Source of the DNA: Pseudooceanicola onchidii
Lineage (GTDB): Bacteria > Pseudomonadota > Alphaproteobacteria > Rhodobacterales > Rhodobacteraceae
DNA length: 64,000 nt
Assembly (NCBI RefSeq): GCF_004959925.1
Contig: NZ_SPUW01000001.1
Location: 1,364,001-1,428,000, forward strand
Direction of reading: 5' to 3'
The position numbers and the translations under genes are program-made. The notes under the pieces are model-generated. The model was given only the letters and a program-made list of their open reading frames with translations, did not search any database and had not been told where the DNA came from. This document shows, one piece after another, positions 1 through 64,000 of the stretch; position 1 is the first letter of the stretch, and every line of letters begins with the position of its first letter.

Positions 1-890
1 ATCTTGGCGGCCTGCGCCAGCGCCTGTTCGCTGCGGCCACCGGGAATGTAGTAGGCGGCGTATTCGATGGCGGAATAATTGGAGGGCGCGCGGTTCTCGG
101 ATTGCTCGATCGCGCGCAGCAGGAACAGGGCGATCTGGCCGTTCACCTCGATCGGGGCGCTGATCTGGCCGGGACGCAGCCCGAGGATGGCGCCGCGCAC
201 CTGCGGCGCGAGGTTGGAGGCAGGCACCCAGTTCACCCGGCCGCCCTGTGCCGCCGACGGCGCGGCAGAGCTTTCGCGCGCGGCACGGGCAAAGCCGTCC
301 GCGCTCATCCGGCGGATACGCTCGGCCTGGGCCAGGACCTCGTCCTTGTTGGCGGCGGTGAAGGGCAGGAAGACCTCGGACATCAGCACCTGCACGGTGG
401 CGCCGGACGCCCCGCCCGAAGAGATCGCGCGATCGATCTCCTGTTCCGAGACCTGGACGCGGGGGCCGAACTTGGCCTGCACGACCGACCGCCAGGCCAG
501 GCCGGCGCTGACGAAATCTCGGAAGGTTTCGGGGGCGACGCCGCCGCCCTGCAGGGCGGTCAGGAACTGGTCGGCGGACAGGTTCGCGCGGCCGGCGAAT
601 TCCTGCATGCCACCGATGATTTCCTCTTCCGAGGGGGCGATTCCCAGTTCACGCGCGGCCTGGCGGCGCAGGCGGTCGTCGATCAGCTGGTCCGCCGCGA
701 TCTCGCGCACGTCGCCGGGGGTGCGGAACAGCTGCAGCATCCGGATCCGCTGTGCCAGTTCGTACTGGGTGACGACCTGATCGTTCACCTTGATCGCCGG
801 TCCGAAGCCCTGCGCCTGTGCGGCGGTGGCCAGGCCGATCATCATCGCGGTCAGGGTCAGGCAGAGGCGGAAGAGGTTGCGCATTGTCAT
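1..890 (-). CDS. surA: SurA-type periplasmic chaperone / peptidyl-prolyl isomerase (3' end outside window)
   Basis: Read on the minus strand from an ATG at 888-890 (an in-frame ATG at 882-884 is an alternative), the product starts with a hydrophobic signal peptide ending near AQAQG. It continues with a SurA N-terminal region (INDQVVTQYEL-like segment, here KVNDQVVTQYEL) and a parvulin-like part containing GGRVNWVPASNL. SurA escorts outer-membrane proteins such as LptD through the periplasm. The gene follows lptD by 30 nt in the order lptF-lptG-lptD-surA, which is typical for alphaproteobacteria. The C-terminus is cut by the window edge. No strong ribosome binding site separates the two candidate starts. 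Confidence 0.88.
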   Translation of the reverse strand, partial: MTMRNLFRLCLTLTAMMIGLATAAQAQGFGPAIKVNDQVVTQYELAQRIRMLQLFRTPGDVREIAADQLIDDRLRRQAARELGIAPSEEEIIGGMQEFAGRANLSADQFLTALQGGGVAPETFRDFVSAGLAWRSVVQAKFGPRVQVSEQEIDRAISSGGASGATVQVLMSEVFLPFTAANKDEVLAQAERIRRMSADGFARAARESSAAPSAAQGGRVNWVPASNLAPQVRGAILGLRPGQISAPIEVNGQIALFLLRAIEQSENRAPSNYSAIEYAAYYIPGGRSEQALAQAAK

Positions 891-920
891 GTCCGTTTGT
901 CTACTCGTGTCACTTGGGTC

Positions 921-3050
921 TCAGCGGCATGTCCGGGCGACGGTCCCGCCCGAGGTCTGGGCAGAGAAGCCGCGCAGCCCGATCGTGAAGCTGAAGTCCG
1001 TGGCTGGCGTGACGATAGTGGAAGAGGTGAAGCGGCGCGAGGCCGAAAGCGCCACATCCACGCATTCATTGGAATAAACCAGCCCAAGCCCCGCCGAGAT
1101 CGGTTCGTCCGCGACGATGTCATAGCGCCCGAACAGCGACCCGCGCCAATTGGGGTTCAGATCGAAACTGGTGTCGAAGGCCCATTCCGATACCGAATTG
1201 GGGCGATCCTCGGCGGCATCGGCGGTCAGCCAGACATAGCTGGCCGACAGGTCATAACGCCCCGCCACCCACGACGCCTTGGCCTCGGCCTTGTTCACCG
1301 TGAACGAGGTATCGAACAGCCCCCGCGCCGTCACCGTCAGGCCCGACGCCGTACGCGCCTGGCCCGCGATCAGCAGGTCCGAGGTCGTGCCGCCAAGGCC
1401 CGAGGAATTGGTGAAGTTCAGATCCGGGGACGACCGCAGCACCGACCCGAAGGTCAGCCGTGCATCCCAGCCCGTCGGGTCGATCCGGGTCCAGTTCACC
1501 CCGACCGCTGCCCGCAGCCCGCGTTCGCGACGATCGGGTGCGGTGAAGCGCGACAGGCTCAGCAGGTTGCCTTCGTCAAACTCGATCCGGGTGCTTTCGT
1601 CGTTGGCCACGCGCAAGGCGCTGCCACCGGTCCAGGCGACCATGGCGACGGGTTCGATCACCTCGCTCACGCCGTCGCGGCCATGGCGGACCCAGGGCCA
1701 GCGCAGCGTCACAGCGACCGAGGGGCTGACCTGGCTGTCGCCCTGCGGCAGCGTGGCGTCCTGCGCGGTGCGGAAACTGTCGGCGTCGATCCCGATCATG
1801 CCCTGCGCGCGGATGCCCATGGGCAGGGTCCATGAATTGCGCAGGCTGGCCCCGACCGAAAGGCGGGTGACGTCGCGCCCGTCAGTGACGAGGTCGGCGT
1901 CCGGCCCGTCGGTGTTCCGGTCGGAATAGCGCAGGTGGCTGTGCTGATCGGCGGTCAGGCGCAGCTCGCCTCCGAAGCGGGGAAAGAGGCGGCGTTCATA
2001 GGACACATCCGTCAGGATCGACGGGATGGTCGCATTGTCTTCGGTGACGCGCAGCGAATGGATGTTGGCCAGCCCGATGGCCGCGTATTCGTCGCGTCGC
2101 ACCCGCGACACGATCACTTCGCTTTCCAGCCGGTCGGCATCGGAATAGCCGTAGTCGGTGACATAGGCATCGTCGCTGACGGCGGCGATCTTGAAGTCCA
2201 GCTGGAAGCCGCGCGGCAGGTCGAACTGCCCGGCCCCTTCGACATAGGCGCGGGTGATCGCGGGCTTGAGCTCATCCTTGGTCACGGCGCCGGAGAACTC
2301 GATCCGGCCGTTGGTATAGGCCTGCCGATAGCGCCATTCGAGCGTCTTGGTCTTGGAGGAGATATACGGCGTAAGTGTCAGGTCGCGATGATCGCCGATC
2401 TTGATGAAGTAGGGCACCTTGATGCCCGTCGCCAGCTGTGAATTCCGGCGTATCGACGGGATGAGGAACCCGGTCGCGCGGGTCTGGTTCGGGTCGGGCA
2501 GACGCAGGCGGGGCAGCCAGAAGATCCGCGCGCCCAGAACTTCCATCCGGGCGTCATCGAAATACAGCTGCATCTCTTCCTGGTCGTGGATGATACGCCG
2601 CGCCTTGATCTGCCACAGCGGCGGACGATTGCCGCAGACCTTGCACGACGACACGGTCGCGCGGGTCAGCTGCGAATAGCGCCCGTCCACCCGGTCAAGT
2701 CGTGCGGCGGCCAGTTGCAGCTGCTGGTTCAGCACCATGCGCGCGCCCCGGATCATGCCGTTGCGCAGGTCCCGATCCAGATCGGCGGCATCCGCGATGA
2801 TGACCTGGTCCGCGCCGCGCGTCAGCACGATCGGCCCTTCGATCAGCAGCTGTTCGCTGTCGCGGTCATAGCTGACCCGGCTGGCCCGCAGCCGCGCATC
2901 GCCCTGCAGCACCTCGACCGATCCTTCGGCGACGACGCGGGTCCGGCCCTGCAGGAACACGCGGTCGGCGACCAGCATGGCGGTGTCATCGTCCTGCGCC
3001 AGCGCCAGACGGGGCAGAAGGACCAGGCAGAGGATCACAAGCCAACGCAT
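921..3050 (-). CDS. lptD: LPS-assembly protein LptD
   Basis: A 709-residue protein that places lipopolysaccharide in the outer leaflet of the outer membrane. It has a cleavable signal (MRWLVILCLVLLPRLALAQ), an OstA-like N-terminal domain (VFLQGRTRVVAEGSVEVLQ) and a long beta-barrel. A CxxC pair (SSCKVC) follows the OstA domain and two further Cys lie near the C-terminus (SNECVD, ARTCR), the arrangement expected for LptD disulfides. The start at 3050 overlaps the lptG stop by one base (ATGA), so translation is probably coupled. Length is normal for alphaproteobacterial LptD. Confidence 0.93.
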   Translation of the reverse strand: MRWLVILCLVLLPRLALAQDDDTAMLVADRVFLQGRTRVVAEGSVEVLQGDARLRASRVSYDRDSEQLLIEGPIVLTRGADQVIIADAADLDRDLRNGMIRGARMVLNQQLQLAAARLDRVDGRYSQLTRATVSSCKVCGNRPPLWQIKARRIIHDQEEMQLYFDDARMEVLGARIFWLPRLRLPDPNQTRATGFLIPSIRRNSQLATGIKVPYFIKIGDHRDLTLTPYISSKTKTLEWRYRQAYTNGRIEFSGAVTKDELKPAITRAYVEGAGQFDLPRGFQLDFKIAAVSDDAYVTDYGYSDADRLESEVIVSRVRRDEYAAIGLANIHSLRVTEDNATIPSILTDVSYERRLFPRFGGELRLTADQHSHLRYSDRNTDGPDADLVTDGRDVTRLSVGASLRNSWTLPMGIRAQGMIGIDADSFRTAQDATLPQGDSQVSPSVAVTLRWPWVRHGRDGVSEVIEPVAMVAWTGGSALRVANDESTRIEFDEGNLLSLSRFTAPDRRERGLRAAVGVNWTRIDPTGWDARLTFGSVLRSSPDLNFTNSSGLGGTTSDLLIAGQARTASGLTVTARGLFDTSFTVNKAEAKASWVAGRYDLSASYVWLTADAAEDRPNSVSEWAFDTSFDLNPNWRGSLFGRYDIVADEPISAGLGLVYSNECVDVALSASRRFTSSTIVTPATDFSFTIGLRGFSAQTSGGTVARTCR

Positions 3051-4147
3051 CAGCCATCCTCCGCATGCAGCAACAGGCCGACGGCCAGCAGGACCGAGGC
3101 CACGGGCGGCGCCCAGGCGGCCAGGGCCACCGGGATCTGGCCGTTTTCGCCCAGGATCTGCACGAAGTTGCGCAGGTAATAGAGCGCAAAGCCCAGCATC
3201 ACCGCCGTCAGCACCGCGACGCCGGTATTGCCGAAGCGCACGTGCCGCATGGTGAAGGCCGCCGACACCAGAACCAGCGCAACAAGGAACAGCGGCCGGG
3301 CCAGTTCCATCTGGAACCAGACGGCATGGCGCCGGGCCGAGAACCCCGCCTCGGTCAGCAGCTGGATGTAGGTCGGCAGATCCCAGATCGGAATGGCCGA
3401 GGGTTCGCCGAAGGTGTCGCGAATGCGCGCCTCGGTCAGGGTCGAGGGCACTTCGATCCGTTCGTAATTCTCGATCCGGGCCTGCGGGTTCTGCCCCTGG
3501 TCCAACGGCCAGATCCGGGCGTCGCGCAGTTCCCACGCGCCATCGATCAGCCGCGCGCGGTCGGCTTCGATGCGTCGGGTCGGGCCGCCTTCGGGGGCGT
3601 ATTGCACCATGGTCACGTCATAAAGCTCTGTGGCCTGCGGATTGGACCGGGCCGCGCGGATCACCGTCTGCCCCTCGGCACCGCCCTGACGCAGCCAAAG
3701 CCCCTCGGCCGAGAGCGAGATCACGTCGCGCCCGCCGGCGCGATAGTCTTCCAGCAGGCTGGAATAGCGTTTCGAGGTCGAGGCGACGATCGGGTTGAAC
3801 ACCGCCACGGTCACCACGCCGATCATCAACGCCGTCACCGTCGGAGACACCAGCGCCCGCAGGGCGGACCGGCCGGCCGCGCGGATCACCACCATTTCGG
3901 ACGACCGGGCAAGGCCCAGAAACAGCGCGACCGTCGACAGGATCATCACAAGCGGCAGGATCGTGTAGATCCCCTGCGGCGCGTTGAGCAGCGCAAGCTC
4001 GGCCACCTGCGCGAAGGTGGCCGAGGTCGATGACAGGCGGCGCAGGTGTTCGACCAGATCGATCAGCATCGACATCAGCAGGAAGACCAGCAGAAGGCCG
4101 CCGAAGCTGCGCAGGAAGCGCCGCGCGAGGTAGAAGTTCAGGATCAT
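3050..4147 (-). CDS. lptG: LPS export ABC transporter permease LptG
   Basis: A 365-residue inner-membrane permease of the LptB2FG exporter. The N-terminus (ILNFYLARRFLRSFGG) enters directly into the first membrane helix. Six helices surround a periplasmic beta-jellyroll region (about residues 110-260), as in the YjgP/YjgQ family. The ATG at 4145-4147 overlaps the lptF stop in ATGA. The gene ends in a one-base overlap with lptD, so the three form one translationally coupled operon. LptF and LptG are paralogous; this copy is called LptG because it lies second and next to lptD. Confidence 0.92.
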   Translation of the reverse strand: MILNFYLARRFLRSFGGLLLVFLLMSMLIDLVEHLRRLSSTSATFAQVAELALLNAPQGIYTILPLVMILSTVALFLGLARSSEMVVIRAAGRSALRALVSPTVTALMIGVVTVAVFNPIVASTSKRYSSLLEDYRAGGRDVISLSAEGLWLRQGGAEGQTVIRAARSNPQATELYDVTMVQYAPEGGPTRRIEADRARLIDGAWELRDARIWPLDQGQNPQARIENYERIEVPSTLTEARIRDTFGEPSAIPIWDLPTYIQLLTEAGFSARRHAVWFQMELARPLFLVALVLVSAAFTMRHVRFGNTGVAVLTAVMLGFALYYLRNFVQILGENGQIPVALAAWAPPVASVLLAVGLLLHAEDG

Positions 4148-5277
4148 GCGGCGACCTCGACCCGGCGGGGGCGTCGGGATCGCGCAGTCCAGCCCAGCAT
4201 CAGCGCCCCGATCGCGAACCCGGCCAGCGGCGCGGCATAGGTCAGCGGCCAAAGCGCCGGATTGGCGCGCACGGGCGCAAAGCTGGCCCCTTCGATCCCC
4301 TTGATCACCAGCAGCAGCACGATGGCATAGACGATCTGCCGCCACACCCCGAAGCGCGAAAACCCGCCCGTCAGCAGCGCGGCAAAACCGATCAGCGCGG
4401 CGGCCATGCACATCAGTGGCTGTTCAAACCTCTCGTGTCGTTCCAGCACCAGGTCACCGCGAGACGATCCGGTCAGGGCCATCACGGCCTCTTCGCGGGT
4501 AAAAAGCTGCCACGTCGGCAGGTAGCGTACGTGCACGAAGGGCGTCTCGGCCTTTCCGAAAAGCCGCCCGATGTCATAGGTGAAATCCTGGAAATGCGTG
4601 GTGAACAGACGCTGGCTGTCGGACCGCAGGGTCTGCGCCAGCCCGTCCACCATCACCAGCTTGGCCCCGCTGTTTTCCGTCGCGCGATCGGCCACCAGGT
4701 ATGCGCGGGCGGCGGTGAAGGTCTGCGGTGCTTCGGCGTTGCGACGGTCGGACAGGAAGACATCCGTCAGCGTGCCGTCGGTTTCGATACTGCGGATATA
4801 GAAGGTCACACCGGCGGCGGGATGCAGGAAGGTGCCTTCGGTCAGAAGCCGGGCCGTGATGTTGCGTTCGAGGTCGTCCTGCCGGTTCTGCAGCTGCGTC
4901 ATCGACGCGGGCACCAGGAAATGGGTCACCAGCGACATGAAGAGCCCGACGAACAGCCCGAACCACAGCACCGGCCGCGCCAGCCGCCAGGGCGAAAACC
5001 CGGTGGCCTGCATCACGACCAGTTCGCTTTCCGAAGACAGCCGGTTGGTCACGTAGACCACGGCGGCAAAGCTGGCCATCGGCAGCACGATGCGGATCAC
5101 GTTCGGCAGGGTCAGCGCGGTGAATTCAAGGAAGACCCAGGCGGATTGCCCGTCGCCGATCAGGGTGTCGAAAAGCCTCACCGCCTGATTGATCCAGTAG
5201 ATCGACACCAGCACGAGCGAAAAGAATCCGAACAGCACCATGAATTGCGACAGGATGTATCTGTCGAAACGTGACAA
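4144..5277 (-). CDS. lptF: LPS export ABC transporter permease LptF
   Basis: A 377-residue YjgP/YjgQ-family permease, the first gene of the lptF-lptG-lptD-surA operon. It starts MSRFDRYILSQFMVLFGFF, has helices near residues 10-35, 55-80 and 95-120, a periplasmic jellyroll in the middle and three C-terminal helices. The family is known to accept LPS from LptB2 and pass it to LptC. The 170-bp gap before the divergent pepA must hold promoters for both directions; no convincing sigma-70 boxes were picked by eye. Confidence 0.92.
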   Translation of the reverse strand: MSRFDRYILSQFMVLFGFFSLVLVSIYWINQAVRLFDTLIGDGQSAWVFLEFTALTLPNVIRIVLPMASFAAVVYVTNRLSSESELVVMQATGFSPWRLARPVLWFGLFVGLFMSLVTHFLVPASMTQLQNRQDDLERNITARLLTEGTFLHPAAGVTFYIRSIETDGTLTDVFLSDRRNAEAPQTFTAARAYLVADRATENSGAKLVMVDGLAQTLRSDSQRLFTTHFQDFTYDIGRLFGKAETPFVHVRYLPTWQLFTREEAVMALTGSSRGDLVLERHERFEQPLMCMAAALIGFAALLTGGFSRFGVWRQIVYAIVLLLVIKGIEGASFAPVRANPALWPLTYAAPLAGFAIGALMLGWTARSRRPRRVEVAA

Positions 5278-5447
5278 GGTGGTCCCCCAAACTTCATCGC
5301 CCCGGCAGCGGGCTGGACCCGACCCTAGCGGATTCGACGGGGGGGGAAAACTGCTATCTGGCCAAACCGGCGCACGGGCGCTAGCCTGCCCGCCAACGCG
5401 GCGGCAATGCGCCTGCCGCCCTGCAAAATCCCATCCAGGAGAAGCCC

Positions 5448-6914
5448 TTGACCCAGACCGCCGCCGTGAGTTTCACCGACCATGACCTTGACGCGATTGC
5501 CGGCACCGAAGGGCGGCTGGCCCTGATCTTGAACGCCGACGGCACGCTGAGTCGCGCGGCGCGGCGGCTGAACCGGCTGACCCGTGGCGCGCTGGCCCGC
5601 CTGATCGAAAGCGAGGCTTTCACCAAGGCGGACCCCGGCACGGTCATCACGCTGAACTGGCCCACGGGGCTTGCCGCCGAGGCGCTGGATATCGTCATCC
5701 TGCCGCGCCGCCCCGAGATTGAAGATGTGCGCACCGCCGGCGCGGCCCTTGGCAAGGCGCTGAAGGACAAGACGCTTCTGATCCTCGGCCCGTCGCAGCG
5801 CCTGCCCGAGCTGATCGAGGCCGCGGTCCTGCGCGCCTATGAGTACAGCGATCAGAAGACCGAAAGCGGCAAGGTGCCCGGCACCATCACCGCGCAGGTC
5901 AGCGATCCGTCGGGCATGACCGACAAGATGGCCGATCTGCTGGCAGCGGCTCAGGGCGTCTTCTTCACGCGGGACCTGGTGAACGCCCCGGCCAATGTGC
6001 TGACGACGACGACCTTCGCCGACCAGCTGAAGGCGATGGAGCAGTACGGCCTGGAGGTCGAGGTGCTGGAAGAGGACCAGTTGGAAGAGCTGGGCATGGG
6101 CGCGCTGCTGGCGGTCGGGCAGGGGTCGGCCAGCCCCTCGAAGGTCGTGGTGATGCAGTGGAATGGCGGCGGGGACGAGCCGCCGCTGGCGCTGATCGGC
6201 AAGGGCGTGGTCTTCGACACCGGGGGGATTTCGCTGAAACCCGCCGGTGGCATGGAAGACATGACCATGGACATGGGTGGCGCGGGTACGGTGGCAGGCG
6301 CGATGCGTGCGCTGGCGCTGCGCAAGGCCAAGGCGAACGTGGTTGGACTGGTCGGTCTGGTCGAAAACATGCCCTCGGGGACGGCGATGCGCCCCGGCGA
6401 CGTGATCAAGTCGATGAAGGGCGACACCATCGAGGTCACGAACACCGACGCCGAAGGGCGGCTCGTGCTGTGTGACGTGATGTGGTACGCGCAGACCCGC
6501 TTCCAGCCCTCGGGCATGATCGATCTGGCGACGCTGACCGGCGCAATCATCATCGGGCTCGGCCACCACAATGCAGGCGTCTTTTCCAACAACGACGTCC
6601 TGTGCAACAGCCTGACAAAGGCGGCCAGCAGCGTGGGCGAAGGCGCCTGGCGCATGCCCCTGGGCAAGGCCTATGCCAAGCAGTTGAAGTCGCGCGTGGC
6701 CGACACCAACAACGTCGGCGGACGGCCCGCAGGGTCGATCACCGCAGCCGAATTCCTGCAGCGCTTTGTCAAGGACAACACCCCCTGGTGCCATATCGAC
6801 ATCGCCGGGACTGCCAGCGTGAAGGCGGAAACCACCTTTGCGCCGGCCGGGGCCACGGGCTGGGGCGTGCGCGCACTGGACCGATTGGTCCAGGAGAAGT
6901 TCGAAGGCCAGTGA
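5448..6914 (+). CDS. pepA: Leucyl aminopeptidase (cytosol aminopeptidase, M17)
   Basis: A 488-residue M17 metallopeptidase that removes N-terminal residues from peptides in the cytoplasm. The family signature NTDAEGRLVL is present in the C-terminal catalytic domain. The metal-binding segment GKGVVFDTGGISLKP and the MDMGGAGTV stretch match the M17 active site. The chosen start is TTG at 5448, preceded by CAGGAGAAG at good spacing; there is no in-frame ATG that would keep the N-terminal domain. Divergent from lptF and directly followed by holC (11-nt gap). Confidence 0.93.
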   Translation: MTQTAAVSFTDHDLDAIAGTEGRLALILNADGTLSRAARRLNRLTRGALARLIESEAFTKADPGTVITLNWPTGLAAEALDIVILPRRPEIEDVRTAGAALGKALKDKTLLILGPSQRLPELIEAAVLRAYEYSDQKTESGKVPGTITAQVSDPSGMTDKMADLLAAAQGVFFTRDLVNAPANVLTTTTFADQLKAMEQYGLEVEVLEEDQLEELGMGALLAVGQGSASPSKVVVMQWNGGGDEPPLALIGKGVVFDTGGISLKPAGGMEDMTMDMGGAGTVAGAMRALALRKAKANVVGLVGLVENMPSGTAMRPGDVIKSMKGDTIEVTNTDAEGRLVLCDVMWYAQTRFQPSGMIDLATLTGAIIIGLGHHNAGVFSNNDVLCNSLTKAASSVGEGAWRMPLGKAYAKQLKSRVADTNNVGGRPAGSITAAEFLQRFVKDNTPWCHIDIAGTASVKAETTFAPAGATGWGVRALDRLVQEKFEGQ

Positions 6915-6925
6915 AGGCAGGGAAT

Positions 6926-7390
6926 ATGGGCGAAGCCTACTTCTATCACCTGACCCACACCCCGCTTGAAGTGACCCTGCCCATGCTTCTGGGCAAGGCG
7001 CGCGGCGCGGGCTGGGCCATCGCGGTTCGGGGCACGTCGCCTGACCGCATGGACTGGCTTGACCAGAAGCTGTGGCTGGGCCCCGAGGATGCGTTCCTGC
7101 CGCATGGCCTTGCGGGGGGCGATCACGACGCGCTGCAACCTGTGCTACTGACGACCGGCGCGGCGGCGAACGATCCGGCCTGCCTGATGACCGTCGACGG
7201 GGCCGAGGTCACGGCAGAAGAGGTCAAGGCGCTGCAACGCACCTGCATCCTGTTCGACGGCACCGATCCGCAGGCCGTGCAACATGCGCGCGGCCAATGG
7301 AAATCACTGACCGACGCGGGATGCGGCGCAAAATACTGGTCCGAGGAAACCGGCAGCTGGCAGATGAAGGCCGAAAAGGCGGCCGTCTGA
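6926..7390 (+). CDS. holC: DNA polymerase III subunit chi
   Basis: A 154-residue protein starting MGEAYFYHLTHTPLE. The family pattern is visible: an N-terminal yFYHLT...LE...LPMLLGKA segment, a central LDQKLWLGPEDAFLPHGL stretch and a C-terminal LTDAGCGAKYWSEETGSWQMK. Chi links the clamp loader to single-strand binding protein in the replisome. It lies 11 nt after pepA on the same strand, a pairing common in Rhodobacterales. A perfect palindrome (CTTACG-G-CGTAAG) sits at 7391-7403, immediately behind the stop codon. Confidence 0.9.
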   Translation: MGEAYFYHLTHTPLEVTLPMLLGKARGAGWAIAVRGTSPDRMDWLDQKLWLGPEDAFLPHGLAGGDHDALQPVLLTTGAAANDPACLMTVDGAEVTAEEVKALQRTCILFDGTDPQAVQHARGQWKSLTDAGCGAKYWSEETGSWQMKAEKAAV

Positions 7391-7391
7391 C

Positions 7392-7970
7392 TTACGGCGT
7401 AAGAACCAGCGACCCGTCGCCGATCTCAAGCTTCGAAAAGCCTTGCAGATAGCGCATCCCGAGAAGGGACTGGCGCATCTCTCCGCCGTTGACCATGGCG
7501 CGCACGCCTTCAGACCGGACAGGACCAAGCGCCACGCTGTCCAGCACCACCGGGGCGATCCCGACCTCTCCGTTCGCCGACAGGGCGCGGCTGGAATAGA
7601 CCAGCCCGGCCGGGTCGATCCCGAGGGTCTGTGCGTCTTTCTTGGTCAGCACGATGTCGCTGGCCCCGGTATCGACCATGAACCGCAAGGGTTCGCCGTT
7701 CACTTCGAGCGTGAGGTAATAGTGGCCGTCCGGTGCACGCGGGACCGAGATCTCTCCGCCCTGCAGAACCGCCTGCGACGGCAGCATGGTCTGGCGGATG
7801 TCACCCCAAAGACCCACCACGGCGATCACGCCGACGAAGATCAGGACCCAGGCGGCAAAGTTCTGCGCCAGACGGCCCCAGTGCTTGCGGCCCTGCGTGA
7901 AAATCCAGCCGCCGACCGCGATCAGCAGCAGGACGAGATAGGCGAAATGCATGGTCGAATTGGTATCCAT
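7392..7970 (-). CDS. Retropepsin-like aspartic protease, clan AA (TIGR02281 type)
   Basis: A 192-residue membrane-anchored protein. Two predicted N-terminal membrane helices (AYLVLLLIAVGGWIF and FAAWVLIFVGVIAVVGL) are followed by a single retropepsin-like domain. The catalytic motif is FMVDTGASDIVLT, and the flap and second-half segments (YYLTLEVNGEPL, SVALGPVRSEGVRAMVN) are recognisable. The C-terminal LLGMRYLQGFSKLEIGDGSLVL is typical of this alphaproteobacterial family. The substrate is unknown; the domain should face the periplasm. Convergent with holC, with only one base between the stop codons. Confidence 0.85.
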   Translation of the reverse strand: MDTNSTMHFAYLVLLLIAVGGWIFTQGRKHWGRLAQNFAAWVLIFVGVIAVVGLWGDIRQTMLPSQAVLQGGEISVPRAPDGHYYLTLEVNGEPLRFMVDTGASDIVLTKKDAQTLGIDPAGLVYSSRALSANGEVGIAPVVLDSVALGPVRSEGVRAMVNGGEMRQSLLGMRYLQGFSKLEIGDGSLVLTP

Positions 7971-8001
7971 GGACTGGATATAGGCGCCCTGACCCGATGC
8001 G

Positions 8002-8622
8002 TCACCCGGCGAAACCGAAATCCTTAAGACCGTCCAGAACGAACTGCACCGACAGCGCCGCCAGAAGCATCCCCATCACCCGCGTGACCACGTTGATGCC
8101 GGTGCGCCCCAGCAGCCGTTCCAGCCACGTCGCGGTCAGGAAGAATCCGAAGACCACCAGAAGCACAAGCGCCGCGATCCCGGCGACGGACAGCGCGCCA
8201 AGGGCCCCGGGCCGCTGACCGGCCAGCAGGATCACGGTGGCAATCGCCCCCGGCCCGGCAATCAGCGGCATGGCCAGCGGGAAGACCGACGGATCGGGTT
8301 GGTCCTGCGGGTTCTCGGACTGATCCGAGCGCCGCTTGGTGCGCCGTTCAAACAGCATCTCGAGCGCGGTCAGGAACAGAAGGACACCGCCCGCGATCCG
8401 GAAGGCGGGCATGGTGATGCCGACGAACCCCATCACCGCCTCGCCGAAGAAGGCGAAGAGCGTCAGCAGGCCAAGCGCGATCAGCGACGACCGGATGGCC
8501 AGCGCGCGGCGGCGTTCCTGGCTGTCGCCCTGGGTGAGCGCGGTAAAGACCGGCGTCAGGCCGATCGGATCGATGATCACGAAAAGCGTGACAAAGGCGG
8601 TGATGTAGAAGGCGCTGTCCAT
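8002..8622 (-). CDS. MarC-family integral membrane protein
   Basis: A 206-residue polytopic protein (MDSAFYITAFVTLFVIIDPIGLTPVF). The FVIIDPIGLTPVF helix and the PLAMPLIAGPGAI segment are the two repeated signature regions of the MarC/UPF0056 family. Six membrane helices can be counted. The family was once linked to antibiotic resistance but its transported substrate is not established. The ATG at 8620-8622 overlaps the stop codon of the upstream ABC-F gene (ATGA), so it is probably translated from the same message. Confidence 0.88.
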   Translation of the reverse strand: MDSAFYITAFVTLFVIIDPIGLTPVFTALTQGDSQERRRALAIRSSLIALGLLTLFAFFGEAVMGFVGITMPAFRIAGGVLLFLTALEMLFERRTKRRSDQSENPQDQPDPSVFPLAMPLIAGPGAIATVILLAGQRPGALGALSVAGIAALVLLVVFGFFLTATWLERLLGRTGINVVTRVMGMLLAALSVQFVLDGLKDFGFAG

Positions 8623-10475
8623 CACGCAGCTTCCTCTGCCTTCTCAAGCTTTTCAAGCGCGGTCATCCAGAGCGCCTCGGCCTTCGCCATCGCTTCGCGC
8701 AACTCGGCGTATTTGCGGTTCCAGACCTCAAGCTCGCCGACCCGTTCGTCTTCGTAAAGCGCCGGGTCGGACAGCTTCTTCGACAGCTTGTCGCTCATGT
8801 CCTGCAGCTTGGTGACGCGCTCTTCGCACTTGCGGACATCGGCCTTCAGCGCCAGCATGGCATCCCGCGACGGACGCTTCGGTTTGTCTTTCTTATCAGA
8901 CTTCTGCGGACCAGAGTTCACGTTCAGAAGGAGGTTTCTGTAGGCTTCCAGATCATCCTCGTAAGGCGTGACGGCCCCGTCTTTCACCAGCCACAGCCGG
9001 TCCGCGACCAGCGACAGAAGATGCATGTCGTGCGACACCAGCACCACGGCGCCGGTATACGCCGTAAGGGCCTCAACCAGCGCCTCGCGGCTTTCGATAT
9101 CGAGGTGGTTGGTCGGTTCGTCGAGGATCAGCAGGTGCGGCGCATCAAGCGTCGCCAGCAGCAGTGTCAGACGTGCCTTTTGCCCACCCGAAAGCCGCCC
9201 GACCTCGGTTTCCGCCTGATCGGCGCCCAGACCGAATCCGGCCAGACGGGCGCGCAACCGCGCGGGGGCCTCATCCGGGCGTTCGCGGCGGATGTGGTCG
9301 ATCGGGGTCTCGTCCAGGTGCAGCTCGTCGACCTGGTGCTGGGCAAAGAACCCGATCCGCAGCTTGGACGATCGGCTGATCGACCCGTCCATGAGGCTCA
9401 GGCGGTCCGACAGCAGCTTGGCCAACGTCGACTTGCCCTCGCCGTTGCGACCCAGAAGCGCGATGCGGTCATCCTGGTCGATGCGCAGATCCAGCCGCGA
9501 CAGCACGCGCCGGTCGCCATAGCCCACGGCGCCCCCTTCGATGCGGATGATCGGGGGCGAGAGTTCCTCGGGCGAGGGGAAGGTGAAGACCGTGCGCGCC
9601 GCATCTTCGGGCGCGGTGATCTTCTCCATCTTTTCCAACATCTTGACGCGGGACTGCGCCTGTTTCGCCTTCGACGCCTTGGCCTTGAACCGGTCGACAA
9701 AGCTTTGCAGGTGCGCGCGTTTCGCATCCTGTTTCTTGGCCGCCGCTGCCTGCAACGCGCGCTGTTCGGCACGTTGCTTGGCAAAGGTGTCGTAGCCACC
9801 GGTATATAGTGTAAGTTTCTTGCCCTCGAGATGCAGGATCGCCCCCACGGCGCGGTTCAGCAAACCACGGTCGTGGCTGATGATCAGCACGGTGTGGGGG
9901 TAGCGCTGCAGATAGCTCTCCAGCCAGAGCGCCCCTTCGAGGTCAAGGTAGTTGGTCGGTTCGTCCAGCAGCAGCAGGTCGGGCTGCGAAAACAGCACCC
10001 CCGCCAGCGCGACGCGCATCCGCCAGCCGCCCGAGAAGGCCGAACAGGGCATGTGCTGTTCCGCTTCGGTGAACCCCAGGCCGCGCAGGATCGACGAGGC
10101 GCGTCCCTCGGCGGACCAGGCGTCGATGTCCGCGAGCCGCGTCTGGATGTCCGCGATGCGCGTGGGATCGGTGGCGGTCTCGGATTCGGCCATCAGGCTG
10201 GCGCGTTCGGTGTCGGCCGCCAGAACGGTATCGAGCAGCGAGACCTCGTTGCCCGGCACCTCTTGCGCGACGCCGCCGATGCGCGCCTTTTCGGGGACCG
10301 AGATCGCCCCGCCGTCCAGCGTCAGCTCGCCCCGGATCAGGCGGAAGAGGGTGGACTTGCCCGCGCCGTTGCGCCCGACGATGCCGACCTTGTGGCCTGC
10401 GGGGATCGTGGCGCTGGCCCCTTCAAGAAGGGGACGACCGGCGATGGAGTATGAGATGTCTTGGATACGCAGCAT
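8622..10475 (-). CDS. ABC-F family ATPase (duplicated ATP-binding cassettes)
   Basis: A 617-residue soluble protein with two ABC domains and no membrane segments. Walker A motifs are GRNGAGKST and GRNGEGKST, signatures are FSGGWRMR and LSGGQKAR, and Walker B motifs are LLLLDEPTNYLD and LLILDEPTNHLD. The two cassettes are joined by a long charged linker (AEQRALQAAAAKKQDAKRA), and the C-terminus is a coiled coil. ABC-F proteins act on ribosomes; this one looks closest to the YheS/Uup branch. The next gene (MarC family) starts inside its stop codon. Confidence 0.9.
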   Translation of the reverse strand: MLRIQDISYSIAGRPLLEGASATIPAGHKVGIVGRNGAGKSTLFRLIRGELTLDGGAISVPEKARIGGVAQEVPGNEVSLLDTVLAADTERASLMAESETATDPTRIADIQTRLADIDAWSAEGRASSILRGLGFTEAEQHMPCSAFSGGWRMRVALAGVLFSQPDLLLLDEPTNYLDLEGALWLESYLQRYPHTVLIISHDRGLLNRAVGAILHLEGKKLTLYTGGYDTFAKQRAEQRALQAAAAKKQDAKRAHLQSFVDRFKAKASKAKQAQSRVKMLEKMEKITAPEDAARTVFTFPSPEELSPPIIRIEGGAVGYGDRRVLSRLDLRIDQDDRIALLGRNGEGKSTLAKLLSDRLSLMDGSISRSSKLRIGFFAQHQVDELHLDETPIDHIRRERPDEAPARLRARLAGFGLGADQAETEVGRLSGGQKARLTLLLATLDAPHLLILDEPTNHLDIESREALVEALTAYTGAVVLVSHDMHLLSLVADRLWLVKDGAVTPYEDDLEAYRNLLLNVNSGPQKSDKKDKPKRPSRDAMLALKADVRKCEERVTKLQDMSDKLSKKLSDPALYEDERVGELEVWNRKYAELREAMAKAEALWMTALEKLEKAEEAA

Positions 10476-10520
10476 GGCGCGCGCTTAGCAGAGGGCAGGG
10501 CACAGGGCCAGAGGGAGAAT

Positions 10521-10550
10521 GGGGGCGCTGCCCCCGCCGCCCTTGGCGGC
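10521..10550. repeat. Two adjacent GC-rich hairpins in the ABC-F/ndk divergent region
   Basis: GGGGGC-GCT-GCCCCC (10521-10535) is directly followed by GCCGC-CCTTG-GCGGC (10536-10550), then CCCCCCGGGATATTTGAAGC. From memory, similar blocks of G-rich hairpin followed by a CGGGATATTT-like tail are scattered through Roseobacter-group intergenic regions, so this is read as a dispersed intergenic repeat. There is no T tract, so it is not a classical terminator. Confidence 0.45.
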
Positions 10551-10649
10551 CCCCCCGGGATATTTGAAGCAACGAGAAAGGCAGGGTCGCGGCGCGTGAC
10601 GGCTTTTCAAAGGGCCGGACCCATGCTAGGCGGGCGCCGATCCCGAAGC

Positions 10650-10665
10650 CGGAGCATTGGCTCCG
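10650..10665 (+). promoter_or_regulatory. Hairpin in the ndk leader
   Basis: CGGAGC-ATTG-GCTCCG forms a perfect 6-bp stem 22 bases before the ndk start, followed by the AT-rich stretch TATTATATATAGAGAG. In a high-GC genome this AT-rich tract stands out. It may be part of the ndk promoter or leader; no function can be shown from sequence alone. Confidence 0.35.
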
Positions 10666-10687
10666 TATTATATATAGAGAGATGACC

Positions 10688-11110
10688 ATGGCCACCGAAC
10701 GTACGCTTTCCATCATCAAGCCCGACGCCACCCGCCGCAACCTGACCGGCAAGATCAACGCCAAGTTCGAAGATGCCGGTCTGCGCATCGTCGCACAGAA
10801 GCGCATCAAGCTGTCGAAGGAACAGGCCGGTGTCTTCTACGCCGTGCACGCCGAGCGTCCGTTCTATGACGAGCTGTGCGAATTCATGGCTTCCGAGCCG
10901 GTCGTCGTGCAGGTGCTGGAAGGCGAAGGCGCCATCGCGAAGAACCGTGAAGTCATGGGCGCGACCAACCCCGCCGACGCGGCACCCGGCACCATCCGTG
11001 CCGAGTTCGCTGAATCGGTCGGCGAGAACTCGGTCCACGGGTCCGACGCACCGGAAACCGCAGCTGTCGAAATCGCCTACTTCTTCTCGGGTCTCGAACT
11101 GGTCGGCTAA
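10688..11110 (+). CDS. ndk: Nucleoside diphosphate kinase
   Basis: A 140-residue enzyme that equilibrates nucleoside di- and triphosphates through a phosphohistidine. It begins [18 protein letters not shown]. The active-site region [12 protein letters not shown] contains the catalytic His (near residue 117). The length is the family standard. An in-frame ATG six bases upstream (10682) exists, but the 10688 start gives the usual MAxERT N-terminus and has AGAGAG at proper distance. It is monocistronic, with a hairpin terminator just downstream. Confidence 0.95.
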
Positions 11111-11120
11111 GCCCGAACTG

Positions 11121-11513
11121 TCAGATCTGAAGGGGCCGTGCCTGCGAGGGTGCGGTCCCTTTGTTTTGGGGCGTACGTTCAACGTGGTCGCGCAGGATCG
11201 CGGCGTTGCGCAGGTTGGCCTTCCATCCGACGTCGAAGATGTCGCCGATCAGCGGCACGAGGCCGATCACCCAGTCGATGCCGAGGTTCCGGGCCATGCG
11301 GGCCAGATCGCGGCGGGGCAGGCCCATGCGGTAGGCCTCCTGCAGGATAAACAGCGCAGGCGCGAGGGCGAGCGTGTCGCCGACACCCGGGACCAGACCA
11401 AGAATACTGTCGAGGCCCAGCCGGATGCGGGTGCCCGGCAGACGGACGGCGCGGTCCATCAGCCGGGCGATGCGCTCTGCCCTGGCCACGCGGGAGAGGC
11501 GCGGATCACTCAT
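11121..11513 (-). CDS. DUF4112 membrane-associated protein
   Basis: A 130-residue protein (MSDPRLSRVARAERIARLMDRAVRLPGTRIRLG). The segment LGLDSILGLVPGVGDTL and the later LGIDWVIGLVPLIGDIFDVGWKAN form the repeated glycine/proline hydrophobic hairpins of DUF4112. The function of the family is unknown. The start codon overlaps the stop of the upstream Pmp3-like gene (ATGA), so the two small membrane proteins are probably made together. Confidence 0.8.
   Translation of the reverse strand: MSDPRLSRVARAERIARLMDRAVRLPGTRIRLGLDSILGLVPGVGDTLALAPALFILQEAYRMGLPRRDLARMARNLGIDWVIGLVPLIGDIFDVGWKANLRNAAILRDHVERTPQNKGTAPSQARPLQI
11130..11166 (+). terminator. Probable ndk terminator, located inside the end of the convergent gene
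   Basis: AAGGGGCCG (11130-11138) can pair with CGGTCCCTT (11153-11161), with one G-T pair, and is followed by TTGTTTT. It lies 20 bases behind the ndk stop and overlaps the last codons of the convergent DUF4112 gene. Confidence 0.6.
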
Positions 11514-11683
11514 GCCCGGGCCGGTCCACGGGACAGGATGATGTAGATCGCGTGGATGATACCGGGGATGTAGCCCAGGATCGTCAGCAGCAGGTTCAGC
11601 CAGAAGGCACCGCCAAGTCCCACCTGAAGAAAGACACCAAGCGGCGGGATGAAGATCGCGACGAGGATGCGAAGAAGGTCCAT
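11510..11683 (-). CDS. Pmp3/YqaE-family small membrane protein
   Basis: A 57-residue protein beginning MDLLRILVAIFIPPLGVF and continuing QVGLGGAFWLNLLLTI LGYIPGIIHAIYII. This is the two-helix Pmp3/UPF0057 pattern: PPLGVFL, WLNLLLTILGYIPGIIHA. Members are associated with salt and membrane-potential stress in yeast, plants and bacteria. It overlaps the following DUF4112 gene by four bases. A purine-rich AGGAACAG sits just ahead of the ATG. Confidence 0.85.
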   Translation of the reverse strand: MDLLRILVAIFIPPLGVFLQVGLGGAFWLNLLLTILGYIPGIIHAIYIILSRGPARA

Positions 11684-11743
11684 GATCTGTTCCTTTCAAT
11701 ACAGTGTTGAAAGGATAACGGCGGGATTTCGCCTTCGGTTCCC

Positions 11744-12082
11744 TCAGCCCACGCGGACCCCGATGGCATCAAGGAACCGGGCAAGCTCGGCGGGCAGGCC
11801 CGCAACCTCGGGCGGGGGCCCCGCGGCGCGGATCCGATCGAAGCGTTGACGCAGGGCGTCTTTCTCGGCACCCTTGCAGTCGTTCCACGGGCGGCCCTGC
11901 AATCCCATAACCAGCGCGTAATAGCCGATGAAGTGCGGCCGGGTGCCCGTGGCGATCAGCCTGGCATAGGTGGCGTCGGGCCCAAGATCGCGGACCTCGT
12001 CAGCCGTGGTGATCCCGGCGCGCCGGTATGGGTCGACCGAGGCCGGACCGATGTTGCGGATCGCGATGACCGGATCCGACAT
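11744..12082 (-). CDS. TfoX C-terminal-domain protein
   Basis: A 112-residue protein, MSDPVIAIRNIGPASVDPYRRAGITTADEVRDLG. IGPAS...AGITT..E...LG is the helix-hairpin-helix-like pattern of the TfoX C-terminal domain; the N-terminal TfoX domain is absent. GYYALVMGLQGRPWNDCKGAEKDALRQRFD continues the match. Stand-alone C-terminal domains of this type are common and uncharacterised; a role in competence is not implied. It lies three bases behind the TetR gene on the same strand. Confidence 0.75.
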   Translation of the reverse strand: MSDPVIAIRNIGPASVDPYRRAGITTADEVRDLGPDATYARLIATGTRPHFIGYYALVMGLQGRPWNDCKGAEKDALRQRFDRIRAAGPPPEVAGLPAELARFLDAIGVRVG

Positions 12083-12085
12083 CTG

Positions 12086-12754
12086 CTACTTCCGCGTCAT
12101 CGCGTCGAGCCCGTCGAGGATCAGGTCGAGGCCGAAGTCGAAATCGTCCACCTCGGGCGTGCTAGCGCGGGCCAGATCCTCGGTCCTGCGATAAAGGCTG
12201 GGGTAGCGGTCCTTCGGGATCTCCTTGAGGTCCTTCTTGGCGGCCCTTGCGATTTCGCGGGTGCGGGTCGGGCGCACCAGCCGCTGCAGGGTGAAGCCGT
12301 AGACGTGGTTGTCGATGGTGTTGCGCGCGTGATCGGCCTGCGCCGGGGTGAAGCCGACGGCCATCAGGCAGCCGAGCGTCGCGTCGAGGTATTCCATCAT
12401 CATCGGCCCCGGCGCGCGCGGCTGCTGGAACTGCGCCGCCGCCCAGGGGTGGCGCATCAGCACCCGGTGCGCCGATTGCGACCGCGTCTTCATCTGGCCC
12501 TTCCAGTCGAAGTCCGGCGTCGGCAGGTCGATCTCTCCGGCGACCATGTCGGTGATCCCGGCCACGATGTCCGCCTTGTTGCCGATGTGATTATAGAGAG
12601 ACATGGCCTCGACGCTCAGCCGGGTGGCCACCTTGCGCATCGACAGTGCCGTCAGGCCTTCGTCGTCCGCCAGCGCCAGGGCGGCGGTCAGGATGCGGTC
12701 GCGGGAAAGGGGCAGGCGGGTCTGGGTCATCATGGTCGGGTCCCGTGTCGTCAC
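12086..12754 (-). CDS. TetR/AcrR-family transcriptional regulator
   Basis: A 222-residue regulator. The N-terminal helix-turn-helix is clear: LSRDRILTAALALADDEGLTALSMRKVATRLSVEAMSLYNHIGNKADI. The MSLYNHIGNK recognition helix resembles TetR proper, and the C-terminal half is of the TetR_C type. A small dyad, CTTACGCTGTAAA (12757-12769), lies immediately upstream of the start and could be an operator, although the same motif occurs elsewhere in the window. No dedicated target gene is evident; a Hint-domain gene is divergent. Confidence 0.85.
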   Translation of the reverse strand: MTTRDPTMMTQTRLPLSRDRILTAALALADDEGLTALSMRKVATRLSVEAMSLYNHIGNKADIVAGITDMVAGEIDLPTPDFDWKGQMKTRSQSAHRVLMRHPWAAAQFQQPRAPGPMMMEYLDATLGCLMAVGFTPAQADHARNTIDNHVYGFTLQRLVRPTRTREIARAAKKDLKEIPKDRYPSLYRRTEDLARASTPEVDDFDFGLDLILDGLDAMTRK

Positions 12755-13061
12755 CCCTTACGCTGTAAATGACTTGGGCGCGGGGAAACAGACCCCTGAC
12801 ACAAATCTTAACGGACGGTTCGGAGATTCGTCCAAAATGGGGCAGCTCTGCCTCAAATTCGAATCGAAATATGGCCGTTTTGGCCCCGGTCGGTAAACAG
12901 TTTTACCCGGTTGGCCGAACTGTTCGCGGATCGGGTGGGGCAAATCCGTAAAACACCGGAAATGAGCCCCTTTTCCGCCTTTTTTCACCACCCCCTGCCC
13001 AATTCGTGTATTCAGTTTGTGGGGGCCTTGAAGATTGCATGAGCAAGACGAGAGGCAGAAG
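12755..13061. other. Divergent intergenic region between the TetR gene and the Hint gene
   Basis: 307 bp without a gene. It is more AT-rich than its surroundings and includes short palindromic patches such as GGTAAACAGTTTTACC (12893-12908). A purine-rich AGAGGCAGAAG precedes the Hint-protein ATG. Both divergent promoters must lie here, but no confident -35/-10 pair was identified. Confidence 0.4.
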
Positions 13062-13760
13062 ATGTCGAAGTTTGAAGCTTACGAGCCGAAGGGCGGTAAC
13101 GGTCAGATCGAAGGTGCGGAAGCGCGCCGTGTTGGCAAGCGTGGTGCGATTGCCTGCTTCGTGGCCGGAACCAAGATCCTGACCATGGAAGGGCAGCGCC
13201 CGGTCGAACAACTGGTTCCCGGCGACCGCGTGATGACCCGTGACCACGGTCTGCAGTCCCTGCGCTGGATCGGCTGCCGTCACGTCGATGGCTCCGAGAT
13301 CAAGGAATTCGACAGCGTTCGCCCGATTCGCATTGCCGCGGGTGCCCTGGGCAACGGCATGCCGGTGCGTGACCTTCTCGTTTCCCCGGAACACCGTGTG
13401 ATGGTGTCGGGTGACAAGGTCGCCGAACTGATCGGTGAAGACGAAGCCCTGATCGCCGCCAAGTACCTGGTCGGCCGCGACGGCATTACCGTCGAAAAGG
13501 TCGAGGCCGTCATCTATTACCACCTGATGTTCGACGATCACGAACTGGTCATGTCGGAAGGCACCTGGACCGAAAGCTTCCTGCCCGGTCTGAGCGCCCT
13601 GAACGGCATGGACGTCGAGGCGGTCGAAGAACTGTACGCGATCTACCCCGAACTGCGCCTTCTGCCGACGCCGTTCAAACCGGCCCGCGCCTCGATGGAC
13701 CCGGTGATCGCCAAGATGCTGTCGGCCGACGCCGGCCTGCTGGTCAAGAACGACGCCTGA
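13062..13760 (+). CDS. Hint-domain (hedgehog/intein-type) protein
   Basis: A 232-residue protein with an N-terminal tail of 31 residues and a Hint domain beginning at Cys32 (GAIACFVAGTKILTMEG). The block RPVEQLVPGDRVMTRDHG and the histidine motif LLVSPEHRVMVSG are typical of the Hint_2 family common in Rhodobacterales, where the domain often ends secreted calcium-binding proteins. Here it is nearly stand-alone. Its C-terminus (MLSADAGLLVKNDA) lacks a canonical His-Asn splice junction, so cleavage or splicing is unproven. The ATG at 13062 is preferred over an upstream in-frame TTG because of its ribosome binding site. Confidence 0.8.
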   Translation: MSKFEAYEPKGGNGQIEGAEARRVGKRGAIACFVAGTKILTMEGQRPVEQLVPGDRVMTRDHGLQSLRWIGCRHVDGSEIKEFDSVRPIRIAAGALGNGMPVRDLLVSPEHRVMVSGDKVAELIGEDEALIAAKYLVGRDGITVEKVEAVIYYHLMFDDHELVMSEGTWTESFLPGLSALNGMDVEAVEELYAIYPELRLLPTPFKPARASMDPVIAKMLSADAGLLVKNDA

Positions 13761-13863
13761 TCCAACCGCTTGTCTTTTGAAATGGCTTAAGATTTTTTCA
13801 AGACTACTATACTGAAACCCTCTGGTCCATTTGACCAAACTGCATGCAGCATTTCAGTAGGAG

Positions 13864-13895
13864 AGACGCCTGGCCCCGGCCGGGCGTCTTTTTTT
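13864..13895 (+). terminator. Rho-independent terminator after the Hint gene
   Basis: AGACGCC-T-GGCC-CC-GGCC-G-GGCGTCT forms a long stem with one mismatch, followed by seven T residues. It sits about 100 bases after the Hint-protein stop. Confidence 0.9.
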
Positions 13896-13993
13896 GCGGA
13901 CGGGTCCAAAGAGCTTTGTATGATTGTTCGGCTCTTCTTGCATTCTTTGATCTGAGGCGTCACCCTTGCAATAACATATACTGAGGCGACGAG

Positions 13994-15166
13994 ATGTTTA
14001 GAATTGACAGAGAATCCAACAAGATGTGCAAGTTGGAGCGAACTACATTTTCGCACGCGGGTTTCAAGGAGCGTCAGCATCTTCAGGAATGGTTGGCTTC
14101 GGAGCCCAACGCTCTCTGTGAGGCAATGGGGGAAAAACCTGGAAGTTTATTGATTATCCAAAAAGAGTTTGATGGTTTCTCTGAAACAAAAGAGCGGTTA
14201 GACCTTCTCGCTTTGGATCGGAGTGGCCAGCTGGTGATTATTGAAAACAAACTTGATGACTCGGGTCGAGATGTAGTCTGGCAAGCAATGAAATATGCTG
14301 CGTATTGTTCCACCTTGAAAAAGGCAGACGTTATATCGATATACCGGCAGTATCTAGGAAAAACAGGCAGCCAAAAAGACCCAGCTTTGGATATTTGCGA
14401 GTTTTTGGGCGAGGAGAATTTGGATGAAGTAAAGATAAACGACGGTGTAGCGCAAAGAATCGTATTTATTGCTGCAAATTTCAGAAAAGAAGTCACTTCG
14501 ACCGCACTTTGGTTAGGTAGCCATGGCATTGATGTGCGATGCGTCAAGATATCTCCATATGTCTATGGCAGCGAAGTATTCATAGATCTGCTTCAGATTG
14601 TGCCGCCTCCGGAAGCCGCTGATTATATGATCCGTATGGCTGAAAAGGATAGTGAAGAAAAAAGTACGACTGGTGCCCTTAAGGAGGCTCACCGGTTACG
14701 TTTGGCGTTTTGGGAACACTCCATTGAGAAGCTGAGGAGTGATGGATCGCCCAGATTTCAACATGTCAATCCGACCAAAGAGAATTGGATAAGTGTTGGT
14801 ACTGGCGTTTCTGGCTGTATGTACTGTGCGGTGGTTGTGAAGACTGCCGCTAGGGTTGAATTTGTCATGCAAAGGTCTGATGAAGCTGAAAATGATTGGA
14901 TTTTTGAGGAGTTGAAAAGAGACAGGCTCAGTATTGAACACGATTTCGGCGGTTCGTTGGTGTGGAAGCCTATGGCGAACATGAAGCGAAGTGCTATTGC
15001 AATCGAAGCAAACTTTGACACCTCTGACAGAGATCAGTGGGTGGATATTGCTGATTGGATGGCAGACAATATATCTCGTCTGGAAGGGGCGCTAAAAGAC
15101 AGGCTGGCAAAATTAAACGCGCGCCTCAAGTCAGGTCAGGCATCCGCGCAGCTTACCGCTAAATAG
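13994..15166 (+). CDS. DUF4268-type protein with a PD-(D/E)XK nuclease-like N-terminal domain
   Basis: A 390-residue protein. Residues about 55-110 hold a nuclease-like core: Asp70 in RLDLLALDRSG, then VIIENK with Glu84 and Lys86, followed by the helix WQAMKYAAYC. This is the D-x13-E-x-K spacing of PD-(D/E)XK enzymes. The C-terminal part (HRLRLAFWEHSIEKL, RDQWVDIADWMADNISRLE) matches DUF4268, often found in restriction- or defence-related proteins. Base composition is visibly AT-richer and codon use differs from neighbours, suggesting transfer. It lies outside the element boundary at 15235. An internal Met11 start is possible. No methyltransferase partner is adjacent. Confidence 0.7.
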   Translation: MFRIDRESNKMCKLERTTFSHAGFKERQHLQEWLASEPNALCEAMGEKPGSLLIIQKEFDGFSETKERLDLLALDRSGQLVIIENKLDDSGRDVVWQAMKYAAYCSTLKKADVISIYRQYLGKTGSQKDPALDICEFLGEENLDEVKINDGVAQRIVFIAANFRKEVTSTALWLGSHGIDVRCVKISPYVYGSEVFIDLLQIVPPPEAADYMIRMAEKDSEEKSTTGALKEAHRLRLAFWEHSIEKLRSDGSPRFQHVNPTKENWISVGTGVSGCMYCAVVVKTAARVEFVMQRSDEAENDWIFEELKRDRLSIEHDFGGSLVWKPMANMKRSAIAIEANFDTSDRDQWVDIADWMADNISRLEGALKDRLAKLNARLKSGQASAQLTAK

Positions 15167-15234
15167 TTTTTTGCTAGTGATGCAACCGATATCACGGTCT
15201 GCCTTTACATCCTGACGCAAGATCGTGCGTTAGG

Positions 15235-15262
15235 GAAAGTGGCGGAGAGACAGGGATTCGAA
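15235..15262. repeat. attL: copy of the tRNA-Ser 3' end
   Basis: 28 bp identical to 35790-35817: GAAAGTGGCGGAGAGACAGG followed by GATTCGAA. The match stops in the T-arm of the tRNA, so this is an attachment-site remnant and not a tRNA gene. It defines the left element boundary. Confidence 0.9.
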
Positions 15263-15274
15263 TGCGACATTCTG

Positions 15275-15295
15275 CATCCTGAAAAAGCCATGATT
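15275..15295. repeat. Left sub-terminal inverted repeat of the element
   Basis: CATCCTGAAAAAGCCATGAT plus T. Its partner lies inverted at 35750-35769 (reverse complement CATCCTGAAAAGCAATGATT): one single-base gap and one substitution. Each copy lies 12 to 20 bases inside the 28-bp att core, a symmetric position suggesting a binding site for recombination proteins. Confidence 0.65.
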
Positions 15296-15339
15296 TCAAG
15301 ATAGTTGCGACACATCACGATGCGACACATGCCGGGCAT

Positions 15340-15362
15340 TGTGTAGCAAAATGTGGAGCAAA
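15340..15362. repeat. Left copy of the 23-bp arm-type repeat
   Basis: A 23-bp sequence repeated identically in the same orientation at 35696-35718. It is itself a pair of related units, TGTGTAGCAAAA and TGTGGAGCAAA. Being about 75 bp inside both att cores, it is a good candidate for the arm-type site of the tyrosine recombinase. Confidence 0.65.
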
Positions 15363-15410
15363 CCCGGCTGAAGCTATGGCATCGGGACCGGGTCCGATAC
15401 GGGGGAAATC

Positions 15411-16742
15411 ATGGCGGGATTGCATAAGCGAAACGGCACTTGGCATCTCCGGATGCGGGTCCCGCGTAGATATCTCGATGTCGCCGGTCGCAGTGAGATT
15501 CACCGCAGTCTTCGGACGGACAGCGAGCGACGCGCGCGCGAGCTGCTGCCCGCCGCTGAAGCTCAGATCCTCAAGGACCTTGAGGCCATGCGGGCGCTCA
15601 CACTGGAAATGTCAGACTCCATAGATCAACTGGCCGCTGCCTCGCATATCGCTGCCAATGAAGGATTTCTATATCGCCCAGTCGCGGAACTCGTGACGGC
15701 ACCCCTGGATGAGTTGTTGGGTCGGTTCGCCGCCGTGGAAAGGCATGGAGGCGATCCAACGGTCGCGAAGGCCGTGCTTGGCGGCGTGGAGCAGACGGGC
15801 CTGCGACTATCCCAGTTCGCGGCTGCTGATGAGCAGCTTGCTGCATTCGACAATCGGTTCAAAAATCCCAACCAGATGCGGGTCTGGCGCAATGCGAAAA
15901 TCCGGGCTGCCAGCAACCTACGGGCGGCGTTGGACGGTGCCGACATCCTCGTTGAGGATATCGACCATGCGGTCGCGCTACGGCATCGAGCGTGGTGGAA
16001 GCGCAGGGTGGCTGCCGAAGGCCTTGCGATTGAGAGCGCAAACAAAGAGTTCGCCAACCTCGCAGGAATGCTTAGGCGTTACTACGAGAACATCGCGCGA
16101 CCGAACCCTCCCGAGCCGTATCGGAGGGTCAGTTTGCGTGATCGGCACAATAATGAAAACCGGAGGCTCGAAATCCCGACCGACTGGATCGTCGAGAAAT
16201 GGTTTGCACCCGGGGCGTTCGACAATCTCAATGCGGAGGCGCGTGACATCCTGCTGATCTCCATCGAGACGGGGTGTCGGCAATCAGAAATCCATGATCT
16301 TCCGCCAGAGGCGATCGTGCTGGATGCAGCTATTCCCCATATTCTCGTCGCGAATAACAACGGCGAGCTCCGACGCGAAATCAAGAACACCGCTTCAAAA
16401 CGAAAGGTGCCATTGGTGGGCGTCGCCTTGGCGGCGGCACGGCGAAACCCGGATGGGTTCCCGAGGTATCGCGGAAAAGGCGGATATTCCGGCAATGTGA
16501 ATGGCCGTCTCAGGACAAGTGGTCTCTTTCCTTCGCCAGAGCACACGATCGGAGGTCTGCGGCATTCCTGGGAGAGCAGGATGGAGGCGTTCCGGGTGAG
16601 CGAAACGGAGAAGGGCCACATGATGGGCCACAGCATCAAAAAGATCCGGGGGCGGCCGGTCTACGGTGACGATGTGACGCTCGAAAAGCGGCACGAGATT
16701 GCCCAGCAGCTGTCCTTGCCGGTGCCCGATCATCTCGCATGA
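15411..16742 (+). CDS. Tyrosine recombinase / integrase
   Basis: A 443-residue integrase. The N-terminus (HKRNGTWHLRMRVPRRYLD) is of the DUF6538 type often fused to phage-like integrases, followed by a core-binding region and the catalytic domain from about residue 255. Catalytic residues: Arg290 (ETGCRQSE), Lys325 (EIKNTAS), Arg384 (GGLRHSW), His407 (MMGHSIKK) and Tyr418 (RPVYGDD). The first His of the usual HxxR box is replaced by Gly381, a tolerated change in the family. It is next to attL and should catalyse integration into tRNA-Ser. Confidence 0.9.
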   Translation: MAGLHKRNGTWHLRMRVPRRYLDVAGRSEIHRSLRTDSERRARELLPAAEAQILKDLEAMRALTLEMSDSIDQLAAASHIAANEGFLYRPVAELVTAPLDELLGRFAAVERHGGDPTVAKAVLGGVEQTGLRLSQFAAADEQLAAFDNRFKNPNQMRVWRNAKIRAASNLRAALDGADILVEDIDHAVALRHRAWWKRRVAAEGLAIESANKEFANLAGMLRRYYENIARPNPPEPYRRVSLRDRHNNENRRLEIPTDWIVEKWFAPGAFDNLNAEARDILLISIETGCRQSEIHDLPPEAIVLDAAIPHILVANNNGELRREIKNTASKRKVPLVGVALAAARRNPDGFPRYRGKGGYSGNVNGRLRTSGLFPSPEHTIGGLRHSWESRMEAFRVSETEKGHMMGHSIKKIRGRPVYGDDVTLEKRHEIAQQLSLPVPDHLA

Positions 16743-16772
16743 TCGTGGCAAAACCGGGTGCTGCGGCAAAAT

Positions 16773-17324
16773 CTACGAGAGGTGGTCCTCATGATGCGCA
16801 AGGGCTCTGCGCCAACCAGCAACCAATCGGGCGCTGTCGGGGCCAGCTCGATGCGGCACAACCTTTCTCTCGATCGTTTCGTATAGCAAATCGAGGGCAA
16901 GGCCGCTGAAGTTCGCGAATGAAACCCGGTGGAAATCGAGCACCGGTCCTTTGGCCGGCTGGTCAGCGGCCTCGGTCATTCTGGTTAACCAGTGTGTTTC
17001 AAAGACCGGCGCGTCGGAGACCAACTGGCGCGTTCCGAGGACTTCGAAGAAACGGGCCGCGACTACATCGACGCATGGCGCAGCGTGGACGATTTCTATG
17101 GGGATCCGGTGAACTGCTGCGCTCTCATCAGACCAGTCATCGAGGCTCCATGATCTGGATGGCCGCATAAGAGATGACCAGGTCCTAACCTGTCCATCGT
17201 CGAGCCATGACAAACCGATCTCGATCGGCCAGCTGTCAGACGAAAGGCTGCTGGCTTCGAAGTCGATGACCGCATAGTGTGACATAGCAGCCTTTTTTTC
17301 AGTGTTTTCTGTGTTGTCGGACAT
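16773..17324 (-). CDS. DEDDh 3'-5' exonuclease-like protein
   Basis: A 183-residue protein of the DnaQ/RNase T fold. Motif I is YAVIDFEASSL (Asp and Glu), motif II is the LVSDAPVFETHWL segment, and motif III is PHRAGPDSARLVAGW (His and Asp five apart). These supply the four acidic residues and the general-base His of DEDDh exonucleases. It is convergent with the integrase. An internal start (MSHYAVIDFE) would remove 13 residues. The role in the element is unknown; trimming of RNA or DNA ends is possible but speculative. Confidence 0.7.
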   Translation of the reverse strand: MSDNTENTEKKAAMSHYAVIDFEASSLSSDSWPIEIGLSWLDDGQVRTWSSLMRPSRSWSLDDWSDESAAVHRIPIEIVHAAPCVDVVAARFFEVLGTRQLVSDAPVFETHWLTRMTEAADQPAKGPVLDFHRVSFANFSGLALDLLYETIERKVVPHRAGPDSARLVAGWRRALAHHEDHLS

Positions 17325-17411
17325 ATCTCACTCGACGATAGCACCATACGACATGCACGCCATGTTAAGCTGCACGCGCTGATCACTCCGTTTCCGGTAG
17401 ATGTGAAAGCA

Positions 17412-17663
17412 TTACGCCGCCCTGCGAGGGGCGGCGTTGGCGATTTCGTGGGCTTGCAGGAGAAGGTCTTGGTCGTCTTCGAGCCGGGCAAGTTCGTCCT
17501 TGAACCTTTTCAAGTAAGGGAGCACCCAGGTTTCGCCCTGAGTGATCTGCCTCGCGGCCTCGCTGAGGGCGCTTTTGACCTTTTGGATCTGCGCGGTCGA
17601 GGAGGTCAGGGAGACTTGGGCTCTTGCGTTCGCCGCGGCCCGTGCGGCTGTCTGTTTCGACAT
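17412..17663 (-). CDS. Small hypothetical protein, helical
   Basis: An 83-residue protein, MSKQTAARAAANARAQVSLT..., rich in Ala, Lys, Glu and Gln, with no membrane segment and probably mostly helical. GGAG lies at ideal distance before the ATG, which argues that it is real. A longer reading from further upstream lacks such a site. No family recognised. Confidence 0.5.
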   Translation of the reverse strand: MSKQTAARAAANARAQVSLTSSTAQIQKVKSALSEAARQITQGETWVLPYLKRFKDELARLEDDQDLLLQAHEIANAAPRRAA

Positions 17664-17971
17664 AGCACTCCATGCCCGACCACCGCAGGGATGCGGCTGG
17701 TTTCGTGGGCCTGGAAGGTGATCGCTACATGAAGTTGCTCCATTCGTGCTGAGGTTGAAAGTAGCCGACAGATTTCGCCGGATAAACATCTGTATAGGAA
17801 ACAGTTCGTTCTGACCTGTGACCGGTCTTTCCGGGAACGATGATCACTTCCTGGTATGCATTGCCGGTAAAGGCGGTGGTGTCAGGACGGGCGCGCCAGC
17901 TTGAGCAAAAGAAAGGTGAGTGGGGCCAGCGCGCCCTGGCGCCGGGGGATCCAGCCCCGGCGATCTCGGCG
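17664..17971. other. Gap with a weak minus-strand reading frame
   Basis: 308 bp. A minus-strand frame ending at 17725 reads GNAYQEVIIVPGKTGHRSER...TDVYPAKSVGYFQPQHEWSNFM, which looks somewhat protein-like at its C-terminal end, but its N-terminal half is low-complexity and overlaps the next gene. No convincing start or ribosome binding site was found. It may be a remnant. Confidence 0.25.
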
Positions 17972-18391
17972 TCAGTTTCGGTTTCCGCGGTGCTTGGCGA
18001 TGGCTTGCTCCGCTGCGAGCAAGTCGGAGACACGGTAGGATGCCTCCAGAGCATCGCGCAAATGTCGCGTGGCATCGTCGATCAGACCGGGTGCCAACTC
18101 AACCTCCAGCTTCGCTATTTCGCAAAGTGCCGAACGAGCAGCGTGGAGGAAACCCTCGCTGAGCAGTGAGTTCTTTTCGAGATGCTTGCCGAGGTCGCCA
18201 GACCATCGCTGGAGTGGCTTGAACGCCTCGTAGGGAAGCTGACTGATGGCCTCGCACGCTGCTCGGGTATGGCGCGACGCGTCAGCGAGGATGTCCTCGA
18301 TCCTCTCGAAATCTCCGTGTATTTTTTGATCGAAGAAATGCACCAAGCGATGGTTGTTGCCGTTGTCGTATGAGGTGGGTTTCGGAAACAT
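17972..18391 (-). CDS. Hypothetical helical protein
   Basis: A 139-residue protein, MFPKPTSYDNGNNHRLVHFFDQKIHGDFERIEDILADASRH..., predicted entirely helical, with no signal or membrane segment. GGAGAGAAAC precedes the ATG. It belongs to the row of minus-strand accessory genes between the integrase and the relaxase. No family recognised. Confidence 0.6.
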   Translation of the reverse strand: MFPKPTSYDNGNNHRLVHFFDQKIHGDFERIEDILADASRHTRAACEAISQLPYEAFKPLQRWSGDLGKHLEKNSLLSEGFLHAARSALCEIAKLEVELAPGLIDDATRHLRDALEASYRVSDLLAAEQAIAKHRGNRN

Positions 18392-18463
18392 GTTTCTCTC
18401 CAGGTCTGCGAGCCGGAGTGCGACCGGCCCTCACCTTGGAGGGGCCGGTCATACTGCCGGTTG

Positions 18464-18988
18464 TCAGACTGCCGACTGGCGTCCCTTTTTCATCGTTCGT
18501 CGCATCCGATGCTCAACGGCGACGGAGGTTGAGCTGCGTTCCCTCTGGTGCTCGACCGCGATGTCGTGCTCGGCATGGAGACGAGCACGCACGCATTGCA
18601 TCCGTTCCCAAGGGGCTTCTGCCAGACGACCTGTGATTGGCGTGCCGGTCATACCAATAGGGAAGCCCTCATGGTTCGGACTGACCGACAACAGACGAGC
18701 GCCGATGAAGCGGGTGGGCCGTTTCAAACCTGCACTTCTTAGGTCGGACAAGCGCGTGAGACTAATGTCGTAGCCGGTGTGCGAGACCGATGTCGCAGTC
18801 GTGCCATAAGCGAGCACGACCTTTTGGGAAGCGCCTTCGCCATCGACTTCCAGGACGAGGCATGGGCGTGTCATCGGCACTCCGTCTTTCGTTTGCGGAT
18901 AGCGAACGGGGAAGCGAAACAGCACGACATGACCTGGCTGGACATGTTCGGCCCAGTTGGCTGCTACATGGGTTGTGTGATCGAACAT
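18464..18988 (-). CDS. MazF/PemK-like protein
   Basis: A 174-residue protein starting MFDHTTHVAANWAEHVQPG. The central part, GHVVLFRFPVRYPQTKDGVPMTRPCLVLEVD...VVLAYGTT, has the order of beta strands and the RPCLVL motif of the MazF/PemK (CcdB-like) fold, followed by GLKRPTRFIGARLLSVSP. AGGAG lies eight bases before the ATG, which is preferred over an upstream start. It is longer than ordinary MazF (about 110), with a basic C-terminal tail of about 50 residues. No antitoxin gene is adjacent, so a toxin role is only an inference. Confidence 0.55.
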   Translation of the reverse strand: MFDHTTHVAANWAEHVQPGHVVLFRFPVRYPQTKDGVPMTRPCLVLEVDGEGASQKVVLAYGTTATSVSHTGYDISLTRLSDLRSAGLKRPTRFIGARLLSVSPNHEGFPIGMTGTPITGRLAEAPWERMQCVRARLHAEHDIAVEHQRERSSTSVAVEHRMRRTMKKGRQSAV

Positions 18989-19219
18989 CAATATCTCCTG
19001 GTTTCGATGATCGACGCGGTCCAACATTGCCTCTCTCGGGTATCGGCCACCGGATGCGCGTCACAACGCGCGTGCAGCCGGTGCAGATATCCCTCTCGGT
19101 GGAAGTGCAGCAGGATCGCCGCTTAACCTCGTTTCGGCGCTATTGGAGGCGGGCGGGCATACAGTCGGTAGGAGAAATGCGGAGTGCCTCAGCAACAAAC
19201 CGTCGCCTGTGTCACGCCA

Positions 19220-20458
19220 TTATCCCCGTGTGCGCTGCCGCGGTGAGCGGCGCTTCACCGCGACCGGCCGCATGATCGGTTCGGGTTCCGGAGCATGGGG
19301 CAGATTGCAGTTCTCGGGATCTATCGTTTCGTCGTTCTCGAAACCTTCGGCGAAGGGACCGCGTCCGGCCATTGCGTCGCTGATAGCCTGGGCCCAGCCG
19401 CATCCAGCTCGAGTGCTCTCGACGGAGTGTGACTGTTCGACCGCGGCCCTTATTGCTTCATCAGTATCGGCTGAACGGATCCTGTCGGCATGAGCCGTGG
19501 CTTCCTGTCGGCGCTCAGCCTCCCGCTTGTTCGCGATATGCTGCGACTCTCCGGATCTCCGAGCTTTTTCCCGTTGCCTCGCGCGCTTCAGATCCCACGC
19601 CTGCCACAGAGCCTCATTCCTTGAGCGCACGGTCGCGCGGTCCCGTTGTCTGGCCCCCGCTGGTGCTGCTTTTGCCTGCCGCCGTTTTCTTTTGATCGCT
19701 GCCGTCTTCGGTCCCTCGTGCCTCTGGGGCTCAAGCCCTTCCGGAGCGTCGCCAGCCGCTGCTTGATCGGCGTAGGAACGCAGGTCGATACGAGCGGATG
19801 ATCCACAGCGTTTGAGCGCGGCGTTTGTTCGGGTTTCCCATTCTTGGCGCATGAGAAGGACGCAGGCGGCACCGGTGTCCCGTGCGTCGAGCACACGCGT
19901 TTTCTCTCCGAAAACGCCACTATCGCGCTCGACTTCCCGGGTCGTGAAGCGGATGTGCGCATGAAAGTTGATATTGCTCTTTGTTGGGTCTTTTAGAGCG
20001 GTAAAATAGTCCTGTTCGCCGACCTCCGTCCCACGGTTTTTCCAGAGCGCCTTCCCCCATTCTTCGTCGAAGAATCTGGGGGCGTGGGTCACATAATGGA
20101 CGGCAACACCGAACGAGTCTCGCAGCCAGCACGCAAACCCGTGAACCAGACGGATCTGCTCGTTGTGCGGCAGCTCAGCGGGCAGGGCCGGCCTCAGTTC
20201 CCTCGCGACACGCGCGTTGCTTCGCACCTCGGATTTCTCGGCGGCGTTCCAAAGTTCCTCGGCAGAGGATTTCCAGCCCACGAGGCCCTCGTGCAGGAGA
20301 CCCGGAACATTGCGATAGTTGAAAATCAGACCAGTCCGATGATCGGTCATCCGGCTCCGAGAGGCGTAAGCGGCCGCGGCGACGGATGACCGTCCGTCCG
20401 ATCGGGAAATGACCAGGAGTGGGCAATGGCTGGCTGGATGTGGGCGCAAGTGTTTCAT
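19220..20458 (-). CDS. MobA/MobL-family relaxase (MobQ class)
   Basis: A 412-residue relaxase. N-terminal motif DGRSSVAAAAYASRSRM and ARELRPALPAELP match MobA/MobL. The metal-binding motif NFHAHIRFTTR supplies His166 and His168, with an upstream His in VHYVTHAP. The C-terminal half is strongly basic and helical (IKRKRRQAKAAPAG). The relaxase nicks oriT, stays bound to the 5' end and pilots the strand into a conjugation channel supplied by another element. oriT lies about 60 bases upstream of its start and mobC-like is divergent. Confidence 0.88.
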   Translation of the reverse strand: MKHLRPHPASHCPLLVISRSDGRSSVAAAAYASRSRMTDHRTGLIFNYRNVPGLLHEGLVGWKSSAEELWNAAEKSEVRSNARVARELRPALPAELPHNEQIRLVHGFACWLRDSFGVAVHYVTHAPRFFDEEWGKALWKNRGTEVGEQDYFTALKDPTKSNINFHAHIRFTTREVERDSGVFGEKTRVLDARDTGAACVLLMRQEWETRTNAALKRCGSSARIDLRSYADQAAAGDAPEGLEPQRHEGPKTAAIKRKRRQAKAAPAGARQRDRATVRSRNEALWQAWDLKRARQREKARRSGESQHIANKREAERRQEATAHADRIRSADTDEAIRAAVEQSHSVESTRAGCGWAQAISDAMAGRGPFAEGFENDETIDPENCNLPHAPEPEPIMRPVAVKRRSPRQRTRG

Positions 20459-20516
20459 AGAAATGAAATCGGGCCCGGGTCGGGTATCCGCTCCTCAATG
20501 CCCGCGGCAGCGCGCG

Positions 20517-20552
20517 GCAAAGTCTCGACTTTGCGTAACTGCGCCCTTGCCT
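20517..20552. other. oriT: Origin of transfer (oriT), IncQ/MobQ type
   Basis: A perfect inverted repeat GCAAAGT-CTCG-ACTTTGC (20517-20534) is directly followed by GTAACTGCGCCCTTG. In RSF1010/R1162-type oriTs an inverted repeat is followed by a GTAAGTGCGCCCT core containing the nick; only one base differs in the core here. The position between a MobQ relaxase and a divergent mobilization gene fits. Confidence 0.8.
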
Positions 20553-20674
20553 CTCGGCGGCGGGGACTGGTGCCGTGCACAGATGTTCTCGCGTCGCCGT
20601 TCTGATTTTCGGGTGCGCGAAGCAAGGCGGGGCAACATCTCCCTTTCGGAAATGCGAAATCAGGAGGTGGTCCC

Positions 20675-20956
20675 ATGACAGATCGCAGCAAACGGGTAGA
20701 GATGCTCAAGGAAAAGCTGGAGCAGGCGCAGGCGCGCTTGAAATCTGCGGAGGGCGAGGAGAAGAAGCGTCAGCGCAAGGAAGACGATCGGCGTAAATAC
20801 ATCCACGGTGGTGCGTTTCTGGCGGCGATGGCCAAGGCCAGCCCGGAGGATCGCAAGAAGTTGGAACGGTTCATCGACAAACACATCAATCGACCGACAG
20901 ATCGGAAGTTTCTTGGTCTTGAGCCTCTGCCCGCGTCGCCCGGAGAGAAGCAATAG
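20675..20956 (+). CDS. MobC/MobS-like accessory mobilization protein
   Basis: A 93-residue charged helical protein, MTDRSKRVEMLKEKLEQAQARLKS..., with KKLERFIDKHINRPTDRKFLG near the C-terminus. It begins with a coiled coil (residues about 5-40). AGGAGGTGG precedes the ATG. Small charged proteins divergent from a MobQ relaxase across oriT are usual accessory relaxosome subunits that help oriT melting or nicking. The assignment rests mainly on position and composition. Confidence 0.6.
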   Translation: MTDRSKRVEMLKEKLEQAQARLKSAEGEEKKRQRKEDDRRKYIHGGAFLAAMAKASPEDRKKLERFIDKHINRPTDRKFLGLEPLPASPGEKQ

Positions 20957-21153
20957 CCGGCATCGACCGATAGTCGCGATCAGCAGCTACCGCATGATTC
21001 CATGAAGAACTGAATCGGAGCGGTTGTGACCTGAGAGATTGGCAATCTGACTGCCGTCTCCGAAGGTTTTTCCTTGGGGACCTGCGATCTCCCACCGGGG
21101 CGATATCCGCATCTTCAACACAAGGATCACGAAGTTCGGGCTGGAGATCGCGG

Positions 21154-21640
21154 TCTCCTCTACCGCCTTCGCGGCGGCTAACTGGTGGGACCCGGCGCAC
21201 TCTCGTATCAAGAGCGTTGTTTCTCAGCCGCCTACGCGGCGGCTCACACCGGGTCCCTGGTAAGGAGATAGGGTGGCGCCGACTCAGACGGAAACACCTT
21301 TTTCTCCTCTACCGCCTTCGCGGCGGCTAACTGGTGGGACCCGGCGCACTCTTGTATCAAGAGCGTCTTTCTCCGCCGCCTACGCGGCGGCTCACACCGG
21401 GTCCTTGGTAAGGAGATAGGGTGGCGCCGGTTCAGCCGGAAACACCTTTTTCTCCTCTGCCGCCTATGCGGCGGCTAACTGGTGGGACCCGGCGCACTCT
21501 TGTATCAAGAGCGTCTTTCTCCGCCGCCTACGCGGCGGCTCACACCGGGTCCTTGGCAAGGAGATAGGGTGGCGCCGTTTCAGACGGAAACACCTTTTTC
21601 TCCTCTACCGCCTTCGCGGCGGCTAACCAATGGGACCCGG
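21154..21640 (+). repeat. Tandem array of 148-149-bp units with conserved multi-hairpin RNA structure
   Basis: Three full units (21154-21302, 21303-21450, 21451-21598) and a truncated fourth (21599-21640). In unit 2: TCTCCT (21303) pairs with AGGAGA (21411); CCGCC-TTCGC-GGCGG hairpin (21312-21326); GGACCCGG (21337) pairs with CCGGGTCC (21397), enclosing CTCTTG-TAT-CAAGAG (21349-21363) and CCGCCGC-CTAC-GCGGCGG (21373-21390); then GGTG-GCG-CCGG-TTCAG-CCGG-AAA-CACC (21420-21446) followed by five T. The last stem is CCGG/CCGG in unit 2 and CCGT/ACGG in unit 3, a compensatory change. No protein-coding frame is plausible. It lies between mobC-like and the copper genes. Confidence 0.85.
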
Positions 21641-21736
21641 TGATTTCGTCAGTCCTCATGCGGGCTTCATGACTTTTTCGGGAACATCCAGCCACTGGAG
21701 GGTTGTTGTTCTCCTGAACACTTCAGGAGAACCCCG

Positions 21737-22561
21737 ATGGCCTACACCCGTTTTTTCCTCATGATCGCGACCTCGACCCTGCTGATGCTCGGTCTGATGT
21801 ATCTGAACACCTATCTCGTCAGCCATGTCTTCTGGTCGGAAACGCGCGCCTACATGGCGCTGGTCATGGGGGCCGTTATGGCTTTCGTGATGCTGGCTTT
21901 CATGCTGGGCATGTATAAGAACCGCACCGCCAATATCGCCATTTTCGCCGGGTCCGTCGTCGTATTCGCCGGGGCGCTCTGGCTGGTGCGCAGCCAGGCG
22001 ACTGTGCAGGACCGGTCCTACATGAGCGCGATGATCCCGCACCATTCGATCGCCATCATGACCTCTTCACGGGCCAATCTGACCGACCCGCGCGTGCGCG
22101 AGCTGGCGGATGGGATCATCTACGCTCAGGACAAGGAGATCGCCGAGATGCGCTACTTGCTCGCCGACATCGCGGCGAATGGCGAGGCACAGCCGGGGCC
22201 TGCCGCCGCCGCGCCGAAGCTGAAGGATGCTGCCGAGGCGCTGTCGACCGAGGTCGTCAAGACCGTCGATCCGGAGTTCCTGACGGAGGACGACATCGCG
22301 AAGGTCTTCCCCGATGGTGCCGACTGCCGCTTCACCTATACCGAGACCAGCCCGCCGGTGCTTGTGACGGGCGACGACAGCGCGTTGATACGGATCAGCG
22401 GCGACCTTGTCCGGCTTGAGGCCGCCGGCGACGGCTTTGCCGCCGACCCGCTGACGGCAAAGATCAACCAAACGGACGACGGCGACCTGCACGACCTGAT
22501 CGTGACCGCCGGGCCCGACTACACCGCCGGGTTCCGCGGCCAGTTCACCTGCGCCAACTGA
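21737..22561 (+). CDS. DUF305 membrane protein with C-terminal extracytoplasmic domain
   Basis: A 274-residue protein. Three N-terminal membrane helices (FLMIATSTLLMLGLMYL, MALVMGAVMAFVMLAFML, IAIFAGSVVVFAGALWL) are followed by a DUF305 region: DRSYMSAMIPHHSIAIMTSSRA...DKEIAEMRYLLADI. The MIPHH and Met-containing helices of DUF305 bind copper in CopM-like proteins. A further domain of about 100 residues with CRFTYTETSPP...FRGQFTCAN follows. It opens the plus-strand copper operon; glutaredoxin-MauE follows after 10 nt. Confidence 0.8.
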   Translation: MAYTRFFLMIATSTLLMLGLMYLNTYLVSHVFWSETRAYMALVMGAVMAFVMLAFMLGMYKNRTANIAIFAGSVVVFAGALWLVRSQATVQDRSYMSAMIPHHSIAIMTSSRANLTDPRVRELADGIIYAQDKEIAEMRYLLADIAANGEAQPGPAAAAPKLKDAAEALSTEVVKTVDPEFLTEDDIAKVFPDGADCRFTYTETSPPVLVTGDDSALIRISGDLVRLEAAGDGFAADPLTAKINQTDDGDLHDLIVTAGPDYTAGFRGQFTCAN

Positions 22562-22571
22562 GGAGATCGAC

Positions 22572-23333
22572 ATGCCCAAGGACACCAAGCAGACCGCCGC
22601 CCTCTACCGCATGGTCATGCCGGAGCACACCTGCCCCTATGGCCTGAAGTCGAAGCACCTGCTCGAAACGCACGGTTACGAGGTGGAGGACCACCATCTC
22701 AAGACCCGCGAAGAGACGGACGCCTTCATGCGGGAGCACAATGTGAAGACAACCCCGCAGACCTTCGTCGATGGCGAGCGGATCGGCGGCCACGACGAGC
22801 TGCGCATCTTTCTCGGGATCGACCCGCCGAAGGAGGAGCAGAGCGACACAAGCTACCGGCCCGTGATCGCGATCTTTTCGGTCTGCGCGCTGCTGGCGCT
22901 CGGTCTGGCCTGGCACCAGTATGGCACCGTTCTGACCTGGCAGAGCTTCATCTGGTTCATTTCGCTGTCGATGACCGTTCTGGCGATCCAGAAGTTGCAG
23001 GATGTCGAACAGTTCTCGACCATGTTCCTCAACTACGACCTGCTGGCGAAAAGATGGGTGCCCTACGGCAAGGTCTATCCTTATGGCGAGGCGCTCGCCG
23101 GCATCCTTATGACCGCGGGGATCCTGCCGTGGCTCTCGGCCCCCGTGGCGCTCTTCATCGGGACCATCGGTGCGGTGAGCGTGTTCAAGGCGGTCTACAT
23201 CGACAAACGCGAACTCAAGTGCGCCTGCGTGGGCGGGGATTCCAACGTGCCGCTCGGGTTCATCTCGCTGACTGAGAACCTGATGATGATGCTCATGGGG
23301 ATCTGGATGGGCGTGCGGGTGTTTGCCGGATGA
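22572..23333 (+). CDS. Glutaredoxin-MauE/DoxX-like fusion membrane protein
   Basis: A 253-residue protein with an N-terminal glutaredoxin domain (residues about 10-85; CPYG active site in EHTCPYGLKSKHLL, and TTPQTFVDGERIGGHDEL). Four membrane helices of the MauE/DoxX type follow, beginning VIAIFSVCALLALGLAW, with a Cys pair in ELKCACVGGDSNVPLG. It probably moves thiol redox power across the membrane, perhaps for cytochrome or copper-site maturation. GAGGAGATCGAC precedes the ATG. Confidence 0.8.
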   Translation: MPKDTKQTAALYRMVMPEHTCPYGLKSKHLLETHGYEVEDHHLKTREETDAFMREHNVKTTPQTFVDGERIGGHDELRIFLGIDPPKEEQSDTSYRPVIAIFSVCALLALGLAWHQYGTVLTWQSFIWFISLSMTVLAIQKLQDVEQFSTMFLNYDLLAKRWVPYGKVYPYGEALAGILMTAGILPWLSAPVALFIGTIGAVSVFKAVYIDKRELKCACVGGDSNVPLGFISLTENLMMMLMGIWMGVRVFAG

Positions 23334-23411
23334 ACGGAAGTGTGATGGCCCGCCACAGTTGACCTCGAAACGCGCATCGCGTCATAGTTCGGTCACTCAT
23401 CCGGAGGTCCC

Positions 23412-23744
23412 GTGCGGCATATCCTCGTCATCATAGCGTTGATCGTAACCGCCTGGGCGTTTCTGCCCGGTGCGGCGCAGGCGCATGACATGCCGCATGT
23501 CGAAATGGGTGACGCGAAGACCAACGGGGACTGCGCCGACTGCCTGGACATGGACGACACGGGCGGACACGCCTCGGGCATCGACTGTCATCACGGGGCC
23601 GGCTGTGGTCCGGCAATCCACGCGCTGCCGGTCTCTCTGTCGGTCATAGCGGATCCGGAGATGTCCCGCAGCACGCGCCCTCACGACACGGTCGGCCTGC
23701 GATCCGTTTCCCTCTCCCGGGACCTGCCACCTCCGCGATCCTGA
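23412..23744 (+). CDS. Small secreted His/Cys/Met-containing protein
   Basis: A 110-residue protein starting at GTG (GGAGGTCCC upstream). A signal peptide ends near GAAQAHD. The mature part holds potential metal ligands: HDMPHVEMGD, CADCLDMDD, DCHHGAGCG. The composition resembles small periplasmic copper-associated proteins; no defined family recognised. It sits between the glutaredoxin-MauE and cytochrome genes. Confidence 0.6.
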   Translation: MRHILVIIALIVTAWAFLPGAAQAHDMPHVEMGDAKTNGDCADCLDMDDTGGHASGIDCHHGAGCGPAIHALPVSLSVIADPEMSRSTRPHDTVGLRSVSLSRDLPPPRS

Positions 23745-23760
23745 CGGCATCGAAGCCGCG

Positions 23761-23780
23761 ACTGCGACACCTGTCGCAGT
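23761..23780. promoter_or_regulatory. Perfect inverted repeat upstream of the cytochrome c gene
   Basis: ACTGCGACA-CC-TGTCGCAGT, 9-bp arms with a 2-base centre, 50 bases before the ATG at 23830. There is no T tract, so it is more likely an operator (for example of an unidentified copper regulator) than a terminator. No regulator gene is encoded in the element's copper region. Confidence 0.5.
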
Positions 23781-23829
23781 TCATCGACTTGTTCGGCCTC
23801 ATCGGCCGAGCCCTTCAGGATCAATACCC

Positions 23830-24258
23830 ATGAACAAGATCATTCCCGCCGCTCTGGCCATTGTCGCCGTTGCAGGCGGAGCCTATTACCTCACCCGTCC
23901 CGGTGCCCCGGCGCCAAGTGCACAGCCGGCAGAGGGCGAACCGATCGTCTCGATCACCGTGCCCGACACGATGTCCGCTGATGCCATGATCGGCCAACGG
24001 GCATTCGACGCGACCTGCGCCGCCTGCCATGGCACCAATGCAAGCGGGAAACAGGGCTTCGGCCCGCCGCTGGTCCACAAGATCTACGAGCCGAACCATC
24101 ACGCGGACATGGCGTTTCAGATGGCCGTCCAGAACGGCGTCCGGTCGCATCACTGGACCTTCGGCGACATGCCCGCCCAGTCTGGGCTGACCAAGGCTGA
24201 TGTCGGCAATATCGTCGCCTATGTTCGCGAACTTCAACGCGCCAACGGGATCGAGTGA
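23830..24258 (+). CDS. c-type cytochrome, monoheme, membrane-anchored or secreted
   Basis: A 142-residue protein with an N-terminal hydrophobic segment (IIPAALAIVAVAGGAYYL) and one heme-binding site CAACH in DATCAACHGTNASG. Met near MPAQSGLT is the likely sixth ligand (GDMPAQ). It ends two bases before the downstream multicopper oxidase and is a likely electron partner of that enzyme. Confidence 0.85.
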   Translation: MNKIIPAALAIVAVAGGAYYLTRPGAPAPSAQPAEGEPIVSITVPDTMSADAMIGQRAFDATCAACHGTNASGKQGFGPPLVHKIYEPNHHADMAFQMAVQNGVRSHHWTFGDMPAQSGLTKADVGNIVAYVRELQRANGIE

Positions 24259-24259
24259 C

Positions 24260-25651
24260 ATGAGCCTTCGCATGACACGCCGCGGCTTCTGCGGCGCTTT
24301 GGCCGGGTCCGCAGGCCTTGCCACGCTTCCGGTGCGGGCGGCGGGACCGCAGACGCTGACCGCCCGCGTTGCCACCGCCCAGATCGCACCGCCGAAATAC
24401 GCTCCGACCGAGGTCTGGAGCTACGACGGCACTTTGCCCGGCCCGGTCCTGCGCGTGACGCAGGGCGGCCGCGTGACCCGCCGGTTGGTGAACGACCTGG
24501 CCGAACCGACTTCGATCCACTGGCACGGCATCCGCATCGACAACGCGATGGACGGCGTCGCCGGCCTGACGCAGGAGGCGGTGCCGCCGGGCGGAACCTT
24601 CGACTACGACTTCGCCGTGCCGGACGCGGGCACCTACTGGTATCACGCGCACACGAACTCCTTCGAACAGGTGGCGCGTGGCCTTTCCGGTGCGCTGATT
24701 GTCGAGGAAGCGGATGCTCCGGAGGTCGACCGGGACGAGGTGCTGGTCCTCGACGACTGGCTGCTGAACCCCGAGGACGGCCAGTTCGCCGAACCCTTCG
24801 GCCACATGATGAGCCTCAGCCATGGCGGGCGGCTCGGCAACCTCATGGGCACCAACGGGACCTTTGACTTCGCGCGTGACGTGAAGGCCAACGAACGGCT
24901 CCGCCTGCGTCTGATCAACGCCTCCAATGCACGGATCTTCGTGCTTCGGCTGGCGGGCCTCGACGGCTGGACCGTCGCGCTGGATGGCATGCCGCTGCCC
25001 ACGCCGGAGCCGGTGGCCGCCGAGCTGATCCTCGCCCCCGCTCAGCGCATCGACCTGATCGTAGATGTGACGGCGGATGACGGTGAGACCGCGGCACTCG
25101 TCAGGTTCGACGACGACGACCAATGGCGGCCGCAGGCACGGTTCCCGGTCAACGGCAAAGCATCCGCGACCCGGCGCGATACGCCCGCCGCCCTGCCGCC
25201 GAACCCGCGCATGGAGGTGCCGGGGATCGACAGCGCCCGGCGGCTCGACATGGTCATGGAGGGCGGCGCCATGGGGCGCATGTCCGGCGCCATGATGAAC
25301 GGCCGCTCCATGGGGTTTCGTCAGATGGCGGGGCAGGGGCAGTTCTGGGCCCTGTCCGGGCAGGTCGGCATGACCGAGACGCCCTTCGCCAGCCTCGACC
25401 GGGGCGAGACGGTGCGCGTCAAGCTGACCAACGATACGGCCTTTGCCCATGCCATGCACCTGCACGGCATGCATTTCCGGCAGGTGGCCCAGGACGGAAC
25501 CCTCGGCCCGATGCGCGACACGATCCTCAGCTATCCGGACGAACCGCTGGAGATCGCCTTCGTCGCCGACAACCACGGCAAGTGGCTGTTCCACTGCCAT
25601 ATGCTCGGCCACGCGTCCTCGGGCATGACCGCCTGGATCAATGTAAGCTGA
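24260..25651 (+). CDS. Multicopper oxidase, Tat-exported (first copy)
   Basis: A 463-residue three-domain multicopper oxidase. MTRRGFCGAL is a twin-arginine signal. Copper ligands: HWHGIRIDN and YWYHAHT in domain 1, HAMHLHGMHF and WLFHCHMLGHASSGM in domain 3. A Met-rich stretch before the last domain (GAMGRMSGAMMNGRSMGFRQM) resembles those of CueO-type cuprous oxidases. It would oxidise Cu(I) in the periplasm. ATG at 24260 lies one base after the cytochrome stop. Confidence 0.9.
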   Translation: MSLRMTRRGFCGALAGSAGLATLPVRAAGPQTLTARVATAQIAPPKYAPTEVWSYDGTLPGPVLRVTQGGRVTRRLVNDLAEPTSIHWHGIRIDNAMDGVAGLTQEAVPPGGTFDYDFAVPDAGTYWYHAHTNSFEQVARGLSGALIVEEADAPEVDRDEVLVLDDWLLNPEDGQFAEPFGHMMSLSHGGRLGNLMGTNGTFDFARDVKANERLRLRLINASNARIFVLRLAGLDGWTVALDGMPLPTPEPVAAELILAPAQRIDLIVDVTADDGETAALVRFDDDDQWRPQARFPVNGKASATRRDTPAALPPNPRMEVPGIDSARRLDMVMEGGAMGRMSGAMMNGRSMGFRQMAGQGQFWALSGQVGMTETPFASLDRGETVRVKLTNDTAFAHAMHLHGMHFRQVAQDGTLGPMRDTILSYPDEPLEIAFVADNHGKWLFHCHMLGHASSGMTAWINVS

Positions 25652-25675
25652 CCCCCTAAACAGGAAGGACATACC

Positions 25676-26110
25676 ATGAAGAAATACATCGCCATCGCGC
25701 TGATCGCCACCGGCACCGCAGCCTTCGCCCACAGCGGCGTGAAGGACCCGGACGTGATGAACCGAATGATGGGCATGTCGGCGCTGGCCGACCAGATGAA
25801 GGTCATCGGTTCCATGGCAAAGGGGCAAATGGATTTCGACGCCGATGCGGTGAACACCGCCCTTGCCAAGATGTCCAAGGAGGCCTCCTACATCCCGTCG
25901 CTTTTCGAGAAGAAGGCGCTCGACCCCAAGTCCGAGGCCCTGCCGGTGATCTGGGACGAGTTCGACACCTTCACGGCCCGCGCGAAGGACCTGGAGGCGG
26001 TCACGGGCAGCCTCGCCGGAACCATCGAGACGGCGGCGGACCTCGGCCCGGCGATGGGACAGATCGGCAAGGCGTGCGGTGCTTGCCACGCCGATTTCCG
26101 GGCCAAATGA
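25676..26110 (+). CDS. Cytochrome c' (class II cytochrome c)
   Basis: A 144-residue protein with signal peptide (KKYIAIALIATGTAAFAHS). The heme motif CGACH lies near the C-terminus (IGKACGACHADFRAK), as in class II four-helix-bundle cytochromes. The rest is helical, with KVIGSMAKGQMDFDADAV and IWDEFDTFTARAKDLEAV matching cytochrome c'. The stop overlaps the ATG of the next cytochrome gene (ATGA). Confidence 0.88.
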   Translation: MKKYIAIALIATGTAAFAHSGVKDPDVMNRMMGMSALADQMKVIGSMAKGQMDFDADAVNTALAKMSKEASYIPSLFEKKALDPKSEALPVIWDEFDTFTARAKDLEAVTGSLAGTIETAADLGPAMGQIGKACGACHADFRAK

Positions 26111-26535
26111 GACTGGCTGCCCTGTTGATCGCCTGCGCGGCCACCGCCGCGCAGGCTGACCACCGCCTCACCGGTCGGGACGTCGAAACGGGCGCCGCGC
26201 TCTATGCGGAAAACTGCGCCTCTTGCCACGGCGCGGCGCTGGAGGGGCAGCCCGACTGGCGCAGCCCCGGCGCGGATGGCGTCCTGCCCGCGCCACCACA
26301 CGACGTAACCGGCCACACCTGGCACCACGATACGCCGCTGCTGCTGGAATATACGCTGAAAGGCGGTCAGGCGGCGCTGGAGGCGCGCGGCGTGACCGGC
26401 TTCAACAGCGGGATGCCCGCGTTCGAGGACGCGCTGACCGAAGGCCAGGTGCTGGATATCCTCGCCTACATCCGCTCGACCTGGCCGGAACAGGCGCAGC
26501 AGGTGCAGAGCCAGCGGACACATGCCGCCGACTGA
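26107..26535 (+). CDS. c-type cytochrome, monoheme
   Basis: A 142-residue secreted cytochrome: signal RLAALLIACAATAAQAD, then AENCASCHGAALEG (heme site CASCH). SGMPAFEDALTEGQVLDILAYI supplies the distal Met in the usual class I place. It is the last gene of the plus-strand copper block and convergent with the SHOCT gene. Confidence 0.88.
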   Translation: MRLAALLIACAATAAQADHRLTGRDVETGAALYAENCASCHGAALEGQPDWRSPGADGVLPAPPHDVTGHTWHHDTPLLLEYTLKGGQAALEARGVTGFNSGMPAFEDALTEGQVLDILAYIRSTWPEQAQQVQSQRTHAAD

Positions 26536-26556
26536 CGTCCTGCGCACGGGCGTCGG

Positions 26557-26859
26557 TCAGCTGGTCAGCAGCTTCTTCCGGGCGGCGTAGTCCTCGGCGT
26601 CGATCTCGCCGCGGGCGAGGCGCATGTCGAGTTCTGCCAGCGCCCCAGACGCCTTGCCGTCCGGCGCTGGCCCGTCCAGGCGGCGGACGAACCAGATGAC
26701 CCCTGCCACGATCAGACCAAGGACGATAAGCCAGAGGACCGGTCCGAACATCATGCCGGGACCATAGCCATAGCCCCAGTTCATCATGTGATCATAGCCC
26801 TCCGGATCGGCGAACGCCGGTTGAGCGAAGAGGGCAAGGGGGAGTGCGAGACGTTTCAT
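26557..26859 (-). CDS. SHOCT-domain membrane protein
   Basis: A 100-residue protein: signal-like N-terminus (KRLALPLALFAQPAFAD), a Met/Gly/Tyr-rich loop (HMMNWGYGYGPGMMFGP), one membrane helix (VLWLIVLGLIVAGVIWFV) and a C-terminal SHOCT motif (LDMRLARGEIDAEDYAARKKLL). Such proteins commonly accompany copper genes. The ATG at 26859 is chosen because it gives a proper signal; an upstream in-frame start adds 26 unlikely residues. Confidence 0.75.
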   Translation of the reverse strand: MKRLALPLALFAQPAFADPEGYDHMMNWGYGYGPGMMFGPVLWLIVLGLIVAGVIWFVRRLDGPAPDGKASGALAELDMRLARGEIDAEDYAARKKLLTS

Positions 26860-27001
26860 GGCAGCCTCTTGGATGGTGAAAACGCCCGCCCAGTCTGACC
26901 CGGAATGGCTCCGGTGCCCTTGATCCAGCGCAACCACACGGATTGGTGAACCGGCGGGGCGCCCCGGTGTCCCGAGGCGCCCCCGTGGCCCGAACTGCGG
27001 C

Positions 27002-27319
27002 TTATTCCGGCGCGATCTCGGTCACGGTCAGCTTGCCCTTCACCCGGTCAGCGGTGAAGGCGATCTCCTGGCCTTCGGCCAACCCGTCGAGCATCGCCGG
27101 ATCGGAGACTTCGAAGACCATGGTCATCCCCTCCATGCCGAGGTTCTCAAGCGGCCCGTGGTCGATGGTCAGCCGGTGCCACTGGGTGTCGATCTTGGTG
27201 ATCGTGCCCATGCTCATGCCCGCGTCGCCATGCGCGGCGTCGTGAGAGCCGGTATGATCGCCGGAGGCGGCGGCGGCGGTTGCGAGGAGAGCGAAGGCGA
27301 GTGGCAGAAGTTTCTTCAT
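27002..27319 (-). CDS. CusF-like periplasmic copper-binding protein
   Basis: A 105-residue protein with signal peptide (KKLLPLAFALLATAAAASG), a His-rich segment (DHTGSHDAAHGD) and a CusF-type barrel: MGTITKIDTQWHRLTIDHGPLENLGMEGMTMVFEV. The His, Trp and MxGMTM elements correspond to the Cu(I)/Ag(I) site of CusF. Usually CusF hands metal to a CusCBA pump, but no CusA/CusB genes are in the window. Confidence 0.82.
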   Translation of the reverse strand: MKKLLPLAFALLATAAAASGDHTGSHDAAHGDAGMSMGTITKIDTQWHRLTIDHGPLENLGMEGMTMVFEVSDPAMLDGLAEGQEIAFTADRVKGKLTVTEIAPE

Positions 27320-27379
27320 TTCTTTGTCCTTTCGAGACGTGAGAGGACGCACCCTGCGAGGCAGGACGCGCCCGGGAAA

Positions 27380-28732
27380 TCAGCCGCGACGCACGTGGTC
27401 GCGGGGGGAGATGATGGTGTCGGGGCTGTCGTTGCGGGCTTCATCGGGAAGCGCGCCGGTCCATTCCCAGGCCTGTGTGCCGGGCGGGTTCTCATACCAG
27501 CCGGGGTCGGTATAGTCGTCCGCCGCAATGCCGTCGCGCACCTTCACGACGGAGAACATGCCGCCCATTTCCAGCGGGCCGTAGGGACCCCAGCCCGCCA
27601 TCATCGGCACGGTGTTTTCGGGCAGTTCCATCGACATTTCGCCCATGTCGGCCATCCCTGCGGTGCCCATGGGCATGTAGCCCCGGGTTTCGCGCCGGAT
27701 CATCTGGGTTACCTTGCGCTTGTCCGCCCCGATGAAGGTCGGGACACCGTGGCCCATGGCGTTCATCGTGTGATGCGCCTTGTGGCAATGTATGGCCCAG
27801 TCGCCTTCGTGCACGGCATCAAACTCGTAGGCGCGCATGGCGCCGACGGGGATGTCGATGCTGACCTCGGGCCAGCGCGCCTCTGGCCGGACCCAGCCGC
27901 CATCGGTGCCGGTGACCTCGAAGTGGTAGCCATGCATGTGGATGGGGTGGTTGGTCATCGTCAGGTTGCCGACCCGGACCCGCACCCGGTCGCCCTTGGA
28001 CACCACCAGCGGGTCGATGTCGGGGAAGATCCGGCTGTTCCAGGTCCACATGTTGAACTCGGTCATTGTCGCAGTGCGCGGAATGTAGGTGCCCGGGTCG
28101 ATGTCGTAGGCCGCCAGCAGGAAGGCGAAGTCCCGGTCCACCGGCATGAAGGCCGGGTCGCGCGGATGCACGATGAAGAGGCCCATCATGCCCATGGCCA
28201 TCTGCACCATCTCGTCCGCATGCGGGTGATACATGAAGGTGCCGGATTTGGTCAGGTCGAACTCGTAGACATAGGTCTTGCCCGGCGGGATCGCGGGATG
28301 AGACAACCCGCCGACACCGTCCATGCCCGAGGGCAGGATCAGCCCGTGCCAGTGCACGGTGGTGTGTTCCGGCAGGCGGTTGGTGACGTAGATGCGCACA
28401 CGCTCGCCTTCGACGGCTTCGATGGTCGGCCCGGTGGACTGGCCGTTGTAGCCCCAGAGGCGCGCCATCATGCCGTTGGCCATGATCCGCTCGACCGGCT
28501 CGGCCACCAGGTGGAACTCCTTCACATTGCCGTTCATCCGCCAGGGCAGCGACCAGCCGTTGAGCGTGACAACCGGGTTGTAGTCCGGTCCATTTGAGGG
28601 GCGCGGCGGGACCTGCGTGTTCGGGCTGTCATAGCTCGCCGCTTCGGGCAGGTCCCGGAACCGGGTCTGCGCCTGCGCGGCGGATGCCATGGCGAGGCCG
28701 GCCCCGCCGGCAAGAAGTTGTCTGCGGTTCAT
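27380..28732 (-). CDS. Multicopper oxidase (second copy, different subfamily)
   Basis: A 450-residue exported multicopper oxidase starting MNRRQLLAGGAGLAMASAAQAQ (twin-arginine-like signal). Copper ligands: TTVHWHGLILPSGMDG, TFMYHPHADE, HPIHMHGYHFEV and WAIHCHKAHHTMNAMG. A Met-rich segment (MPMGTAGMADMGEMSMELP) follows the last copper loop. The HCHKAHHTMNAMGHG ending differs from the first copy and suggests a distinct subfamily. Its start overlaps the stop of the TolC-like gene (ATGA). Confidence 0.9.
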   Translation of the reverse strand: MNRRQLLAGGAGLAMASAAQAQTRFRDLPEAASYDSPNTQVPPRPSNGPDYNPVVTLNGWSLPWRMNGNVKEFHLVAEPVERIMANGMMARLWGYNGQSTGPTIEAVEGERVRIYVTNRLPEHTTVHWHGLILPSGMDGVGGLSHPAIPPGKTYVYEFDLTKSGTFMYHPHADEMVQMAMGMMGLFIVHPRDPAFMPVDRDFAFLLAAYDIDPGTYIPRTATMTEFNMWTWNSRIFPDIDPLVVSKGDRVRVRVGNLTMTNHPIHMHGYHFEVTGTDGGWVRPEARWPEVSIDIPVGAMRAYEFDAVHEGDWAIHCHKAHHTMNAMGHGVPTFIGADKRKVTQMIRRETRGYMPMGTAGMADMGEMSMELPENTVPMMAGWGPYGPLEMGGMFSVVKVRDGIAADDYTDPGWYENPPGTQAWEWTGALPDEARNDSPDTIISPRDHVRRG

Positions 28733-30141
28733 TCTGCACCTCCTGTCGCGCCACCCCAGATGGCGGCGGTCATGGCTGCCTCGGCGCGCCAGTAGTCGGC
28801 CTTTGCCTCGGCATAACTGAGTTCGGCTTCAAGGCCCTCGCGGGCATCGGTGATCAGGTCGAAGGTCGAGGTGAGCATGCCGTTGTAGGACTTTAGCGCC
28901 TCCGCATCTATCGTGCGGCGCAACGGCAGCACCTCGTCCCGCCAGTGGCGGGCGATGTTGTATTTGCCGGTGACGGCCGCATGGGCGGACCGCGCCTCGG
29001 ACCGGGCATTGACCGCCGCCTGCGCCAACTCGTTCGCCGCGCGCATGTAGGCCAGTTCACCCCGGCGGCTGGTCAGCTTGCCGGTGTCGTAGAGCGGGAT
29101 CTCGAAGCTCGCTTCCAGCACACGAGTGGTCTCCGTCTCGCGTCCCGTGGGCGTGTCGGATCGCTCTACCTCGGCGCCCGCGGTGATCTCGATATCCGAG
29201 AGCATCCGCGTCTGGCCTTCCAGCCGGTATTCCTGCGCGATAGCCTCCAGCTCCAGCCGCCCGATGGCGAGGTCGGTGCGGTGTTCCAGCGCCAGTTTCT
29301 CGATATCCGACCGGCCGGGCCGTCGACCAGGCAGGCCCGGCAGGCGATCCGGAACATAGAAGTCGATATCCGAGCCCCAGAGCCCCATGAGCCGGGTCAG
29401 TTTCTCCTTCGCCAGCTGGGCTTCCAGACGGGCATCGGCGCGTTCGGCGGCGAGCTCGGCGGTGAAGACATGCTCCCGCGCCTGATCGGCCCGGTTCATC
29501 GCCCCGGTGCGACCGAGTTCGGCGGCCAGTTCCGATGCCGCATCCGCCGTGCCCTGCGCCCGCCCGATCAGCGCGGCGGCCTCGAAGGCTGAAACCGCGT
29601 CGATCCAAGCCTGACGCGTCTCTGTCGCCAGCGCGATCGTCGCCCCAAGGGCGGCAAACTGCGCCTGCTGGAACTTTGTCTGCGCGATGGCACGGCGGGG
29701 TTTCACGGTTGCTGCGTCGAGGATCGCGCCCGTCACCACGGCTTCCAGCGAGCGGGCCAGCCCGACCTCGCCGATGCCCGAGATCGTCACGCCGAAGGAC
29801 GGCACCGGGCCCATGGCGACCTCCCACAGGTCCGCCGCCGAAAGCCCCAGATCGGCGTAAGCCGCCTGAAGGCCGCGGTTGTTCATCAGCGCCACCTGAA
29901 CGGCCGTGTCCGGCCCGATGGTCTTGCGATGAACCAGAGCCCGGGCCCGCGCCTCGTTCGCGGCGACTTCGGCGGCCGATTGCGCCCAGACGCCCGACGC
30001 GCCGGTGGCCTGTTTCGTCCCGCTGGACACCAGCGAAAACACCGCGCCCGGGGCCGAGGCCTGACCGACCAGTCCCGCATCCGCACAGGCCGCAAGGGCC
30101 AGCGGCAGAAGCGCGACACTCATTTTGAAGGTCCTCTTCAT
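28729..30141 (-). CDS. TolC-family outer-membrane efflux lipoprotein
   Basis: A 470-residue TolC/CusC-type protein. The N-terminus KMSVALLPLALAACADAG contains a lipobox (LAAC), and two long helical repeats each of the outer efflux protein family follow (IGPDTAVQVALMNNRGLQAAYADLG; ALEHRTDLAIGRLELEA). It should form the outer-membrane duct of a tripartite pump, but no RND or membrane-fusion gene is adjacent. It would have to work with a pump encoded elsewhere or in a different way with the multicopper oxidase. Confidence 0.85.
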   Translation of the reverse strand: MKRTFKMSVALLPLALAACADAGLVGQASAPGAVFSLVSSGTKQATGASGVWAQSAAEVAANEARARALVHRKTIGPDTAVQVALMNNRGLQAAYADLGLSAADLWEVAMGPVPSFGVTISGIGEVGLARSLEAVVTGAILDAATVKPRRAIAQTKFQQAQFAALGATIALATETRQAWIDAVSAFEAAALIGRAQGTADAASELAAELGRTGAMNRADQAREHVFTAELAAERADARLEAQLAKEKLTRLMGLWGSDIDFYVPDRLPGLPGRRPGRSDIEKLALEHRTDLAIGRLELEAIAQEYRLEGQTRMLSDIEITAGAEVERSDTPTGRETETTRVLEASFEIPLYDTGKLTSRRGELAYMRAANELAQAAVNARSEARSAHAAVTGKYNIARHWRDEVLPLRRTIDAEALKSYNGMLTSTFDLITDAREGLEAELSYAEAKADYWRAEAAMTAAIWGGATGGAE

Positions 30142-30356
30142 GACGACCCTCCCGGCCCCTGCGCGTCATTCAGCTGGCGCCAATCGCCGGGCGCCTCGAT
30201 GGGGCGTGAGGTGTGCGCAACGGCTGGCCCGGAGGGCGCGGCGCGCGCGGTCATTGGATCGGCAGCCCGCGTCAGCGGGGCGGCCAAGGGGGGCTCGAAC
30301 GGCTGCGCACAGCCCGCGAGCGCCAGCGGCACGGCGGCCGCCAAGAGGAACTTCAT
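30138..30356 (-). CDS. Small lipoprotein
   Basis: A 72-residue protein with signal and lipobox (KFLLAAAVPLALAGCAQ), followed by a Pro/Ala-rich tail (FEPPLAAPLTRAADPM). It overlaps the TolC-like gene by four bases (ATGA), so it belongs to the same transcript. No domain beyond the lipoprotein signal was seen. Confidence 0.65.
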   Translation of the reverse strand: MKFLLAAAVPLALAGCAQPFEPPLAAPLTRAADPMTARAAPSGPAVAHTSRPIEAPGDWRQLNDAQGPGGSS

Positions 30357-30416
30357 GATTGGTCTCCGGAAGGGATCGGCAGAGCAGGCGCCGGACGGCA
30401 CCCTACGACAGCTCGA

Positions 30417-30812
30417 TCACGCCTTCGGAGGTCGTCGCAGCCCGTTCGGGTGCGTCAGTTCGGTCAGGTCGGACGATGACAGGTCGTGCGGCGCACTCGA
30501 TGCGATCTGGCCGACGCCCAGCACCACGGGCATCACCGTCAGCTCAGCCACGCATGCATGATCGCAGCAGATCGGCGCTGAATCCGTTGAGGCCTCATCC
30601 GAAGTCTGAACCACCTGATGCATGCCGTGGTCCGCGCCATGGTGGGAATGGTCCATCGAAGCAGCCGAAGGCTGTTGCGCGGCATGCTGCATACTGACGC
30701 TCGCCTGCTGTTCGCACAGCATGGAGCCGGACATGGCCATGACGGCGACCGGGGCGGCCACCATCATCAGCCCGGTCAACGCCAGGAAGAGTGCGATCAG
30801 GTATCTCTTCAT
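30417..30812 (-). CDS. Secreted His/Met/Cys-rich protein, probably copper-related
   Basis: A 131-residue protein: one N-terminal hydrophobic segment (YLIALFLALTGLMMVAAPVAVMA), then possible metal ligands in GSMLCEQQASVSMQHAAQQ, SMDHSHHGADHGMHQ and ICCDHACVAE. The composition resembles CopL-like proteins found at the start of copper operons. It is the first gene of the minus-strand copper block, which runs down to the SHOCT gene. Confidence 0.6.
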   Translation of the reverse strand: MKRYLIALFLALTGLMMVAAPVAVMAMSGSMLCEQQASVSMQHAAQQPSAASMDHSHHGADHGMHQVVQTSDEASTDSAPICCDHACVAELTVMPVVLGVGQIASSAPHDLSSSDLTELTHPNGLRRPPKA

Positions 30813-30914
30813 CGTGTTCGCATCATCCGGTAGCGCGAGTGTCGTGGCAAGTCACAAGCGCTTCACTAACATCGGCAAAGGTGCAAACCCACCGCTGTGG
30901 TCGGACTCGCCGAT

Positions 30915-31238
30915 TTATCGTGCCTCACGCACGACTTTGAGGGCCCTGAGATGCTGATGCGCCGTCTCGGGGCGGGTGGGATATACCGTGAACACATCGT
31001 AGCCGGGCTCGAGATCCACCTTGCACCCTAACAATCCGAGCAATCGACTCGCTTCGGCCCGAATGCCGCGGCGCCGGTCGCGTTGATCGTCAACGCCGTA
31101 GACCTCGATAAATGCAAATCCTGGACCTGGCCGATAGTGGGCCTGTGCGGCAAGCCGGAGAGATGGCAGGTCCGGATTGTCTGACCTCATGGCTGCCTCT
31201 ACGAAACCGAGCAGCGTTTTTCTGTCTGGCGTATCCAT
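30915..31238 (-). CDS. Hypothetical protein
   Basis: A 107-residue protein, MDTPDRKTLLGFVEAAMRSDNPDLPSLRLAAQAHYRPGPGFAFIEVYG... It is soluble, with mixed helix and strand. The ATG at 31238 has AAGGATTT upstream; a longer start is less likely. It lies between the copper block and the replication-type genes and is probably part of the element backbone. No family recognised. Confidence 0.5.
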   Translation of the reverse strand: MDTPDRKTLLGFVEAAMRSDNPDLPSLRLAAQAHYRPGPGFAFIEVYGVDDQRDRRRGIRAEASRLLGLLGCKVDLEPGYDVFTVYPTRPETAHQHLRALKVVREAR

Positions 31239-31460
31239 GCGTAAATCCTTCCACGGTGGCGTAAACCAACATTGGCCCGAAGCGGCATCCACGAAGCGAT
31301 TTCACGGGGGGCTGCACGCATCAATGGAAAGATCGTCAAATCTGGGTCCGTGGGCGGGTTTGGCGCGGTCTGGGGAAATGGGGAAACGGCCTTGTTTCGG
31401 CTATGTCGGTCCCTCAGCCTTCGGCAAGGCTTTGCCCCCTGTAGCGGACACGGACCTGTC

Positions 31461-32777
31461 TCACTGAAAAAATGCCGACGGTGCAGTGGAAACCTCCGAA
31501 ATCACGGGCTTTCCCCTCCGATACCAAGTCGCACGGGACATGCCCTGAACTTTCCACGGCATCTCTCTCGATATAGCATTCGCTGCGAGGTATTCCGCTC
31601 GCGGCACGGCGCCGGCGGCGGCGCGGCGCTCTCTTTCCCGTTCGGTCTTCCTGCGGCGTCGTTCCTTGGTCGAATAAACCTGCTGGAGGCTGAGGGAGCG
31701 CGCTTCGTCATCGGTGATGTCGAGCAGTTGCGCGACCTGGGCGCCGGAATAATGATACCTGCCGTCATCCAGCGGATTTGCCGTCCGAGGCCGCGCTGCA
31801 CGGTCCTCCGCGTTCCGGACGATACTCCGGACTTCTGTCGCGGGAAGGCCGGGCGTCGCGACGGCTGCCATCCTGTCGATCGCCGTCGCAATATCGCCTG
31901 GCTCGCGCAAGTGCGTCAGGCATGTCGCATAGAGGTGCAGGAAAGTGTTCCGGCGCCCTTGGGGGACTTGGCCTCCCCAGAGGACGCAAAGCTTATCGAG
32001 GTCGTTCAGGATCTGCTGGAACCTGGCAGCCGGAGTAAGCCCCGAGCCGGTCACCCGACGCCTTGCCTTTTTGACATGCCGCAGCTTTCGCTCTTGAAGC
32101 TGGCGCCGTGTAGGTCGGCCGAGGGCCGTGTATATGGCGTCCTCCAGAGCGTCGTAATTGTAGCGCAGGAGCGTTCCGCCAATAACGCGGACGACACGGC
32201 CGGACTTCGGATTGATGCTGCCAGGGAGGCGGAAAACGCGTGCGGTATCCGAACAAGACTTATCGGCGCCGGCACTCCTGAACAGGCTGATAAGGCCATG
32301 GATTGCCGCCCGCCATCGTGCCCGCACATGGGGTGGCAACGGTCGTATGAGCCAGATAGCGGCGAGGCCGCGTCCGGTCGCGTTCAGCAGTGAAGGCATT
32401 GGCAACCCCGCAGTCTCGCATATCTCCGTGACCTTGGCGCGCCATGCGGCCGGGTCCGCCACAAGGCCCGTTGGAGCGAGATCGGCGTCGAGATCGACGA
32501 ACATCGCGTTCAGCGCGGCAAGGCGCATATCTTCCCGATGACCGTGAAACCGGTTCAGGGAAACAAACGAGGTTCGTTCGGTCGCACAGGTGGCATAGAA
32601 CGGAGCGGTTGCGATCTCGGAGATCTTGCACTCGGCCCGATCTTTCCGGTCCGCGATCAGAAAGTTCACCTTGCCGATGGCGTCGTCAGGGTGCAGCAGG
32701 CGCACATAGTCCGCGGTGGCCATATCGGCCGCGACGGGCAGCGCGTCTATGAGGGTGCGTGTGTTGAGGTGTTCCAT
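31461..32777 (-). CDS. RepB-type primase / replication protein
   Basis: A 438-residue protein. Residues about 60-220 resemble archaeo-eukaryotic-type plasmid primases: MFVDLDADLAPTG (acidic active-site pair), LLNATGRGLAAIWLIRPLP and ARVFRLPGSINPKSGRVVRV. A helical domain similar to PriCT (RRNTFLHLYATCLTHL...IRSIVRNAE-like) follows, then a basic C-terminus. This kind of protein primes replication of small mobilizable plasmids and elements, suggesting that the excised circle may replicate. Confidence 0.7.
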   Translation of the reverse strand: MEHLNTRTLIDALPVAADMATADYVRLLHPDDAIGKVNFLIADRKDRAECKISEIATAPFYATCATERTSFVSLNRFHGHREDMRLAALNAMFVDLDADLAPTGLVADPAAWRAKVTEICETAGLPMPSLLNATGRGLAAIWLIRPLPPHVRARWRAAIHGLISLFRSAGADKSCSDTARVFRLPGSINPKSGRVVRVIGGTLLRYNYDALEDAIYTALGRPTRRQLQERKLRHVKKARRRVTGSGLTPAARFQQILNDLDKLCVLWGGQVPQGRRNTFLHLYATCLTHLREPGDIATAIDRMAAVATPGLPATEVRSIVRNAEDRAARPRTANPLDDGRYHYSGAQVAQLLDITDDEARSLSLQQVYSTKERRRRKTERERERRAAAGAVPRAEYLAANAISREMPWKVQGMSRATWYRRGKPVISEVSTAPSAFFQ

Positions 32778-32917
32778 TTTGGGGAACTGGTTCGCGCGAC
32801 GGCGTTACCCAAACAGCCACCAGCCGGGCAGTAAGGGCGGGCTGCCGAGGCCTTTGCTGCAAGCGAAAGCCTGCAACCGGCCTCGGTGCCGATGACCATC
32901 GTCGTGTCCAGGTGGCC

Positions 32918-33367
32918 TCAGATAATGAGGCGAGGGGTATTGCCCCGCTTGATCTGGGACAGCTGGCCTTCGAGATCTGCCATCTGCTCTTCCATCGCAT
33001 CCACAAGAGCTTCGAGGTCGGTGACTGATGCGGTTCGCTCGACCAGCATCTTTTCGAGGGCCTGGACGCGAAGCTCGAGCGGCCGGGCCGCTTCGGCTCT
33101 GATAGCCTCGGCCAGGGTCCGAAGCGTATCCGAATGGGCCTGCGTGGCCTTGGCGACCTCAGGCGAAATCCCTTCTTCCACGACCTGCCGAGGCAGGTCG
33201 GGAAGACCTTCTTCACGCACGGCGAGGAATGTGCTCCAGGCCGTCGTGGCGAGCCCTCGGCGACCAAGAGCATTCCACAAGTTCAGTCGGTCAGGGGTTT
33301 CCCCCTTGGCCATGAGAGTCATGGCGGCGGCAAGAACTTGGTCACGGGTGTAGGCGGGTGTCTGCAT
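32918..33367 (-). CDS. KfrA-like DNA-binding protein with coiled-coil C-terminus
   Basis: A 149-residue protein. The N-terminus YTRDQVLAAAMTLMAKGETPDRLNLWNALG matches the plasmid replication-region DNA-binding (KfrA N-terminal) pattern, and residues about 85-140 form a coiled coil (LEKMLVERTASVTDLEALVDAMEEQMADLEGQL). The internal ATG at 33367 is chosen because GGAG precedes it at proper distance; the upstream ATG at 33379 adds MEFP. KfrA proteins assist plasmid partition or gene regulation. Confidence 0.65.
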   Translation of the reverse strand: MQTPAYTRDQVLAAAMTLMAKGETPDRLNLWNALGRRGLATTAWSTFLAVREEGLPDLPRQVVEEGISPEVAKATQAHSDTLRTLAEAIRAEAARPLELRVQALEKMLVERTASVTDLEALVDAMEEQMADLEGQLSQIKRGNTPRLII

Positions 33368-33610
33368 TGGGAACTCCATAGTGCAGTGAAGAGGAGTTCA
33401 GGACTTGGTAACGATTGTTGTTGCCGACTCCGCCACAACGCGTTTCCAATCCGGCGCCGTTGATATGGTCGGAAGCTCATATGCTCTCGAGCTTCAAAGG
33501 AGTCGGTCGCTTAGCATGAGAATGGGCGCAGGAACTTGTGTCTTGGAGCATTCCCTGTGATCTGGTGGCGTGCCTTCTGCTTAATACTCTGCCGCTCAGG
33601 GGCCGGCGTG

Positions 33611-34633
33611 TTAAAAAGGCATGTCTTCCGCATCCACCGACGCATCATGTTGGCGAGCAGGGGTGACAGCATTAGCCTCCCGAAGCCATTTTGCCCGCTT
33701 CTGCTTGAGCATGTTCATCTGGTCAGCCGCCCTTTGGCCGACGTCGGATTTCGCGCCAACAATATGCCTGACAGTCCCAAGTTGGCTCATCAGAAGTTGC
33801 GCGCAAGCCGCCTTTTCATCTGCGGTGACGGCCTCGTGGAGGTCGTCCCAATACCGTCTAATCCGTAGGTTCAGCGAGTTGGGAGCAACCAGGTCTCGAC
33901 CGACGACACCGATGCCAGTGATCACGACGGGACGGTTGCCAGACCGATATCGGATTTTGTGAGAACGTAAGCCGCAGTCTTGGATGACTGTCCGAATGCT
34001 GGTGACAACCTTGCCCGGAACGAACCTTCCAGAGATCGTGAGATCATCAACCCACAGCGAGTGTCGCAATCCGCGGGCGCTACAGATGTCGGAAATACTG
34101 TCGAACATCGGCCGGTGCACGAGGGTGCAAAGCACCGGCGTCAGCGGCGAGCCGAAGGAGGCTTTTCCGTCGATCGTGCACAAGTGAGTGAGCATCCCCG
34201 CCACGTCATCATACATGCCGAGTTCATCTTTGAACCATCGGAATACCATGGCGTCGGTCGTGGAAGGGTAAAACTGCTTGATGTCCAGGGTCAGGTATTG
34301 GTCTTGGTCAAGATGCAGCTCCGCGTTGTCGCGCTGGCTGCGCTTTTTGCGCGGACTAAATAGATAGCTCGGCTGTCGAACCTTATTCAGGTGAAACTTG
34401 AGCCTTTCATGGATGCCTCGCAGGCGGGCGGTCGGATAAGCAAGATCGCGGTCCTTTCCCGCGATCCGCTCCTGTCGTCTGACGACAAACTGATCTTTAT
34501 AGTTGATCAGCCGCTCGAGATCGGCCTTCGTCTCGCCCAGGAGGTCAGCGACGTCTCGCTGCGTTGGCCTTTGCGCAAATGGGGAGCGATCCAGATCGTA
34601 GCGTTCGTATGCGGGCTTCTTATTGCGCCGCAT
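33611..34633 (-). CDS. Retron-like reverse transcriptase
   Basis: A 340-residue single-domain reverse transcriptase. Motif A is YLTLDIKQFYPSTT (Asp117), the fourth block is ASFGSPLTP, and the catalytic block is HSLWVDDLTISG with Asp196 and Asp197. The VITGIGV segment (residues 237-243) corresponds to the VTG motif that marks retron enzymes. Two positions are unusual: Phe for the Gln of QGxPxSP and WV for the YA of YADD. No maturase or endonuclease domain is present. It overlaps the upstream HTH gene by 14 bases, so the two are one operon. Retrons make multicopy single-stranded DNA and many act in phage defence. Confidence 0.8.
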   Translation of the reverse strand: MRRNKKPAYERYDLDRSPFAQRPTQRDVADLLGETKADLERLINYKDQFVVRRQERIAGKDRDLAYPTARLRGIHERLKFHLNKVRQPSYLFSPRKKRSQRDNAELHLDQDQYLTLDIKQFYPSTTDAMVFRWFKDELGMYDDVAGMLTHLCTIDGKASFGSPLTPVLCTLVHRPMFDSISDICSARGLRHSLWVDDLTISGRFVPGKVVTSIRTVIQDCGLRSHKIRYRSGNRPVVITGIGVVGRDLVAPNSLNLRIRRYWDDLHEAVTADEKAACAQLLMSQLGTVRHIVGAKSDVGQRAADQMNMLKQKRAKWLREANAVTPARQHDASVDAEDMPF

Positions 34634-34946
34634 CAGCGTGCTCCTTGGGCGAGAACGCCTCCAGCAGCTTCAGCACCCGGTTGGCGATGATCAATCTGCC
34701 GCGCTTCTGGACCGGTTCGCCTTCGAGTTCTTCCGCGAAGAACATCAGCTGAGACATTCTTACGCCGAGCCTCTCACTATACCGCTCCAAAACATCTATC
34801 GAAACCGTCTTTGCGTTGCGTTCGATCTCTGAAATCATGGACTGGGAAAGCCCGAGTTCCTCGGCCAGTTCTGCCTGAGAATACCCATAGTATAGGCGGA
34901 TCAAGCGAAGGGCGTCGTTGATCATTGGTCGTTTTACATCAGCCAT
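34620..34946 (-). CDS. XRE-type helix-turn-helix protein paired with the reverse transcriptase
   Basis: A 108-residue protein. INDALRLIRLYYGYSQAELAEELGLSQSMISEIERNAKTVSIDVLERYSERLG is a complete XRE/Cro HTH. A C-terminal segment (RLIIANRVLKLLEAF) may dimerise. AGGAGGG precedes the ATG. The stop codon lies inside the start of the reverse transcriptase gene. Some retron types (called type VI in the published classification, from memory) carry a small HTH protein as accessory gene; alternatively it is a plain repressor of the operon. Confidence 0.75.
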   Translation of the reverse strand: MADVKRPMINDALRLIRLYYGYSQAELAEELGLSQSMISEIERNAKTVSIDVLERYSERLGVRMSQLMFFAEELEGEPVQKRGRLIIANRVLKLLEAFSPKEHADAAQ

Positions 34947-34981
34947 CTTGCCCTCCTTTCGGCTATTTTCGAGGTCGCCGC

Positions 34982-35122
34982 TCACTCCCGGTCCATAAAC
35001 CAGAACCACAAGCGAACAACGTAGTATGTTGCCTGACCCAGCAGGACAATGACTCGCCAGAGCCATCCGTAGTTTCTGCCAGACCGGCGGCGACGCCGCT
35101 GGTGTCGATTTCTTTCGTTCAT
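34982..35122 (-). CDS. Tiny basic single-span membrane peptide
   Basis: A 46-residue peptide: an Arg-rich start (NERNRHQRRRRRSGRN), then one hydrophobic aromatic helix (YGWLWRVIVLLGQATYYVVRLWFWF) ending MDRE. AAGGAG lies nine bases before the ATG at 35122. It lies 35 bases upstream of the HTH gene on the same strand. Size and shape resemble toxic membrane peptides, but coding has not been shown. Confidence 0.45.
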   Translation of the reverse strand: MNERNRHQRRRRRSGRNYGWLWRVIVLLGQATYYVVRLWFWFMDRE

Positions 35123-35208
35123 CCTGAAAGTCTCCTTCATACCCACCAGCGGAAGTGCCGGTGCCCATCGGGAAGAAGGCCAGTTCAGCGACGATTTACC
35201 TCGAACAT

Positions 35209-35365
35209 GCCGCACCCGTGCCCAGCGGGTGCGGCGCGCGGCTGCGGTCCCTGCCGGTAAACGGGATTGAATCGGAGACCATCGGTCTCCACAGGGCTCA
35301 AGGCCCCAACTCAAGACGGGTTCTGCTCCTTGGATGAACAATCTTCACGGCACCCTTGTGCCGGA
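35209..35365 (-). ncRNA. Hairpin-dense region, candidate non-coding RNA of the retron-like unit
   Basis: Four hairpins in 155 bp: GCCGCACCCG/CGGGTGCGGC with 7-base loop (35209-35235), GGAGACC-ATC-GGTCTCC (35274-35290), GGGC/GCCC (35294-35306) and CGGCAC-CCTT-GTGCCG (35348-35363). On the minus strand it lies upstream of the membrane peptide, HTH and reverse transcriptase genes, where a retron msr-msd would be expected, and GAGC precedes the first hairpin. The complementary a1/a2 ends that would prove msr-msd were not found by eye. Confidence 0.4.
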
Positions 35366-35695
35366 TTCGGCGTAGCTCGTCAAATAAAAAATCACCATCA
35401 GTGATATTCGACCGATTGTTGGGCGCGGGATTGTTGCTACATGGGAATGGCCACGAACTGGAGCCTAAAGTAGTGCTAACCTCACGGTGAACGATGACTG
35501 GCCCCTGTGTTCATGCTCCGCAGTAACAGGCCTGGAATGATCTTCGGTGTGCAACTTCGGACGCTCAAATGCGAGGGCTCCAAGATAACGGTCAAGGTCG
35601 TAGCGATCGAAGCCCAACGCGTCCCAAACCTGACGCTGATCTGGTAGACGCGAATGCTGCCTCAGCACCGTTGGTGCCGTGTTTTCGACGAAAAA
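35366..35695. other. Intergenic end region of the element
   Basis: About 330 bp between the hairpin region and the right arm-type repeat. It contains an AT-rich patch (AAATAAAAAATCACC) and a minus-strand open frame (35465-35755) that crosses the recombination sites and lacks a good start; this is not called as a gene. Probably promoter DNA for the retron-like unit and recombination-protein binding sites. Confidence 0.3.
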
Positions 35696-35718
35696 TGTGT
35701 AGCAAAATGTGGAGCAAA
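35696..35718. repeat. Right copy of the 23-bp arm-type repeat
   Basis: Identical to 15340-15362, same orientation, 71 bases inside the right att core. An adjacent hairpin CGCCCC-AAGGA-GGGGCG lies at 35723-35739. Confidence 0.65.
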
Positions 35719-35749
35719 ATCTCGCCCCAAGGAGGGGCGTCGCCCGAAG

Positions 35750-35769
35750 AATCATTGCTTTTCAGGATG
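35750..35769. repeat. Right sub-terminal inverted repeat
   Basis: AATCATTGCTTTTCAGGATG, the near-complement of 15275-15295. It lies 20 bases inside the 28-bp core. Confidence 0.65.
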
Positions 35770-35789
35770 TTGCCATCACCCGCAGGGGT

Positions 35790-35817
35790 GAAAGTGGCGG
35801 AGAGACAGGGATTCGAA
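35790..35817. repeat. attR: att core within tRNA-Ser
   Basis: 28 bp identical to 15235-15262, covering five bases beyond the tRNA, the CCA end, the acceptor stem and most of the T-arm. The tRNA gene stays intact because the element restored its 3' end. Confidence 0.9.
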
Positions 35818-35884
35818 CCCTGGGTGGGCTTGCACCCACAACGGTTTTCGAGACCGCCCCGTTCGACCACTCCGGCACCTCTCC
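35795..35884 (-). tRNA. tRNA-Ser (anticodon CGA)
   Basis: A 90-nt gene read on the minus strand: acceptor GGAGAGG pairing with CCTCTCC-type 3' strand CTCTCC, D-arm GCCGGAGTGGTCGAACGGG, anticodon stem GCGGT/ACCGT with loop CTCGAAA (anticodon CGA, reads UCG), a long class II variable arm (TGTGGGTGCAAGCCCACC), T-arm with GGTTCGAATCC and an encoded CCA. It is the integration target of the element. Confidence 0.95.
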
Positions 35885-36036
35885 GCGGGGGTCTGGGAGG
35901 TCCGTCTAACGGCCTTTGTGATGGCGCGCAAGGGGCCTTTTGCATTGCACGTCCAAGGAAATGACCTACGTTTCGATCGGGCGCCCGTCGCCCGCAGACT
36001 CACCTGTCCCTGACACACCCGGAGGTGTCGATCGCG

Positions 36037-36870
36037 ATGCGACCCGCAGCCCTTGTCCGCCCCTTGTTTTTCGCCCTTGCCACGATGGTCCTGTCCCTGA
36101 CCCAGGCTGTTGCCGCCGATCGGGACAAGGTCGAGGCCTTCCTGACCATCACCGGTTTCGACGTATCGCTGGAAAGCATCAAGCTGTCGGCGGAAGATGC
36201 ACCGCGCATGCTGGGATTGAATGCGCAGGACTTCGGGGCCACCTGGTCGCTGCTGAGCCGCGATGTCTTTGACGTCGACGGCATGCAGGAAGACGCGACG
36301 ACGATTCTGGAACAGACGCTGAGCGACGAGGCGCTGGCGCATGGCGCTGATTTCTACGCCTCGGACCTGGGCCAGCGGCTGGTGCAGGCCGAAAACGAAA
36401 GCCACATGCGCGAACGCGCGTCCAAGCAGGACGAGGGCGGGCGGCTCCTGGCCGAGATGCAGCAGGACGATCCCGAACGCTTCGCCTTGATCGAGCGGAT
36501 GCTGGATGCCATCGGGTCGGAAGAGCAAAGCCTGCGGGCCGCCAACGAGTTGGAGGTCCGGTTCCTGATGGCGGCGCAGCAGGCGGGCGTGATCCGGCTG
36601 CGCGTGGACGAGGAAGGGCTGCGCGCCGCGCAGGCCGAGACCGCGGAAGAGACCAAGAAATCAATGCGCCTGTCGGGCATGGCCTCTTCGGCCGCGACCT
36701 ATCGCGATTTCAGCAACGCCGAGCTCGAAGCCTATGCCGAAGCGCTGGAAGACCCGCTGATGCAGGAGGTCTATGAGCTGATGAACGCCGTTCAGTTCGA
36801 AATCATGGCCGACCGCTTCGAAGAGGTCGCGTCGCGCCTGGCCGAGCTTAACCCGGGTCAGGAACTGTGA
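36037..36870 (+). CDS. DUF2059 periplasmic protein (first of pair)
   Basis: A 277-residue protein with signal peptide (LVRPLFFALATMVLSLTQAVAAD). The mature part is helical and ends with SAATYRDFSNAELEAYAEALEDPLMQEVYELMN, the DUF2059 pattern. GGAGGTG precedes the ATG at 36037; an upstream GTG at 36025 is possible. It overlaps the next DUF2059 gene in GTGA. The function of the family is unknown. Confidence 0.75.
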   Translation: MRPAALVRPLFFALATMVLSLTQAVAADRDKVEAFLTITGFDVSLESIKLSAEDAPRMLGLNAQDFGATWSLLSRDVFDVDGMQEDATTILEQTLSDEALAHGADFYASDLGQRLVQAENESHMRERASKQDEGGRLLAEMQQDDPERFALIERMLDAIGSEEQSLRAANELEVRFLMAAQQAGVIRLRVDEEGLRAAQAETAEETKKSMRLSGMASSAATYRDFSNAELEAYAEALEDPLMQEVYELMNAVQFEIMADRFEEVASRLAELNPGQEL

Positions 36871-37715
36871 AGATCCTGCAGGCGATCTGCGTCGCACTGG
36901 CGCTGATCGCGCCACTCTCGGCCCAGGCGCAGACGCAGGACACCGCCGAGGGTCCTCAAGTCGCGCCACAGGTGATCGACCGCCTGTGGCAGGTCCTGGA
37001 TATTCCCGCGTCGCTCGCCATCATGCGCGAGGAAGGGCAGGGGATGGCCGACAGCGTGGCGCAGGATTACCTGCCCGGACGTCCCGGCAGCGGCTGGCAG
37101 GCCGATACGGCCGACATCTATGACCCCGCCGCGATGGACGGCCTGATGCGGTCGGCCTTTGCCGAGGATTTCGCGGGGACCGACCCCGAGCCCATCTTCG
37201 CCTTTTTCGATGGTGACCTCGGCACCCGTATCATCGGGCTGGAACTGTCGGCGCGGCGAGCCTTCCTGGACGACGATACCGAGAACATGGCCCGCGACCG
37301 GATCCGCGGCGGATCGGTCCCTGTCGCCCGGCTGGCCATGATCGACGACTTCATCGCGGCCAACGACCTGATCGAATTCAACCTGTCTGGCGCGCTCAAC
37401 ACCAATTTCGCCTTCCTGTCCGGGCTGGCCGAGGCCGAGGTCTTCCGCATGTCCGAAGGCGAAATCCTGGCCCGGGTCTACGAGAATGCAGAAGACACCC
37501 GCGCCGACACCACCGAATGGCTGCAGGCTTACCTGACCATGGCCTACCAACCGCTGAGCGATGACGAGTTGCAGGCCTACATCGACTTCTCGCGCCTGCC
37601 CGAGGGGCAGCGGCTGAACCGGGCGCTGTTCGCGGGCTTTGGCAAGATGTATGACCAGCAGTATCACGCCCTTGGCCTTGCCGTGGCGCGGCAACTGGGG
37701 GCGCAGGAATTGTAG
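36867..37715 (+). CDS. DUF2059 periplasmic protein (second of pair)
   Basis: A 282-residue paralogue, GTG start inside the stop of the preceding gene. Signal peptide KILQAICVALALIAPLSAQAQ. The C-terminal LTMAYQPLSDDELQAYIDFSRLPEGQRLNRALFAGFGKMYD is the DUF2059 motif and is better conserved than in its neighbour. Coupled translation suggests that the two proteins work together, perhaps as a complex. Confidence 0.75.
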   Translation: MKILQAICVALALIAPLSAQAQTQDTAEGPQVAPQVIDRLWQVLDIPASLAIMREEGQGMADSVAQDYLPGRPGSGWQADTADIYDPAAMDGLMRSAFAEDFAGTDPEPIFAFFDGDLGTRIIGLELSARRAFLDDDTENMARDRIRGGSVPVARLAMIDDFIAANDLIEFNLSGALNTNFAFLSGLAEAEVFRMSEGEILARVYENAEDTRADTTEWLQAYLTMAYQPLSDDELQAYIDFSRLPEGQRLNRALFAGFGKMYDQQYHALGLAVARQLGAQEL

Positions 37716-37734
37716 GCCCCACGGCCCGGCGCCC

Positions 37735-37763
37735 TTGACTTGCCCGCCGATCCGCCGTATTCG
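37735..37763 (+). promoter_or_regulatory. Sigma-70-type promoter of rplU-rpmA
   Basis: TTGACT (37735) and TATTCG (37758) separated by 17 bases. It leaves a leader of about 140 bases before rplU, long enough for the autoregulatory leader structures described for L21 operons. Confidence 0.6.
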
Positions 37764-37911
37764 CCCGCAACCTGACGGGCATTCGGCCCGATCGGGTCAT
37801 GTTCAATTCGCCCCAGGAAGGGCGCGCCGTTCGAAGGTGGGGAAACCCGGAAACGCCTGAAAGCCAAGGGGCTGAAGGGACCAGAGGACGCGGTAGAAAA
37901 GGAAAATGCCC

Positions 37912-38532
37912 ATGTTTGCGGTCCTCAAGACCGGTGGCAAGCAGTATCGCGTGAAGTCCGGCGATCTGCTCCGCGTGGAAAAGCTGGCAGCTGATGCCGG
38001 TGAAAAAGTTCAATTCAACGAAGTTCTGATGCTTGGCGGTGACGATCTCGTCGTCGGCGCGCCGCTTGTTGATGATGCAGCCGTCCAGGCCGAAGTCGTC
38101 GACATCGTGAAGGGCGACAAGGTCATCAACTACGTCAAGCGTCGTCGTAAGCATTCGTCGCAGCGCACCCGTGGCCACCGCCAGCAGCTGACCCTGCTCC
38201 GCGTGACCGAGATCCTCGCCAAGGGCGCAGGCAAGTCCGGCGTGAAGGCTGCGATCGGTGCGGGCTCCGTCTCCGGTGCCGCCGTCGCCGCTGCTGCCCC
38301 CAAGGCAGAAAAGAAGGCCGCGGCTCCGAAAGCCGAAGCCAAGGCTGCACCCGCCGCTGACGCGGCCGGTGACGACCTGACCGCGATCACCGGTGTCGGC
38401 CCCGCCGCCGCCAAGAAGCTGGCCGATGCCGGCATCACCACCTTCGCCCAGCTGGCGGCCGTGGACGTCGACACCTTCGACGCCGTCAAGGTCAAGCCCG
38501 AGTGGGTCGAACAGGCGAAAACCCTCGCCTGA
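37912..38532 (+). CDS. rplU: 50S ribosomal protein bL21 with C-terminal helix-hairpin-helix extension
   Basis: Residues 1-103 are a normal bL21 (MFAVLKTGGKQYRVKSGD...YVKRRRKHSSQRTRGHRQQLTLLRVTEI). An Ala/Lys/Pro-rich linker (AAAPKAEKKAAAPKAEAK) and a C-terminal domain with DDLTAITGVGPAAAKKLADAGITTFAQLAAVD follow; this is a helix-hairpin-helix module like that at the end of TfoX. Total 206 residues, twice the usual length. Such extended bL21 proteins occur in Rhodobacterales. The ATG at 37906 is an alternative start two codons earlier. Confidence 0.93.
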   Translation: MFAVLKTGGKQYRVKSGDLLRVEKLAADAGEKVQFNEVLMLGGDDLVVGAPLVDDAAVQAEVVDIVKGDKVINYVKRRRKHSSQRTRGHRQQLTLLRVTEILAKGAGKSGVKAAIGAGSVSGAAVAAAAPKAEKKAAAPKAEAKAAPAADAAGDDLTAITGVGPAAAKKLADAGITTFAQLAAVDVDTFDAVKVKPEWVEQAKTLA

Positions 38533-38550
38533 GCGTAAGGAGAAAACGAT

Positions 38551-38820
38551 ATGGCACATAAAAAAGCTGGCGGTTCCTCCCGCAACGGTCGCGACTCAGC
38601 TGGTCGCCGCCTTGGCATCAAGAAATACGGTGGCGAAAACGTCATCCCCGGCAACATCATCTGCCGTCAGCGCGGCACCAAGTGGTGGCCGGGCGAAGGC
38701 GTTGGCTTGGGCAAGGACCACACCATCTTCGCGACCGTCGAAGGCAACGTGACCTTCCACAAGGGCCTCAAGGGCCGCACCTTTATTTCGGTTCTGCCAG
38801 CGGCGGAGGCCGCTGAGTAA
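38551..38820 (+). CDS. rpmA: 50S ribosomal protein bL27
   Basis: An 89-residue protein, [22 protein letters not shown]..., with the standard basic N-terminus that reaches the peptidyl-transferase centre. It follows rplU by 18 bases with TAAGGAG as ribosome binding site. Together with obgE further down, this is the usual rplU-rpmA-obgE order, here interrupted by an acetyltransferase gene. Confidence 0.97.
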
Positions 38821-38847
38821 GCCGACCTTCAGGTTGATGTGACATCA

Positions 38848-38876
38848 GGGGGATCGGCAGACAGCCGGTCCCCCTT
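38848..38876 (+). terminator. Terminator after rpmA
   Basis: GGGGGATCGGC-AGACA-GCCGGTCCCCC, an 11-bp stem with one mismatch, then TT. The short T run makes it a moderate terminator or attenuator before the GNAT-obgE-proBA genes. Confidence 0.65.
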
Positions 38877-38908
38877 GACGTTAGGGGACCCCATATCGGG
38901 AGGAGACT

Positions 38909-39460
38909 ATGGAAGACGCCCTGAACCTGGTGCCCGAGATCGCGCTGGAGGACGTTGTCCTGCGCCCGTTGCGCCGGTCCGATGCCGGCCTGATCGAACT
39001 GTACGGATCCGACGAACGTGTCGCCCGCATGACGACCTCGATCCCGCATCCGCTGCCACCGGGCACGACCGAAGCCTTCGTCACCCGGGCCATGGCCACG
39101 GATGGCGACGAACTGATCTGGGCGATGGATGCGTCTCTGGTCGGTGGCGCCGAACTCAAGGGGCTGATCAGCCTCAAGCGGATGGAGCCCGGATCGAAAG
39201 GCGGCAGCCAGTCCGAGATCGGCTACTGGGTCGCCCCGGCCTGGTGGAACACCGGCCTCGCCTCGGCCGCCGTGCAGGGTCTTGTGGGGGCCAATCCACT
39301 TGGCAACGACGCGATCTTCGGGTCGGTCTTCCAGGACAACCCGGCCTCGGCCCGGGTCCTCACCAACGCCGGTTTCGCCTATGTTGGCGATGCCGAAAGC
39401 TTCTCGGTCGCCCGCAACGCCAAGGTGGCCACCTGGACCTACGTCCGAAAACTGAATTGA
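38909..39460 (+). CDS. GNAT-family N-acetyltransferase (RimJ-like)
   Basis: A 183-residue protein with the RimJ/RimL-type arrangement: VLRPLRRSDAGLIELY at the N-terminus, EIGYWVAPAWWNTGLASAAVQGLV (acetyl-CoA-binding motif A region) and FQDNPASARVLTNAGFAYVGD at the end. The substrate is unknown; the neighbouring ribosomal genes make a ribosomal or tRNA-related target conceivable. Confidence 0.82.
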   Translation: MEDALNLVPEIALEDVVLRPLRRSDAGLIELYGSDERVARMTTSIPHPLPPGTTEAFVTRAMATDGDELIWAMDASLVGGAELKGLISLKRMEPGSKGGSQSEIGYWVAPAWWNTGLASAAVQGLVGANPLGNDAIFGSVFQDNPASARVLTNAGFAYVGDAESFSVARNAKVATWTYVRKLN

Positions 39461-39477
39461 GCCGCGGGCGCGCCTAA

Positions 39478-41663
<2,186 letters not shown>

Positions 41664-41675
41664 AAGGACTGCACG

Positions 41676-42941
41676 ATGAAAGACCTGGACGATATTTCCG
41701 CCGTCATGCACAGCCTGGGCGACAACGCCAAGGCCGCCGCCGCAGAGCTTGCCTTCGCCACCCCAAAATCCAAGACCGCCGCGCTTGAGGCTGCCGCGAA
41801 ATCCGTCTGGGCCCGCCGCGCCGAGATCCTGGAGGCCAACGCCAAGGACATGGAGTTCGGCGCCGAGAAAGGCCTGTCGGCGGCCATGCTGGACCGGCTT
41901 CAGCTGACCGAAGACCGCATCAAGGGCATCGTCGAGGGGCTGCGGTCCGTCGCCGCGCAGACCGATCCCGTGGGCAAGACGATTGCCGAATGGGACATGC
42001 CCTCGGGGCTGAACATCCGCCGCGTCCGCACGCCGCTTGGCGTGGTCGGCGTGATCTATGAAAGCCGCCCGAACGTGACCGCGGATGCCGGCGCTCTGTG
42101 CCTGAAATCCGGCAACGCGGTGATCCTGCGCGGCGGGTCGGAAAGCTTCCACTCCTCGACCCTGATCCACGCCTGCCTTGTCGACGGGCTGAAACAGGCG
42201 GGCCTGCCCGAAGCGGCGATCCAGCTGGTGCCGACGCGCGACCGCGCAGCGGTGTCGGCCATGCTGACGATGACCGACCATATCGACGTGATCGTGCCGC
42301 GTGGCGGCAAGGGTCTGGTCGGGCTGGTCCAGCGCGAGGCCCGCGTGCCGGTCTTCGCCCACCTTGAAGGGATCTGCCACGTCTACGTCGATGCCAAGGC
42401 CGACCCGGCCATGGCGGTCGAGATCGTGCTGAACGCCAAAACCCGCCGCACCGGCATCTGCGGGTCGATGGAATGCCTGCTGATCGACCGCGCCTTCCAC
42501 GAGGCCTATGGCACCATCCTGACCGAGGCGCTGGTCAAGGCGGGCGTTCAGGTGCGTGGCGATACCGATCTGGCCCAGACCGACGGCGTGATCCCGGCCG
42601 AAGACAGCGACTTCGGCAAGGAGTTCCTGGACATGATCTGCGCCGCGCGGATCGTGGACGGCGTGGACGAGGCGATCAGCCACATCCGCACCTACGGGTC
42701 CGACCATACGGATGCGATCGTCACCAACGACCAGCCGACGGCCGACCGGTTCTTCCAGCGGCTCGACAGCGCGATCCTGATGCACAACGCCTCGACCCAG
42801 TTTGCCGATGGTGGCGAATTTGGCATGGGCGCGGAAATCGGCATCGCCACCGGCAAGATGCACGCGCGCGGCCCCGTCGGGGCCGAGCAGCTGACCAGCT
42901 TCAAGTACCTGGTCGCGGGCAAGGGCACGCTGCGCCCGTAA
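41676..42941 (+). CDS. proA: Gamma-glutamyl phosphate reductase
   Basis: A 421-residue aldehyde-dehydrogenase-fold enzyme that reduces gamma-glutamyl phosphate to the semialdehyde in proline synthesis. The catalytic Cys region [17 protein letters not shown] and the [12 protein letters not shown] and [15 protein letters not shown] segments are diagnostic. It is co-transcribed with proB and convergent with chpT. Confidence 0.97.
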
Positions 42942-42950
42942 CCATCAGGA

Positions 42951-43550
42951 TCAGGCGGGGAATCGGATCTCAACCGTTTCCCCGGCGTCCGCCACCTGCG
43001 CCCGTGTCCCACGGTCGTTCAGCAGCGCCGCCAGCAGCACGAACTGCACATGGGCGGGCAGAACCTCTGCGTCCCCGGACCCGCCGCACAGCTGCGTCCA
43101 AAGCGCCGGATCCGGCCGCGTCTTGTCGGCCGGGCCGCTGATGATCCAGCCTGCGCCGTCACGCTCGGCGCGGATCGTGCCGCCCCGTGGCATCGCGGCC
43201 TCAAGGCACAGGAACGCCAGGAACACCGCCTGCAACGACTGACGCGGACAGTCTTCGCCCCCGGCCCAGTCATAGCGCACGCGGCCCGCCCGCCCCATGT
43301 CGTCCAGAATCGACTGGATCTCGGCCCGTCCGATGCTCTGGCCGCCCGCCATGCCGAAAGCGACTCGCATGAAACGGATCCGGGCCGAGGCATTGGCGAC
43401 GCTTTCCTCGATCAGCGTCAGCTCCGGGCTCTTGCGCCCCTCCATCGCCAGCAGTTCGATGCCGTTCTGGATCGCGCCCACGGGCGAAATCAGATCATGG
43501 CAGATGCGCGACCCTATCAGAGTGGCAAGTGATTGGTTAGACTGGCTCAT
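42951..43550 (-). CDS. chpT: Histidine phosphotransferase ChpT
   Basis: A 199-residue protein. The N-terminal helix LATLIGSRICHDLISPVGAIQNGIELL carries the phospho-accepting His in CHDLISPVGA. The rest resembles a degenerate kinase ATPase domain (FLCLEAAMPRGGTIRAERD). In Caulobacter ChpT passes phosphate from CckA to CtrA and CpdR; in Rhodobacteraceae the pathway controls motility and gene-transfer-agent production. ATG at 43550 is chosen from the conserved N-terminus. Confidence 0.85.
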   Translation of the reverse strand: MSQSNQSLATLIGSRICHDLISPVGAIQNGIELLAMEGRKSPELTLIEESVANASARIRFMRVAFGMAGGQSIGRAEIQSILDDMGRAGRVRYDWAGGEDCPRQSLQAVFLAFLCLEAAMPRGGTIRAERDGAGWIISGPADKTRPDPALWTQLCGGSGDAEVLPAHVQFVLLAALLNDRGTRAQVADAGETVEIRFPA

Positions 43551-43583
43551 GCTATCCTCTTCATGATCAGACAGGCGTCCCGC

Positions 43584-43763
43584 ATGACCGACCTTAACTC
43601 TCTTCTCGAACCGGGGATGCGCGTGACGCACCCCGATCAGCCCGACTGGGGCGTCGGGCAGGTACAATCCAACATCGGCGGGCGCATCACAGTCAACTTT
43701 CCCGAGGCGGGCAAGGTGGTGATCGACGGCCGGTACGTCGCGCTGATCCCGCAGTTCGGCTGA
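43584..43763 (+). CDS. DUF3553 small protein
   Basis: A 59-residue protein, MTDLNSLLEPGMRVTHPDQPDWGVGQVQSNIGGRITVNF..., a single SH3-like barrel of the DUF3553 family also found near UvrD-type helicases. It is divergent from chpT, with 33 bases between the starts. Function unknown. Confidence 0.8.
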   Translation: MTDLNSLLEPGMRVTHPDQPDWGVGQVQSNIGGRITVNFPEAGKVVIDGRYVALIPQFG

Positions 43764-43876
43764 CCTGCGGGGGCGTGGCGCCACTCTGCCTCACAGAACC
43801 TTTCGTTAAGGTTAACGAAACATGCACCTGCCGGGGATTGCGCTTGGCCCGGCCTATCCCGTACACCTCCGCCACC

Positions 43877-44671
43877 ATGGAAAGCAGACCCGCCCGGATG
43901 CCCGCACCCGCCCCGGACTTCACCACCCGACTTGCCCGGACCGAGGCAGAGCTGCGCGCCGCGCAGCACCTGCGCTATCAGGTCTTCGTGCGCGAACTTG
44001 GCTCGGACGGAGAGATGGTGGATCACGAGGCCGAGCTTGAGCAGGACCGCTTCGATCCCTACTTCGACCACCTTCTGCTGATCGACGCGACGCGGGGCGA
44101 TGACATCCGCGATCAGGTGGTGGGCGTCTATCGGCTGCTGGACGAAGACGGCGCGGCCAAGGTCGGCCAGTTCTATTCCGAGGATGAATACGACCTGACC
44201 GTGCTGCGCCGCTCGGGCCGCAAGTTGTTGGAACTTGGCCGATCCTGCCTGCACCCCGACTATCGCGGCGGTACCGGCATGTTCCACATGTGGCAGGCGC
44301 TGGCGGACTATGTGAGCGAACGGGGGATCGAGATCCTGTTTGGCACCGCGTCCTTCCACGGTACTGACATCGACCAGCTGGCACCATCCCTGTCGCTGCT
44401 GCACCATCGCCATCTCGCGCCCGAGGACCTGCGCGTGCGCACCCAGCCCGCCGCCTTCCAGCCGATGGACCTTATCCCCGAAGGCCAGCTGGACCGCCCT
44501 GCGGCCATGCGTGCAGTCCCCTCTCTGATCAAGGGCTACCTGCGGCTGGGCGGTTTCGTGGGCGAGGGTGCCTTTGTCGATCACGCCTTCAACACCACCG
44601 ACGTCTGCCTTGTCCTCGACACCCGGCAGATGAGCGCGGCGCAGTCCCGCATCTATGGACGCGGCCAATGA
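43877..44671 (+). CDS. olsB: L-ornithine N-alpha-acyltransferase OlsB
   Basis: A 264-residue GNAT-fold enzyme that attaches a 3-hydroxyacyl chain from acyl carrier protein to ornithine, giving lyso-ornithine lipid. Family blocks: RLARTEAELRAAQHLRYQVFVRELG, ELGRSCLHPDYRGGTGMFHMWQALA and IEILFGTASFHGTD. ATG at 43877 is chosen; longer readings extend into non-conserved sequence. The stop overlaps the start of olsA (ATGA). Confidence 0.9.
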   Translation: MESRPARMPAPAPDFTTRLARTEAELRAAQHLRYQVFVRELGSDGEMVDHEAELEQDRFDPYFDHLLLIDATRGDDIRDQVVGVYRLLDEDGAAKVGQFYSEDEYDLTVLRRSGRKLLELGRSCLHPDYRGGTGMFHMWQALADYVSERGIEILFGTASFHGTDIDQLAPSLSLLHHRHLAPEDLRVRTQPAAFQPMDLIPEGQLDRPAAMRAVPSLIKGYLRLGGFVGEGAFVDHAFNTTDVCLVLDTRQMSAAQSRIYGRGQ

Positions 44672-45498
44672 CCTGGGATCCGGATACCGCGCCTTACCCG
44701 GACTTCCCGCTGGACCGTGGCACATGGGTCCGCTTCTGGCTGCGGGCCATTCCTTTCGGCACGATCTGCTTCGGCACCCTCGCCATCCTGCTGATCCTGC
44801 GCCAGCCCGAACGCTGGATTTACGGCGTAAGGCGGCCCTTCACGCCCTACCTGACCCAGTTCGTCTGTCGCATGTTCTTCGTGATCTCGGGCATCCGGTT
44901 TTCGCACCACGGCAAGCCCATGCCGGAACACGGCGCCATCGTCGCCAACCATTCCTCCTGGCTTGATATCTTCACCCTGCATGCGGCGAAACGGATCTAT
45001 TACGTCTCGAAGGCCGAGGTGCGGGGATGGTTCGGCATAGGATGGCTGGCCAGAGCCACGGGAACCATATTTATCAATAGGGTACGGGCAGAAGCTAAGG
45101 TTCAGGAGGAGGTTATCCGAGATCGGTTAACCATTGGCCATAAGCTGTTGTTTTTCCCCGAAGGAACATCGACCGACGCGCTGCGCGTGCTGCCCTTCAA
45201 GACGACGCTCTTCGCCGCCTTCTTCCATCCTGACTTACACGATAAGCTGAAGGTCCAGCCGGTCACCGTCATCTACCGCGCCCCCGAGGGGATGGAGGAC
45301 AGTTTCTATGGTTGGTGGGGCGACATGGGCTTTGGCTGGAGCCTGGTGCGCGTGCTGGGCGCGCGCCGTCAGGGTAGTGTCGAGGTGATCTATCACACGC
45401 CGCTTGCGGTCGCGGATTATCCGAACCGCAAGGTCATGGCGAAGGCCTGCGAAGACATCGTGCGCGGCGCCATGCCGACCGAGCGGCAGATCACCTAG
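44668..45498 (+). CDS. olsA: Lyso-ornithine lipid O-acyltransferase OlsA (PlsC family)
   Basis: A 276-residue membrane-bound acyltransferase. One N-terminal membrane helix (GTICFGTLAILLIL) precedes the PlsC motif NHSSWLDIFTL (HxxxxD) and FPEGTSTD. It completes ornithine lipid synthesis after OlsB, with which it is translationally coupled. Convergent with the ThiE-like gene, with four bases of overlap at the stop codons. Confidence 0.9.
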   Translation: MTWDPDTAPYPDFPLDRGTWVRFWLRAIPFGTICFGTLAILLILRQPERWIYGVRRPFTPYLTQFVCRMFFVISGIRFSHHGKPMPEHGAIVANHSSWLDIFTLHAAKRIYYVSKAEVRGWFGIGWLARATGTIFINRVRAEAKVQEEVIRDRLTIGHKLLFFPEGTSTDALRVLPFKTTLFAAFFHPDLHDKLKVQPVTVIYRAPEGMEDSFYGWWGDMGFGWSLVRVLGARRQGSVEVIYHTPLAVADYPNRKVMAKACEDIVRGAMPTERQIT

Positions 45499-46115
45499 TC
45501 CAGCGGGGCCAGCAATTCGGCCAGCGCGGCCGCCGGGTCGTCGGACTTCCAGATTTCGGTGCCGATGCCGAAGAAGTCGGTCACGGGCCCCAGCTTGGCC
45601 GTCAGCGCGGCGGTCAGTGCGCCTTCGGCGACGACCGGCACCTCGATCATCTGCGACCACCATTGGAACAGCTCGAAGTCCGCTTGTTCGCCGTCTACCA
45701 GCGCCGATGCGCCTACCGGGCCGAAGCTGACATAATCCGCCCCGGCTTCGCCAGCCGACATGCCGTCGTGGCGCGACACGCCGCAGAACGACCCGACGAT
45801 GGCATCCGCGCCCAGCTGCTTGCGCGCCTTGCGGACCGATCGCGACCCATCGGTCAGGTGCACCCCGTCCAGCCCGTGACGTTCCGCCAGCAGAATGTGG
45901 TTGTCGATCACCAGCGCCACGTCGCGCTGATGGCAGACCTCGCGCAGGGTATCCGCCGCGCGCGCAATGTCGCCCTCGTCATGCGAGGCCAGCGCAAGCC
46001 GCACGCAGGCGATGTCGCGGGCATCCAGCACGCGGCCCAGGTCCTCCGAAAAGCTGCTCAGCTCGAAATCGGGGGGCGAGATCAGGTAGATCTGCGGCTG
46101 TTCGTCCTGCGACAT
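45495..46115 (-). CDS. ThiE-like (thiamine phosphate synthase family) protein
   Basis: A 206-residue TIM-barrel protein. DVALVIDNHILLAERHGLDGVHLTDG, AIVGSFCGVSRHDGMSAGEAGADYVSFGPVG and the phosphate loop FFGIGTEIW correspond to thiamine phosphate synthase. Some active-site segments are weaker than in classical ThiE (for example VHLTDG in place of VHLGQxD), so it may be the TenI-like paralogue common in this group. Confidence 0.78.
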   Translation of the reverse strand: MSQDEQPQIYLISPPDFELSSFSEDLGRVLDARDIACVRLALASHDEGDIARAADTLREVCHQRDVALVIDNHILLAERHGLDGVHLTDGSRSVRKARKQLGADAIVGSFCGVSRHDGMSAGEAGADYVSFGPVGASALVDGEQADFELFQWWSQMIEVPVVAEGALTAALTAKLGPVTDFFGIGTEIWKSDDPAAALAELLAPLD

Positions 46116-46223
46116 GGGGAATCTCCGTCAAGTTGCGGCGGTATACCTGCGAAAGGGGTAGGGCGCAAAGACTTGTTCCCGGGGGGCACCGGCGCTAACA
46201 GGCAGCAGCCAGAAGGAGTTTCC

Positions 46224-46958
46224 ATGTCCCAGCCCGTCTTTGTCCTTGTCCGTCCGCAGATGGGGGAAAACATCGGCGCCGCGGCCCGCGCCATGTGGAA
46301 TTTTGGCCTTGACCGGATGCGGCTCACCACGCCGCGCGACGGCTGGCCCAACCAGAAGGCCGTCGCCATGGCCAGCGGCGCCGGACGCCTGCTGGACGAG
46401 GCCGGGCTGTTCGACAGCACCGCTGCCGCATTGGACGACCGCACCCATGTCTTTGCCACCACCGCACGGCCCCGGGGCCTGACCAAACCCGTCGTCACCC
46501 CCGAACGCGCCATGCAGATGGCGGCCGAGATGATCGGACGCGGCGACAAGGTCGCGGTCATGTTCGGCCCCGAACGCGCGGGGCTTGAAAACGACGACAT
46601 CGTGCGCGCCAACACCATCATCAACGTGCCGGTGAACCCTGATTTCGCGTCGCTCAACCTCGCGCAGTGCGTGCTGCTGTGCGCCTATGAATGGCGCCGC
46701 CAGACGGTCGCGGTCGAGCCCGAACGCGTCGACATGGCCGGCACCGACTGGGCCACCGGGATCGAGGTCGAAAAGCTGGCCGAACATTACGAGGACCGGC
46801 TGGACGACGCGGGCTTCTTCTTTCCCGACCACAAGGCCGAGACGATGAAGCTGAACCTGCGCAACCTCTGGTCCCGGATGCCGCTGACCACCGCCGACGT
46901 GCAGACGCTGCATGGGGTGATGCGGCAGATGGTCCGCTGGAAGAACCGCAAGGACTGA
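46224..46958 (+). CDS. trmJ: tRNA 2'-O-methyltransferase TrmJ (TrmH/SpoU family)
   Basis: A 244-residue SPOUT enzyme: VFVLVRPQMGENIGAAARAMWNFGL at the N-terminus, VAVMFGPERAGLENDDI and INVPVNPDFASLNLAQCVLLCAYEW form the knotted AdoMet site. TrmJ methylates position 32 of tRNAs. AAGGAG precedes the ATG at good spacing. Divergent from the ThiE-like gene. Confidence 0.88.
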   Translation: MSQPVFVLVRPQMGENIGAAARAMWNFGLDRMRLTTPRDGWPNQKAVAMASGAGRLLDEAGLFDSTAAALDDRTHVFATTARPRGLTKPVVTPERAMQMAAEMIGRGDKVAVMFGPERAGLENDDIVRANTIINVPVNPDFASLNLAQCVLLCAYEWRRQTVAVEPERVDMAGTDWATGIEVEKLAEHYEDRLDDAGFFFPDHKAETMKLNLRNLWSRMPLTTADVQTLHGVMRQMVRWKNRKD

Positions 46959-47018
46959 TCGACTGGACGGCGAAGGGTCCGACCACTACCTTCCCGGCGA
47001 CTGACCAAGAGGCAGAAG

Positions 47019-48152
47019 ATGGCTGAAAAACGCAAGCTGTTCGAAGAGGTCCAGACGGACCAACGCCCTGAAATCGCGACCGGAGGCATCGACCGTGCCC
47101 ACCGCGGCGCCCGTGGCGCGATCCGCATCTGGCTTATGATCCTGTTCGCGCTCGTCGTGATCATGATCGCCGTGGGCGGCCTGACCCGGCTGACCGACAG
47201 CGGGTTGTCGATCACCGAATGGCGTCCGCTGACTGGCGCGTTGCCCCCGATGAATGACGCCGACTGGCAATCGGAATTCGCCAAGTACCAGGAAATCCCC
47301 GAATTCAAGGTCCAGAACGCCTGGATGGGGCTTGAGGATTTCAAGTCGATCTACTGGTGGGAATGGGGCCATCGTCAGCTGGGGCGCGTGATCGGGTTGG
47401 TCTGGGCCATCGGGTTCTTCGGATTTCTGGCGTTGCGGAAAATTCCGACCGGATGGACCGGTCGCCTGCTGGGCATCGGTGCGCTTGGCGGGCTTCAGGG
47501 CGCGATTGGCTGGTGGATGGTGCATTCGGGCCTCAGTGGCGCGATGCTGGACGTCGCCTCCTACCGGCTGGCGACGCACCTTGGGCTGGCCTTCATCATC
47601 CTTGGCTTCATCGCGTGGTACGTTCTGATGCTGGGCCGGTCCGAGCGTGACCTGATGCAGGCGCGGCGGTCGCGCGATGCCAAGCTTTTCTCGCTTGGCA
47701 CCGGCTGGATGCACTTTGCCTTCCTGCAGATCCTGCTGGGGGCTCTGGTCGCCGGGATCGACGCGGGCCGCAGCTATACCGACTGGCCGACCATGGGCGG
47801 CGGGTTCTTCCCGCCCGACATGATGTCACTGGAACCGGCATGGCGGAACTTCCTTGAAAATCCGGGACTTGTGCAGTTCATCCACCGGATGTCCGGCTAT
47901 CTGCTACTGGCCTTCGGGATCATGATCTTCGTCAAGTCCCGCCGCGCCGCGAACCGGGTGACCGGCGGCGCCTTCACCGTCGCCTTCATCGCGCTGCTGG
48001 GGCAGGTCGCGCTTGGGATTTACACTGTAATCTCGGCCGCGCAGATGCACGTCGCCCTGACGCACCAACTGTTGGCCGTTGCGACCTTTGTCCTGATCCT
48101 GCGGGCGCGGTTCCTGGCCGCCTATCCCGTTCCCCAATCTGTCCGAGGCTGA
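47019..48152 (+). CDS. ctaA: Heme A synthase (CtaA/COX15, type 2)
   Basis: A 377-residue inner-membrane enzyme that converts heme O to heme A for cytochrome aa3 oxidase. Eight membrane helices are visible. The heme-ligand motifs (EWGHRQLGRVIGL, RLATHLGLAFI, QFIHRMSGYLLL and ALTHQLLAVATF) are all present, and the GGLTRLTDSGLSITEWRPL signature is typical of the alphaproteobacterial/mitochondrial type. Confidence 0.95.
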   Translation: MAEKRKLFEEVQTDQRPEIATGGIDRAHRGARGAIRIWLMILFALVVIMIAVGGLTRLTDSGLSITEWRPLTGALPPMNDADWQSEFAKYQEIPEFKVQNAWMGLEDFKSIYWWEWGHRQLGRVIGLVWAIGFFGFLALRKIPTGWTGRLLGIGALGGLQGAIGWWMVHSGLSGAMLDVASYRLATHLGLAFIILGFIAWYVLMLGRSERDLMQARRSRDAKLFSLGTGWMHFAFLQILLGALVAGIDAGRSYTDWPTMGGGFFPPDMMSLEPAWRNFLENPGLVQFIHRMSGYLLLAFGIMIFVKSRRAANRVTGGAFTVAFIALLGQVALGIYTVISAAQMHVALTHQLLAVATFVLILRARFLAAYPVPQSVRG

Positions 48153-48155
48153 TCC

Positions 48156-49634
48156 ATGACTGCACTTTCCGATCTTCTGGAATTCCAGAAAGAGACCGAG
48201 GCGCTCGCCGCCATCGCCGGTCGCCTCGAATGGGATCAGGAAACCATGATGCCCCGTGGCGCCGCTGAACAGCGCGGAGAGGAACACGCCGCCATCCAGG
48301 GCGTGTTGCACGCCCGCCGCACCGATCCGCGCATCGCCGACTGGCTGGCCGCCAGCGACGGGGCCGAGATGACGCAGGCGCAGGCCGCCATGTTGCGCCA
48401 CATCCGGCGCGATTACGACAAGACCCAGAAGGTCCCGGCCAAGCTGGCGGCGGAACTGGCCCGCGTGACGTCTGTGGCACAGGGCAAATGGGCTGCGGCG
48501 CGCGCTGCGGACGACTTCAAGGCGTTTCTGCCGATGCTGGAACAGGTCGTCGCCCTCCGGCAGGAGGAAGGCCAGGCGCTGGCGGACGGCGGGGATGTCT
48601 ATGACGCGCTGCTCGACAATTACGAAGCCGACATGACAGCGGGCCGGCTGGACGCCATGTTCGGCGAGATGCGCCCGCGTCTGACCGCACTGCGGGAAAA
48701 GGTGCTGGCGCAGCCCGAACCCAAAGGGCTGACCGGCACGTTCGATGAGCAGGACCAGGTGGCGCTGGCCACCACGCTGGCCTCGACCTTCGGCTACGAC
48801 TTCACGCGCGGGCGGCTGGACCGATCGGTCCACCCGTTTTCATCGGGCGGCGGGTCGGATGCCCGTATCACCACGCGCACCAGCGCCGAGGATCCGTTCA
48901 ACTGCCTTTATTCCACGATCCACGAGGTCGGCCACGCCTGCTATGAACAGGGCATCGACCCGGCGTACCTGTTCACGCCGCTCGGGCAGGGCGTGTCCAT
49001 GGGCGTGCACGAAAGCCAAAGCCGGATCTACGAGAACCAGCTGGGCCGCTCGCGTCCCTTCACCTCGTGGATGTTCGGTGAGATGACCCGCACCTTCGGC
49101 GACATCGGCGTGTCGGATGCGGACGCCTTCTATGCCGCCGTGAACCGTGTGCGTAAGGATTTCGTCCGCACCGAATCCGACGAACTGCAGTACAACCTGC
49201 ACATCATGCTGCGCTTTGACCTGGAACGCGCGATGGTCAGCGGTGATCTGAAGCCTGCCGATCTGGAAACCGCCTGGAACGACCGGTTCAAGGCCGACTT
49301 CGGCTATGACGTCCCGCGCGCCTCGCTTGGCTGTCTGCAGGACGTGCATTGGTCGGTTGGTCTGTTCGGCTACTTCCCGACCTATTCGCTTGGCAACGTC
49401 TATGCGGGCTGCCTGAACGCGGCGATGCGCACGGCGATCCCGGATCTTGACGACCACCTGGCCAAGGGCGACACCACGCCTGCCACCACCTGGCTGCGTC
49501 AGAACGTGCAGACGCACGGCGGGCTATATCGCCCGGCCGAGGTGATCGAGAAAGCCTGCGGGGCCGCGCCGACGGCCGCCCCGCTGCTGGACTATATCGA
49601 GGCCAAGTTCACCGACCTCTACGGTCTTCAGTAA
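48156..49634 (+). CDS. Carboxypeptidase of family M32 (Taq carboxypeptidase type)
   Basis: A 492-residue metallocarboxypeptidase. The zinc motif is STIHEVGHACYEQG (HExxH), and VHESQSRIYENQLGRSRPF gives the third ligand region. N-terminal LEWDQETMMPRGAAEQRGEE matches M32. It follows ctaA by three bases and ends in a seven-base convergent overlap with the outer-membrane protein gene. Confidence 0.92.
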   Translation: MTALSDLLEFQKETEALAAIAGRLEWDQETMMPRGAAEQRGEEHAAIQGVLHARRTDPRIADWLAASDGAEMTQAQAAMLRHIRRDYDKTQKVPAKLAAELARVTSVAQGKWAAARAADDFKAFLPMLEQVVALRQEEGQALADGGDVYDALLDNYEADMTAGRLDAMFGEMRPRLTALREKVLAQPEPKGLTGTFDEQDQVALATTLASTFGYDFTRGRLDRSVHPFSSGGGSDARITTRTSAEDPFNCLYSTIHEVGHACYEQGIDPAYLFTPLGQGVSMGVHESQSRIYENQLGRSRPFTSWMFGEMTRTFGDIGVSDADAFYAAVNRVRKDFVRTESDELQYNLHIMLRFDLERAMVSGDLKPADLETAWNDRFKADFGYDVPRASLGCLQDVHWSVGLFGYFPTYSLGNVYAGCLNAAMRTAIPDLDDHLAKGDTTPATTWLRQNVQTHGGLYRPAEVIEKACGAAPTAAPLLDYIEAKFTDLYGLQ

Positions 49635-50332
49635 CCGTCGAACACACCCTGGCTGTGGCGGCGCGAGAACGTGGCGCCACGGCCGAAGTTGATGTGATAG
49701 CCAAGGGTGACCACGGATTCGTCCAGGTTCGTCCGGCCATAGGTCAGGGCCAGCTTGGTATCGTTGGCAAAGCGGTAATCGCCGCCGACATAGACGATCG
49801 ACTTGGACCCGCCCGGCAGGCCGCTTTCGCTGTGGCCACCGCCGAAGATCCCGAAACCGCCCCAGTTGTCCGGTGCATAGGCCATCTCGACCCCGAAGCG
49901 TTCGCCGTCGAAGGTCGACGCCCGGTCATTGCGATAGGCGGCATAGACCTCGGCCATGAACGGACCCGAGGTATAGGCGGCTTCGACCCCGAAATAGGCA
50001 TAGTTGCCGGGACGCTGGTCCTCTCCGGTCAGGAAGGCGCCGATGGCCCAGTCATCGCTCGGCGCATAGTAGACATGCAGGCCCGCGGTCGGCTGGGTCG
50101 AGGTGACCTGTTCATATTTGCCGACACTGATATCCAGCTGCAACCCGACGCCATTGTCGAAGGTCGTGCCAAGGGAGGTCGCGATATGCTTGAAATTTCG
50201 GCTTTTGTCGATGTTCCGGCCCAGCTCGAAGCTCAGGTTCCCGTTCAGGGTATTCTCGGCCAGCGCGGGCGTCGCCACCACTCCGGTCATCGCAAGTGTC
50301 ACGGCAGACACACCACACATCAATTTCTTCAT
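49628..50332 (-). CDS. Outer-membrane beta-barrel protein
   Basis: A 234-residue protein with signal peptide (KKLMCGVSAVTLAMTGVVATPALAE), then amphipathic strands with alternating aromatic residues (NLSFELGRN, LQLDISVGKY, FMAEVYAAYRN, IVYVGGDYRFAN, VTLGYHINF). It is a small porin-like barrel; no specific family recognised. The predicted start is the ATG at 50332; an upstream in-frame Met adds seven residues. Confidence 0.7.
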   Translation of the reverse strand: MKKLMCGVSAVTLAMTGVVATPALAENTLNGNLSFELGRNIDKSRNFKHIATSLGTTFDNGVGLQLDISVGKYEQVTSTQPTAGLHVYYAPSDDWAIGAFLTGEDQRPGNYAYFGVEAAYTSGPFMAEVYAAYRNDRASTFDGERFGVEMAYAPDNWGGFGIFGGGHSESGLPGGSKSIVYVGGDYRFANDTKLALTYGRTNLDESVVTLGYHINFGRGATFSRRHSQGVFDGY

Positions 50333-50411
50333 CAGAAGTCCTTTCGAAACCACATTTATTCGGGTCCTACGAAAAACCGGTCAGATCCGGCCGGGTTCCG
50401 CCGATCACCAT

Positions 50412-50433
50412 AATGCCATGGAACTGTGGCATT
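50412..50433. promoter_or_regulatory. Inverted repeat in the outer-membrane protein upstream region
   Basis: AATGCCA-TGGAACTG-TGGCATT, 7-bp arms, about 80 bases before the start of the barrel-protein gene. It could be an operator or leader hairpin. Confidence 0.4.
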
Positions 50434-50453
50434 CGGGATGACAAGTGATGTCC

Positions 50454-50485
50454 AAAAAAATTGGGTCGGCGTCAAGGCCGACCCA
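50454..50485 (-). terminator. Rho-independent terminator reading leftward
   Basis: On the minus strand TGGGTCGG-CCTTGACG-CCGACCCA is followed by AA and seven T. It ends transcripts that come from the right, that is from the unassigned region 50486-50802 or from the LysR gene. Confidence 0.85.
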
Positions 50486-50660
50486 GTCTGCTAAGGGTTT
50501 GGCGGTGGTGCCACCAATATTACAGGTATCAGACCACCCGTTGCGACGTAGCGTCGGAGAGTAGACCGGGCGGTCTGTTTTGACCCCGAAGGGAGGTCCG
50601 GCCTCTGGCTTGGCTGGGCGGAACTTGGGTGGAGACCGCCGTGGCGCGCTTTAGCAAGGC
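50486..50660 (-). ncRNA. Candidate structured non-coding RNA
   Basis: Between the LysR gene and the terminator lies a region with nested pairing: GGCGGT (50501) with ACCGCC (50635); CCACCC (50534) with GGGTGG (50627); inside, hairpins CGACG-TAG-CGTCG (50544-50556), AGACC-GGGC-GGTCT (50563-50576) and GACC/GGTC (50582-50598). The terminator follows in the right orientation. No promoter was identified. It did not match my memory of 6S, SRP, tmRNA or RNase P RNA. Confidence 0.5.
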
Positions 50661-50802
50661 CAGTGTCGCACGGAAGACGCGACATGACTCATGTTCTACA
50701 CGCTGAGGTTGATCATGCAACCTGTGCGAGAGCAAAAGCGGGCCTCCGACACAAAGACATGGAAAATGCGATCAATGTGACGCCGCTTGGCGTCACATCG
50801 GG
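50661..50802. other. Upstream part of the 50.3-50.8 kb intergenic region
   Basis: No gene seen. It contains GCGTCTTCCGTGCGAC-type GC-rich patches and ends at the LysR stop. It could hold the promoter of the candidate RNA or be the 3' end of the LysR transcript. Confidence 0.3.
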
Positions 50803-51663
50803 TTAAAGGTCCTTGCAGGCGTCGAAGGCGGCGGTGGCCCAGTCGATCACGGCCTGAAGCAGCGGATCGTGGCGCCGCGTCTCGTGATAGCACAGGTACA
50901 GCGCGGTTTCGTTGTCCGGAGACTCCGCGTCATACAGCGCCATCTTCGGCTCGATCGCCGCGCAGATGTTCAGCGTCAGCCCCGGCAGCCCCGTGATGCG
51001 CATCGCTTCGGCCACGTCATGCAGCGTTTCCACCCGCAGCGATGGCGGACGACCCATCAGCGTGATCGCCTGCTGCATCGGCGCATGGGCGTCATGGTCG
51101 CGTAGAAGGCCGATCCAGGGACCGCCGCGTTCCGTGCCGGGCAGGGCGTAGACGTTGGAATGCACCTTGCCGATCGGCTTGACGATCAACCGCCCCTGCT
51201 GGGGCCGGATCGGCGACACGATCAGGTCGTTCTCGCCAAGCGTTTCACGATACGTCTGCGCATGCAGGTTCAGCCGAATGCCGGGGTGCTTTTTGACAAG
51301 GTCCGCCGCATAGGGATAGAGCACGCCGTTCGCCAGCGATCCGGGCATCCCGATGGAAATCGTCCCCTCAAGCTGCCCGCCCTTCATGTCGTTGGCGTTC
51401 AGATAGCTTTCGATCTCACCCTCGAAGCTCGACACGCTGGCCAGCAGCGGACCGATGGCCTCGCTTGCCACCCAGCCTTCCGGCGTCTTGTGGAAAAGCT
51501 CGTGCCCCAGGGCCTCGGCCAGGCGCGCAAGGCGGCGGGACACGGTGGCGGGGTTGGTATCCAGCAGACGCGACGCCGCGCTCATGGATCCGGTCTTGTG
51601 GACCGCCATGAGGTAGCGCAGGTCATCCCAGTTCTGGACCCGTGAGTCTTTCCCCTTCAGCAT
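50803..51663 (-). CDS. LysR-family transcriptional regulator
   Basis: A 286-residue protein. The HTH is DDLRYLMAVHKTGSMSAASRLLDTNPATVSRRLARLAEALG, followed by a substrate-binding domain. The ATG at 51663 overlaps the gyrA stop (ATGA), so the regulator is probably translated from the gyrA message. An effector or target is not evident. Confidence 0.85.
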   Translation of the reverse strand: MLKGKDSRVQNWDDLRYLMAVHKTGSMSAASRLLDTNPATVSRRLARLAEALGHELFHKTPEGWVASEAIGPLLASVSSFEGEIESYLNANDMKGGQLEGTISIGMPGSLANGVLYPYAADLVKKHPGIRLNLHAQTYRETLGENDLIVSPIRPQQGRLIVKPIGKVHSNVYALPGTERGGPWIGLLRDHDAHAPMQQAITLMGRPPSLRVETLHDVAEAMRITGLPGLTLNICAAIEPKMALYDAESPDNETALYLCYHETRRHDPLLQAVIDWATAAFDACKDL

Positions 51664-54401
51664 CAGCTTTCGCCCGTCTCGCTGTCGTCCTCGTCTCCCT
51701 GATCGGCAATCCGGGCCACCGAGACGACTGTTTCATTCTTACCGGTGTTGAACACTCGCACCCCGCCGGCACTACGCGACCGGAAGGAAATTCCGTCGAC
51801 CGGCACGCGGATCGACTGTCCCTTGGACGTCGCCAGCATCACCTGGTCGTCCATCTCGATCGGGAAGGCGGCGATCAGTGCACCGGTGCGCATCGACTTT
51901 TCCCAGGCCGTCACGCCCATGCCGCCGCGACCGCGAACCGGGTAATCATGAGACGAGCTTACGTGGCCCGCGCCGCCTGCGGTGATCGTCAGGATCAGCG
52001 TCTCGGCCGCCGACATCTCGGCATAGCGGTCCTGGGGCAGCGGCATGTCCGCGTTGCCCTCTTCCTCGTCACCGACCTGTTCGACGTCACCCGCCATGGC
52101 GCGGCGCATTTTGAGGTACGACGCGCGTTCGTCGGATTCCGCGCTGAACGACGGCAGCACGAACATCGAGGCGACTTCGTCATTCTCGTTCAACCGCACG
52201 CCCCGCACACCGACCGACGAGCGGGAATTGAAGACGCGCACATCATCCGCACGGAACCGTATGGCCCGCCCGGACTGGGTGAACAGCATCACGTCGTCCT
52301 CGGGGCCACAGATCGCGGCGTTGATCAGGCGCATCCCTTCGGAATCGCCTTCGAACTTCATCGCGATCTTGCCGTTGCGCATGACGTTGGTGAAATCCGA
52401 CAGCGCGTTGCGGCGCACGGTCCCGGCCGAGGTGGCAAAGACGATCTGCAGATCGCCCCATTCCTCTTCGGCGCGGTCCACCGGCATGATCGCGGCAATC
52501 GACACGCCCGTCGGGATCGGCAGGATGTTCACGATTGCCTTGCCCTTGGACGTCCGGCCGCCAAGCGGCAGGCGCCAGGTCTTGAGCTTGTAGACCATCC
52601 CGTCCGTGGTGAAGAACAGCAGCTGCGTATGGGTGTTGGCGACGAACAGCGACGTGACCACGTCGTCGTCCTTGGTCGCCATGCCGGAAAGCCCCTTGCC
52701 GCCGCGCTTCTGGCTGCGGAAGTCCTCAAGCGGGGTGCGTTTGATATAGCCGGACTGGGTGATCGTCACGACCATCTCGGCGCGCTCGATCAGGTCCTCG
52801 TCTTCCATGTCGCCGGACCAGTCGACGATTTCCGTACGGCGGGGCACGGCGAACAGGTCTTTCACCTCGGTCAGCTCGTCCGAGATGATGCCCATGATCC
52901 GCTCGCGCGAGCCGAGGATTTCAAGGTATTCCTTGATCTTCCCGGCCAGCTCTTCCAGCTCGTCCGTGACCTCTTTCACACCCAGCTGCGTCAGGCGCTG
53001 CAGGCGCAGTTCCAGGATCGCACGGGCCTGGGTTTCCGACAGGTTATAGGTCCCGTCGTCGTTCATCGTGTGGGTCGGATCGTCGATCAGCCGGATATAG
53101 GCGGCGATGTCGGCGGCGGGCCAGGCCCGGGTCATCAGCTTTTCACGCGCTTCGGCAGCATCGGCCGAGGCCCGGATGGTGGCGACGATCTCGTCCACGT
53201 TCGACACGGCGACCGCCAGACCGCACAGGATATGCGACCGTTCCCGCGCCTTGCGCAACAGGTAGGCGGTGCGGCGGGCAACGACCTCTTCGCGGAACTT
53301 GATGAATTCCGACAGGAAACCATACAGCGTAAGTGTCTCGGGCCGACCACCGTTCAGCGCCAGCATGTTGCAGCCGAAGGACGTCTGCATCGGCGTGAAG
53401 CGCCACAGCTGGTTCAGCACCACGTCGGGCGTCGCGTCGCGCTTCAGCTCGATCACGACGCGCACGCCATGGCGGTCGGATTCGTCCTGCACATGGGCGA
53501 TCCCGTCGATCTTCTTCTCGCGGACCTGTTCCGCGATCTTCTCGATCATCGCGGACTTGTTCACCTGATAGGGGATCTCGTCGATGACGATGGCGTAGCG
53601 TTCCTTGCGGATCTCTTCGACATGCTGCTTGCAGCGGATGATCACAGACCCGCGGCCTTCGGTATAAGCCTTGCGCGCACCGCCACGGCCCAGGATGATG
53701 CCACCCGTCGGGAAATCCGGCGCCGGGACATATTCGATCAGCTCTTCGACTGACATGTCGGGGTTCTGGATCAGCGCCAGCGTCGCATCGACCACTTCAC
53801 CCAGGTTGTGCGGCGGAATGTTCGTCGCCATGCCGACCGCGATACCGCCGGCCCCGTTGACCAGCATGTTCGGGAAGCGGGCGGGAAGGACAACAGGTTC
53901 GCGGTCCTTGCCGTCATAGTTCAGTTCGAAATCGACGGTGTCCTTGTCGATGTCTTCCAGCAGGTAATTCGCCGCCTTGGCCATCCGCACTTCGGTGTAA
54001 CGGAAGGCCGCGGCCTTGTCCCCGTCCATCGAGCCGAAGTTGCCCTGACCGTCCAGCAGCGGCAGCGACATCGAGAAGCTTTGCGCCATCCGAACCAGCG
54101 CGTCGTAGATCGCGGAATCACCATGCGGGTGATACTTGCCCATGGCGTCCGACACGGGCCGCGAGGACTTCCGGTAGGGCTTGTCGAAGGTGTTTCCGAC
54201 CTCGCTCATCGCGTAAAGGATGCGCCGGTGCACAGGTTTCAGGCCGTCGCGCAGGTCGGGAATCGCCCGCGCCACGATGACCGACATCGCGTAGTCGAGG
54301 TAGGAATTGCGCATCTCGTCGGTGATCGACACCGTCGGGCCATCATAGGCCGGGCGCTTGATTTCCTCGTCGTTCTCAGGGGGTTCGGGCGTGTCCGTCA
54401 C
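51663..54401 (-). CDS. gyrA: DNA gyrase subunit A
   Basis: A 912-residue type II topoisomerase subunit. The start is GTG at 54401 ([13 protein letters not shown]). [30 protein letters not shown], the catalytic Tyr in [10 protein letters not shown] and the GyrA box QKRGGKG are present. The quinolone-resistance region reads [14 protein letters not shown], with Ser and Asp at the usual positions 83 and 87 (E. coli numbering), so no classical resistance change is seen. Confidence 0.97.
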
Positions 54402-54594
54402 TTTGGGTGCCTTGTATCGCGCAGCTTCTATATGTTGTTGATGCGGACTATAGCACCCACGCTTTCTTGGGTGCAATCCCAACCCTGCAATTGTGTTGGC
54501 ACTCAATCCGGTCGGTGGATAACAATCTGTTTTTGTTGATTTTTAATCCGCTTATGGGATCATTTTGGGACCAACCATGAAAAGAGGGTCCCAT

Positions 54595-54864
54595 ATGGCG
54601 ATGAGCGACACGGAAATGATGCTGCGCGGCTATGGTCTGACGACCGCCGAACTCTTCTACCGGATGCCCGATTACCAGCACGTACTGAACAGTTTCATCT
54701 GGCAGGATTACGATCTGGCACCCGACCATCCCAAGCTCTTCAAGTTCATCGAATTCTGGCAGGACGAGATCGAAGGCCCGCTGCATTCCGTCCGCTTCAC
54801 GCACCGCAAGCAGATCTCGCCCGGCGAATGGCGCAACTGCGTGGGCGAGCTGACGCTGCACTGA
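54595..54864 (+). CDS. usg: Usg family protein
   Basis: An 89-residue protein, MAMSDTEMMLRGYGLTTAELFYRMPDYQHVLNSFIWQDYDLAPDHPKL..., clearly of the Usg family named after an alphaproteobacterial gene next to tryptophan genes. Function unknown. It is divergent from gyrA. Upstream in-frame starts exist, but the 54595 ATG gives the conserved N-terminus. Confidence 0.85.
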   Translation: MAMSDTEMMLRGYGLTTAELFYRMPDYQHVLNSFIWQDYDLAPDHPKLFKFIEFWQDEIEGPLHSVRFTHRKQISPGEWRNCVGELTLH

Positions 54865-54970
54865 CGGGCAGGGTGCCAGGCGCCCACCACATGATCGCAT
54901 CGCTCTGCGCGGGTTAATGGACGCAGGCCGCCGCGCGATTGCGGCGCCGTGATCCGTCACGCGGGTCAGG

Positions 54971-55915
54971 TCACGCCGCGCAGCTTGCCCCGCCCAACAC
55001 GCAGAACTTTGCGCAATGTGGATGGTTCAGGGCCACGCTTTGCCCGATCTGCGGCGCGGTGCCGCCCATGTCGAACTGCGGGTCATAGGGCAGCAGGGTG
55101 CAGGCGGCAAAGCTCAGGCCCTCGCCCTTGCGCTTGACCAGCATCCGCGACGTGGCGCACATCACGTCCGACGGCGCCTTGCCCAGGATGCCCCAGCAGG
55201 CGGTCGTGATCTCGGGCACTTCTGCGCTCAGGTCCATCTCCGGGAAGACCATGCATTGCGCGGGGTTGGTCGCGTCGATGGCAAAGCCTTCGGCCTCGAA
55301 CAGCGCCGCATAGCCCGCACGCAGATCGGCCTCGGTCTCGCCCGAAAACCCGCGCCCTGCCACGTGCATCTCGACCCCAAGGTCGCGCAGCCAGCGCATG
55401 CCGGTCAGGCTTTCGCCAAAGGCACCGTCGCCCCGTTCCGCGTCGTGCACCGGGGCGGTGTAATGGTCCAGCGACACCCGCAAGGCGACCCGGCCCGGAT
55501 GGTCCGCCTGCCAGCGCGCAACCGCATCCCGGCACCGGGGCCGCATCATCGGCTTCATCGCGTTCGTCAGGATCAATACCCTCAGCCCGCGCGCCAGAAC
55601 CGCGTCGACCATCTGCGGAAACTGCGGGTTCAGGAAGGGCTCGCCCCCGGTGAACCCGATCTCGACCACCGGATGGCCCTGCGCCAGAACGTCGTCGATC
55701 GCCGCATCGACCTCCTCGGCCGTCAGGTAGACCAGCGCGTCATTGGTGGGCGAGCTTTCGATGTAGCAGTGCGAACAGGCGATGTTGCACAGCGTGCCGG
55801 TGTTGATCCACAGCGTCGTGATCCCGGTCAGCGCGACGCTCGCCCGCGCCTCGCCCTTGGCTGTCACGAAAGGGTCGCGGAACTTGCCGATATTGGCGTC
55901 GATCTGGTCTTTCAT
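54971..55915 (-). CDS. Radical SAM protein
   Basis: A 314-residue enzyme. The [4Fe-4S] motif is CNIACSHCYIESSP (CxxxCxxC) and GFTGGEPFLNPQF binds AdoMet. C-terminal cysteines (CAKFCVLGGASC) could hold a second cluster, as in SPASM-like proteins. LRVSLDHYTAPVHDAERGDGAFG resembles SAM enzymes of heme d1/peptide maturation and ArsS-like groups, but no specific substrate can be named. ATG at 55915 is chosen from the start of conserved sequence. Confidence 0.78.
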   Translation of the reverse strand: MKDQIDANIGKFRDPFVTAKGEARASVALTGITTLWINTGTLCNIACSHCYIESSPTNDALVYLTAEEVDAAIDDVLAQGHPVVEIGFTGGEPFLNPQFPQMVDAVLARGLRVLILTNAMKPMMRPRCRDAVARWQADHPGRVALRVSLDHYTAPVHDAERGDGAFGESLTGMRWLRDLGVEMHVAGRGFSGETEADLRAGYAALFEAEGFAIDATNPAQCMVFPEMDLSAEVPEITTACWGILGKAPSDVMCATSRMLVKRKGEGLSFAACTLLPYDPQFDMGGTAPQIGQSVALNHPHCAKFCVLGGASCAA

Positions 55916-56067
55916 GCGGGCTCCGTTCCGAAAAATCCGTGGCTCACACAGGTCTAGCGGCTGGACATCGGCGGGGCAAACCCTAGGCTCCCCATTGCCG
56001 TTGTTGTGATGCGTCTCAAGTTGTGTTAGCGCAAACATCAACTGGACACCGAAGGAAAGCGCCCGTT

Positions 56068-57522
56068 ATGGTTTCACGCGTCATCCCCGTAGATCCCTTT
56101 GATCTGGTCGTCTTTGGCGGCACCGGTGATCTTGCCCGTCGCAAGATCCTGCCCGCGCTTTTCCGCCGCTTCTGTTCCGGCCAGATGGAGGGCGGATCGC
56201 GCGTCATCGGCGCGGCCCGTTCGGATCTGAGCGCGGATGACTATCGCAAGATGGTGGCCGAGGCGATCGCCGAATTCAACACCTCCACCACCTGCGAGGC
56301 CGGCACGATCGAGGCCTTCCTGAGCCAGGTCGATTACGTCCATATCGACGCCATGGGCGAAGAGGGCTGGCAGACGCTGGCCGACATGATGAAGCCCGGC
56401 AAGATCCGCGCCTATTACTTCTCGGTCGCGCCCAGCCTCTTCGGGCCGCTGGCGGAACGTCTGCAGGCGCATGGCATGGCCGACGGCGAAAGCCGCATCG
56501 TGGTCGAAAAGCCCTTCGGTCGCGATCTGGAAACTGCCCGCACGCTGAATGACACGCTGGCCAAGTATTTCCACGAAAGCCAGATCTACCGGATCGACCA
56601 TTACCTGGGCAAGGAAACCGTCCAGAACCTGATGGCCGTGCGCTTCGGCAACATGCTGTTCGAACCGCTGTGGAACGCGCAATACGTCGATCATATCCAG
56701 ATCACCGTGGCGGAAACCGTGGGTGTCGGGGGCAGGGGCGAATACTATGACCGCTCTGGCGCGATGCGTGACATGGTGCAGAACCACATCATGCAGCTGC
56801 TCTGCCTCATCGCGATGGAGCCGCCGGCGAAATTCGACCCCGACGCAGTGCGCGACGAGAAGCTCAAGGTGATCCGCGCCCTGAACGAGGTCACGCCGAC
56901 GGATATCGTGCGCGGCCAATACGCGCGTGGCGAAGGCGACAGCGACTATCGCGACGACGTGGAAAACCCCAAGGCCACCAGCGAAAGCTTCATCGCCCTG
57001 CGCGTCGGCATTTCGAACTGGAGATGGGCCGGCACGCCCTTCTACCTGCGCACCGGCAAGAAGCTGAAGGCCCGGTCAAGCGAGATCGCGGTGATCTTCA
57101 AGGAAACTCCGCATTCGATCTTCGGACCCGAGGCCGGGCGTCACCGCAATATCCTGACCATCCGCCTGCAGCCGAACGAGGGCATGGATCTGGACGTGAC
57201 GATCAAGGAACCGGGGCCGGGCGGGATGCGCCTGATCGACGTGCCGCTCGACATGACCTTCGCCGAGGCGCTTGGCCCCGATGGCGAAGACGTACCCGAC
57301 GCCTACGAACGGCTGATCATGGACGTGATCCGGGGCAACCAGACGCTGTTCATGCGCGGCGACGAGGTCGAGGCCGCCTGGGCCTGGACCGATCCGATCA
57401 TCCAGGGCTGGGAAAAGCGCGGCGACCGGCCCGTGAGCTATGAGCCCGGCACCTCCGGCCCCGAGGACGCGCTGGAACTGATCCACCACGACGGCCGCCG
57501 CTGGCGGGAGATCCGGACATGA
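56068..57522 (+). CDS. zwf: Glucose-6-phosphate dehydrogenase
   Basis: A 484-residue enzyme of the Entner-Doudoroff and pentose phosphate routes. The NADP-binding motif FGGTGDLARRKILPALF and the active-site motif RIDHYLGKETVQNLM are present. GAAGGAAAG precedes the ATG. It leads the operon zwf-pgl-pgi; the pgl start overlaps its stop (ATGA). Confidence 0.97.
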   Translation: MVSRVIPVDPFDLVVFGGTGDLARRKILPALFRRFCSGQMEGGSRVIGAARSDLSADDYRKMVAEAIAEFNTSTTCEAGTIEAFLSQVDYVHIDAMGEEGWQTLADMMKPGKIRAYYFSVAPSLFGPLAERLQAHGMADGESRIVVEKPFGRDLETARTLNDTLAKYFHESQIYRIDHYLGKETVQNLMAVRFGNMLFEPLWNAQYVDHIQITVAETVGVGGRGEYYDRSGAMRDMVQNHIMQLLCLIAMEPPAKFDPDAVRDEKLKVIRALNEVTPTDIVRGQYARGEGDSDYRDDVENPKATSESFIALRVGISNWRWAGTPFYLRTGKKLKARSSEIAVIFKETPHSIFGPEAGRHRNILTIRLQPNEGMDLDVTIKEPGPGGMRLIDVPLDMTFAEALGPDGEDVPDAYERLIMDVIRGNQTLFMRGDEVEAAWAWTDPIIQGWEKRGDRPVSYEPGTSGPEDALELIHHDGRRWREIRT

Positions 57523-58190
57523 ACTGGACCGACTATCCCGACCGCGAGATCCTGGCGCTCGACCTGGCGGAAACGCTGGCCGACGCGCTGAACGCCGCCC
57601 TGCGCAACAAGGATCGCGTGACCCTTGCCGTGCCCGGTGGCACGTCCCCCGGCCCGGTCTTCGATGCCTTGTCGCAGGTGCATCTGCCCTGGGACCGCGT
57701 CACCGTCATGCTGACCGATGAAAGATGGGTGCCCGAATCCTCTGACCGGTCGAACACCGCGCTGCTGCGGCGCACGCTGCTGACCGGGCAGGCGGCGGCG
57801 GCGACCCTGCTGCCGTTCTATGCCGACACCGACACGCCCGAGGAAAGCCTTGATGCGCTGTCCGCCCGGATCGCCGAGGCGCTGCCGATCGATGTCATGC
57901 TGATCGGCATGGGAGCCGACATGCACACCGCCTCGATCTTCCCGGGCGCCGACCGGTTGGATGACGCGCTGTCCGACGACGCGCCGGTGCTGCTGCCAAT
58001 GCGGGCGCCGGGCGCACCGGAACCGCGCGTGACCCTGACCGCGCCGGTCCTGCGTGACGCGATGGACATTCACCTGCTGATCATGGGGCCCGACAAGAAG
58101 GCCGCCATCGAGACCGCGCGCCGCCTGCCGCCCTCCGAGGCGCCGGTGGCCGTGCTGCTCGACGCCGCGCAGGTGCATTACGCCGACTGA
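57519..58190 (+). CDS. pgl: 6-phosphogluconolactonase
   Basis: A 223-residue lactonase: [37 protein letters not shown] and [15 protein letters not shown] are the conserved blocks. It hydrolyses the product of zwf. Translationally coupled to zwf, and 17 bases before pgi. Confidence 0.95.
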
Positions 58191-58207
58191 CGAAAGGGCT
58201 TTCGACC

Positions 58208-59809
58208 ATGTGGGACGACATTCAGGCACGCGGCCAGGCTGCGTTGGATCGCGACATTGCAGCTTTGTTGGAAACGGACAATCGGATTGCCGATTTCTCT
58301 GTCGAATTTCAGACCATGATGTTCGATTATGCCAAGACGCAGATCGACCCTGCCGACCGTGACGCCCTGATCGCCCTGGCGCGCGAAGCACAGGTCGAAA
58401 AACGCCGCGATGCCATGTTCGCGGGCGCGAAGATCAACGAAACCGAAGGCCGTGCGGTGCTGCACACCGCCTTGCGCAACCTCTCGGCCACGCCTGTCAT
58501 GGTGGACGGGGCGGATGTCATGCCCGGCGTGCTCGACACGCAGTCGCGTATGGAGGATTTCGCCACCTCTGTGCGCAGCGGGACCTTCACCGGTGCGGGC
58601 GGCAAGATCACGGACGTGGTCAACATCGGCATCGGCGGGTCGGACCTTGGCCCCGTGATGGCCTATGCCGCGCTGGCGCCCTATGCCGATGGCCCGCGCA
58701 TCCACTACGTGTCCAACGTCGACGGCGCGCATATCCACGACACGCTCCGGGGCCTCGACCCCACGACCACGCTGGTGATCGTCGCCTCCAAGACCTTCAC
58801 CACGATCGAGACGATGACCAACGCCGAAACCGCCCGGCGCTGGATGGCCGACAAGGTCACCGACCCCGCCGCGCAGTTCGCCGCCCTCTCGACGGCTGCC
58901 GATCTGACGGCAGACTTCGGGATCGACGACACCCGCGTCTTCGGGTTCGAGGACTGGGTCGGCGGGCGCTATTCCATGTGGGGCCCGATCGGCCTGTCGC
59001 TGATGATCGCCATCGGCCCCGACAACTTCCGCGACATGCTGGCCGGGGCCGAGGCGATGGATCAGCATTTCCGCACGGCGCCGCTGGCCGACAACATGCC
59101 GGTGATGCTGGCGCTTGTCGGCATCTGGCACAACCAGGGGCAGGGCCACGCCACCCGCGCCGTGCTGCCCTATGACCAGCGCCTGCTGCGCTTGCCCGCC
59201 TACCTTCAACAGCTTGAGATGGAGAGCAACGGCAAGTCGGTGTCGATGGACGGCCAGTCGCTCCCCGTCCATTCCGGCCCCGTCGTCTGGGGCGAGCCCG
59301 GCACCAACGGCCAGCACGCGTTCTATCAGCTGATACACCAAGGCACCCGGGTCGTGCCTTGCGAATTCATGGTCGCCGCCAAGGGGCACGAACCCGATCT
59401 GGCGCATCACCACGCATTGCTGGTCGCCAATTGCCTCGCCCAGTCCGAAGCCCTGATGCGCGGCCGTTCGCTGGACGAAGCCCGCGGGATCATGGCCGCC
59501 AAAGGTCTGACCGGCGACGAATTGGACCGCCAAGCCCGCCACCGTGTCTTCCCCGGCAACCGCCCCTCGACCACGCTGATCTATCCGCAGCTGACCCCGA
59601 ACGTGCTGGGCCAGATCGTGGCGCTCTATGAACATCGCGTGTTTGTCGAAGGGGTGATCCTCGGCATCAATTCCTTCGACCAATGGGGGGTCGAGCTGGG
59701 CAAGGAGCTGGCGAAATCGCTGGCCCCGGTGCTGAGCGGCGAGGAAAGCGCCGCAGGCAAGGATGCCTCGACCCGCGCGCTGGTGGATTACGTGCAGCGC
59801 CACAGCTGA
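58208..59809 (+). CDS. pgi: Glucose-6-phosphate isomerase
   Basis: A 533-residue enzyme that interconverts glucose 6-phosphate and fructose 6-phosphate. [14 protein letters not shown], the [10 protein letters not shown] phosphate loop and [28 protein letters not shown] are diagnostic. Third gene of the zwf operon, linking gluconeogenesis to the Entner-Doudoroff route. Confidence 0.97.
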
Positions 59810-60024
59810 GGCCGTCGAACAGGCCTGACAACATCACGAAGGGCAGCGACGACCCGGGGTGGCGCAATAGCGCCGCCCATGGGGCGGGTCGGCGCTGCCC
59901 GGCGGTGCCGCCGGGCGGGACATCACCTCATCAAATCGCACTGGATATAGTTGCCACCCGGGTCGCATGCCTGCCATCAGACCAGCACGCCAAGCGCAGC
60001 ACCCCCTCCAATCGCGACGCAATC

Positions 60025-60047
60025 CCCTCCCCCTGCCAGGGGGAGGG
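60025..60047. repeat. Long palindromic hairpin and G-rich repeats behind pgi
   Basis: CCCTCCCCCT-GCC-AGGGGGAGGG-type hairpin (CCCTCCCCCTGCCAGGGGG with outer GAGGG). It is followed by three imperfect copies of a TCAGGGAGGGGGTCA-like unit (60050-60105). The remainder of the 292-bp gap between pgi and the convergent DUF985 gene holds nothing recognised. Confidence 0.5.
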
Positions 60048-60101
60048 CTAGGGAGGGGGTCATCACAATCAGGGAGGGGGGCATTACGGTCAGAGAGGGG
60101 G

Positions 60102-60527
60102 TCACCCCCGCGGAATATCAAACCCCGGCGCGGCCAGCTCGAACCCCTCGAACCGGAAACCGGGCGACACGGTACAGCCCACCAGCGTCCAATCGCCAAG
60201 CGTCTCGGCCGCCTGCCACCAGTCCTTGGGCACGATCCCCTGCGGCCGCGCACCACTGGCCAGATCCGGCCCGAGGACCAAGGCCTCCGCCGGTCCGGCC
60301 TCTGTCTCGGCCATCATCAACCGCAGCGGCGCGCCCGCGTAATGGTGCCAGATCTCGACCGCATCGACGCGGTGCCATTGACTCCGCTCGCCGACCTTCA
60401 ACAGGAAGTAGATGCAGGTGCCCGCAGGCCGGCCCCCGGACCCATCATCAATCCAGGTCTGACGATAATGGCCGCCCTCGGGATGCGGCTGCAGGTCCAG
60501 CAGGGCGATGATCTCCTCGGCGGTCAC
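60102..60527 (-). CDS. DUF985 cupin protein
   Basis: A 141-residue cupin: LDLQPHPEGGHYRQTW, TCIYFLLKVGERSQWHRVDAVEIWHHYAGAPL and SPGFRFEGFELA are typical of DUF985. The start is GTG at 60527, inside the stop of the upstream GNAT gene (GTGA overlap). Function unknown; probably a sugar-related or metal-dependent enzyme. Confidence 0.82.
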   Translation of the reverse strand: MTAEEIIALLDLQPHPEGGHYRQTWIDDGSGGRPAGTCIYFLLKVGERSQWHRVDAVEIWHHYAGAPLRLMMAETEAGPAEALVLGPDLASGARPQGIVPKDWWQAAETLGDWTLVGCTVSPGFRFEGFELAAPGFDIPRG

Positions 60528-61036
60528 AGCTCTTTCCCGTAGAACCGGACCAGATCGCCGAAGCCCTCGGGAAGGTCGTAGAACGGCTCCCAATCGGTGA
60601 AGCCCAGCTTTTCATACAGCGCGATCGCCTCGACCAGCCGGACAAGCGTGTCCAGAACCATCACCCGATAGCCGTCCGCCTTGGCCTGCGCCATCGCGGC
60701 GGCAAAGATCTGACGCGCCGCCCCATGGCCGCGCGCGGCTTCGGCGGTGAAGACGCGCTTGATCTCGCAGGTCTCGGGCCCGACCCGATGCGTCATGCCG
60801 CAGCCGACGACATGCCCGTCAAGTTCGGCCACGAAGATCGCACCATCGGGGCGCGCGTGTTTCTCGGGCAGGGCGTGCAACAGGGCCTCGTAGTCGGCCT
60901 CGGCATAGTAGTTGGCCAGGATCTCGGGGCGGTCGGGCAGGCGGTCGACAAGCACCTGCCGGTAATCGCGGCATAGGTCCCGGATGGCGGCCATGTCGGC
61001 CGCGCTGGCGGCCTGTCGGATGATCAGATTGGACAT
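60524..61036 (-). CDS. GNAT-family N-acetyltransferase
   Basis: A 170-residue protein: IIRQAASAADMAAIRDLCRDYRQ, AELDGHVVGCGMTHRVGPETCEIKRVFTAEAARGHGAARQIF (motif A with R-x-x-G-x-A) and LYEKLGFTDWEPFYDLPEG. Substrate unknown. Coupled to the DUF985 gene and located behind the eno terminator. Confidence 0.82.
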   Translation of the reverse strand: MSNLIIRQAASAADMAAIRDLCRDYRQVLVDRLPDRPEILANYYAEADYEALLHALPEKHARPDGAIFVAELDGHVVGCGMTHRVGPETCEIKRVFTAEAARGHGAARQIFAAAMAQAKADGYRVMVLDTLVRLVEAIALYEKLGFTDWEPFYDLPEGFGDLVRFYGKEL

Positions 61037-61092
61037 GGCCGCAGATTGCCGAAGTGCCCGCCGGGCGCAATGGCAAAGCCACGCGGCGCAGC

Positions 61093-61119
61093 AAAAAGGG
61101 GCCGCCGGACGGCAGCCCC
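61093..61119 (-). terminator. Terminator of eno
   Basis: On the minus strand GGGGCTGCCG-TC-CGGCGGCCCC is followed by five T. It lies 22 bases behind the eno stop. Confidence 0.88.
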
Positions 61120-61140
61120 CTGTACCACAGCGCCTGCGCC

Positions 61141-62523
<1,383 letters not shown>

Positions 62524-63396
62524 TCAGGCGGTGCGGCGGGCCAGGCGGCGTTCCCGAACGAAGGTGTAAAGCCCTGATCCGATGATGATTGTCGCCCCCA
62601 CATAGGTGGCAAGGTCCGGGCGTTCGCCCAGTACCAGCATCCCGAGGATCAGCGAAAACACCAGCCGGGTATAGCGGAAGGGCATGATCGCCGACACGTC
62701 ACCGACCCGCGTGGCCAGCACGATGGCATAATAACCGGCCGTGCCGAAGGCCACGGCCCCGATCAGCCGCAGGATCTGCGGCGTGGCCATGCCGACCAGG
62801 TGGTCCCCCCGGATCCACATCAGCACGGGCGCGATCACCACCAGTGCGGCGAACCCGTAGAAGGCCACCGTGACCGAATGCAGCCCGTCCGGCAGGCGGC
62901 GCGACGCCAGATCCCGCGCCGCGATCGCCACCACGGCGCCCAGCACGAAGAGCGCCTCGGGGCGAAAGCCCTCAAGCCCCGGGCGGATGATGATCAGCAC
63001 GCCCAGGAACCCGATGCCGATCGCGCTCCACCGCCGCCAGCCGACGGTTTCGCCCAGGAACACCGCCGCCCCGAAAGTGATCGCCAGGGGCGTTGCCTGG
63101 AACACCGCCGCCACGGTCGAGAGCGTCACCAGCGACAGCGACGTGATGAAGAAGAGCGCCGCGAAGGATTCCGCGCCGGTGCGGATGACGAAGGCGGCCG
63201 AGCGCATCTGCGGCACCCAGAGCCGATGCCCCTGCGCCACGGCGATCGCGCCAAAGACCCCCATCCCGCCAAGTCCCAGCATCAACAGCGTCTGGCCCGT
63301 GGGGATATCGACCGTCATCAGCTTGATAAGCAGGTCCTCGATGGCAAAGGCGGCCATCGAAAAGATCACAAGGGCGATGCCGTGAAGGGATGTCAT
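62524..63396 (-). CDS. EamA/DMT-superfamily transporter
   Basis: A 290-residue protein with ten membrane helices in two EamA repeats (ALVIFSMAAFAIEDLLIKLM...; GAVVAIAARDLASRRL...). SLVTLSTVAAVFQATPLAITFGAAVFLGE and SAIMPFRYTRLVFSLILGMLVLGERP are the repeated signatures. Similar to the RhaT/S-adenosylmethionine-type exporters by general pattern; substrate unknown. ATG at 63396 is chosen; further upstream sequence is basic and non-conserved. Confidence 0.85.
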   Translation of the reverse strand: MTSLHGIALVIFSMAAFAIEDLLIKLMTVDIPTGQTLLMLGLGGMGVFGAIAVAQGHRLWVPQMRSAAFVIRTGAESFAALFFITSLSLVTLSTVAAVFQATPLAITFGAAVFLGETVGWRRWSAIGIGFLGVLIIIRPGLEGFRPEALFVLGAVVAIAARDLASRRLPDGLHSVTVAFYGFAALVVIAPVLMWIRGDHLVGMATPQILRLIGAVAFGTAGYYAIVLATRVGDVSAIMPFRYTRLVFSLILGMLVLGERPDLATYVGATIIIGSGLYTFVRERRLARRTA

Positions 63397-63592
63397 GGGG
63401 ATCCTGCAAGGTTTGCCCCGCCTTACGCGCGGCGATCGGAAAGGGGAAGGGGGAGGGGACCGCTTTTTGTCCGCCGGTTCGAATGGACGGAGTTGCGGGG
63501 ATTGGGGGTCGCGGACGCTCGATTGCGCCGCTGTTGCCTCACGAGGTCGGATGCGCCGGTCGCGAGGAGCTAAGTCTTCCTCGCAGTCGAGG

Positions 63593-64000
63593 TCACAACC
63601 CCTTGCGCGCCCAGCTTTCCCAGACAAAGTGATAATTCCAGGCGCAATCGTGTGTTTCGGACAGGGCGGCACGGATCCGGTCCCGCTGCGCATGTGCATC
63701 CGTCACGAAGTCATGAAACTGGATCTGAAGATGGTCGATCTTCGCGATCAGACCGGTCTCGATCAGATGCGGCAGGACGTCGAACTCACCGCCTTCGATG
63801 TTGATCTTGAGAAGGTGGATATGATCCACCCCAAGCTCGGCAAAGACATCGGCAAAGCGGCGGATCTGCACGGTTTCCCCGGTCAGATTACGGGTCTTCT
63901 CGGTCACCACAGACGACGCATCCGCATCATCCGTCAGTGTCAGCGTCCCATCTGCAGAGCCAAGGCCATAAGCGTGGCAGTGCACCTCTGGCGTTGTCCG
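63593..64000 (-). CDS. FkbM-family methyltransferase (5' end outside window)
   Basis: The last 135 residues of an FkbM-type methyltransferase: VHCHAYGLGSADGTLTLTDD, DVFAELGVDHIHLLKINIEGGEFDVLPHL (the KxDxEG-like motif, here KINIEGGE) and QIQFHDF. The reading frame stays open to the window edge, so the start is not visible. FkbM enzymes O-methylate sugars or other small molecules. Confidence 0.8.
   Translation of the reverse strand, partial: RTTPEVHCHAYGLGSADGTLTLTDDADASSVVTEKTRNLTGETVQIRRFADVFAELGVDHIHLLKINIEGGEFDVLPHLIETGLIAKIDHLQIQFHDFVTDAHAQRDRIRAALSETHDCAWNYHFVWESWARKGL

Follow-up and report, generated by a model that had tools for sequence, protein, structure and literature searches.

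Tandem hairpins resembling type I-F CRISPR repeats in a probable integrative mobilizable element of Pseudooceanicola onchidii

Introduction

RNA anti-CRISPRs (Racrs) are described as solitary repeat units (SRUs; Camara-Wilpert 2023, PMC10651486). In that account RacrIF1 is cut by Cas6f and forms an aberrant Cas6f–Cas7f complex in a dose-dependent manner, a non-targeting crRNA also inhibits, and functions of SRUs other than inhibition are allowed for. About 90% of the SRU-bearing prophages and viruses infect CRISPR-Cas hosts, with 83% of these SRUs matching the subtype, and SRUs number 2,103 in viruses against 90 in plasmids (PMC10651486). The program SRUFinder drops clustered repeats (<100 bp) and matches of less than 90% identity to its 17,823 repeats, so that arrays of the kind described here should, by the filters as given there, fall outside its catalogue. 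Viral mini-CRISPR arrays, too, place repeats on mobile elements that lack cas genes, and most of their spacers target related viruses (PMC11656645). Among the matches listed from the open-licence PubMed Central literature, none concerned tandem repeat-mimic arrays on plasmids or integrative elements.

Here we describe a tandem array in the marine bacterium Pseudooceanicola onchidii whose hairpins resemble the type I-F repeat. It has in common with the Racrs of PMC10651486, RacrIF1 among them, a repeat mimic hairpin of type I-F that is intergenic, lacks cas genes and is carried on a mobile element. Unlike the Racrs as described there, the array is not solitary: seven mimics, of two kinds per unit, lie inside what is probably a larger structured RNA, and their spacing of 64 and 84 bp makes them clustered within 100 bp. 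Identity to the six genuine I-F repeats compared is at most 79%, against the 90% of the Racr finder, and the host family is almost devoid of type I-F, so that the subtype is not matched as in the published pattern. The array likewise differs from the viral mini-arrays of PMC11656645, since its gaps recur nearly unchanged and matched nothing in the phage collection. Set against a type I-F CRISPR array, it has neither the 60-bp period nor differing spacers, nor a Cas1 or Csy3 match in the genome.

Results

A tandem array in a mobilizable element

The window—the whole stretch of DNA analysed, 64,000 nucleotides in length—was searched with TRF, which reports a tandem array at 21154–21640 with a period of 148, 3.3 copies, 94% matches and a score of 860. 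The initial annotation, made from the sequence of the window, had described units of about 148 bp, three complete and a fourth truncated, with which TRF and the unit boundaries agree; its GGACCCGG/CCGGGTCC stem, its hairpins and its short T run can all be found in the sequence. The units are:

21154–21302, minus strand: array unit 1, 149 bp
21303–21450, minus strand: array unit 2, 148 bp; minus-strand fold −75.4 kcal/mol, z −5.8
21451–21598, minus strand: array unit 3, 148 bp
21599–21640, minus strand: partial fourth unit, 42 bp, comprising hairpin B plus a single arm of the enclosing stem

The array occupies a single site in its own genome and is present in three of the 22 genomes of the genus, this one counted. 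One relative, assigned to Primorskyibacter flagellatus CGMCC 1.12664, has two full units and a partial one, and the other, assigned to Pseudooceanicola atlanticus 22II-s11g, has contig ends that fall inside the array. Compared by blastn, it matched one record in the plasmid collection, a homologous Sulfitobacter array, and no record in the phage collection.

The following features surround the array:

15244–15262, plus strand: attL-like copy of the tRNA-Ser 3′ end, probable left end; homology to two relatives begins approximately here
15411–16742, plus strand: integrase-like gene (DUF6538), taken as an integrase from its position and family
19220–20458, minus strand: MobA/MobL (MobQ-like) relaxase gene, Pfam PF03389, 8.8e-34
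35795–35884, minus strand: tRNA-Ser(CGA) gene, probable integration site and right end

The relaxase scores 142.7 bits against NCBIfam MobQ, under the cut-off of 200. DNA from about 15.24 kb onward is common to the window and both array-bearing relatives. The copy of the tRNA-Ser 3′ end at 15244, together with the tRNA gene at 35795–35884, suggests an integrative mobilizable element, and 15244–35884 is probably such an element, about 20.6 kb long and located at tRNA-Ser. The relaxase, the integrase-like gene and the tRNA-Ser ends accord with the placement of the array in a mobilizable element by the initial annotation; for the copper genes that it reported alongside, no link beyond adjacency was found. 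A second stretch shared between the element ends, TGTAGCAAAATGTGGAGCAAA, lies at 15342 and 35698. Just upstream of an ORF at 21737 is a perfect 25-bp palindrome, GTTCTCCTGAACACTTCAGGAGAAC (21708–21732), a possible operator or RNA hairpin, whose letters are not fully conserved in genome G005.

Strand, folding and covariation

Unit 2 folds to −75.4 kcal/mol (z −5.8) on the minus strand versus −70.2 kcal/mol (z −3.5) on the plus strand, and all three units fold better on the minus strand, with z values of −6.1 to −6.2 versus −2.7 to −3.9 (60 shuffles for each unit). Among 21 folded stretches from ten loci, which are not independent of one another, the orientation of the I-F repeat is lower in energy in 20 (the exception is from genome G204) and better in z in 19. 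Substitutions point the same way: of the 322 cells counted over seven units in the structure of the minus strand, G.U accounts for 28 and A.C for a single one, and four one-sided changes retain pairing on the minus strand only. The array RNA is likely read from the minus strand, and the array is supported as a tandem, structured and probably RNA-level element within a mobilizable element. Pairing holds in 97.2% of the 319 cells of the structure counted over the seven units; five of the seven lack pair 62-77 because hairpin A has a second register. Apart from the repeat-like hairpins listed below, unit 2 contains:

21337–21346, minus strand: 3′ arm of the stem enclosing hairpin A, from the fold; unbroken in seven units
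21395–21404, minus strand: 5′ arm of the stem enclosing hairpin A, from the fold and the seven-unit pairing count
21420–21446, minus strand: linker hairpin separating B of one unit from A of the following unit, from the fold and the seven-unit count

Complementarity of the flanks forming the enclosing stem has p 0.005 in unit 1. As a general rule the enclosing stem was rejected, with p≤0.02 in only 4 of 14 mimic loci and in none of five genuine-array controls.

A change from G-C to T-A between units 2 and 3 had been read by the initial annotation as selection on RNA structure. The change exists and pairing is kept, but it is the one compensatory pair in seven units of three genomes, and two of these units break it (U.U). 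The RNAalifold covariation term is slightly unfavourable (+0.64), and the observed covariation score was reached by 204 of 500 shuffles; with a single compensatory pair, within-genus covariation is therefore without statistical support.

The same annotation had read the array from the plus strand, as tandem small RNAs with one terminated transcript per unit. Such a tandem layout is seen in the CcsR sRNAs of Rhodobacter, which carry the motif CCUCCUCCC. A T run does follow each unit on the plus strand, which folds well too, and the terminator scan near the array called six sites versus a shuffle mean of 1.0, four of them on the plus strand and two of these inside units 2 and 3; on the minus strand there is a weak site at 20970–20955. 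The scan made no call, however, at the GGTG..CACC hairpin and T run that had been taken for the terminator. Against plus-strand transcripts stand the better minus-strand folding of all three units and the excess of G.U over A.C cells, the absence of the CcsR motif from both strands of the array, and a loop and tail of I-F type that exist on the minus strand only. Units 2 and 3 do have terminator-like calls on the plus strand, but the reading built on them fits less well and we consider it highly improbable. Elsewhere, at L025:172–484, tandem repeats bearing CCTCCTCCC presumably resemble the CcsR (cuckoo) sRNA arrays of Rhodobacter.

Resemblance to type I-F repeats

Read on the minus strand, each full unit has two hairpins, and the partial unit one, that resemble the CRISPR repeat of type I-F (CCGCC-GNNNA-GGCGG), seven in all:

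21220–21247, minus strand: hairpin A of unit 1; handle-like tail CTGAGAAA; CRISPR-DR4 25.1 bits, E 0.0092; 22/28 to four genuine I-F repeats
21368–21395, minus strand: hairpin A of unit 2; tail CGGAGAAA; CRISPR-DR4 18.6 bits, E 0.97; 21/28 to the four genuine repeats matched by hairpin A of unit 1
21516–21543, minus strand: hairpin A of unit 3; tail CGGAGAAA; CRISPR-DR4 18.6 bits, E 0.97; 21/28 to the same four repeats
21155–21182, minus strand: hairpin B of unit 1; hairpin as in A, tail altered to TAGAGGAG; 21/28 to the G524 repeat, 17–19 to five others
21304–21331, minus strand: hairpin B of unit 2; tail TAGAGGAG; repeat scores as in unit 1
21452–21479, minus strand: hairpin B of unit 3; tail CAGAGGAG; CRISPR-DR4 21.6 bits, E 0.12
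21600–21627, minus strand: hairpin B of the partial unit; tail TAGAGGAG; repeat scores as in unit 1

When the minus strand of the array was searched against Rfam, CRISPR-DR4 (RF01317, the type I-F repeat) came out first among 4227 families. It matches four of the seven hairpins within E 1 (E values are for a 1.5-kb search) at 18.6–25.1 bits, all below the gathering score of 35 bits, and the other three are unlisted. The hairpins share with CRISPR-DR4 the 28-nt layout, the 5-bp stem, the 5-nt loop and the tail; unlike that family, these copies lie below gathering and their spacing is not array-like. The gathering score is reached in three loci, L013, L033 and L069: the homologous array on the Sulfitobacter plasmid (39.4 bits) and genome G156 (35.1 bits) exceed it, and a Roseovarius plasmid (L069, 35.0 bits) equals it. 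Among genuine repeats, those of Pararhizobium gei and Neokomagataea gave no CRISPR-DR4 match at E≤1 and that of G408 scored 26.6 bits; as genuine alphaproteobacterial repeats also score low, a sub-threshold score is weak evidence against mimicry.

Six genuine I-F repeats were compared directly: those of Salinimonas (23 copies), P. gei (26), Neokomagataea (10), G524 (12) and G408 (2), and that of viral contig L058, whose 11 repeats are not all alike and were represented by the most frequent kind; L064 and L065 were left out. Every 28-mer on both strands of the window was ranked, with ties counted separately. All seven array hairpins rank strictly top against the G524 repeat (21–22/28) and against the Salinimonas repeat (19–22/28), the best score elsewhere being 18 in each case; one of these two repeats is alphaproteobacterial. 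Four hairpins score strictly above the rest of the window against the P. gei repeat, with three tying with the best elsewhere; four of seven do so against the G408 repeat, and three of seven, with one tie, against each of the Neokomagataea and L058 repeats. Most of this signal is carried by the A hairpins and by hairpin B of unit 3. The I-F arrays of P. gei p3 and Neokomagataea have the stem CCGCC/GGCGG, the GNNNA loop and the tail start CTGAGA in common with the array.

The loop is GNNNA in all seven hairpins on the minus strand versus none on the plus strand, and in 4 of the 50 other all-GC 5-bp/5-nt hairpins of the window, both strands taken together. A tail match of at least 6/8, with reference tails from genuine repeats only, is found in 3/7 array hairpins versus 0/50 of the others. 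The earlier statement that the array belongs to no described family is superseded by the CRISPR-DR4 best match, sub-gathering as it is, and by the top scores against two I-F repeats: the minus strand very probably mimics the type I-F repeat.

GC-rich palindromes in tandem near a relaxase gene could also be a repeat acting at the DNA level, either REP/BIME-like or part of the transfer or integration apparatus. The strand asymmetry of the helices (28 G.U versus 1 A.C), the GNNNA loop in 7/7 hairpins and the conserved tail of hairpin A argue against this, as do the single, non-dispersed genome site and the probable element ends at 15.24 and 35.8 kb, away from the array; we regard it as very unlikely.

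Related loci in the family and on plasmids

A search pattern built on the arrays of the window and of Sulfitobacter, with up to two mismatches, matched eight of 394 family genomes, the window's own genome and G408 among them, and none in the reversed control. Mimic stretches of G095, G336, G310, G155 and G204 fold well (z −3.8 to −6.4), while that of G156 (period 88) folds poorly (z −1.4); G095 has three units with a period of 157. Twelve weak family hits beyond the own genome were set aside as chance or coding hairpins by appearance, and only G336 (L014) was retained. A gapped motif matched four loci in the genome collection, two being known relatives and two (L052 and L055) looking like chance, and gave no matches in viral contigs.

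A search of plasmids with a 33-nt probe gave 23 records at E≤10; several are from gammaproteobacteria, and at least that of Salinimonas is a genuine array. Three Rhodobacterales plasmids were thereby added to that of Sulfitobacter: Roseovarius indicus pRIdsm_01 and plasmids of Thioclava nitratireducens and T. electrotropha. The T. nitratireducens plasmid has four copies of a 180-nt repeat spaced 223–231 bp. The plain repeat pattern matched thirteen viral stretches; L058, L064 and L065 show 60-bp spacing, and L057 and L059 have several further repeats and look like arrays. Viral contig L063 (11652–11723; the same in L067) has a pair of I-F-like repeats 50 bp apart; judged by eye, the pair is preceded by an A+T stretch that looks like a promoter and followed by a hairpin with a T run.

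Several loci share the two-hairpin design, in which A has a tail near CTKAGAAR and B a changed one. The changed-tail second hairpin occurs in seven further loci (Sulfitobacter, G095, G336, G310, the two Thioclava plasmids and Roseovarius), and pairs with two intact or near-intact tails occur in viral L063 (gap 22) and G156 (gap 60). The GNNNA loop is present in 61 of 63 stem-filtered hairpins from 13 loci, the other two looking like chance hairpins nearby. The sequence of the window array thus establishes the mimics, their orientation and their tandem amplification, and the two-hairpin design recurs in other loci on plasmids or mobile DNA.

Between A and B the gap is 36–37 nt in the window and G095, 19–22 in Thioclava and G310, 46–51 in Sulfitobacter and G336, and 82–85 in Roseovarius; the spacing in I-F arrays is 32. 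In the window units it folds into an 8-bp hairpin with z −1.3 to −1.8 and p 0.05–0.12 (mononucleotide shuffles). Folding is clearer in G095, G336 and G310, weak or absent in Thioclava and absent in Sulfitobacter, and so gap folding fails as a general rule.

Genome G408 contains a decayed genuine I-F locus (L044:6263–7761) with Cas8f (1.8e-106), a truncated Csy2 54% identical to that of P. gei, and two repeats at 60 bp, whose hairpin is the same as that of the array. This genome also has an array of I-E-like repeats with a 61-bp period (L085). A decayed locus of this kind in the family, together with repeat-like hairpins without cas genes in the window, would fit a relict I-F array that lost its cas genes and expanded by recombination between repeats. 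The hairpin spacing in the window, however, alternates between 64 and 84 bp rather than the I-F period of about 60 bp, and the gaps, of 36–37 and 56 nt, are almost identical from one unit to another, as differing spacers would not be. The blastn comparisons gave no phage record and, from plasmids, only the homologous array of Sulfitobacter, and the A-to-B gaps of the two-hairpin pairs elsewhere depart from 32 nt. We therefore judge a relict array quite unlikely.

In G095 and in both modules of Roseovarius, reading in the I-F orientation, strong terminator-like hairpins lie downstream of the mimics, although the counts of such sites are not above those of shuffles (5 versus 3.2 and 1 versus 1.2, respectively). 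Thioclava has one terminator-like site on the other strand (shuffles 1.5) and none in the I-F orientation. Promoter-like sites were not found by scanning the window array, L069 and L071, and those of G095 are on the opposite strand only. The mimic module of the Roseovarius plasmid is duplicated (L069:5830–6337 and 7782–8141), with a terminator-like hairpin after each copy, and ungapped pieces of the copies are 70–84% identical.

Beside the Thioclava I-F mimics, at L071:5600–5720, one hairpin aligns at 22/29 (with one inserted base) to the I-E repeat of E. coli K-12, and a second reads CCCCGC-ATGT-GCGGGG. Two I-E-like hairpins also lie in the intergenic stretch of the I-F mimic in G204 (L045:3434–3572), matching the K-12 repeat ungapped at 19 and 21 of 29 on opposite strands. 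A search of the plasmid collection gave no confirmation of the I-E resemblance, which we treat as a lead.

Distribution of type I-F systems

Pfam Csy4 (PF09618) matched neither the own genome (0/1) nor any of 394 family genomes, but was discarded as a negative test because it fails on the Cas6f proteins of the two genuine systems from alphaproteobacteria, one at 15.6 bits against a cut-off of 25 and the other unlisted. As that model is blind to alphaproteobacterial Cas6f, Csy3 was used as the host test. No Csy3 match turned up in nine mimic-bearing genomes, in G408 or in 388 sampled family genomes, and two of 376 genomes of the class had one. The model detects a divergent alphaproteobacterial I-F system at 214.8 bits, so type I-F seems to be really rare in this family. 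Of the nine with mimics, G204 alone has a Cas1 match, and G408 has one as well; the own genome has no match to Cas1, Csy3 or Csy4, the last with a model that misses alphaproteobacterial Cas6f. The CRISPR of G204 itself has a 66-bp period, lies beside the Cas1 match and a 1078-aa ORF (perhaps type II), and is not I-F-like.

Plasmid P. gei p3 and a Neokomagataea plasmid (L050, L051) carry genuine 60-bp I-F arrays of 26 and 10 repeats, respectively, with cas genes. An element moving between families could, on this comparison, meet type I-F. Probable alphaproteobacterial Cas6f genes lie at L050:10909–11559 and L051:10906–11556, where the products are annotated as hypothetical, fall under the Pfam Csy4 cut-off and have type IV Cas6 as their only PADLOC match.

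Mimic-bearing genomes without I-F, a divergent I-F Cas6f that also resembles type IV Cas6, and the non-inhibitory functions that the Racr paper allows (PMC10651486) are points in favour of a mimic serving some other purpose—crRNA-like regulation through a host Cascade, mimicry for a Cas6 of another subtype, or help in integration or maintenance. Eight of the nine mimic-bearing genomes are without a Cas1 match, however, and the gaps have no outside match in the phage and plasmid collections; we consider another purpose unlikely.

Discussion

Among the explanations considered, we lean towards the array being a tandemly amplified RNA anti-CRISPR of the Racr type, perhaps one that gives decoy crRNAs. 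The array would be transcribed from the minus strand as a structured RNA with two I-F repeat mimics per unit, hairpin A with a tail like the crRNA handle and hairpin B with the same stem-loop and a changed tail. In an I-F host, Cas6f would bind and cut the array hairpins, and cutting at A and B would release a crRNA-like piece made up of handle, folded gap and hairpin. Such products may sequester Cas6f, Cas7f or the entire Cascade at the expense of host crRNAs. The mobilizable element would thereby gain entry to I-F hosts or persist there, and the copy number of the units would raise the decoy dose. Several observations count against a decoy, among them the failure to find Csy3 in mimic-bearing or family genomes, the identity of at most 79% to the repeats compared and the negative promoter scan of the window array; in addition, the tail of hairpin A in units 2 and 3 is CGGAGAAA and hairpin B has lost its tail, and hairpin A of the T. 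electrotropha plasmid overlaps an annotated ScpB gene.

More tentatively, these loci may represent a new architecture of Rhodobacterales plasmids and integrative elements, in which A and B with a folded gap would yield a handle-complete decoy crRNA released by Cas6f, with tandem control of dose; the Thioclava plasmid and G204, with their I-E-like hairpins, might then carry a cassette directed at several subtypes.

If a decoy function is correct, plasmid-like elements would make decoys of high dose that, unlike RacrIF1, include a handle. As the published search excludes clustered and diverged mimics, a whole class of them may be uncounted. The puzzle for the biology of the group is that mimics of the I-F repeat are carried by a bacterial family almost without type I-F.
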